Source: a virus
Strand: one strand, 5' to 3'
IMG/VR virus record: IMGVR_UViG_3300048445_000076
Span: 1-30,084 of that record
Length of the DNA: 30,084 bases
Part shown: positions 1 to 30,084 of the stretch, one piece after another
Layout of the letters: every line of letters starts with the position of its first letter
Numbering within the stretch: the first letter of the stretch is position 1
Notes under the pieces: model-generated
Seen by the model: the letters and a program-made list of their open reading frames with translations, nothing else
Databases searched by the model: none
What the model was told of the DNA's origin: nothing
Position numbers and translations under genes: made by a program

Positions 1-10
1 AGCAACTGCT

Positions 11-433
11 CTACTTTTTAGCTGAAGTTCCGTAGTAGTAAGCAAATATCGTAACAGCGACTCCGTCTATCATACCAAGCATATGAGTAAACAACGGATT
101 CTCTTCCACCTCGGGGATATACACTACTGCATATATAGTAAACGCAAATGCTAACAGTCCTACGATCCCAGTAATAAACATCATTATGTCACTCTTACCC
201 GCTTCGGCTATTCGAGCCTCGCGGTTTCTTGCACTCTCTCTATCTCTTACTTCTATCTCGTAGAGGTCTTTTAAGTGGCTGTGAGCCTCTTTCTTTTCTT
301 CAGCGGACAAAGTATCGTCTGAATCGATTAAGTTCTTTAGAACGCCTAATACACCGTTATTTGGTAGTATTTCTTTAGCACCACCGATTATCTTTCCGAT
401 TTTTGTTTCCCAGAATGGTTTTTTATCTTGCAT
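11..433 (-). CDS. putative holin-like membrane protein (140 aa)
   Basis: The protein has a charged amphipathic N-terminal half (residues about 40-80, rich in Glu, Lys and Arg) followed by two hydrophobic segments at about residues 83-106 and 117-135 and a short basic tail (SAKK). This layout resembles small holin-like phage proteins of Bacteroidota phages, which make holes in the inner membrane so that the endolysin can reach the cell wall. No catalytic motif is visible. It is the last gene before the window edge and starts inside the 3' end of the 37-residue membrane protein gene, so the two are probably translationally coupled. The lysis amidase lies about 550 bases upstream. The holin role is an inference from topology and position; a membrane anchor or antiholin is equally possible. 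Confidence 0.6.
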   Translation of the reverse strand: MQDKKPFWETKIGKIIGGAKEILPNNGVLGVLKNLIDSDDTLSAEEKKEAHSHLKDLYEIEVRDRESARNREARIAEAGKSDIMMFITGIVGLLAFAFTIYAVVYIPEVEENPLFTHMLGMIDGVAVTIFAYYYGTSAKK

Positions 434-536
434 AACAGACTAAAATTTTAAATAAGTTCCAACCAATAAAAGCTGAAGTTGTAAACAGAATAATTCCCCA
501 AAATATCATCCTTAGTATTTCTTTATTGTTCTCCAT
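423..536 (-). CDS. tiny single-span membrane protein (37 aa)
   Basis: The reading frame begins MENNKEILRM and has one hydrophobic stretch (about residues 10-33) ending in a short basic tail (YAR). The stop codon lies inside the start region of the 140-residue membrane protein, an 11-base overlap typical of coupled phage genes. The start is AUG with no Shine-Dalgarno sequence, as expected in Bacteroidota. It is the first gene after the AT-rich repeat region, so it probably opens a small transcription unit with the holin-like gene. I do not recognise a family; a small holin or holin partner is the obvious guess. Confidence 0.55.
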   Translation of the reverse strand: MENNKEILRMIFWGIILFTTSAFIGWNLFKILVCYAR

Positions 537-642
537 AATAAACAATTTTGTTTACTTTTTGTATGATGTATCAGTCATTATGATAACCAAATGGCTATAA
601 TGTATGTATATTCATACAAATATGTATAGTTTTTACGTTTAT

Positions 643-833
643 TTATACCCTTTCGCATATAATAAGAGTAAATTTTGCCATTTTATACCCTTTTGCGTAT
701 AGTACAATTTCGGAATTCAATTCCTATATTTCACATTGCGATATGCAATATATTTCATATTAAATGCATATTTTGCACATACCACGCAACATATTGCGTA
801 TCAGTTCGCATATTATTATAATTATTTGCGATT
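643..833. repeat. array of TTGCGTAT-like repeats in an AT-rich gap
   Basis: The 311-base gap between the 46- and 37-residue genes (537-847) contains no convincing gene. It holds two 18-base near-identical direct repeats at 643-660 and 683-700 (plus strand TTATACCCTTTYGCRTAT, two mismatches, offset exactly 40). Shorter relatives of their TTKCGYAT end occur near 735, 773, 793, 804 and 825. Offsets between successive cores are about 40, 44, 37, 21, 11 and 21 bases, mostly near multiples of a helical turn. A partly palindromic CATACAAATATGTATAG element lies just left of the array at 613-629. A multi-site operator or activator region for the downstream membrane protein genes is the simplest reading; this is an inference. 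Confidence 0.5.
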
Positions 834-847
834 ATATTCTAAATAGA

Positions 848-988
848 TTACTTAAACTCTTCCTCGTTTTTGGTAATCATAAGCATACCTTTTGTGTAAG
901 GCATTTTCTTATGGTGTTCGCTAATTAGGTCAACCATATCAGCCAACTCTTTAATATCTGTCGTTATTTCAATCTTGTAATAAGGCAT
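848..988 (-). CDS. small hypothetical protein (46 aa)
   Basis: The frame reads MPYYKIEITTDIKELADMVD and ends in acidic residues (NEEEFK). Its AUG overlaps the stop codon of the amidase gene in a TAATG junction, so it is probably made by re-initiation after the amidase. The sequence is soluble, mixed charge, with no membrane span or cysteine. I do not recognise a family. The downstream gap has no terminator that I can see, only the repeat array. Confidence 0.55.
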   Translation of the reverse strand: MPYYKIEITTDIKELADMVDLISEHHKKMPYTKGMLMITKNEEEFK

Positions 989-1398
989 TACATCCACATA
1001 TTTGACACATTTTCGTATTCCTTTGTAGCATCAAAACTTGGACAATACTTCTCACTAAAGTCTCTGTGTCCGTAGATTCTTGCTTTTGGATAGGTAGTCT
1101 TTAAATAAACAAGTAAGTCTACCATAGCCTCTCTCTGGTCTTCTGTGCGTGTATCTACGTTATCTTTTCCTCCAATATAACAGACTCCGATAGAATCAGA
1201 ATTGTGACCTAAGCAATGGCTACCTATTCTTTCTACGGGTCTTCCTTCGTGTACAGTACCGTCAAGATAAATAACATAGTGGTAACCTATATCAGACCAT
1301 CCTCTATCTAAATGCCATTCTCTGATTTCCTCTACAGTGGTATGTCTACCTTCTGGAGTATCTGAGCAATGCACTATTATCTCGGTTATTTCTCTCAT
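988..1398 (-). CDS. N-acetylmuramoyl-L-alanine amidase (phage endolysin)
   Basis: This 136-residue protein is a compact amidase of the T7 lysozyme/PGRP type (Amidase_2). It cuts the bond between the glycan strand and the stem peptide of peptidoglycan to lyse the host. The expected zinc ligands are visible: His10 in IIVHCSDTP, His111 in YGHRDF and Cys119 in KYCPSFD. Tyr39 in GYHYVIYLDG matches the catalytic Tyr of T7 lysozyme, and Lys117 sits where T7 has Lys128. There is no signal peptide and no separate wall-binding domain, so export should depend on a holin. Candidate membrane partners surround it: a 39-residue single-span protein overlaps its start (ATGA), and a coiled-coil and a two-span protein lie just upstream. 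Length matches the single-domain members of the family. Confidence 0.93.
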   Translation of the reverse strand: MREITEIIVHCSDTPEGRHTTVEEIREWHLDRGWSDIGYHYVIYLDGTVHEGRPVERIGSHCLGHNSDSIGVCYIGGKDNVDTRTEDQREAMVDLLVYLKTTYPKARIYGHRDFSEKYCPSFDATKEYENVSNMWM

Positions 1399-1514
1399 CT
1401 AAGCATCCAACTAACTAAAAAAAACAGTATCCAAGCCATAGCTCCTATTAAGATACCATAGTAAAGACCTCCGTCTTCGTTATGCTTGTTAATCCAATTC
1501 GTTAATCTTTTCAT
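1395..1514 (-). CDS. tiny single-span membrane protein in lysis cassette (39 aa)
   Basis: The frame begins MKRLTNWINKHNEDGG and continues into one hydrophobic segment (about residues 18-37), ending MLR. Its 5' end overlaps the last codons of the 94-residue protein in another frame. Its TGA overlaps the AUG of the amidase as ATGA. The overlaps at both ends and the position directly before the endolysin support a real lysis gene. The topology (cytoplasmic N-terminus, C-terminal span) fits a small holin or a spanin component, but there is no lipobox. The exact role is not shown by the sequence. Confidence 0.6.
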   Translation of the reverse strand: MKRLTNWINKHNEDGGLYYGILIGAMAWILFFLVSWMLR

Positions 1515-1773
1515 TTATTCTAGCTATATCTTTTCTTATTCGTTCCCTACTCAGTTTAAAGTCTAACACTTCGCCTTCTAGTATTCTAATATCTGGAAAC
1601 ACATAAGTGTTTTGGTTATATCGCAGCGATTTTGCTTCATCTTCCACTTCCTTGATTCTGTTTTCCAGACCCAAGTACATATATACAGCTGTACCAACAA
1701 GAGCAACGATTTGAATGAGCCACTTGATGTTAATAGACAACGCACTATCATCTGTTAACTTAGGGACAGTCAT
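1489..1773 (-). CDS. membrane-anchored coiled-coil protein, spanin- or holin-like (94 aa)
   Basis: One transmembrane helix (about residues 17-34) follows a short N-terminal tail. The rest is charged and predicted coiled coil (about 36-52 and 66-93), with a proline-containing break at YVFPDI. A single N-terminal span plus a long coiled coil is the arrangement of inner-membrane spanins (Rz type), which link the membranes during lysis of Gram-negative hosts. No lipoprotein partner with a lipobox was found nearby, so the spanin role is tentative. Start and stop are tightly linked to neighbours: its AUG overlaps the upstream stop as TAATG, and the 39-residue gene starts inside its end. Confidence 0.6.
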   Translation of the reverse strand: MTVPKLTDDSALSINIKWLIQIVALVGTAVYMYLGLENRIKEVEDEAKSLRYNQNTYVFPDIRILEGEVLDFKLSRERIRKDIARINEKINELD

Positions 1774-2009
1774 TAGAACCAGTTTCGGAACTTGCCTACC
1801 GTCCTATCGTATAGTCTGATTAGCCAAACTCTTGTTTTAGCAGATTGTACTTTTTCTTTTGTATAGTAGTATAGTTGTTTGCCGAGAAGCCCAAAGAAAC
1901 CACCAATTAAACCTACTGCTGCCGCTTGGAATAGTCCAACAACAGATATTGAGGTTACAGCTGTTAATGCGAAGCCTCCTACGAAGCTGATACGGTCATC
2001 GAGTGTCAT
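1773..2009 (-). CDS. small two-span membrane protein, holin candidate (78 aa)
   Basis: A nearly continuous hydrophobic, glycine- and alanine-rich region at about residues 9-48 can form two membrane helices. It is followed by a strongly basic C-terminal tail (about 50-78, with KEKVQSAKTR and a final KFRNWF). This is the classic outline of a class II holin, although holins are recognised by shape rather than motifs. It is the first gene after a strong terminator and the first of a run of overlapping lysis genes that leads to the amidase. Its stop overlaps the next start as TAATG. No family could be named with certainty. Confidence 0.6.
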   Translation of the reverse strand: MTLDDRISFVGGFALTAVTSISVVGLFQAAAVGLIGGFFGLLGKQLYYYTKEKVQSAKTRVWLIRLYDRTVGKFRNWF

Positions 2010-2032
2010 ATAGTATAGTATTGCGTTGTATT

Positions 2033-2058
2033 AAAAAGGGGGTCTGTAAACCCCCTTT
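2033..2058 (-). terminator. rho-independent terminator
   Basis: On the minus strand a GGGGG/CCCCC stem extended by A-T pairs, with an 8-base loop, is followed by TTTTT. It lies just after the 77-residue gene and before the lysis cassette, so it separates structural transcripts from lysis transcripts. Confidence 0.85.
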
Positions 2059-2084
2059 GATAGTGCTTACAATAAGATAACTAA

Positions 2085-2318
2085 TTATGCTTCTTCTTGT
2101 TGTACTTCTTCAACTGTATCAAGAGCAGTTTTAAGCCTTCCGAAGAACGCTTCTCTACCGATTTTCAGTTGATCTAAGTTAAACTCACTTGAAGCAATCT
2201 TACGATTCAAATCCTCAATATGGTTCACTAAGAGTTGTTGTTCTTGAGACATATCTTCGTAGATATAGTTCTCTCCGTCAATAGTAATGGTGGTTTCTTT
2301 TTTTTCTTTTTCAGCCAT
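2085..2318 (-). CDS. DUF6447-like small acidic protein (77 aa)
   Basis: The sequence opens with a lysine/glutamate-rich tail, then ITIDGENYIYEDMS, then a coiled coil with SQEQQLLVNHIEDLNRKI and an acidic end (VQQEEA). A short 'TIDG.xY..edlS' strand followed by a coiled coil matches my memory of the DUF6447 family, found next to tail and lysis genes in many aquatic phages. The function is unknown. It is the last gene before a strong terminator. A 15-base motif (2068-2082) that also occurs in front of the large terminase gene follows its stop codon directly. Confidence 0.75.
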   Translation of the reverse strand: MAEKEKKETTITIDGENYIYEDMSQEQQLLVNHIEDLNRKIASSEFNLDQLKIGREAFFGRLKTALDTVEEVQQEEA

Positions 2319-2354
2319 TGTACTAAAATTTAAAGGTTAATAATATGTGTAAAG

Positions 2355-2708
2355 TTAAACAATTTCCGTCTCTGGTGCAACATCTGTAGTTGGCAACTGA
2401 AGCGTAACTGTTTTAGGTGTAACGATTTCTTCAATCTGTTTGTCAAGGTTAGCCTTCATCTCATCGATACGTTCAGTACCCATAGACGATTCAAGCCATC
2501 CTTCTACCATCTCTTGAGTTAAGCTATCAAAAGCAGTAAAAGAATCAGCAGAAGGCTCTCCTACAGATTCTGTGCCTATCATAGAGGCTACGTTACCATT
2601 CTCATCTTCGCCTACGTAAGACCAATGGATTGTATAAACCACGTTTTCTAATTCGTTCTTTGAAACGTGGCAGTCTAGTGCGTTAATTCGCCATTTGTAA
2701 GTATTCAT
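2355..2708 (-). CDS. conserved phage protein, DUF7936-like (117 aa)
   Basis: The protein begins MNTYKWRINALDCHVS, followed by a beta-rich segment (VVYTIHWSYVGEDENGN) and a helical C-terminus. It resembles small conserved proteins (DUF7936-type) that lie near tail fibre genes in marine phages; I recall the 'WRI..ldc....n.v..v.W.y' pattern but cannot verify the family. An alternative AUG at 2717 would add MVN and would overlap the upstream stop. I prefer 2708 because the MNTYKW start is typical. It lies between a zinc-binding small protein and a DUF6447-like protein. A role with the fibre or in host takeover is possible but not shown. Confidence 0.72.
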   Translation of the reverse strand: MNTYKWRINALDCHVSKNELENVVYTIHWSYVGEDENGNVASMIGTESVGEPSADSFTAFDSLTQEMVEGWLESSMGTERIDEMKANLDKQIEEIVTPKTVTLQLPTTDVAPETEIV

Positions 2709-2710
2709 AT

Positions 2711-2929
2711 TTACCATTTTTTAATTGGACATTCCGATTCTTTAACTAATGTTTTTGCTGCTAAATTGCATCCGCATAATTCGCAGCGATTATTATTCCT
2801 ATTATCACAAGCGTCGCATAGTATTAGCCTATGTTCTGCAAGTTCTGCTTGTTCTTTACTTGGATTATATCCTAAGTGTTTAAAGGATAACATCGCCCAT
2901 CCGTAGAATATTTGCTCTATCTTCGTCAT
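2711..2929 (-). CDS. small zinc-ribbon-like phage protein (72 aa)
   Basis: A helical N-terminal half (MTKIEQIFYGWAMLSF) is followed by a cysteine-rich part. It contains CDAC, then RCELCGC, then a late Cys in ECPIKKW, the pattern of a small zinc-binding knuckle. Proteins with the same 'A..R...C..C...C.LCGC.l..K......CP...W' plan are common beside tail genes in phages of Bacteroidota and marine bacteria; their function is unknown. I start it at the AUG that overlaps the upstream stop as TAATG. Earlier in-frame AUGs (up to 109 codons) would overlap deeply with the preceding structural gene and lack family support. Confidence 0.75.
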   Translation of the reverse strand: MTKIEQIFYGWAMLSFKHLGYNPSKEQAELAEHRLILCDACDNRNNNRCELCGCNLAAKTLVKESECPIKKW

Positions 2930-3459
2930 TATGGACATCCCGTTGTTGATGTAAATGCACCACCATTCCAATATCTTAATTCGGTACCGTTTTGCGAACA
3001 ACTTGCACAATAATACCATCCCGCTAATGCAGTAATACAATTACCACTTCCAGAATCCCTTAATAATGCAGTTGCTGATGACCAAGTTGAATTATTAATA
3101 TAAAACGTTTGACCTGGTTTTGCAGTACTACAATCTTGTGAAATTTGTTTATATAAACTAATTGCGGTGTAGTTAGAACAAGAATCTCCAATATCGTGGT
3201 CGTAGTCATACCATTCCGACATTTGATAAGGGTCATAAGTTCCAGCGATTGCTTCTGACTCGTTAGCTGGTCTAGGATAGTCTGGAGATAATACGTTGGT
3301 AGCATCATAAGATTCACCACTACCGTGTGTATTTCCGCCAACAAATAAATCGTATAAACTTATAGGTCCAGTAATTGAAGAACTAGAGCTATAGTTGTCG
3401 TATTTCTTCTCTTTTGCTAAACCTAGCATAGATAATTGTCCACTAGCTGGTACTGCCAT
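2929..3459 (-). CDS. putative tail fibre tip or receptor-binding structural protein (176 aa)
   Basis: The N-terminus (MAVPASGQLSMLGLAKEK) and the segment ITGPISLYDLFVGG resemble short phage proteins encoded after large fibre genes in marine phages. The remainder is rich in Ser, Tyr, Thr and Asn, with several cysteines near the C-terminus (GWYYCASCSQNG, ending TTGCP), as in surface-exposed virion proteins. It overlaps the end of the 1969-residue fibre gene by 17 bases. I infer that it caps or assists the fibre in host recognition. No enzymatic motif is present. Confidence 0.65.
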   Translation of the reverse strand: MAVPASGQLSMLGLAKEKKYDNYSSSSSITGPISLYDLFVGGNTHGSGESYDATNVLSPDYPRPANESEAIAGTYDPYQMSEWYDYDHDIGDSCSNYTAISLYKQISQDCSTAKPGQTFYINNSTWSSATALLRDSGSGNCITALAGWYYCASCSQNGTELRYWNGGAFTSTTGCP

Positions 3460-6400
3460 CTAATCTTCTTTTTAATTCGTCAATCTGTTCTTGTTGTTCT
3501 TTTATTGCTTCGATTAATACACCTACCATCTTTTCGTAGTCTACAGTTTTGTATTCTGTATCGTCTCCTAAACGTTTTTGTTCTCTAACAACTTCTGGAA
3601 CTATTTTTTCTACTTCTTGTGCTATAAGACCAACTTCTGTTCTTCCTTTGCGTTCTCCATCTATCCATTCATAAGAAACACCTTGTAGTTGTTTTACTTT
3701 TTCAAGTGAGTTTTCTAAAGGCTTGACGTTTGTTTTAAGTCTAGCATCTGAGAATGAATAGTAGGCAACAATATCACCAGCTGCGTGGAAATCTCCAGAA
3801 GCATTAAATAAACCTATTGTAGTCCTAGTAGCATCATTTAATGTGGTAAATTTAGCAAATTCCAACCCAGTATCTGTAACTACAAATCCGAAATTGTTAT
3901 TTCCAGTACTAGACCAATTTCCACTACCCCTAGCTAATTTTAATCCAGAATACCATCCAGCATACCCTTGATTAGTTATCCATTGTTGTTGGTTTGTTCC
4001 GTTACCAATATGGAGAGGAACTACTGGTGAAGTAGTATTTATTCCTACGTTACTATGAAAATGCGTTTGAGAACGCATATTATAAACTTGAGAAACATTA
4101 GCTGTTTTTGTTGTAGTTCCACTATCATAAGTCAATATAACACCATCTGAAATTATAGCGTCTATTGCATATTCAGCGTATGGTCCATATTCTATATTTA
4201 CATTAAAATCTCCAGAACCTAAATCTTCAAAATTTACGCTTCTTATACCATTAGTATAACCTCCTTCTGTGTACCAGCTACCATTTAAATCATTATTATT
4301 ATTAATCTGTGCAATAATAACAGTTCTACCTCCATCTTGACCACCTCCGTAAGATTCGTGACCTATAAGTTCAAATCTAACTCTAGCAGACTGACCAGCA
4401 ATAACTCTAGCTATCTTCATCCATCCACTACTAGAAGCAGTATTATTTAAACGCCATACATAATGTTTAGCGTTTCCGTCAGTCGTATATCCGTTAGTGC
4501 TATATAAATAACCGCTTGTAGCTAAAACATTACCGCTTGTATCTACTCTAAATCTTTCAGTAAAAGAACCAGTAGTACTTCCGTTTGCTATTTGAAGATT
4601 ACCGTTATTATCTTGCCTAACTATTGTACCAACACTACTTTGTCTAAAGACTATGGCTGGATAGTTTGAAGCGTTTTCTAATAATAAAGTTGCATAACCC
4701 CAACTACCAAAAGCATCATTACTTCCTACGATATGCATTTTAGCTTCTGGATTAGTAGTATTTACACCTACTCTACCATTAGACCTATTTAATGTAAATC
4801 TAGCACTTCCGCTTCCAGCGTCTTTTATGTAGAAATTAGTTGTACTTCCATCATCAGATTCAAGTATAACGCCTTCATTAGTATCGGTATGCATACGTAG
4901 AATTGACTTATCCTCATTACCAGATATAATACCTACTTCAGCATTACCACCTCCGCCATTTACTTCAAGTTTATAACTAGGAGCATCAGTATTTATACCT
5001 ACGTTACCTACGCTTGTAATACGCATTTTTTCTCCTCCAACATCTCCTATTGTAAAACCAGTATTTGATGATGGACAAGATAAATCCCAATAATTATACG
5101 AAAGTTGTCTTATTCTTATTGTAGAAGCAGAACCGCTTGGCGTTTCAACTTCCAAATTTCTATCTGGAGTTTCAGTTCCAATTCCAACTTTTCCGTCTTG
5201 AAGCACAGTTAATTTAGGTGCATCTGCCATTGAAATTTTGAAACCTCCAGCATTTACTGACATTGAAATTTCTCCACTTAAATCATCATTTTGCCTTAAA
5301 ACCATATAATCACCTCCAGCAAAATCTCCATTAGAGGCATCTAAATAAACAGAAGCTGAACCAGTACTAGTATTTCCTATGAACATTCCAGTATAATTCG
5401 TAGAACTACTTAATAGCCTAAATCCACTTGCAGACGAACCAGAATCTACATCTAGCTTGCTTAATGGGTTTGTGTTTCCTATTCCTAAATTACCAGAAGA
5501 ATTTAGAAGTAATCTTGTATTATTAGCGTCGTCATCATATATCTGCCAATTACCAGATGCAGTAGAACTCACCACATAACATCTACCGCTTCCACCAGTA
5601 GAGTCTAAGTTTACAGAAGCTACATTACTGTTAGCTATATGCAATACTCTTTCTGTACTAGATTGGTGCTGTACTGGAACTGTAATTCCTAAACCTAAGT
5701 TGTTGCTTATATGTGAGTAATTATACGCCCTAAAAGCAAAGTTTACATTTCCACTTGAATCTTGACCTCCAATATAAGTACCAGAACCAGTTTGTTGTAA
5801 TCTTAAACTATGGTCAGTTGCAGCATCTAACGTTATTTTTATTTCTTGTGAGCTAGAACCGAAAAGTTCTAATTGAGTAGATGGAGTTGAAGTTCCGATT
5901 CCGACATATCCAGCATTAGTTATTCTAACCGCTTCTTTTAAGTCTGGAGTTCTACTTTGTTGAAATGTGTAAAAAGCCATTCCATTATTAGCACCATTAG
6001 AAGCTTCTGTTACAGTAGCTATTCTACCTCCTATATTTCCAGTATTATTTACGGAAGCATCATTAGAACCAAAATCTAATTGAGCATTTATAGTTCCAAT
6101 AGCTGTAACTGGATTTATACCACCTTCTATTTTCAATACACCAGCAATTCCATCTGCTGCTTTTACGTGCAATAATGCCTCTGGGTTATCAATCCCAATA
6201 CCTACCTTACCTTCTGGGATATAAATATCACTACCATTTGCATCAATATAAAACTTTGAATCAGCACCATAAAATCCTACCGCAGCTAATTCTGCATTAG
6301 TGCTATCATACCATTTTATTTGCCCATAAGAATCAGTAGCTCCAGTTGAATTTGAATCTTTTAAATATAGTAATGGAGCAGTATTTGAAATGGTTAAATT

Positions 6401-9352
6401 ACCTTCCATTGTATCTCCAGAAGGACCAGAAGAAACATAAGCACTAGCACTTAATGTAGTTAATAAAGCGTATCCATTCCAAGTAAGCTTATCTCCAGCC
6501 TCAACAGATAATACTCCAGTATCATCAGTGTCTATATTTGTTATAGTGATTCCATCTACAGTTTGTCCAGTAGCAGAATGATTAAGCGTAATATCATCGT
6601 TAAAAGTAGCTGAACCGCTAAAAGTGTTTGCAGAAGCAAATGTAGCAGCTCCAGTTGATACAGAAAGACCCCCAGTTATATTAGTAGTTCCTCCACTTAT
6701 AGAACCTCCAGAATTAAAACTAAATGACTCGTCGTTATTGATAACAATAGTTCCGTTCATTTTGAGAACGCCGTTATCTATATTTACGTCATCAGTTACC
6801 ACTAAACCTCCGCCTATTTTAGTTGTTGAAAATGGGACAGCAGTTAATCCAGTAGGCTCTGTTGTGGTAGAACTAAAATAAGATGCATTAATATCGTTTT
6901 CAGCTGGTATTGCTAATATTTCTATTCCGCTATAATCTTCTCCTACTTTTATAACGAATACATTAGCAGTTGTCCCACCTCCATATTTGAAGAACTCAAA
7001 CTTCTCGCTATCTGGCTCGTTTATTTTATATAAGTCGTAATTAGCAATATTATTGTTTACCCCATCACCTCTTGAGTGAACGTATAACCTATAGTGTAAT
7101 TGACTATTTAAGTTTCCAATATCACGATGCCCAATTATGTCAATATAGTAGTAATTAGAACCACCACTACCAGAAATATAAGGTATTTCAAATTCTATAT
7201 ATTTTGTTGTTGGCGTTGAACCCCAAGACGTACCATAAACTTTACGATAAAAATCTTGAGAGTCGATGCCATCTAAAGTATCAGCGTCTACGTTTAAAGC
7301 ATCTACAAAGGCTTTGTTTACTCCGACAGACCAGTCTCCCCATCCGTAAGCAGTATCCCAATTAGATTTATTATATCCAGTAGCTGATAAAGTACCATTT
7401 ATAGAAGTGTTACCTCCTAAAGTTATATCACCATTAGCTTGAAATCTAGCTAATAATTTGTCGTAAGTATCATCTTCACTATAATTACCACTACCGCTTA
7501 AAATAGCAAAAGAATCACTGGCGTCATTATCTCTGATTCCAATCACAACGTGACCAGATGACCTACCTTTAATCCAAGTACCAAAAGTTGACCCAGACAA
7601 TAATCCAGTAATATCCGTATTACCACTTCCAAACTCACTATAAATAGTGTTTTTTATATTAGCTTCACCAGTAACAGTTAAATCCCCAGTAAGCGTATCA
7701 GTTGTGTTTAGTAAAAACTTTCCGTCTGCTTCTGTTTCCGTATAATAACGGTTATCTAACTGCCCAGCATCCAATTCCGTTTCCGTATAGTATCTGCCAT
7801 CGTGATTATGTGAGTCATCAACAACCGCAGCAGTAAGCGTAACATTAGCAGAACCATCAATAGATACGTTACCAGTTAAATCACCGCCTAAAGTAATCGT
7901 TCTAGCAGTTGCCCATTTAGAAGCAGTAGAAGCGTTACCAGTTAAAGCCCCAATAAAAGTAGGAGCGGTTACACTGTTATAAAAAAACGCCTTTGGCTTT
8001 GCAGAACCACCTTGCAATTTTAATGCTGTTTCTATATTCCCAGAAGTGGATTTTACTGAAAAATCCATATCTGTTCTAACCGCACTATCATTAGTATCTA
8101 TATCGATTCTTGCCCAAGTTTGTGGATTTCCATCAAAGTCTGTTTTAAAAACAAACTGCCCTAGTAATTCATTAGTAGTTGGATTATTACCACCTCTAAA
8201 AAATGTTATTAATGAGTTATCATTTTCTCTTGTTACTACAATGTCTTTATTGAAAGTAAAGTCATCAGTAGCAGAAGCGTAAGTAAGTGTAGCTCCAGCC
8301 CCATTAATTGTAATACCAGCTCCATCAGCATCGGCAGCAGTAGTAGCCTCATCTGCTAAAACAATATTCTTATCGTTTATAGTTACAGTAGTAGAGTTTA
8401 CGGTTGTTGTAGTACCATCTACTCGTAAATCACCTAATATTTGTACTAAACCAGTATTATTTCCAAAAGCAGCTGGGTCAATAATAAACGTTTCTGGTCC
8501 TCTCAAATATCCGCTTGTAGTAATATTACCAGCAGAAATATCTCCTAAGGTCTTACTGTTTTTCCAAATACCGTTTGTACTATCGTAAACTAATAAATCC
8601 TTATCAGCAACAGAAGTAATACTAACATCGTGGTTATCGTGTAGATATTGTCCGTTTTCGCTTCTAACAAAAATAGTACCGTTACTCTTTTGGTTTACAG
8701 TAAACGCAACTTCTAATTTTGGATGTGGTGCAGTAGGTTCTGTTGTTTGCCATCCACCAGCAACAGTTTCTGATACGTATAATTTACTTCCCTCAGCATA
8801 TCCTAGAGTATTAAAACCTCTAACTTTACCAAACCAAGTTACTTTACCGTCTGTATCATAAGTAATATCTTCTGTGGTAACTCCTATAAAGTATTCAGCA
8901 GATACAGTACCATCAGCAATCATAGGAGCAATAGTAAGCCTACCAGAAGCACCTAAAGTACCAGTAACGTAAACTGGAGTTCCGTTAGGTATATCTTGAC
9001 CTACTCCTTCTATTTGGTAATTATTTCTAACGTGAACGTGAACCTCTTGTCCTAATTGAAGCGTAGAACCATTAAGGATCACATCTACTGTTTCCTCATC
9101 ATTATTCCAAGACATCTCTCCTTGTGTACCTGCTCCGCCACTTAATTGCAATAACGGTGTTATTACTTTAGTGTTTATTGTGAATGTGCCGCTAAGTTGA
9201 GCGTCACCAGTATTATTTAAAGATAGACCAGTATCGTTTCCTAAACCATCTGTAACTACTTTAAAAGCTCCCGTCAAATTATCATTATCAGAGAGCTTTA
9301 ACAGAGAGTCGTAAGTTGAGTTTATTGTTTTAGAGGTAAGAGTAATTCCCAT
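3443..9352 (-). CDS. giant tail fibre with C-terminal S74 autocleaving chaperone (1969 aa)
   Basis: The protein is dominated by Gly, Ser, Thr, Asn and Asp, typical of beta-structured trimeric fibres. Residues about 1045-1770 carry at least seven repeats of a VGIGTxxPxxxLxV motif (for example KVGIGTETPDRNLEV, NVGINTDAPSYKLEV). The last about 102 residues form an intramolecular chaperone of the endosialidase/S74 type: SDARLKTNVKP, then QLQGVSYEW, VGLIAQEVEKIVPEVV and a terminal coiled coil. By family knowledge this domain trimerises the fibre and then cuts itself off just before the Ser, here about residue 1868. The likely role is host binding at the tail tip. The gene begins just after a 39-residue gene and its end overlaps the fibre-tip candidate. 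Confidence 0.92.
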   Translation of the reverse strand: MGITLTSKTINSTYDSLLKLSDNDNLTGAFKVVTDGLGNDTGLSLNNTGDAQLSGTFTINTKVITPLLQLSGGAGTQGEMSWNNDEETVDVILNGSTLQLGQEVHVHVRNNYQIEGVGQDIPNGTPVYVTGTLGASGRLTIAPMIADGTVSAEYFIGVTTEDITYDTDGKVTWFGKVRGFNTLGYAEGSKLYVSETVAGGWQTTEPTAPHPKLEVAFTVNQKSNGTIFVRSENGQYLHDNHDVSITSVADKDLLVYDSTNGIWKNSKTLGDISAGNITTSGYLRGPETFIIDPAAFGNNTGLVQILGDLRVDGTTTTVNSTTVTINDKNIVLADEATTAADADGAGITINGAGATLTYASATDDFTFNKDIVVTRENDNSLITFFRGGNNPTTNELLGQFVFKTDFDGNPQTWARIDIDTNDSAVRTDMDFSVKSTSGNIETALKLQGGSAKPKAFFYNSVTAPTFIGALTGNASTASKWATARTITLGGDLTGNVSIDGSANVTLTAAVVDDSHNHDGRYYTETELDAGQLDNRYYTETEADGKFLLNTTDTLTGDLTVTGEANIKNTIYSEFGSGNTDITGLLSGSTFGTWIKGRSSGHVVIGIRDNDASDSFAILSGSGNYSEDDTYDKLLARFQANGDITLGGNTSINGTLSATGYNKSNWDTAYGWGDWSVGVNKAFVDALNVDADTLDGIDSQDFYRKVYGTSWGSTPTTKYIEFEIPYISGSGGSNYYYIDIIGHRDIGNLNSQLHYRLYVHSRGDGVNNNIANYDLYKINEPDSEKFEFFKYGGGTTANVFVIKVGEDYSGIEILAIPAENDINASYFSSTTTEPTGLTAVPFSTTKIGGGLVVTDDVNIDNGVLKMNGTIVINNDESFSFNSGGSISGGTTNITGGLSVSTGAATFASANTFSGSATFNDDITLNHSATGQTVDGITITNIDTDDTGVLSVEAGDKLTWNGYALLTTLSASAYVSSGPSGDTMEGNLTISNTAPLLYLKDSNSTGATDSYGQIKWYDSTNAELAAVGFYGADSKFYIDANGSDIYIPEGKVGIGIDNPEALLHVKAADGIAGVLKIEGGINPVTAIGTINAQLDFGSNDASVNNTGNIGGRIATVTEASNGANNGMAFYTFQQSRTPDLKEAVRITNAGYVGIGTSTPSTQLELFGSSSQEIKITLDAATDHSLRLQQTGSGTYIGGQDSSGNVNFAFRAYNYSHISNNLGLGITVPVQHQSSTERVLHIANSNVASVNLDSTGGSGRCYVVSSTASGNWQIYDDDANNTRLLLNSSGNLGIGNTNPLSKLDVDSGSSASGFRLLSSSTNYTGMFIGNTSTGSASVYLDASNGDFAGGDYMVLRQNDDLSGEISMSVNAGGFKISMADAPKLTVLQDGKVGIGTETPDRNLEVETPSGSASTIRIRQLSYNYWDLSCPSSNTGFTIGDVGGEKMRITSVGNVGINTDAPSYKLEVNGGGGNAEVGIISGNEDKSILRMHTDTNEGVILESDDGSTTNFYIKDAGSGSARFTLNRSNGRVGVNTTNPEAKMHIVGSNDAFGSWGYATLLLENASNYPAIVFRQSSVGTIVRQDNNGNLQIANGSTTGSFTERFRVDTSGNVLATSGYLYSTNGYTTDGNAKHYVWRLNNTASSSGWMKIARVIAGQSARVRFELIGHESYGGGQDGGRTVIIAQINNNNDLNGSWYTEGGYTNGIRSVNFEDLGSGDFNVNIEYGPYAEYAIDAIISDGVILTYDSGTTTKTANVSQVYNMRSQTHFHSNVGINTTSPVVPLHIGNGTNQQQWITNQGYAGWYSGLKLARGSGNWSSTGNNNFGFVVTDTGLEFAKFTTLNDATRTTIGLFNASGDFHAAGDIVAYYSFSDARLKTNVKPLENSLEKVKQLQGVSYEWIDGERKGRTEVGLIAQEVEKIVPEVVREQKRLGDDTEYKTVDYEKMVGVLIEAIKEQQEQIDELKRRLDGSTS

Positions 9353-9353
9353 C

Positions 9354-9473
9354 TTATTGCTTGTCTTTTATTATTTTAATCTTTTCCTTTTCTTCACTAG
9401 GAAGCTTCTTCAAGAAAGCCTCTAGCTTTTTGACGTTCTCTTGCTTAGGTTTGTACAATCGATTGTACTCCAT
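9354..9473 (-). CDS. tiny basic/acidic helical protein (39 aa)
   Basis: The frame reads MEYNRLYKPKQENVKKLEAF and continues as a highly charged helix (LKKLPSEEKEKIKIIKDKQ). Its AUG overlaps the stop codon of the head-tail connector gene as TAATG, and its stop is one base before the AUG of the giant fibre gene. It exactly fills the gap between two structural genes with no spare bases, which supports translation. No family is recognised. It could be a small assembly factor or only a coupling peptide. Confidence 0.6.
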   Translation of the reverse strand: MEYNRLYKPKQENVKKLEAFLKKLPSEEKEKIKIIKDKQ

Positions 9474-9988
9474 TATAGCACCCAAGAATGGAAGTTAACG
9501 TCTTTGTCTGGATACATATCTCCATTAGAGTTAGAATTGTACTCTGGGAATGTTGCCGATTGATAAGACATATAGTCTACGAATCTACGAGTATAGAATT
9601 CAGCAGTTTCGTTAACTCTACTTAATAAAGCTCTCATCTCTTCTATTGAAACTGATTCCGAATTCTCAGAGGTGTGCTTATACATACCTCCATTACTAAT
9701 TTGATACATAGCAAATGGAAGATAAGCACTTTGAGAAAACCAAATAAGCATAGGCTTTATGTAGTCTACTAGTAAACTTTTATAATTAGCGTTTGCAACA
9801 TCGTCAATCGTTCCTCCGGTAATTAAGTTTTGTAGTTTGTTGTACAGATCAGTCCCGAGGTAGTTTTGGATATGTGTATCTTGTGCTACCTCGATGAATT
9901 GTACTAACTTATCAGCGTCTACATTGCCATCTATAATGGATTTGCGTTTTAAGTCAGTTGTCGATATAAATAATGCTTTACTTGCCAT
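9473..9988 (-). CDS. putative head-tail connector / head completion protein (DUF6712-like, 171 aa)
   Basis: The sequence is mainly helical: LFISTTDLKRKSIIDGNVDADKLVQF, then QNYLGTDLYNKLQ, then a long segment ending in NETAEFYTRRFVDYMS. The 'dl...s.i.gnvD.dkl...i..aQ...i...lGt.Ly..l' pattern fits the DUF6712 group of Bacteroidota phages, whose members are thought to sit between portal and tail. It lies directly after the portal gene, six bases away, which fits a connector on the portal ring. A structural role is likely; the exact position in the neck is inferred. Confidence 0.72.
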   Translation of the reverse strand: MASKALFISTTDLKRKSIIDGNVDADKLVQFIEVAQDTHIQNYLGTDLYNKLQNLITGGTIDDVANANYKSLLVDYIKPMLIWFSQSAYLPFAMYQISNGGMYKHTSENSESVSIEEMRALLSRVNETAEFYTRRFVDYMSYQSATFPEYNSNSNGDMYPDKDVNFHSWVL

Positions 9989-9993
9989 AGTTC

Positions 9994-11775
9994 TTATTTT
10001 TTAATGTACGCCCCTTTATTTGGCATATCTACTGGTCTAACACTTACTTCTGGTGGATTGTTAGGAGATTGAAATCCGTCTTGTAGAGCTTCAGCTTCAC
10101 TTACAGAAGTGTTTCCGGCTACCATACGTTTATAAACTCTTCTCTCCCAGTAGTGGTGGCAGTTTTTACCTCCTTTGAATTTGAATAAAGAATAGTTTCG
10201 GCCTTGATGTCCTAACTCCTTATTGATACCTCTAAAAGACATCTGATTAATGTCCTCCTTTCTAAAAACGATGTTTCTAGAAGTCAATCCTTCCATATTT
10301 TTGCAGAACTTTCTACTACCAGGAGAGTTTCTTTGTGGTTGGTAAGAGTATCTTACTTTATATCCAGCGTTATCTTGAGTTGAGTCTTGATTAGCTTTAG
10401 CATCATCAGGCGTTACAGCTAATTTAGTTAGGTCAAACTCTTCGTTTTCGTCTGTTACTACTTCTGTATGCACAAGCTCCCATTCGTCGCTTAGAACCTC
10501 TCCTAGGCCCTCTAATTGGCTAAGCATATCTTCTCCTTCTTCGTCACTAAAGTCACAAAGTTCCTCTTTTTGAGAGGATAGCTTTTCTCCAGTTTCTTCT
10601 TCTCGTTTTACTTTAGTAGAAATGTTATCTAACTCAGTAAACTCGATTGGTTGAAGAGTAACGAAGTATAAGTTTAAGTAGATACCGTTGAAGTGCAATA
10701 TCTCGTTTAATCCATCGATAATAGCTTGTTGGAACGGTCTAATAACGATGTTATCCATAAGGATAGAAGCAGTTCTAAGCTCCTCTGCGTTATTTCCGAA
10801 TCCAGTATTGTCTTTAATACCCAAAAGAATTGGAGATACAATTCCGTGACCAAGCATAATCTTTTCTCTTGACTCGTCTGCTAAGAACTGATATTGTGCG
10901 TGAGCATCTGGTAAGTGAATTGGCTCTAAGTTAGCTTGAGTTTCAACACTATCGTTAAACGTTAGTATGAATTTCCCCGCATTAGATGATCCACTAAATT
11001 TATCGTAAATCTTGCGTTCAATCAACTCTTGAGTTTCCTCGTTTGGAACTCCGTTATTGAAATTAATTAAGAGACTTGGCTGAAGGCCATTTTTTATATT
11101 CTGAATGTGGTAATTCGATACCTCTTGCTCTAATTCAGCATATTGTAAACATCCGTTGTAGTCAACTGGAGCGTAGTAGTAGAATCCAGAACGATAAGGT
11201 TTAAGAACGAATAGCTCTTGCAAATCTCTTTTGTTACCATTACCGAAAGTAGGTATTCTTTTAGGCTTATCAGAAGGCTTTATTTCCTTCCAATTAGGGT
11301 GGTAGTAGTATGCTTTAATTACACCATCAGTAGCTTTTTCAGCTCTTAATGTTTCCATCGGGAAGTGTAATACTTTTTTGATTTCAGTCTTAGTTTTATT
11401 GTATACTACTTGTATTGCAGCTTGACCTAGCATTTTGTAATCACCAGCTACTTTTCTGATTTCCTTACCAAGCAAAAGCATTTTCATCTTAGCGTACTGA
11501 GTTGCGTTTTCTTTGCTATCAGTTGCTTCGATACCTCTACCGTAGATCATATCAGCAATACCATTAATACACCTAGCGTTAGTAGGACTACCTAAGTAAG
11601 CATCGATAAGATTTCCAAAATAGTTATTGTCTTCTCCGTAAGCTACCCAATCCTTATTGTAAACTTCCTTTACTTCTGGAGTTTGATAGCTAGATAGATT
11701 AATAACTCTAGTAGAACCTTGTTTAGGCTTACTAGATGATAAATCTATCGTTCTTGTCTTAATGTTCTTTTTCAT
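9994..11775 (-). CDS. portal protein with an extra C-terminal domain (593 aa)
   Basis: Residues about 30-390 have the features of a siphophage portal: a region with NARCINGIADMIYGRGIEA, a wing/stem region, and a helical part with REKIMLGHGIVSPILLGI and NNAEELRTASILMDNIVI. The portal forms the dodecameric ring through which DNA enters the head. The last about 120 residues hold a distinct domain: VRYSYQPQRNSPGSRKFCK, FRKEDINQMSFRG and FKGGKNCHHYWERRVYKR. I know that domain mainly from the C-termini of XkdF-like protease proteins of Bacteroidota phages. The linker between the two is acidic and low in complexity. The gene follows the 125-residue protein after one base. Portal identity is fairly sure; the role of the added domain is unknown. 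Confidence 0.83.
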   Translation of the reverse strand: MKKNIKTRTIDLSSSKPKQGSTRVINLSSYQTPEVKEVYNKDWVAYGEDNNYFGNLIDAYLGSPTNARCINGIADMIYGRGIEATDSKENATQYAKMKMLLLGKEIRKVAGDYKMLGQAAIQVVYNKTKTEIKKVLHFPMETLRAEKATDGVIKAYYYHPNWKEIKPSDKPKRIPTFGNGNKRDLQELFVLKPYRSGFYYYAPVDYNGCLQYAELEQEVSNYHIQNIKNGLQPSLLINFNNGVPNEETQELIERKIYDKFSGSSNAGKFILTFNDSVETQANLEPIHLPDAHAQYQFLADESREKIMLGHGIVSPILLGIKDNTGFGNNAEELRTASILMDNIVIRPFQQAIIDGLNEILHFNGIYLNLYFVTLQPIEFTELDNISTKVKREEETGEKLSSQKEELCDFSDEEGEDMLSQLEGLGEVLSDEWELVHTEVVTDENEEFDLTKLAVTPDDAKANQDSTQDNAGYKVRYSYQPQRNSPGSRKFCKNMEGLTSRNIVFRKEDINQMSFRGINKELGHQGRNYSLFKFKGGKNCHHYWERRVYKRMVAGNTSVSEAEALQDGFQSPNNPPEVSVRPVDMPNKGAYIKK

Positions 11776-11776
11776 A

Positions 11777-12154
11777 CTAGTCTAAAAAAATATACTCATC
11801 AGATGAACTTGAATCTAACTCTGTATATTTGTTTGTGTTTAATGTGTGTGTTACTGTTTTACTTGTTTGGCTAGTAACGTATGCCTTATCTCTGAACCAT
11901 AAGTTTCCTCCTCTTGTAAACTCTAAGTAATAAGAATTGTTTTCGTTAAGTATAGAGAATGTTATTGGTATTGTTACGTAGTTACTATACTCGCTAGAAA
12001 CAGAAGCTACAAGATCAGTAATAGTTTCAGAGTTATTTGTTCCGTCTTCAGTAATTACCAATTCCACATCGTCGTAGTCCACTCCAAAAGTAGGGAATGT
12101 TCTAGGCACGATCGTAATTGTCTGCTCTGAAGTATTTGGTAATAACTTTATCAT
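11777..12154 (-). CDS. small beta-rich structural protein (125 aa)
   Basis: The protein is a succession of short beta strands (QTITIVPRTFP, VELVITEDG, SYYLEFTRGGNLWFRDKAYVT) and ends acidic (SSDEYIFLD). This immunoglobulin-like pattern is common in small decoration or neck proteins beside portal genes of Bacteroidota phages; no specific family is certain. Its AUG follows immediately a motif (TTTTCAGTTATCTTATT on the minus strand) that also precedes the large terminase gene. It is the first gene after a terminator, so it probably opens the portal transcript. Confidence 0.65.
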   Translation of the reverse strand: MIKLLPNTSEQTITIVPRTFPTFGVDYDDVELVITEDGTNNSETITDLVASVSSEYSNYVTIPITFSILNENNSYYLEFTRGGNLWFRDKAYVTSQTSKTVTHTLNTNKYTELDSSSSDEYIFLD

Positions 12155-12171
12155 AATAAGATAACTGAAAA
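12155..12171 (-). promoter_or_regulatory. recurrent motif between terminator and start codon
   Basis: Minus-strand TTTTCAGTTATCTTATT touches the AUG of the 125-residue gene and lies just downstream of a terminator. The same 17 bases occur before the large terminase gene (26574-26590), also between a terminator and the start. A promoter or translation-start element is the likely reading. Confidence 0.45.
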
Positions 12172-12193
12172 CGTTGTTTTTTGTTTTAGATAC

Positions 12194-12219
12194 AAAAAAA
12201 GGGAGCGTAATGCTCCCTT
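12194..12219 (-). terminator. rho-independent terminator after tail-tube-like gene
   Basis: Minus-strand stem GGGAGC/GCTCCC with a 5-base loop followed by seven T residues. It ends the transcript of the tail-tube-like protein. Confidence 0.88.
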
Positions 12220-12241
12220 CTTAAACTATAGAGTAAGTTTA

Positions 12242-12766
12242 TTATCCAGTTGTAACAGATGCTCCAACTCCAGATAATGTGTCACCTAAGAAATTAGCTG
12301 GAGCTTTCTCCATACCAGTCAAGGTAAGAGTATATCCAGACATTTCGTTCATAGCAGCACCAGTTACGATAGTTCCGCCAGTAACGTCCATACCGTATTC
12401 TAATCCAGCTAAGAATAAGTTTCCATTATTATCCTCTATAATAACGTGAGGTCTAGAGTAAGATAATAATTTCAATTCTTTGTGGTCAGTAATGCTTAAT
12501 TTTTTAAGCGTAAGCTCTAATACTTGCTCGAAAGCAGTAGTTCCAGTCGCTCTATCAGACTGAATATTTTGAGTGAAAGAAGAAGCACCTTTTACTTCGT
12601 ATTTGAAAGCAGCTACAGAAGTACCAATTGAATCAACAACGTCATCGTTTGTTGAATCATAAGTAATCGTCATACCTCCAAAGTTAACGAAATAAACAGC
12701 GGTAATACCTCCTACGGAGTCCTTACAAGGTTCTATTCTTCCAAGGGATAAATTATCACAAGCCAT
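12242..12766 (-). CDS. putative major tail (tube) protein (174 aa)
   Basis: The N-terminus (MACDNLSLGRIEPCKDSVGG) and the beta-rich body (FEQVLELTLKKLSITDHKEL, PHVIIEDNNGNLFLAGLEYG, GYTLTLTGMEKAPANFL) match a conserved structural protein of Bacteroidota phages that I believe to be the tail tube subunit. The 'LKLLSYSRPHVIIEDNNG' core with a closing 'tltG.E..' strand is characteristic. The gene sits alone between two strong terminators, right after the major capsid gene, as expected for a very abundant virion protein. A role as a head decoration protein is the main alternative. Confidence 0.65.
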   Translation of the reverse strand: MACDNLSLGRIEPCKDSVGGITAVYFVNFGGMTITYDSTNDDVVDSIGTSVAAFKYEVKGASSFTQNIQSDRATGTTAFEQVLELTLKKLSITDHKELKLLSYSRPHVIIEDNNGNLFLAGLEYGMDVTGGTIVTGAAMNEMSGYTLTLTGMEKAPANFLGDTLSGVGASVTTG

Positions 12767-12791
12767 TTTATATGTTTTTTATTTGTTAATT

Positions 12792-12824
12792 AAAAAAGGG
12801 TGAGTAGGCTCTATTGGCTCACCC
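12792..12824 (-). terminator. rho-independent terminator after major capsid gene
   Basis: Minus-strand stem GGGTGAG/CTCACCC followed by six T residues, between the capsid gene and the tail-tube-like gene. Confidence 0.85.
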
Positions 12825-12852
12825 ACCCTTGTTCTTGTCTATTCCTAAGCGA

Positions 12853-13764
12853 TTATGCTCCTGGAGTGTAAAGAATTACTTCAGAACCGATACCGTACTG
12901 AACACCAGCTGTTAGACGCATTACGATTCTTACGTTTTGACTTCCGTCAAGATCTGCTAAATCGATAACTTTAACTTCATTGTGGTCAGATAATAATCCA
13001 GTACCGAAGTAAAGGTTTGATTTCTGAGCAGCAACCATATAAGAAGCAGTCATTCCATCACAAACGAAAAGTTTGATTCCTTCGAAGTTAAGGTTAGTTC
13101 TACCGTCGTGGTAAAGGTTAGCATATCCTAAAGCAGCTTGAGCAGCGATATAAGCTTTAGCTACGTTTGGAGCAACATAGATAGATAAATCTTCTTTGCT
13201 GTAGATAGAGTTAGGAATTGCATCTCTTACTTTACCTAACTCAGCGATTACGTTAGAAGCAGTAACACCTCCAGAAGCTCCAGCAACGTCAACAACGTCT
13301 CCGTCAGCAGCAGCTAAAGTCAAGAATCCGTCAAACTCACCAGAGTTAGCGTCATCACCAGCCCAAATGTTTTGCTCGTTTTTCTCAGCTACTTTAGCAG
13401 CAACGTGAGCGATTAAGTAATCAGCAAAAGATGGAGGTAAAGAATCGAATGCAGAGTATCCCATAGAAATTGCATCCCAGTCCGATCTAAAATCAGACTT
13501 ACACAATTGTAGGTTCACTTGTAACTCTTTTGGAGTTAAGATTCTTTCAGTTAAAGTAACGCTTGAAGTAGCAGTAAAGTCACAAGAACCGTCAGCTAAC
13601 AAGTCTCCCGTAGCGAGTTTCTTAATTACTTCTTTGTACTTAATGTTTGGTTTTACTTCAACACCACCGTTCTCGATAGTAGAAGCAGATAATAACGCAG
13701 CAGAAATGTATTTAGAAGCCGATTCTCCCGCGTATGAAGTTGTAATACTTGTAGTAGTAGCCAT
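12853..13764 (-). CDS. major capsid protein (303 aa)
   Basis: The sequence has the outline of an HK97-fold capsid subunit of Bacteroidota phages: an N-terminal arm (MATTTSITTSYAGESASKYI), TERILTPKELQVNLQLCKSD, a helical spine region (DSLPPSFADYLIAHVAAKVA), a beta domain, and a C-terminal strand pair (RLTAGVQYGIGSEVILYT). It is preceded by a scaffold-like acidic protein and a prohead protease, the usual capsid assembly set, and is followed by a strong terminator. Whether the N-terminus is trimmed by the protease cannot be seen. It should be the most abundant protein of the virion. Confidence 0.87.
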   Translation of the reverse strand: MATTTSITTSYAGESASKYISAALLSASTIENGGVEVKPNIKYKEVIKKLATGDLLADGSCDFTATSSVTLTERILTPKELQVNLQLCKSDFRSDWDAISMGYSAFDSLPPSFADYLIAHVAAKVAEKNEQNIWAGDDANSGEFDGFLTLAAADGDVVDVAGASGGVTASNVIAELGKVRDAIPNSIYSKEDLSIYVAPNVAKAYIAAQAALGYANLYHDGRTNLNFEGIKLFVCDGMTASYMVAAQKSNLYFGTGLLSDHNEVKVIDLADLDGSQNVRIVMRLTAGVQYGIGSEVILYTPGA

Positions 13765-13769
13765 TTTAT

Positions 13770-14252
13770 TTATTTATTAGAAATTTTAGATAATACTTTG
13801 TCGAATGTCGATTGTCTTCTTGATTGAGCATACAAATTAAGCTCTCTCTTATCGACCATTGCTTCTGGATTGTGCTTTAATTCAGCAACTTCTTCTTCAG
13901 CAGCTAATTCTACCTCTTCTTGAGGTTGTTCTACTGATTCTTCAGCAGAAAGTTCTTGTGGAGCGTCTTTGGAATCACCAGATCCCATTCCAGACATAAT
14001 TTCGTCAATCATTGCTCTTAATTGAGCGATTTCTTGACCTAGCTCTTCTTTTGTTGCCCATTGAGCTTCAACTGGAGTATCTTCAGATGCAGAATCTTCT
14101 GCTAACTCTTCTTTTACTTCTTCTTGAACCTCGTCAGTTGCAACTTCTTCTTGAAGTTCTACTTGTTCTTCTACAGCTGGGGTCTCAACAACCTCTTCTG
14201 TAACTCCAAGTAATACTTCTTTTAGTTTTTCAACTACGTCTTTAGCGTTCAT
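13770..14252 (-). CDS. capsid scaffolding protein (160 aa)
   Basis: The protein is extremely acidic over about residues 10-130, with long runs of Glu, Val, Ala and Gln, and ends in a basic helix (LNLYAQSRRQSTFDKVLSKI). An acidic helical body plus a basic capsid-binding C-terminus is the usual design of a scaffold that guides procapsid assembly and is then removed. It lies six bases before the major capsid gene and follows the protease region, which supports the role. The low-complexity sequence makes family assignment by similarity weak. Confidence 0.75.
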   Translation of the reverse strand: MNAKDVVEKLKEVLLGVTEEVVETPAVEEQVELQEEVATDEVQEEVKEELAEDSASEDTPVEAQWATKEELGQEIAQLRAMIDEIMSGMGSGDSKDAPQELSAEESVEQPQEEVELAAEEEVAELKHNPEAMVDKRELNLYAQSRRQSTFDKVLSKISNK

Positions 14253-14318
14253 ATATATTTGGATTAATTAATTAATAATCTAATTAGATAACTATTGGTA
14301 TAACAATGTGTTGTATTT

Positions 14319-14477
14319 TTACTCCCTGGTAATGGTGCTTTCTCCTTGATTTACCAAAGAACCAACACCTTGTGCTTGTAAGGAACCATCGCAATTCTCG
14401 ATAGAATACTTACCATCTGGCCCTAAGCAACCTCTTCGTCCTCCCTTAGGAGATGTTCTACTTACTGTCTTATTCAT
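14319..14477 (-). CDS. small conserved phage protein (52 aa)
   Basis: The frame begins MNKTVSRTSPKGGRRGCLGP and continues GKYSIENCDGSLQAQGVGS before a polar tail. The Gly-Arg-Arg-Gly-Cys-Leu motif followed by a Cys-Asp-Gly-Ser-Leu-Gln-Ala-Gln-Gly segment looks like a conserved small protein I have met beside capsid genes of flavobacterial phages; its function is unknown. Its AUG overlaps the stop region of the upstream 48-residue gene by eight bases. The two cysteines could bind a metal or form a disulfide. Confidence 0.65.
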   Translation of the reverse strand: MNKTVSRTSPKGGRRGCLGPDGKYSIENCDGSLQAQGVGSLVNQGESTITRE

Positions 14478-14616
14478 CTTTTATAGTTGTTAAGCATAAA
14501 TAGATAAGTGGCAAATAAAATAAGTGATCTGTTTCCGTTTCACTTATTTCGTATGTTCTTACCCCAAAGAGAACTCCCGGGTAAAGTCCAATACTAATTT
14601 CCCAACCATTATTCAT
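14470..14616 (-). CDS. small hydrophobic/aromatic conserved phage protein (48 aa)
   Basis: The frame begins MNNGWEISIGLYPGVLFGVR and runs on as TYEISETETDHLFYLPLIYL, ending TTIKDE. A 'WEIS.GlYPGvLfGvRTYe...h..YLPl....lt' pattern is one I recall as a conserved short protein in many marine phages. It overlaps the protease gene by eight bases and the next 52-residue gene by eight bases, so the three form a coupled chain. The function is unknown; the position suggests a capsid assembly factor. The hydrophobic segments are short and do not look like true membrane helices. Confidence 0.7.
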   Translation of the reverse strand: MNNGWEISIGLYPGVLFGVRTYEISETETDHLFYLPLIYLCLTTIKDE

Positions 14617-15241
14617 TATCTATCGATTTAAGTTTATTAATAGCCCACAAGAAGTCTTCTAATAGTGATAAAGCTTCCATCTCAGCCATTTCCTCTTCGG
14701 TAGGCTCTTGTGGTCTTTCATCAAGTTTATCAGTAAAGAACCCCTCGATTGAGAAACCTTTTACCATTCCAGTTTTCACAAACTCTTCCCATATTTGGTC
14801 GTTGTTTACTTTTACTGAAATCATCCAAGTTCCTACGGGTAAGCTTAGATTGTATTTTCTTGATTTGTCTTTAACTTCATCTTCGATGATCCAAGATTCT
14901 ACGACTGATAGCCCTCCGATCTCGACCTCGTGTTCCAATGTCGAATTGTTCTGTTTGCCTCTTGAGAGAAATAACTCTGAAGCTTTACGAACAGTATCTT
15001 CGCTAAAGAAGATGTAATATTCGTCTTCTCCATTTCTTCTGTATATTTTCTTATTTGGTATAAGAGCTGGGCCTAAAAGAATACGTTTTTCTGTATCGAT
15101 TTCTGCAAGTTGAACCTTGCCATCTTTCAATGCAATGAAGTCTTCTTCTATAGCGGGATGCTCTACGATAGATACAGCATCAATACCGCTGTATTCGTTT
15201 TCTTCGTCTATAAATAGCTCAAAAATATCTAGTTCTTCCAT
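14609..15241 (-). CDS. XkdF-like prohead serine protease (Peptidase_S78_2 type, 210 aa)
   Basis: The core carries the family pattern: EKRILLGPALIPNKKIYRR, YYIFFSEDTVRKASELFL, then a His in TLEHEVE (His104), VVESWIIED, KYNLSLPVGTWMISVKVNND and the serine motif KGFSIEGFF (Ser164). By family knowledge such enzymes cut scaffold and capsid termini inside the procapsid. The gene precedes the scaffold and capsid genes, as expected. In many Bacteroidota phages this protein has a C-terminal CHHYW domain; here it is absent from the protease and found in the portal protein instead. It ends in an acidic helix. Confidence 0.85.
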   Translation of the reverse strand: MEELDIFELFIDEENEYSGIDAVSIVEHPAIEEDFIALKDGKVQLAEIDTEKRILLGPALIPNKKIYRRNGEDEYYIFFSEDTVRKASELFLSRGKQNNSTLEHEVEIGGLSVVESWIIEDEVKDKSRKYNLSLPVGTWMISVKVNNDQIWEEFVKTGMVKGFSIEGFFTDKLDERPQEPTEEEMAEMEALSLLEDFLWAINKLKSIDNE

Positions 15242-15276
15242 AATAAGGTAACTTATTTGTTAATTATTGTCTTATT

Positions 15277-17130
15277 TTAGCCTAATGAAGCGTCTCCAAT
15301 AGTGTTTCTTTCCATCTCTTGAGCAGTAGTAACGTCTTTCGATACCATATAAGCTTTTATTGGTTGAGATAGTTGACTTCCTACCGCTTGAGCCAATAAA
15401 TTGGTTTGAGATTGACCTACTATATTGAAGTCTGGTGCTTGAATACCTCCTCCAGTTGAAACATTAGAAACTCCTCCAGTCATTGCTGAAGCTGAACTTT
15501 CGTATTTTTGAGCAGCAATAATCGCAATCTGAGCATACCCAGCAGCTCTCTCTAATACTTGAGCGGCTTTTGCTCTGAATGGAGAATCTGGAGATGGAAT
15601 TGTGTATTGTGAAGCTCTAGCTTTAATTGAGTTTCCAGCAACATCAGCAATAGCTGTAGCTAACTTAAATGCTTTCTCAATTCTAAATCTAGCTCTAGCA
15701 ATCTTGTCTTGTTTTCTTCTTAAAGCCTCATCGTTTTGAGCAATTTGATTTTGTATTGCTTTTCTTTGGTCTGTTGATAGCTGTTCATTTCTCAACCTAG
15801 CCTTCAATTCATTATTAATAGCATTAGTTTTATTTTTTTCTGTTGCTATTTCTCTTTGAGCGGCAGCATCAACCAAGTCTCCAGCTATATTTACGTACTT
15901 CTTAAAGTTGTCTATTTTTTCTAATTTTTCTTTAAGGGGTCTAACAACGCTATCAACCATAGCTTGAACTGATTGTTCAACCTCCAACTGGTCCTCAGCG
16001 TCTCCAACAGTAAAGTCTATTATGTCGTTAACGCTTAATTCAGTTTTATTTCCACTAATCCTTTCTCTGAACTTTTTCTCTAATTTAGCGAATAGAGCGT
16101 CAAAAGTTTTATCTACAAAGCTTAAGTCAGCTTTTATCTCCTCTTCTTTTTTACAGTCTCCAAACATTAAGCATAAAAACTTATTGCCTTGTAATCCAGC
16201 TACAGCTTTATCATACTCATCATTTACGATTTTTCTTTTTCGAGTTACAGCGTCTTGTAATTTCTTGATTTCTTCCTCTGTAGAGTTTTTTCTAACTTCA
16301 AACTCTTCTTTTATTTGTTGCTGAACTTCTTCCTTTGTGATTCTAACGGTTGACCCACCAGTTGATACAGATAATCCTTGAGCTTCTTCTATTCTTTTAG
16401 CGGTGGCTTCAGCATCCTCAGCTAATTTAGCTCTTAAGTTTATTTCTTTAACTATAGACTCTTGTAATGTTGAACTTAAAGATGCTTCATAAACATTAAA
16501 CTCTAAAACTTTAGATCTAGCTTTTATATAATCATCTATACTTCCTATTGTAGCATCATAACCATCCTTCTTAAGAGATCTCATAGCTGCTGTTTGCTTT
16601 TCTATAGAGGCTGTAGTATCATCTAATATACTCTTATAGTGTTCTAGTCGAAATATGAGTCCCTTAGCTTTAGCTAACTCTTTATTTAGGTCTTCTGATT
16701 CTTTCTTTGCTTTTTTATTAGCCATAGCGAATTTTTCAATAACCGCAATAACTACCTGGAATGCAACAATAACCCCAAGAGGGCCCATTAAAGCTTGACC
16801 CATAGCTTTAAGTCCATTCCCAACTCCTTTTGTTGTAGAAACTAAGGTGGCAAACAAAGTACCTAGCTGTGAAATGTTGTTGGCCATTGCTGTAAAACCG
16901 TAATTCGAATCCGAAATAGTACGACCTAATTCGGTAACAGCAGCTCCAGCTAACCCAGTTTTGTTTATGTTTTTGTTTAGCTCATTATTTGTGTCGGCTA
17001 TTTTCTTTTTCAGCAAATCAGAAGCCCTACTAGCATCAATAAATCCTCTGGTTAATCCATCTATTTTGACTTTACCGTTTGCGGTATTAACCCTAACGTT
17101 GTATAATATTTGTTTAGTCTCTGTTGCCAT
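15277..17130 (-). CDS. tail tape measure protein (617 aa)
   Basis: The protein is long and helical, with a hydrophobic region at about residues 85-134 (NNISQLGTLFATLVSTTKGV, then ALMGPLGVIVAFQVVIAVIE) typical of tape measure proteins. Coiled coils follow at about 138-330 and in the middle (ERIS to QMEE-like charged stretches). The C-terminal quarter contains RARFRIEKAFKLATAIADVA and AAGYAQIAIIAAQKYE, a pattern common in Bacteroidota tape measures. It fixes tail length and probably helps DNA entry. At 617 residues it would give a short siphovirus tail of very roughly 90 nm if the usual 0.15 nm per residue holds. It starts inside the end of the 52-residue gene. Confidence 0.82.
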   Translation of the reverse strand: MATETKQILYNVRVNTANGKVKIDGLTRGFIDASRASDLLKKKIADTNNELNKNINKTGLAGAAVTELGRTISDSNYGFTAMANNISQLGTLFATLVSTTKGVGNGLKAMGQALMGPLGVIVAFQVVIAVIEKFAMANKKAKKESEDLNKELAKAKGLIFRLEHYKSILDDTTASIEKQTAAMRSLKKDGYDATIGSIDDYIKARSKVLEFNVYEASLSSTLQESIVKEINLRAKLAEDAEATAKRIEEAQGLSVSTGGSTVRITKEEVQQQIKEEFEVRKNSTEEEIKKLQDAVTRKRKIVNDEYDKAVAGLQGNKFLCLMFGDCKKEEEIKADLSFVDKTFDALFAKLEKKFRERISGNKTELSVNDIIDFTVGDAEDQLEVEQSVQAMVDSVVRPLKEKLEKIDNFKKYVNIAGDLVDAAAQREIATEKNKTNAINNELKARLRNEQLSTDQRKAIQNQIAQNDEALRRKQDKIARARFRIEKAFKLATAIADVAGNSIKARASQYTIPSPDSPFRAKAAQVLERAAGYAQIAIIAAQKYESSASAMTGGVSNVSTGGGIQAPDFNIVGQSQTNLLAQAVGSQLSQPIKAYMVSKDVTTAQEMERNTIGDASLG

Positions 17131-17272
17131 CTGTGTAGTTATTTCTTTTTCTAGTTTGTTTTATTTCACTAAGCCTTGTGGGAGCTTTGTATTTTCCTTT
17201 AGCTATATCGATATCTTCGTCTCTTATATACCAATCATCAGCGTTCAGCATCTCTATTATTTCTTTAATCAT
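17114..17272 (-). CDS. small charged protein before tape measure (52 aa)
   Basis: The frame begins MIKEIIEMLNADDWYIRDED and ends with a very basic segment (RLSEIKQTRKRNNYTDGNRD). Its AUG overlaps the TGA of the 676-residue tail gene as ATGA, and its end overlaps the tape measure start by 17 bases. The overlap at both ends argues that it is translated. No family is recognised. Its position directly before the tape measure suggests a tail assembly role, but this is only positional. Confidence 0.6.
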   Translation of the reverse strand: MIKEIIEMLNADDWYIRDEDIDIAKGKYKAPTRLSEIKQTRKRNNYTDGNRD

Positions 17273-19299
17273 AAGTCTGGTATTAATTCAATGTTGCTTT
17301 TATTATTTAATAAGTTTGACGATACTGAGTTTATCTTGTAGGATTTACCTCCAACAATAAACCTATCGTTAAGCCTATATTTAGTCAATATATTGAGTGG
17401 AAGAATAGCTTGAATCTTAATAATTCTATTTCTGTAATCAAACACATCGTCAATATAGTCTTTGTAATACACCGTAAACAGAGTGTCTGTCATCTCTGCG
17501 TATGTGTACTCATTAATCTCAGACTTGAAGTTAATGTTGTGTGAGTTTGTAAGTAGTCTAGAATTGCTAGGTACATAGTAGTCGTTTATAGATGCATAAT
17601 CAGCATCTTCTGGTGTTCCAGATTGGTAATTACCTATAATTCTCATTTGAGTTCCATTTTCGACTCTAGGGGCATAAAAAACTAACGGAAGACCTAATAT
17701 CGGATCAGCATTTCCGCTGTCATCTAGACTGCCAACCATCCATCCAACTTGTATGGTAGTTGCATCGGTAGAATAATCAAATCCAGCTAACTTCTCATAC
17801 TTCATATGCTCAAAAGGAACTTCTACGATATAAGGCTTACCATCAAACTTGTTTTCAATATTATATTCTTCTGTAGCCCACTCTTGATTGAATAACTCTT
17901 GATGTTTAAGAGCTTGTAAAGACTGTAATCCTTTGTATCTGAACTCTATTTTGTTGAATAGAGAAGCTGTATTGATTTCTGAGTCAGTTACGTCAACGTA
18001 TTTAGTAATATCGTAAGTAGTTCCATCTGCGTAGAAGGTGTTTAAATCCTTTATAACGAATGTTTGACCATCGAAGTAAGCAGTAAGGTTAAACATTTTA
18101 AAAAGACCAGTAAGGAAGTCTATAATCTTCATCTCTGGCATATTATCTGTAACCACAAACGTTGGCTTAGTCGTTATAACTTGATTTGAACCAAAATTAA
18201 ACTGCTGAAATTCGGTTGAGTTCCTTGTTGCGTATAAGTTAGACGTAGATAGTAACGTAATTACATCTTGATGTTCTATTATTATCTTGTAAGTTCCATT
18301 TGGTAGACTTTCCCATACTGGCATCGAATTACCCCACAAGTTATCATTCCTTCTGTATTCCTCGTCATCCTTTAAAAGCACTACATTATAAGAAGAATTG
18401 CTAGTTACGTATAAATTAAAGCTTACATCGTAAGTATTGGTAGCACTATCCGTTATAATAAAGCGATCTCCTTGTGTTGCAAAACCGTAAGTACTCCATC
18501 CTTGAGTTGGAAGTTGATTTACTTGTGTTTCTTTGTATGTAATGTTAATTTTGCCTTTTTCTCTGTGTAACCATAAGTACAAGTCATAGAAATCTACTGT
18601 TAAGGTGCTAAAGAAGTCGTTAGAGAATACTAAATCGTAATTATAACCATTAGCTATAGTATATTGGTTTTGTATCTCCTTTATTATGCAATAAAGGCGA
18701 ATAGCGTACTTTAAATTCTTGTAATAAGCACCAGATCCGCTTAAATCAGCTACGTTATTTATCGCAGAAGTAGTTCTGTCGTAATAAAATCTGTTTTCGG
18801 CACTAATTAATGGCGTTATAATAGCATTTGTTACTCCGTCAACAGTTTTCCCGTTTTGAAGGTAAGTTGATACGTCTGAAAGAGTATAAGGAGTATCATA
18901 AGCGGAAAAATCAAGGTCAGATAGCATATCATCTCCCAATAAGTCCTTTAGCTTAATTGATTCTCCTATAAAAGTTATTTTATAAGCATAAGCTCTATTG
19001 TTTTTCATCTGAACGCCATCTAAACGAACCTTTCCTTTACGGAAGAACTGATGATTGATTTCGATTATAGCATCAGACTTGTATCTAGCATCATATCCGT
19101 TAGTAATATCGCTATCGTGATAGTGTTTAAAGACTAAGTTGTTGTTTCTAGATGCTTTTACAGCGAAGGATTGACTATAATCAGTAAAAATCTTAGAAAC
19201 ATCCTTAACATCTTGTATAGACGAGGTTATTTGTAAGCTCTCATCCTCAAATAAGTCTATTCTTTGACCATCTATGTATAATTGGATGTCTTGCTTCAT
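17269..19299 (-). CDS. large tail structural protein, possibly tail tip or baseplate (676 aa)
   Basis: The N-terminal part (IQLYIDGQRIDLFEDESLQI, TSSIQDVKDVSKIFTDYSQS, FAVKASRNN) resembles the start of tail proteins in Bacteroidota phages. It is followed by a beta-rich central region and a segment with VTDNMPEMKIIDFLTGLFKM that recalls tail hub or receptor-binding complexes. The C-terminus (LPLNILTKYRLNDRFIVGGK) is again beta-rich. No hydrolase motif was identified. It shares a one-base junction with the 378-residue gene and an ATGA overlap with the small gene before the tape measure. I call it a tail structural protein; the exact position in the tail is inferred. Confidence 0.65.
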   Translation of the reverse strand: MKQDIQLYIDGQRIDLFEDESLQITSSIQDVKDVSKIFTDYSQSFAVKASRNNNLVFKHYHDSDITNGYDARYKSDAIIEINHQFFRKGKVRLDGVQMKNNRAYAYKITFIGESIKLKDLLGDDMLSDLDFSAYDTPYTLSDVSTYLQNGKTVDGVTNAIITPLISAENRFYYDRTTSAINNVADLSGSGAYYKNLKYAIRLYCIIKEIQNQYTIANGYNYDLVFSNDFFSTLTVDFYDLYLWLHREKGKINITYKETQVNQLPTQGWSTYGFATQGDRFIITDSATNTYDVSFNLYVTSNSSYNVVLLKDDEEYRRNDNLWGNSMPVWESLPNGTYKIIIEHQDVITLLSTSNLYATRNSTEFQQFNFGSNQVITTKPTFVVTDNMPEMKIIDFLTGLFKMFNLTAYFDGQTFVIKDLNTFYADGTTYDITKYVDVTDSEINTASLFNKIEFRYKGLQSLQALKHQELFNQEWATEEYNIENKFDGKPYIVEVPFEHMKYEKLAGFDYSTDATTIQVGWMVGSLDDSGNADPILGLPLVFYAPRVENGTQMRIIGNYQSGTPEDADYASINDYYVPSNSRLLTNSHNINFKSEINEYTYAEMTDTLFTVYYKDYIDDVFDYRNRIIKIQAILPLNILTKYRLNDRFIVGGKSYKINSVSSNLLNNKSNIELIPDL

Positions 19300-20435
19300 T
19301 ATCTGATGTTGTTTATTTTGTCAAATGCATACTCAAAATTCATTGTGTAGCTAATAAGCTTGTCGTTTACCGCTTTTTTGATGTTTAATGAATTGGTTGT
19401 TGTGCGAACTGGCAATACCTCTGTTCCGTTATCAATCCAAACTTCCTCAGACAGCATAATCTGTTTCATTACTCCGTTAAAGTTTTCTGGAAGAAAACCA
19501 GTATTTAGCATAATTGATTCTTTTCCGTTTACATTGAATGATTTTATTTGGTGGTAAGCTGTGTTATAGGTCGGTGTGCCACTAAAATCGATAGTATTAC
19601 GTTTAAATGTGTCAGATGTAACATTTAGTGTTGTTTGTGACTTCTTAAAGAACCACAAGTCTTGCATAGCACCGTATTTGTTGTAGAATATGACTTTCAT
19701 AGGTGTATACTTAGGTTCACAAACCTTAATCAGCCTAACTGTAAGTGTTCCTCCACCAGCAGCAACACTTTTGGTAACCGTAATTGTTTCTATATCGTCA
19801 AAAAGCTCTGTTTCTGTGATTTTAACGTACACAATCTTGTTGGAGGAGTCTGTAGAGTCACCGATGGCTTGATCCGTAGCCCCAGACTCCCAAGTCCCAA
19901 CATAAGTGTCCCAATATTCGCTTACTTGCTCCCAATATACAGCGGGGACAGATACTCCATCTATAGAGACATTTGTAGCACCTTCGTCATATAGTGCAAA
20001 TACGATATCTTGTCCGTCTAAGTAGTAAATATCTGTGTTGTCTTGCATTAATACGTCTACTGTGGATTCTCCGGGATGAATTCCATCCTCAAAGAAGCCA
20101 TATCCATCCACAGCTAACCTTTGTCCCGTAATTGGAGTGCCAATGGCTGTAGTTCTAGCTAAATCGGAGTACATTTGATACGACCAGTAAACCCATACTG
20201 CATTTGTAGAGTAGTCACCGTATTCTGTGACAATGTAATCCCTAACGTAATCCGCTATTTCAAAAGTGATATATTCGTTGTTTCCTACAACATCCTTTGT
20301 GAATGTATACGTAGCAGTACCCGGGATAGATGTTTCCACCCCATCCCATATGTATAAGTTAAATTCTACAGAAGCTAAACTAGCATCAGATACTTTGATG
20401 AAATACGGGCTTCTTACGTTTATTTTAGTTGCCAT
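19299..20435 (-). CDS. tail structural protein (378 aa)
   Basis: This is a beta-rich protein without signal peptide or membrane span. It begins MATKINVRSPYFIKVSDASL and has FNLYIWDG, VRDYIVTEYGDYS and, further on, MKVIFYNKYGAMQDLWFFKK. The last of these, with the fixed N-K-Y-G-A and D-L-W-F-F residues, is a pattern I associate with a conserved tail protein of Bacteroidota phages of unknown precise role. It lies between the gp10-like connector and the 676-residue tail protein, touching both. A distal tail or tail sheath-like role is possible but not demonstrated. Confidence 0.62.
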   Translation of the reverse strand: MATKINVRSPYFIKVSDASLASVEFNLYIWDGVETSIPGTATYTFTKDVVGNNEYITFEIADYVRDYIVTEYGDYSTNAVWVYWSYQMYSDLARTTAIGTPITGQRLAVDGYGFFEDGIHPGESTVDVLMQDNTDIYYLDGQDIVFALYDEGATNVSIDGVSVPAVYWEQVSEYWDTYVGTWESGATDQAIGDSTDSSNKIVYVKITETELFDDIETITVTKSVAAGGGTLTVRLIKVCEPKYTPMKVIFYNKYGAMQDLWFFKKSQTTLNVTSDTFKRNTIDFSGTPTYNTAYHQIKSFNVNGKESIMLNTGFLPENFNGVMKQIMLSEEVWIDNGTEVLPVRTTTNSLNIKKAVNDKLISYTMNFEYAFDKINNIR

Positions 20436-20916
20436 TAGTTTTTATGTTTTTATCCAAAGCTTCGCTTAAATCTTTTTGGAATGCTTCAGCTATTTCTTTA
20501 GTTATGTAGTTTTTATATCGTTGTGTTACTTTGTCCACTAAGTTGCTTCCTCCTCCTTGAGCCATAAACCTATCTATAGTCCCCTCTTTAGATATTTTAC
20601 TAGCAATAGCAAAAGCCATTTGATTAAATGTCTTCGTTTTGCCTTTTATCTTCTTTGGCTTTAAGCCTTTTGCTTTAGCCCACTTTCGTATTTGATTGTA
20701 AGGAGCAACTTTGCTTGGAGCAGATCCTTGGTCAACATACTTTATTCTCCAATCAGCTAAGATGTCTAAATTGAATTTGTCTACATTATATTCCAAACTT
20801 TTAGCTAAATTTCCAGTAGCATAAGTCTTATCCGCCTTCATTTGAGACTGTAACTTCTGGTATAGAAGCTTACCAATTTTACCTAACGCAGCTCTTGTGT
20901 AAAAGGAGTTTAACAT
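20425..20916 (-). CDS. HK97 gp10-like head-tail / tail completion protein (163 aa)
   Basis: The sequence contains ATGNLAKSLEYNV, then WRIKYVDQGSAPSKVAPYNQ and IRKWAKAKGLKP, then AFAIASKISKEGTI. This is the usual order in gp10-type neck proteins: a strand pair carrying 'y..yvd.G..P', a basic helix with KWAKAKG, and 'iA..I...GT'. By family knowledge such proteins join the head completion ring to the tail. The protein is basic. It overlaps the terminator-like gene by seven bases and the 378-residue gene by eleven bases. Confidence 0.7.
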   Translation of the reverse strand: MLNSFYTRAALGKIGKLLYQKLQSQMKADKTYATGNLAKSLEYNVDKFNLDILADWRIKYVDQGSAPSKVAPYNQIRKWAKAKGLKPKKIKGKTKTFNQMAFAIASKISKEGTIDRFMAQGGGSNLVDKVTQRYKNYITKEIAEAFQKDLSEALDKNIKTNGN

Positions 20917-21371
20917 ATACTGAATGTATTAGGGACTCTAATGGTAAAACTAGCACCCCATCCAGCTAACATATTCTCATACTTGTCAACTAGCTTTTCT
21001 ACAGTTGGCTCATTTACTAACTGTACTTGGTTGTCAAATAAGCTACCTCTTTGTAAAGAAGTAACAATATCAGAAACAACTCCAAGTTGAGTGTTTAAAA
21101 CGTCAACTAGGTTATCATTCCCGTAAAAAGGCTTTGTCTTATCGTCTTTCTTTGTAATGTCTACAATGTCTAAAACCATAAGCGAAATAGAAAACTCAAT
21201 AACGTTATCCACAAACGTAATATTAGGAGCTATATCTAAGTGGGCTAATGGATACATTTCAGTCTTGTCGAGGTCTATTTCGTCCAGATCACCGAACTTA
21301 ACGGAGAACACATTAGGATTATCCATCAGCTTATCTCTTAGTTTGTCTAATATGTCGTATACTTGTGTCAT
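20910..21371 (-). CDS. putative tail terminator-like protein (153 aa)
   Basis: The protein starts with a helix (MTQVYDILDKLRDKLMDNPN) and goes on with strands (YPLAHLDIAPNITFVDNVIE, FSISLMVLDIVDIT), a helix (VDVLNTQLGVVSDIVTSL) and closing strands. This alpha/beta order fits tail terminator proteins, which cap the tail tube. It lies between the tail assembly chaperone and the gp10-like gene. Its AUG overlaps the TGA of the -1 frame extension of the chaperone as ATGA, which supports that extension. The assignment is by fold pattern and position. Confidence 0.6.
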   Translation of the reverse strand: MTQVYDILDKLRDKLMDNPNVFSVKFGDLDEIDLDKTEMYPLAHLDIAPNITFVDNVIEFSISLMVLDIVDITKKDDKTKPFYGNDNLVDVLNTQLGVVSDIVTSLQRGSLFDNQVQLVNEPTVEKLVDKYENMLAGWGASFTIRVPNTFSIC

Positions 21372-22176
21372 TTGTATTGTTGTTTAATCATTTTTGCTTC
21401 AAGTTCGTTCTTTTCTTTCTCAAACGTAAGCCAAGTTAGGCATTTATGTATGTTTAACTTTGTAACCTCATCTAGTCTTCTAACGTCTCCTTTAGAGATG
21501 CTATAAATGGATTGATACCATCCCCATCTTCTCCCAAAATTTCCTTCAATGGAATATTGTCCGAATCCATCTCCTTCTTCAGAGTAGAGGCTATCGTATG
21601 TTCTGCTAATTTCTTGCCTAAACGATAAAAAAAAACCAACGCACCTAAAGCAACGTTTACTGGAGCGTCTTTCATCACATCAGCCCACTTGTCTGTACCC
21701 TCATATTCTTCTATCAAATACATACCTTTCTTACTGAAGGTAATTGGTCTGTATAAAACAGCCATAGCTTTGTGCATATTACTCCAACCTTGTATATATC
21801 CATCTAAATCGACATATTCTCCTAAAGACATATCATCTAGCTTAGGCATAAAACCAAACTTAACCTCAACACCGTCAGTCCCAATCATTGAGAACTCTCT
21901 AATTAAAGGTGTGTCTTCGCTAAAACATTTCGATATCTGATTTAATACAGCATCAAATGCTTTTAAAGGAAGTTTATAGCTCTCCTTCAAGCTTAATCCA
22001 CAGAAGATGTCTAGCATCTTCAAGCTTAAGAAATCATTCTGTTCCTTAGTGTTTAATACATTGCCTTCTTCATCTCGCTCCAACCCATCGTATACTTTCA
22101 TATACTCTTGGTACTCTTTCAGCTTGATGTCTGCTAATCGTGCTGGAACTCTAACTTCGAAATCTAATATCGCCAT
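21368..22176 (-). CDS. tail assembly chaperone, -1 frameshift fusion product (about 269 aa)
   Basis: After codon 215 of the chaperone gene the heptamer TTTGGGA (21532-21538) is in the correct frame (T TTG GGA) for a -1 ribosomal slip. The -1 frame is then open for 54 codons, reading RRWGWYQSIYSISKGDVRRL, DEVTKLNIHKCLTWLTFEKE and a basic end (MIKQQYK), and stops with TGA overlapping the next AUG (ATGA at 21371-21368). The extension lacks any plausible start codon of its own until its last codons. This is the arrangement of lambda G/GT: the short form and a rarer long form both guide tail tube assembly on the tape measure. The 'WGWY.si' and 'GD....devTkl' pattern resembles T-domains of related phages as I remember them. 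Slippage itself is inferred. Confidence 0.8.
21472..22176 (-). CDS. tail assembly chaperone, short form (234 aa)
   Basis: The zero-frame product starts MAILDFEVRVPARLADIKLK and continues EYQEYMKVYDGLERDEEGN. It has a middle with EYVDLDGYIQGWSNMHKAMA and VLYRPITFSKKGMYLIEEYE, and ends acidic (LKETLED). The 'vp..l.di.L.eyq.y' start and the 'mavLyrpi' segment are typical of phage tail assembly chaperones, which are not part of the mature virion. It is the first gene of the tail module after a gene-poor region. Its stop codon leaves a 100-base gap to the next gene, and that gap is filled exactly by the -1 frame extension described separately. Confidence 0.78.
   Translation of the reverse strand: MAILDFEVRVPARLADIKLKEYQEYMKVYDGLERDEEGNVLNTKEQNDFLSLKMLDIFCGLSLKESYKLPLKAFDAVLNQISKCFSEDTPLIREFSMIGTDGVEVKFGFMPKLDDMSLGEYVDLDGYIQGWSNMHKAMAVLYRPITFSKKGMYLIEEYEGTDKWADVMKDAPVNVALGALVFFYRLGKKLAEHTIASTLKKEMDSDNIPLKEILGEDGDGINPFIASLKETLED
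21532..21538 (-). other. -1 ribosomal slippery heptamer TTTGGGA
   Basis: Read on the minus strand in the chaperone frame the site is T TTG GGA, a match to the X XXY YYZ rule. Slipping gives TTT GGG and enters the open -1 frame. It lies 57 bases before the zero-frame stop. Confidence 0.75.
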
Positions 22177-22226
22177 ACAATATGTTTATAGTATGATAAC
22201 TGCAAAACCATAAAACTGTTCATATT

Positions 22227-22291
22227 ATCCTTATTTAGAATCATTCTAGATAAAGTAAATAGTGAAGGTTAGCTTCCCATCCTTATTTAGA
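22227..22291. promoter_or_regulatory. operator-like inverted and direct repeats upstream of tail chaperone
   Basis: Two copies of ATCCTTATTTAGA lie 52 bases apart, about five helical turns. The left one merges into the perfect inverted repeat TAGAAT-C-ATTCTA. They lie 50-115 bases upstream of the chaperone start and may bind a regulator of the tail operon. No canonical promoter was found between them and the gene. Confidence 0.35.
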
Positions 22292-22442
22292 CTCTATATA
22301 AATTACAGAAAAAGGGCCTAAAAAGGTGAACACTTTTCATACTTTTCAGTTATCTTTATAGAACAGAAGTAGATCTGTATAAGCTACCAAACTTGTGAAT
22401 GTCTTGTAAGACTATACCTCACTTGGATCAGACACTCTCAGT

Positions 22443-22631
22443 TTAGCAATTGCGGTGTTCATCTTTCATAACCTTTGTACAGCCCCCAGCACCATTCAAG
22501 CTAACCGTTTTTCTTTCATTATTTAAGGTTATAGAGGGGGTAGTAAAACATTTCGAGTAACCCCTTAGCTGTAATGCTATCCATTCAGCAGTTAGGCTAA
22601 CAAGTAAGTAAAGCATAAAATGGTTTTCCAT
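22443..22631 (-). CDS. doubtful small open reading frame (62 aa)
   Basis: The frame begins MENHFMLYLLVSLTAEWIAL, so it has a hydrophobic N-terminal stretch, and ends in a Cys-containing charged tail. Its AUG lies inside a perfect hairpin (AAATGG-AAAA-CCATTT on the minus strand), and a 28-codon frame (MQLDEINPFLRRGCLCSKNR...) ends five bases upstream. No family is recognised, and the surroundings are rich in hairpins and stop codons. It may be a real small membrane peptide or a chance frame within a structured RNA. Confidence 0.3.
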   Translation of the reverse strand: MENHFMLYLLVSLTAEWIALQLRGYSKCFTTPSITLNNERKTVSLNGAGGCTKVMKDEHRNC

Positions 22632-22790
22632 TTTTATTTCCCAACCCGCCTACCCGATTTCCTGTTTTTAGAACAGAGGCACCCCCGTCTCAAAAAGGGG
22701 TTGATTTCATCTAACTGCATAACTAACACCCTAGAACATTCATATTACGTCTAAATACTTGCAGATCCGTGAGAGCATCTCTAGATACTA

Positions 22791-22913
22791 TCAATTTATA
22801 ATAGTTTGTGATCCTATCTTATATCGTTTCTGTATGTGAGCTGTAAATTTAGTTATCGTATATAGGTGAAATGATATTGAGTTGATATTGTTTGAGCTGT
22901 TTATATCTATCAT
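22791..22913 (-). CDS. doubtful small open reading frame (40 aa)
   Basis: The frame begins MIDINSSNNINSISFHLYTI and continues TKFTAHIQKRYKIGSQTIIN. It has a plausible alternation of polar and basic residues and lies after the terminator of the small-gene cassette. There is no overlap with a secure gene and no known family. The chance of a 40-codon frame in AT-rich DNA is substantial, so confidence is low. Confidence 0.3.
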   Translation of the reverse strand: MIDINSSNNINSISFHLYTITKFTAHIQKRYKIGSQTIIN

Positions 22914-23037
22914 CCTTACATTATCTATTTATCAAAGCTTTGCTAAATATCACCAGCAGCAAAGCAGCCTATAAAACAAAGCTATTTTAATGCTGTTTAA
23001 AGCTGTTTTATACTGTTATTTATAGGTAACTATAGGC

Positions 23038-23066
23038 CATAAAAAAAGGCCTATTAAAAGGCCTTA
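23038..23066 (-). terminator. rho-independent terminator of the small-gene cassette
   Basis: Minus-strand stem AAGGCCT/AGGCCTT with an AT-rich loop, followed by seven T residues. It lies about 25 bases after the stop of the 55-residue gene and closes the unit that starts at the promoter near 24680. Confidence 0.8.
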
Positions 23067-23088
23067 AATTGTGGTTTTATATGTTGGT

Positions 23089-23256
23089 TTATATGTATAC
23101 TCTTAGTTGAGTATATTTGCTATCTGGATCGCTTAAAGTTTGCATACAACTTTTATAAATCTTTGTTGATCGGTATCTATTACAAAGCTTTGAGCGTGTA
23201 TTATAGTGCTTTATATTGTCTTTTATATAGCTCAATTCAAATTTATATAAGTACAT
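23089..23256 (-). CDS. small basic protein, last gene of the cassette (55 aa)
   Basis: The frame reads MYLYKFELSYIKDNIKHYNT and continues with many Lys, Arg and Tyr residues (CNRYRSTKIYKSCMQTLSDP), ending TQLRVYI. It starts five bases after the stop of the 66-residue gene and ends just before a strong terminator, exactly where the last gene of the operon should be. The protein is basic, with strand-like ends, and could bind nucleic acid, but no family is recognised. Confidence 0.55.
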   Translation of the reverse strand: MYLYKFELSYIKDNIKHYNTRSKLCNRYRSTKIYKSCMQTLSDPDSKYTQLRVYI

Positions 23257-23260
23257 ATAT

Positions 23261-23461
23261 TTATAGTTTTATATCGTTTTTAATGCAGCTAATTACGGCA
23301 AAAGATCCCGATCCGTAAATATATATACTTTTGTATCTGTTTAGATCGTCTGTAAGTATGTACGTTTTATCTTTGCGTATTATTACAAAATCTTTTTTGC
23401 TGTTTCTTATCTGTTTCTTTTGATTAGCTGGTAAGCTGTTTATAATTGTGATCGTTTCCAT
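23261..23461 (-). CDS. small cassette protein (66 aa)
   Basis: The protein begins METITIINSLPANQKKQIRN and continues SKKDFVIIRKDKTYILTDDL, ending with a strand pair (YIYGSGSFAVISCI). It looks like a compact alpha/beta domain. Its first codons (ATGGAAACGATCACAATT) closely resemble those of three upstream genes, with AACA before the AUG. It lies between the GP88-like gene and the 55-residue gene. No family is recognised. Confidence 0.7.
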   Translation of the reverse strand: METITIINSLPANQKKQIRNSKKDFVIIRKDKTYILTDDLNRYKSIYIYGSGSFAVISCIKNDIKL

Positions 23462-23475
23462 TGTTTTAAGCTTTA

Positions 23476-24273
23476 TTAAATTAAATTTCCTTTATCGTCT
23501 GTTTGAATTACAAAACCGCTTTGATCCTTTTTTGCGTCACCTTTGGCACGTAAACCCAATATAATACCTTTGTGAGTAATCATTAAATCATCTCTTTGAT
23601 CCGCGTCTATAACTGTAGCACCTAGATAGGTTTTTGGCAATGCATTACTAAATACTACAGCTGTATTAATACCGTGATCAATTGCGCGCGCTGTTTCCAG
23701 TTGATTATCCTCTTTGCGGGAAAAAGTGACGTAATAATTTGGGTGCGCTATATATTTTTCAGCTTTGCCTAAAATAGCTGTATAATCATAAAAAAACGCG
23801 TGATCGCTTAAATTAGTTATATCCAAATTAGCATATTTTAAAAGCAAATAAACAAAATCTAAATCGCTGGTACCATTGAGACGAAACGCAATTTTATAGT
23901 TTCCTTTTTTAGCTTTGTTATAAGCTTTGACGATCTCAATGGATAACTGTATTATAAATTGCCTTTTGTTACTTAGAAAATATTCAGTTTTATTAATGCG
24001 CGCATTTTGTACATTGTTAAATTTCCCGCGACCAGCTGTAAACAGACAAGCAGCAGCGCACCCTTTACTAGCTTTTGGGCAAAGATTAATACCTTTACTA
24101 TTTTGTTTATAGGGTGCTAAATACAATATAAACGTTTTTAGATCGTTTTTAGCTGTTTTCGCGTTCGTTGATCCCTTACTTAAAATAGGCCTTTTGTATT
24201 GTGGATCGTTTCCAGCTGTTGTAGGCTGGTTAAAAATATTGTAAATAAGGTCAATTGTTTCTTTTGTTTCCAT
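23476..24273 (-). CDS. GP88/DUF7227-like cysteine-rich protein (265 aa)
   Basis: The protein shows the order I associate with the 'gene product 88' family of phages and mobile elements. It has RPILSKGSTNAKTAKND, then KGINLCPKASKGCAAACLFT (Cys65, Cys72, Cys76) with AGRGKFNNV, then FRLNGTSDLDF, then HAFFYDYT and YYVTFSR. It ends with VIDADQRDD and KGIILGLRAKGDAKK. The three clustered cysteines could hold an iron-sulfur cluster or zinc. The biochemical function of the family is unknown to me. It is the largest gene of a separate cassette with its own promoter and terminator, inserted between the terminase and tail modules. Cargo such as host takeover or defence is an inference. Confidence 0.75.
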   Translation of the reverse strand: METKETIDLIYNIFNQPTTAGNDPQYKRPILSKGSTNAKTAKNDLKTFILYLAPYKQNSKGINLCPKASKGCAAACLFTAGRGKFNNVQNARINKTEYFLSNKRQFIIQLSIEIVKAYNKAKKGNYKIAFRLNGTSDLDFVYLLLKYANLDITNLSDHAFFYDYTAILGKAEKYIAHPNYYVTFSRKEDNQLETARAIDHGINTAVVFSNALPKTYLGATVIDADQRDDLMITHKGIILGLRAKGDAKKDQSGFVIQTDDKGNLI

Positions 24274-24284
24274 TGTTATAAAGT

Positions 24285-24494
24285 TTATATAGTGAATAAA
24301 TTGATTAAAATAGCATTAAGCAGCAAAGCAAATGTAAAGAGCTGCAATATTGCAACTGTATAAAGTAAATCAGTTTCTGTAATCTTTATACGTTTTTTAG
24401 CTTTTAAGCTTTGCAGCTGGTTAAAAGATCCTTTATTACCGTAGTTAAAAGGATCACATCCTTGCGATTTTGGCGCTGTTTTAATTGTTTCCAT
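24285..24494 (-). CDS. small cassette membrane protein (69 aa)
   Basis: A polar N-terminal half (METIKTAPKSQGCDPFNYGN, with several lysines further on) is followed by one hydrophobic segment at about residues 44-67 that reaches almost to the C-terminus, so the protein is probably tail-anchored in the inner membrane. It starts with the shared ATGGAAACAATTAAAAC sequence of this cassette. It lies 11 bases before the GP88-like gene. No family is recognised. Confidence 0.65.
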   Translation of the reverse strand: METIKTAPKSQGCDPFNYGNKGSFNQLQSLKAKKRIKITETDLLYTVAILQLFTFALLLNAILINLFTI

Positions 24495-24506
24495 TTGTTG
24501 ACGTTT

Positions 24507-24626
24507 TTAGTAATTGTTTTTATCTGTTAATTCATAGTAAATAATAGATGATATTATAGTAATACCTAAAATTGCAGCAGCTGTTAAAGCTGCGATCGTT
24601 TCGAAATTAAAAGTAATTGTTTCCAT
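24507..24626 (-). CDS. tiny membrane protein, first gene of the cassette (39 aa)
   Basis: The frame begins METITFNFETIAALTAAAIL and continues GITIISSIIYYELTDKNNY, so most of it is one membrane helix (about residues 9-31). It lies directly downstream of the clear Bacteroidota-type promoter and starts with the shared ATGGAAACAATTAC sequence. Twelve bases separate it from the next gene. Position and the shared start support translation; the role is unknown. Confidence 0.62.
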   Translation of the reverse strand: METITFNFETIAALTAAAILGITIISSIIYYELTDKNNY

Positions 24627-24658
24627 TTATGTTTTTTGTTTTAATTGTTTCTATGGAT

Positions 24659-24692
24659 CAAATATACAAATAATTTTTAACCCACAAACAAA
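24659..24692 (-). promoter_or_regulatory. Bacteroidota-type promoter of the small-gene cassette
   Basis: On the minus strand TATATTTG (24659-24666) matches the TAnnTTTG -7 element, and TTTG lies 18 or 22 bases upstream (two adjacent copies, 24685-24692), close to the usual -33 spacing. The 39-residue gene starts 33 bases downstream. This is the best promoter in the window. Confidence 0.78.
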
Positions 24693-24740
24693 AGTGAGTT
24701 TTTTTTTGTTTTTTTTTCATCCCTTATATTTTTTCTTTTG

Positions 24741-24849
24741 CTGGTGATCGGGTGACGGGATCGGATCACAAAAATAAAAAAGCGGGTGAGATCGGATCGG
24801 GATAAGATCGGGATCTTTTAACCTGGTGATCTGGTGACGGGATCGGATC
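24741..24849. repeat. GATC-rich direct repeat
   Basis: A 27-base unit occurs at 24741-24767 and 24823-24849 with one mismatch (it starts CTGGTGATC and ends GGGATCGGATC), offset 82. Between them lie further GATCGGATCGGG-like pieces. Ten GATC sites fall within 104 bases (24746-24849), and the block is GC-rich compared with its surroundings. It sits in the non-coding region between the terminase gene and the cassette promoter. A replication origin, packaging site or methylation-sensitive element is possible. Confidence 0.7.
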
Positions 24850-25022
24850 GGGTGATATATATTGTATCCCGCACACGTATACGCAAAAATAATTTGATGG
24901 AAAGAAAAATCGCTCTTATTTACTCTCATTTTCGTGAGAATATCGCTAAGCCCAGTGTTTATGCGGGTTCACAGAGGTTTGCTCCCATTTTGGCCTTATC
25001 GAAAATTGCCAAACCCAAAAAA

Positions 25023-25173
25023 CCTACTGCGTTTAACGATAAACCTACTGCGTTTAAGAGATTATCTACTGCGTTTAAGGGCCAGATCACACAAACCTAC
25101 TGCGTTTAACGACGAAACCCTGGAGAAACCTAGGAAAACCTACTGCGTTTAAGAGAATACCTACTATGTTTAA
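25023..25173. repeat. six 14-bp iterons (CCTACTGCGTTTAA)
   Basis: Copies start at 25023, 25044, 25065, 25096, 25139 and 25160. Four are identical; the third starts TC and the last reads CCTACTATGTTTAA. Offsets are 21, 21, 31, 43 and 21 bases, about 2, 2, 3, 4 and 2 helical turns, so a protein bound to each would lie on one face. The array lies about 90 bases beyond the terminator that follows the large terminase gene. Iterons of this kind suit a replication, partition or packaging protein; the binding partner is unknown. Confidence 0.82.
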
Positions 25174-25217
25174 GAACTGGAAGGGGTTCCAATAGTTCCA
25201 ATGCTTCCATTGCAGTA

Positions 25218-25252
25218 GTTGCAGTTTCTTCAGTTGTTGCAGTTTCTTCAGT
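25218..25252. repeat. 18-bp tandem repeat, two copies
   Basis: GTTGCAGTTTCTTCAGTT is followed directly by a copy that matches at 17 of 18 positions. It lies between the iterons and the terminator after the large terminase gene, within the same non-coding block (24693-25347), where I see no gene. Confidence 0.6.
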
Positions 25253-25261
25253 AAAGGGAAT

Positions 25262-25290
25262 AAAAAAACCCCCTACTATTGTTCGGGGGC
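25262..25290 (-). terminator. rho-independent terminator after large terminase gene
   Basis: Minus-strand CCCCC/GGGGG stem with an 11-base loop followed by seven T residues, about 58 bases beyond the stop of the large terminase gene. Confidence 0.87.
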
Positions 25291-25347
25291 TTAGTTTGGT
25301 TTCTGCAACCAATGATGTTCGACAAGACAAATATAGTAAATTATTAT

Positions 25348-26559
25348 TTACCTCACAACATATTTTCCAGAATTTACACCTTGGGCTAAATATTGCAGTC
25401 CATATCGTATTGCATCCACAAAATGGTCGTATCCTTGACGAGGTTTTTCGTTTCTTTCTTGCCAAGCATAGTTATTGAACTCCTTTATAATACCATTAGA
25501 ACCTCTATCGACAATGATCTCGTAATCTTGCATAAGAGCTATTCCACTTAATATACTACCTTTCTTCTTAATCGTAGGCTTTATATTGAGTCCTAACTGC
25601 TTAAGCTCATTAACTAATCTGGGTTCAGAGTTATCTGCAATGATTAAATCTAAACCGCATTCGGCCTTGTTGGCCTCTGCTATTTCAGTAGTAGACATAT
25701 TAGGTTTCCCATATACTTCTTTGACCCACATCTTTCTACTTTCCTTATCTATCGATATTTTTACAAGTGTGGTTGGATCTGTAGAGAATCCCCAGTCTTG
25801 TCCGTACACCGTATGCTCTGTTTGTACGTAGTCACCTACTCTCCAGTTGCGGATGATAGTTCCTTCAGCTTTTGCTAACCATCCACCCAATATTTGGTGC
25901 TGGAACTTGTCTGGACGCCTAACTTTCATCTCCAATACTTGCTGTAGGAATGAATCTGATAGGTTTTTCTCATTATCTCGGTAATCTGTGTGTATAAAGG
26001 TCACATCATCTTGTTTTCCATTAAAACCATCGGGAATTCCTCTATTTTGGAAGAATCTTTGGTAAATCCAATGTTCTTTAGTAGTTGGGTTCAAAATTAA
26101 GACGCATCGGTTCTGTTTTTCCTTACTACGGACTGAGAAATCGATTTTATCGAACACATCCTCCTCCACAAGCTCTTCAGCCTCATCCAATACGAACGTT
26201 GTAACGCCATTTAAGGACTTTAGAGCAGCTGTTTGGTTACCAGATGAAGTCTTTATCCCTTTAAACATAATAGAGCTTCCAGTAGTCAGATTTATGATCT
26301 CGTCTTTAGTGATTCTGAACTGATCTGATACACCCATCATATCTATTTTCTCTATAAACTCTGGAATAATGGATGATTGAGCTGAAATCATCGTATATCG
26401 GGAAAAAAGCACCTTATGTCCGGGTTCATACGTTAGATTTAGCAAAAATATTGCTACTCCAAACGATTTTCCAGAACCCCTTCCTCCAGTTACTACATAA
26501 TATCTACTATCGTGCTTCCAAAGGGGAATGTACTTCTCGTGAATCTTTATTTCTTCCAT
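25348..26559 (-). CDS. terL: terminase large subunit (403 aa)
   Basis: This is the packaging motor ATPase and nuclease. Visible motifs, in order: Walker A GGRGSGKS (residues 25-32), Walker B TFVLDEAEEL (121-130), coupling motif LILNPTT (154-160), and the RNase H-like nuclease with Asp255 in GQDWGFSTDPTT, Asp309 in LIIADNSEPRL and Asp382 in HFVDAIRYGLQY. Length and pattern fit the PBSX/XtmB-like Terminase_3 group. By family knowledge it binds the small subunit, cuts concatemers, docks on the portal and pumps DNA. It starts just after a terminator and a 17-base motif. A strong terminator and an iteron array follow, which may include the packaging site. Confidence 0.95.
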   Translation of the reverse strand: MEEIKIHEKYIPLWKHDSRYYVVTGGRGSGKSFGVAIFLLNLTYEPGHKVLFSRYTMISAQSSIIPEFIEKIDMMGVSDQFRITKDEIINLTTGSSIMFKGIKTSSGNQTAALKSLNGVTTFVLDEAEELVEEDVFDKIDFSVRSKEKQNRCVLILNPTTKEHWIYQRFFQNRGIPDGFNGKQDDVTFIHTDYRDNEKNLSDSFLQQVLEMKVRRPDKFQHQILGGWLAKAEGTIIRNWRVGDYVQTEHTVYGQDWGFSTDPTTLVKISIDKESRKMWVKEVYGKPNMSTTEIAEANKAECGLDLIIADNSEPRLVNELKQLGLNIKPTIKKKGSILSGIALMQDYEIIVDRGSNGIIKEFNNYAWQERNEKPRQGYDHFVDAIRYGLQYLAQGVNSGKYVVR

Positions 26560-26571
26560 AAAACGGTTATC

Positions 26572-26590
26572 TACAATAAGATAACTGAAA
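26572..26590 (-). promoter_or_regulatory. recurrent motif upstream of terL
   Basis: Minus-strand TTTTCAGTTATCTTATTGTA lies between a terminator and the terL start and forms an inverted repeat with the following GATAAC (GTTATC ... GATAAC). Its right 15 bases recur exactly at 2068-2082, and 17 bases recur at 12155-12171. A promoter or start element is suggested. Confidence 0.45.
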
Positions 26591-26612
26591 ATGTACCAAA
26601 GTGTTTATTCAA

Positions 26613-26638
26613 TAAAAAAGCCCACCGTTAAGTGGGCT
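26613..26638 (-). terminator. rho-independent terminator upstream of terL
   Basis: Minus-strand AGCCCAC/GTGGGCT stem with a 6-base loop followed by six T residues. It ends the transcript of the right-hand gene cluster before the large terminase gene. Confidence 0.87.
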
Positions 26639-26696
26639 GTAGCTACAAGGTTCTTGAAATCTAATCAAAAGTTAATAAATAAAATGATTAAAGTAG

Positions 26697-26939
26697 CTAT
26701 TTCTTACTGTTGTATATTTTTACTGTTATTTCGTACATTTCCTTCCAAGCATCGTTTTCTCTATATGTTTCTGGACTTCTCCAGACTTTGTTACCTCGCT
26801 TTACTTGGACGTAGTACTCTTTATGAGTATTATCTGTAGGCAAAGATATGATTTTATAATCATTTTTCAAAGCCCATACCGTAGCTTTCATTTCTTCTTC
26901 TGTAGGCTGATATACTACTCGTTTAGTCTTCTTTGCCAT
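26697..26939 (-). CDS. hypothetical protein between GIY-YIG gene and terL (80 aa)
   Basis: The protein is basic and mixed alpha/beta: MAKKTKRVVYQPTEEEMKAT, then DYKIISLPTDNTHKEYYVQV, then a helix (NDAWKEMYEITVKIYNSKK). The 'kvyrs.etY.....a.kemye..v.iy' end suggests a small strand-helix domain. It follows the GIY-YIG gene without spare bases and is the last gene before a terminator. No family is recognised. Confidence 0.65.
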   Translation of the reverse strand: MAKKTKRVVYQPTEEEMKATVWALKNDYKIISLPTDNTHKEYYVQVKRGNKVWRSPETYRENDAWKEMYEITVKIYNSKK

Positions 26940-27479
26940 CTAATAGTGTGTACAAATATACTTGATTTGTATTTTATTTAAATCGAACCACTCTCCTCTA
27001 ACTCTCTGCGTTGCATACTTTTCGTGCAGTTCTTTTTCTATGTTTTTATCCCAGACCTTTAATAATTCGTATGTAGGTTTTTCTGATTGTAATGTTTTTT
27101 CTCTGTTTTTAGGATTGACAGACTTACCTATTTTGTAAAAACCAGTATTTTTATCTTTTAGCAAATATGTTTTAGACTTAGTCTTTCTTTTAGTGTGCTC
27201 TTGTGTTTTTGAACTCATTTTACTCCAATTATTTGCTATCTCCAATTTTCTTTCTAAATCGTAAAATTTTCCAAGCAAATCATTGTAATCGGAAGCTAAT
27301 TTGTTATGTGACTTAACAGTGTTGTTAAGCTCTACTTGAAGCATATTAGCTCTATATATTTCAGATCTAAGAGACCGCTCAAGTGCAATTTTTTCATTAG
27401 CTATATTGAATTCCTCTTGGCTATCATATAGAAGTCTAGATAATCCTCTACCTAATTCCATCTTACCCATCGTCTTCAT
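26940..27479 (-). CDS. GIY-YIG / T5orf172-type protein with coiled-coil N-terminus (179 aa)
   Basis: Residues about 25-85 are a charged coiled coil. Residues about 103-168 match the T5orf172/MUG113 branch of the GIY-YIG superfamily: TYLLKDKNTGFYKIGKS (the GIY and YIG strands), an Arg after PKN (Arg126), VWDKNIEKELHEKY with the helix Glu/His, and RVRGEWFDL at the end. By family knowledge such domains are nucleases or DNA-binding modules, and some belong to homing elements. Here it sits between the small-terminase candidate and the large subunit gene and overlaps the former by 17 bases, a typical landing spot for selfish genes. It may equally be a stable packaging helper. The start could lie at an internal Met (residue 4 or 7). 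Confidence 0.75.
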   Translation of the reverse strand: MKTMGKMELGRGLSRLLYDSQEEFNIANEKIALERSLRSEIYRANMLQVELNNTVKSHNKLASDYNDLLGKFYDLERKLEIANNWSKMSSKTQEHTKRKTKSKTYLLKDKNTGFYKIGKSVNPKNREKTLQSEKPTYELLKVWDKNIEKELHEKYATQRVRGEWFDLNKIQIKYICTHY

Positions 27480-27903
27480 CGTTTAATTCATCTACATCAA
27501 TAGCATCTATGTCTATCGTATTATCCAACTCCTTTATCTGATCTGAGTTCGCATAGAAGTTGATTACTGGAGCTTGAACCTTTGGAGTGTTATCCTCCTT
27601 AGCTTGGTCTCCGGGCTTACCATATCTATATTGCCACAGTAAGTTCATATGAGCAAAGGAATCTTTAGCTTGTTCGGCTAGAGTCTCCCAAGCCTCTGCC
27701 TCGCTACCAAAAACCTTTTTCATAGCTTTTAAAGCATAGGTAGATATCTGGTCCTTCTTTGCTTTGTTAAGCTGTGCGGGAGGCATACTCTTTAGTTTAC
27801 TAGTAATCTCTTTAGTATTAGGCTTACCTTTCCCGTTACCCGCTCTACCGTCATTAGTAGCCTTACTAACTGAATTGCGTTGCTTTCTATTCTTCTTAGG
27901 CAT
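27463..27903 (-). CDS. terS: putative terminase small subunit (146 aa)
   Basis: A basic N-terminal tail (MPKKNRKQRNSVSKATNDGR) is followed by a helical core with ALKAMKKVFGSEAEAWETLA, EQAKDSFAHMNLLWQYRYGK and P, then a variable linker and an acidic C-terminus (DVDELNDEDDG). The core 'G.e.eawe.la..a..s...m..l..y.yGkP' is the usual pattern of phage small terminase subunits, which recognise the packaging site and regulate the large subunit. Position two genes before terL supports the call. A general DUF5681-like DNA-binding protein is the alternative. Confidence 0.68.
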   Translation of the reverse strand: MPKKNRKQRNSVSKATNDGRAGNGKGKPNTKEITSKLKSMPPAQLNKAKKDQISTYALKAMKKVFGSEAEAWETLAEQAKDSFAHMNLLWQYRYGKPGDQAKEDNTPKVQAPVINFYANSDQIKELDNTIDIDAIDVDELNDEDDG

Positions 27904-28360
27904 ATTCTACTATTTGAGGTTCTTTTACTTCCATTTTTTTAGCTTCATTTAGCTTAATGACTTGACTGATTTCATCGTAGTAGAAATCTATTTGCTCATC
28001 CGTAAGCTTGTATATCTTATCTCTAAGCTTTACAGCTCTATCGTACTTCTCTCCTAAGTTAGTCTTCTCTAAGTTCTCAACCCATTGTCTCATATTTGGG
28101 CTGAACCTCATATACACATCATAGTTGTTTAATGCGTGGATAATCCTAGCGTGAGTCTTGATGTCTGCACCATATAGATTCATCACATTCATAATGGTTT
28201 CATAAGTCAAACTCATCTTATGCCTAAGGTGGTGATACATTAAGCATCTAACTTCTATGTATTCCCTCTTTCTAGTGTTCTTAAACGGATCAAGTCCAGT
28301 TATCTCTTTTATATGCTTTACTAAATTATTAGTAGCTTTCTTGTAAATATGACTATTCAT
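27896..28360 (-). CDS. DnaA domain IV-like DNA-binding protein (154 aa)
   Basis: Residues about 33-85 resemble the DNA-binding domain IV of DnaA: REYIEVRCLMYHHLRHKMSL (the 'R..R.i..yl' helix), TYETIMNVMNLYGADI (the Ser/Thr-led helix) and KTHARIIHALNNYDVYMRF (matching the DnaA 'DHsTVlHA' signature, here KTHARIIHA). There is no ATPase part. The C-terminal half is helical and acidic/basic mixed. It could recognise DNA repeats during replication or regulation; the iterons near 25.1 kb are a candidate target, but this is speculation. It overlaps the small terminase gene and the 80-residue gene by eight bases each. Confidence 0.6.
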   Translation of the reverse strand: MNSHIYKKATNNLVKHIKEITGLDPFKNTRKREYIEVRCLMYHHLRHKMSLTYETIMNVMNLYGADIKTHARIIHALNNYDVYMRFSPNMRQWVENLEKTNLGEKYDRAVKLRDKIYKLTDEQIDFYYDEISQVIKLNEAKKMEVKEPQIVEYA

Positions 28361-28595
28361 TGTTAAAGGATATTATTTGTATCTTATCTAAATTGTTTTT
28401 GTTTCTTCCTATGACGTCTTCAAGAGTCCAATAACGAACGTCATCTAAGGCTCTTTTAATTCCCTCGCAACCTTCGTAGTTCTCAACTTCTAAAAACGTC
28501 TCTATGACGCCCTCAAGTACCTCTACGGATACGCCTTCGTTTAACTGCTTTAGTGCAGAAAGGTAGTATTCGTATATGAGGTCTTTAGTTGTCAA
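28353..28595 (-). CDS. small acidic helical protein (80 aa)
   Basis: The protein is a series of helices: MTTKDLIYEYYLSALKQLNE, then EVLEGVIETFLEVENYEG, then CEGIKRALDDVRYWTLEDVI. It is acidic and soluble, without motifs I can name. Its start overlaps the exonuclease stop by four bases and its end overlaps the DnaA-like gene by eight bases, so it belongs to the same operon. A replication accessory role is suggested only by position. Confidence 0.7.
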   Translation of the reverse strand: MTTKDLIYEYYLSALKQLNEGVSVEVLEGVIETFLEVENYEGCEGIKRALDDVRYWTLEDVIGRNKNNLDKIQIISFNNE

Positions 28596-29356
28596 AGTAC
28601 TCCTCTTTTGACGTAGTTATTAATTGCATCCATATTGTTTTGCATAAACCAATATCGGTATGCTTCTAAGCTTTGGTCTACCTCTTGTAGCCCTTGTTCT
28701 ATAAAGTAATCAGAACATTCAAAGATAGCAATGTCTCTTGTGTTCTTATCGACTACTAAGAAGATGAATTCATCAGCTCCAAAGATATCTAAGTACAAAG
28801 CAGTCTGCAATGTATACTTAAAGTTCTTAGCACTCCACTTAAATTTCTCAATATCAGAAGTTGTCTTCAGATCAATGATTGTTTTACCTTTCATTGCATC
28901 AGCCTTACCTCTAACAGCAATGTCGCCAAACATCTTTATCCCGGGAACTTCGAATTTGCATCCTCCTAATAGTTCTCTAGCTTCATTGCAATCTGATACA
29001 GCTCTAGCAATGTATCGAGCGTTATTGTACTCAGACCTCGTATACACATTGTTTTCTCCAAACTCTTTTACCGCATCCTTGTAACCTTTAGCTACTTTGG
29101 TGGTATTTATAATATTTAATTCAGATAGCTTTTCTGGTTCTAACACCATTAAGTGGATTAGTGATCCGTCTCTTAATGCTTGTTTAGGTAAGTTGTCTGG
29201 TGCTATGAACTTCTTTGGACTAACCAATAAGTCCTTCATAGACGAGCTACTTAAAGCTTTATCTGTTCCTAAGTAATTGTAATAAAAGTCATCGTCTAAC
29301 ATCTTCGGTAAGATGTCTAACTTATCCCACTTTTCATCGTTTAATAATGTAATCAT
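28592..29356 (-). CDS. exonuclease VIII-like PD-(D/E)XK nuclease (254 aa)
   Basis: The order fits the RecE/exonuclease VIII-like group (DUF3799 type): SSSSMKDLLVSPKKF (39-50), DGSLIHLMVLEP with His68, then RGKADAMKG with Asp153, TIIDLKTTSDI with Asp162 and Lys164, and YTLQTALYLDIFG with Gln184 and Tyr188. By family knowledge these enzymes chew 5' ends of double-stranded DNA to make 3' overhangs for annealing recombination. No annealing protein (RecT or Erf type) is visible here; it may lie outside the window. The gene starts as ATGA over the stop of a tiny membrane protein gene. Confidence 0.88.
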   Translation of the reverse strand: MITLLNDEKWDKLDILPKMLDDDFYYNYLGTDKALSSSSMKDLLVSPKKFIAPDNLPKQALRDGSLIHLMVLEPEKLSELNIINTTKVAKGYKDAVKEFGENNVYTRSEYNNARYIARAVSDCNEARELLGGCKFEVPGIKMFGDIAVRGKADAMKGKTIIDLKTTSDIEKFKWSAKNFKYTLQTALYLDIFGADEFIFLVVDKNTRDIAIFECSDYFIEQGLQEVDQSLEAYRYWFMQNNMDAINNYVKRGVL

Positions 29357-29457
29357 TTGTTATAAAGTTTAGTTAGTAATAATAATATCCACACAGTTTG
29401 CATCATAATTATGAAGTAGTGTGCCATTCTATCTGATTTGTTATACTTCTTTCTCAT
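29353..29457 (-). CDS. tiny single-span membrane protein (34 aa)
   Basis: The frame reads MRKKYNKSDRMAHYFIIMMQ and continues TVWILLLLTKLYNK: a basic N-terminus, one hydrophobic helix and a basic end. Both ends are ATGA overlaps, with the zinc-knuckle gene upstream and the exonuclease gene downstream. This precise fit argues strongly for translation. The function is unknown. Confidence 0.6.
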   Translation of the reverse strand: MRKKYNKSDRMAHYFIIMMQTVWILLLLTKLYNK

Positions 29458-29576
29458 AACATATCAGCTTTAAGACAGTCAAGAGAACAAGGTTGTCCTC
29501 CAGCATCTGGTTTACCGCAAATAGGGCATTCTGTACTTTCTGATTCGTCTTCTTCTAGGTGGTTGTAAACGTTCAT
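29454..29576 (-). CDS. tiny cysteine-rich protein (40 aa)
   Basis: An acidic N-terminus (MNVYNHLEEDESESTE) is followed by CPICGKPDAGGQPCSLDCLK, a likely zinc-binding knuckle (Cys-x2-Cys ... Cys-x3-Cys). It ends ADML and overlaps the next gene as ATGA. A 77-base AT-rich gap separates it from the DUF3310 gene. In that gap TTG is followed 20 bases later by TAGTTTAG, a weak match to a Bacteroidota promoter. The function is unknown. Confidence 0.6.
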   Translation of the reverse strand: MNVYNHLEEDESESTECPICGKPDAGGQPCSLDCLKADML

Positions 29577-29653
29577 ATCTTATTGTTTTATTGTTTATGA
29601 AGCTAAACTACAAAACAAATTGTTAATAACCAAGACATTTATTATTATTTTTT

Positions 29654-29899
29654 TTAATCAGTAGCATCTGATGTCCACATACTAGCTTCCTTATCTCTCA
29701 ACTCCTTTACATATTGTATCTCTCGTTCTAGGTAATCCTTAGCTTTATACAGATCTTGTAGCTCATCATCTTTCTTACCAGCTCTGATTATATACTTTAG
29801 AATACATCCTCTATTGAACCCTAAATTCCAAGCTTGGATGACATCGATTAAATCGAAGTCACCCTTATCATTCTCATAGTACACTTTAGTTCCCCTCAT
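29654..29899 (-). CDS. DUF3310-like protein (81 aa)
   Basis: The segment FDLIDVIQAWNLGFNRGCIL, KYIIRAGKKDDELQDLYKAK, DYLEREIQ (residues 15-62) matches the short DUF3310 domain common in phages, with its 'dvi.aw.l.f..G...KYi.RaG.Kd....DL.Ka..YL' pattern. The family has been likened to nucleotide kinases or pyrophosphatases, but its reaction is not settled. It lies in the early/replication cluster, which fits a role in nucleotide metabolism. It overlaps the upstream coiled-coil gene by 14 bases. Confidence 0.85.
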   Translation of the reverse strand: MRGTKVYYENDKGDFDLIDVIQAWNLGFNRGCILKYIIRAGKKDDELQDLYKAKDYLEREIQYVKELRDKEASMWTSDATD

Positions 29900-30077
29900 C
29901 TCTACTGGCTTTAATATCCAACTCCATAGCTACGTTATCTACATCTTTATTGTATCTGTCATAGGCATCTGAATAACCCTCAATGCGAGTCATAATGTGT
30001 CTGGTCTTATTAGCCATCTCATAGGTTAAGGCTAATGCTTGTTCTAAGTCATCCACTCTTTGGGCTAACTTATCCAT
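29886..30077 (-). CDS. small coiled-coil protein (63 aa)
   Basis: The protein begins MDKLAQRVDDLEQALALTYE and remains helical and charged to the end (VAMELDIKASRDEGN), with heptad-like Leu/Ala spacing at the start. It is probably a small oligomeric accessory protein. It is the first gene visible at the right edge, and its promoter lies outside the window. No family is recognised. Confidence 0.65.
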   Translation of the reverse strand: MDKLAQRVDDLEQALALTYEMANKTRHIMTRIEGYSDAYDRYNKDVDNVAMELDIKASRDEGN

Positions 30078-30084
30078 TCTGCTT

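Follow-up and report, generated by a model that had tools for sequence, protein, structure and literature searches.

A probable hypervariable accessory operon with a host-type promoter and reiterated gene starts between the packaging and tail genes of uncultured marine phages

The window, by which we mean the whole 30,084-base stretch of a virus record analysed here, contains five successive open reading frames on the minus strand (23089-24626), separated by short gaps, with terL (25348-26559) to one side and the tail genes (22176 downward) to the other. In the direction of transcription, the features of this cassette are as follows.

24659-24688, minus strand: promoter of the Bacteroidota type, TTTG-N18-TATATTTG, with TTTG at 24685-24688 and TATATTTG at 24659-24666
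24637-24654, minus strand: leader copy ATAGAAACAATTAAAACA, a non-coding near copy of the start of gene 2 (17/18)
24507-24626, minus strand: gene 1, 39 aa, METITFNF; small protein with one transmembrane (TM) segment by hydropathy, with a relative in loci L002 and L003
24285-24494, minus strand: gene 2, 69 aa, METIKTAP; C-terminal TM segment, with a 61-aa relative in L002 and L003
23476-24273, minus strand: gene 3, GP88, 265 aa, METKETID; PF17338, phrog_1617
23261-23461, minus strand: gene 4, 66 aa, METITIIN; the most conserved cassette family, found in 31/33 loci
23089-23256, minus strand: gene 5, 55 aa, MYLYKFEL; a recurring family, found in 12/33 loci
23046-23065, minus strand: intrinsic terminator, hairpin AAGGCCTTTTAATAGGCCTT followed by TTTTT

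This arrangement of a promoter, five consecutive genes and a terminator between packaging and tail genes is the one described in a first-pass annotation of the sequence, and the region from 22400 to 25400 displays no DNA similarity to isolated phages. On the side of the tail genes, at 22443-22631, lies a 62-aa open reading frame with no family match, which is 98% identical in L002 within less conserved surroundings.

The window promoter displays both elements expected of the Bacteroidota main sigma factor, a TTTG/TTG about 19 nt upstream and a -7 element TAHHTTTG, which is also the promoter element of Flavobacterium johnsoniae (PMC6847099) and is perfectly represented by TATATTTG. With the spacing between -7 element and start taken from that work, transcription is predicted to begin at the A at 24654 of the minus strand. 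Relatives were collected by a TerL search, which yielded 80 loci with 73-100% identity, and the cassette statistics refer to the 33 loci that contain three or more cassette genes (197 genes in all); these loci share ancestry and the counts are not independent events, and open reading frames were called mechanically, some small genes being possibly wrong or missed. An extended promoter motif, TTG-N15-21-TAHHTTTG, precedes the cassette in 20/33 loci against 2.3 expected, and a terminator is located directly 3' of the last cassette gene in 21/31 loci against 0.9 expected. Given this excess across loci, the closed transcription unit proposed in the first-pass annotation is real and conserved over the clade, while its cargo is exchangeable.

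In the nearest loci, L002 and L003, GP88 is 89% identical to that of the window (TerL is 100% identical in L058, on the contig of L003), and all five window genes are present in identical order, rather than scattered as would be expected if they formed no unit. Elsewhere the families of gene 4, GP88 and gene 5 remain in the operon with their order shuffled, GP88 being encoded before or after gene 4. Next to the counts given above for genes 4 and 5, GP88 occurs in 22/33 loci, and many other families are found once or twice. The place of GP88 may be taken by a second GP88 subtype (L109, with a look-alike in L080; PF17338 9e-37, phrog_1392), or by phrog_7247-like (L071, L073, L081, L129), phrog_11344 (L122) or DUF7178 (L090) proteins. 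Small membrane (hydrophobic) proteins are encoded only at cassette positions 1-2, with 22 of 66 genes there against none of the 131 later ones. ParB-like and Mom-like DNA-modification genes lie between terL and the cassette in L065 (1332-2676) and L066 (2292-3636). The closest isolate is Nonlabens phage P12024L (TerL 50%, portal 35%), and hence the hosts of the clade are probably Flavobacteriaceae; P12024L is absent among the GP88 matches, carries no GP88 and differs in gene order. The relatives collected through TerL thus display this closed operon, placed after terL and before the tail genes, throughout a clade of uncultured, marine, probably flavobacterial siphophages.

Likening this unit to a moron, as was done previously, would in the classical prophage sense mean that the cargo is expressed from the lysogen to alter the host. 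The unit indeed has its own promoter and terminator, as a moron should, and is unrelated to its neighbors. However, no integrase domain was detected in the records of the window and ten relatives (a search restricted to the PF00589 type, in records that may be incomplete), and no empty-site relative was found among the terL relatives with long downstream sequence. A prophage moron is accordingly unsupported, and we regard it as very unlikely.

A CTACTGCGTTTAA-type repeat (AAACCTACTGCGTTTAA) occurs at least five times at 25020-25174, within the 650 non-coding bases that separate terL from the cassette promoter, and could constitute a protein-binding array or a packaging/replication site. Just upstream of the promoter, at 24741-24849, three copies of the GATC-rich 27-mer CTGGTGATCGGGTGACGGGATCGGATC are found. 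Other phages of the clade carry their own short repeats between terL and the cassette, CCCAGTACCTTGCA in L062, L064 and L070, and TTTAATATGATGGGGG-like ones in L078, L084, L091, L094, L098, L103 and L129, and thus repeats at this place seem usual.

Four of the five window cassette genes start with ATGGAAAC, gene 5 being the exception. Their near-identity was correctly recognized in the first-pass annotation, in which the residues were given too loosely as METI and METK; the actual starts are METIT in genes 1 and 4, METIK in gene 2 and METKE in GP88. If five cassette genes are drawn at random from the clade, at least four identical 5-nt starts are obtained with a probability of 2.9e-4, a four-fold identity that is unusual yet less extreme than it appears, since A-rich starts are common in the clade. 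One explanation for the METI starts is convergence, in which A-rich codons at positions 2-6 (GAA, ACA, AAA, ATT) would be favored for unstructured, well-initiated mRNA and the four matches would partly be luck. In accordance with this explanation, A-rich starts are the norm of the clade, a single base separates ATGAAAACA from ATGGAAACA, GP88 of L002 starts with MKT, gene 4 employs the codons GAA ACG ATC where genes 1 and 2 have the synonymous GAA ACA ATT, and GP88 of L091, L095 and L103 separately displays MET starts. Nevertheless, random draws from the clade would seldom yield four of five, genes 1 and 2 have identical codons along ATGGAAACAATTA, and the leader copy agrees at 17 of 18 positions despite being non-coding. 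We therefore consider convergence possible rather than probable, and favor a reiteration of the start within the window lineage.

The distribution of the METI starts is in agreement with such a local origin. In L002 and L003, genes 1, 2 and 4 start with METI, GP88 with MKTK and gene 5 with MRQYY; the loss of METI from close homologues, which would have spoken against the earlier proposal, is thus not observed in three of the four genes at 89% GP88 identity, but occurs beyond. None of the 26 aligned gene 4 homologues outside the window lineage starts with MET. The gene 1-like one-TM proteins encoded at position 1 of L067, L070 and L073 start with METxT, and the MET of gene 1 may consequently be ancient; L073, with METN, METP and METK, is the only partial parallel outside the window lineage. 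Over the first 12 coding bases, similarity amounts to 0.425 within a cassette and 0.421 between phages. Non-homologous pairs that share the six bases following ATG make up 2.1% within cassettes, against 0.8+-0.4% on relabelling, and this excess arises mainly from the window, L002 and L073. In 2.9 million viral contigs, the exact 20-mer ACAATGGAAACAATTAAAAC is found in seven stretches. In one of these, L036 (3173-3943), the same 20 bases as in gene 2 open the gene of a METIKT protein that resembles the 254-aa early protein of the window (28592-29356); this gene lies outside any cassette, and METI is therefore not cassette-specific. Taken as a general mark of the cassette, METI fails on the similarity values, on the MKT start of GP88 in the closest relative and on the aligned gene 4 homologues. 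As far as sequence comparison can tell, the identical coding starts are best read as a lineage-specific, local reiteration and not as a general rule.

Evidence of actual copying is provided by the leader. The copy ATAGAAACAATTAAAACA, which had been overlooked in the earlier annotation, begins exactly at the predicted transcription start; none of 20,000 dinucleotide shuffles matches as well, and L002 retains the copy, altered at one more position. Since AACAATTAAAACA is common to the leaders of L067 and the window, the start of gene 2 appears to have been drawn from the leader, which is suggested and not proven. Likewise, a 57-aa gene of L005 is preceded by a 45-nt stretch that repeats, at 44/45 positions, its neighbor's leader and start, and L004 is without that gene. 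In L066, compared with L065, a 73-aa gene is inserted exactly at the former ATG of GP88. The idea of a copied translation signal is thus upheld in at least two cases, the window leader and L005, in which new start regions appear to have arisen, as they sometimes would, by duplication of a neighbor's leader and start; it does not extend to general copying, with similarity barely above the value between phages. A general homogenisation of starts within each phage was accordingly rejected, both on the downstream values given above and on the upstream ones, where identity is 0.455 within phages and 0.448 between them.

Among 196 distinct start regions of cassette genes, 85% have A at -13, 86% at -12, 71% at -6 and 73% at -3; all four positions are A in 87/196 cassette genes and in 23/217 other genes from the same phages (P=3.5e-15). 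A Shine-Dalgarno-like motif is present in 1/196. In F. johnsoniae, which uses no Shine-Dalgarno sequence, A at -3, -6, -12 and -13 is associated with high translation (PMC6847099), and the proposal that the shared start is a translation signal for non-Shine-Dalgarno ribosomes is borne out by this match. The upstream half of the repeated start is nearly as similar between phages as within them, and it is thus a clade-wide translation context and not a copy peculiar to the window phage. A different possibility is a regulatory site, with a phage or host factor binding AGAAACAAUUAAAACA in the mRNA and switching the whole cassette, as proposed for the Start-Associated Sequences (SAS) of mycobacteriophages (PMC3203893). 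That precedent and the location of the copies, which mark four starts as well as the 5' end of the transcript, are in its favor. On the other hand, the sequence is not retained in relatives that retain the genes, gene 5 is without AGAAACAAUUAAAACA, and the upstream part is accounted for by the clade-wide translation context, all of which renders a regulatory site quite improbable.

The cargo was described in the first-pass annotation as a GP88-like cysteine protein accompanied by small membrane and small soluble proteins. The match of GP88 to PF17338 (E=3.5e-35; 122.4 bits against a cut-off of 24.4; positions 6-229 of 230 of the profile) places it in the family. Window GP88 has the invariant cysteines Cys65, Cys72 and Cys76 with C-x6-C-x3-C spacing, which is kept in a mycobacteriophage member and is C-x5-C-x3-C in the L109 subtype. 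An AlphaFold2 model built from 16 sequences (pLDDT 77.9) was compared by VIA-align, and the best 20 rows are all radical SAM enzymes, among them spore photoproduct lyase, QueE, pyruvate formate-lyase activase, ChlB, EpeE and anSME, with Z of 4.7-5.8, below 8; Foldseek of the model against the PDB returned no significant E. The three invariant cysteines occupy the loop that follows the first strand of the modelled barrel. Radical SAM enzymes have a partial TIM-barrel fold and hold a 4Fe-4S cluster after strand 1, classically with C-x3-C-x2-C, from which the unusual spacing in GP88 departs. Together, these rows and the location of the cysteines make a radical-SAM-like GP88 plausible, although unproven, and we tentatively describe the model as a radical-SAM-like barrel. 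A sequence profile of GP88 searched against the PDB matched kinases by chance only, and a literature search on GP88 function returned nothing. The fold of gene 4, predicted with confidence (pLDDT 91.9), has no convincing match in the PDB, and NCBIfam gave no useful matches. PADLOC, whose models describe defence and not counter-defence, recognized none of ten cargo proteins at E<=0.01.

Upstream of GP88, other Bacteroidota-type phages (L006-L023) likewise encode one or two membrane proteins, 25-36 aa in length; GP88 is there located near the head of a different operon at another genome position, often an early operon close to the terminase genes. GP88 homologues are also found in contigs of the named bacterial genomes of Spirosoma terrae (L039) and Uabimicrobium amorphum (L053), possibly as prophages or domesticated genes. 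One might hypothesize that the core is an enzyme system and not loose cargo, in which the tiny membrane protein or proteins accompany a radical-SAM-like GP88 that modifies a nucleotide, a nucleic acid or a peptide, with gene 4 as partner. The recurrence of tiny TM proteins just upstream of GP88 in the clade and in the other Bacteroidota-type groups, the near-ubiquity of gene 4, and the structural rows with the cysteines after strand 1 would agree with such a system. However, one third of the cassettes lack GP88 or have it replaced, yet retain gene 4 and the membrane proteins, the structural Z scores are below 8, and no tiny membrane protein is encoded upstream of GP88 in non-Bacteroidota loci (L025-L027 and one mycobacteriophage). 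We thus put the enzyme system forward as a tentative proposal.

Taken as a whole, the window cassette rather probably represents a variant of an accessory operon that is conserved yet hypervariable, with a host-type promoter, swappable cargo, local METI reiteration and early, host-directed products. As its conservation shows, the operon is driven by a promoter of the host main sigma-factor type and closed by the intrinsic terminator, and the comparison of loci shows that genes are gained, lost and reordered one by one. Statistically, most cassette genes carry their own strong Shine-Dalgarno-free start, in which A at -13/-12, -6 and -3 precedes A-rich codons, so that an incoming gene might be translated at once. 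The METI starts of the window lineage would have arisen by local reiteration, with selection for A-rich first codons adding to it. The products would comprise small membrane proteins, then GP88, possibly an Fe-S/radical-SAM-like protein, and then small soluble proteins. Based on the promoter type and the separation from the late genes, we hypothesize that they are probably early and act on the host, with host take-over or counter-defence as their most likely role. A more ambitious proposal, that the operon is a standardised expression platform in which a host-type promoter and the terminator are fixed, membrane proteins come first, and the reiterated start ensures translation and offers short homology at the start codon, so that genes could be plugged in singly, seems to us rather unlikely.

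In a widespread phage clade, the operon marks a definite site at which putative host-interaction genes, as yet undescribed, gather, with exact borders that ease the harvest of cargo. It also offers about 200 natural start regions, apparently optimised for non-Shine-Dalgarno ribosomes, which bear on the choice of start codons in Bacteroidota. In addition, GP88, a common phage protein without assigned function, gains a tentative fold prediction and recurrent membrane-protein neighbors.

Compared with the Kozak-like initiation regions of F. johnsoniae (PMC6847099), the cassette starts share the A positions, the absence of Shine-Dalgarno sequences and the TAHHTTTG element, but in the clade phages it is mainly one operon that has the strong form, more so than the other genes of the same phages. 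The nearest precedent for the repeated starts is found in the SAS of cluster K mycobacteriophages, in which a 13-bp consensus, GGGATAGGAGCCC, with a Shine-Dalgarno core is located 3-7 bp upstream of the start codons of unrelated small non-structural genes, is shared cluster-wide and is suspected to act in translation initiation (PMC3203893). Both are short repeats at the translation starts of unrelated small genes; however, the window repeat runs across the ATG into the coding sequence, is devoid of a Shine-Dalgarno core and is confined to its lineage, only A-13/-12, A-6 and A-3 being clade-wide, and the SAS consensus was not found in the A-rich cassette start regions. GP88 has the same profile as its family elsewhere (PF17338, phrog_1617; mycobacteriophage, Pelagibacter phage), including C-x6-C-x3-C, R-L-N-x-T-S-D and Y-D-Y-T, and differs in that members from the clade and from other Bacteroidota-type phages are coupled to tiny upstream membrane proteins. 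Finally, the accessory hotspots of P2-like phages and P4-like satellites (PMC9122126) also swap cargo in otherwise related phages, whereas the cargo of the clade consists of many tiny genes in one closed operon, with no known defence gene among ten cargo proteins tested. As such hotspots are themselves already known (PMC9122126), what is added here is an operon that is conserved and little described.
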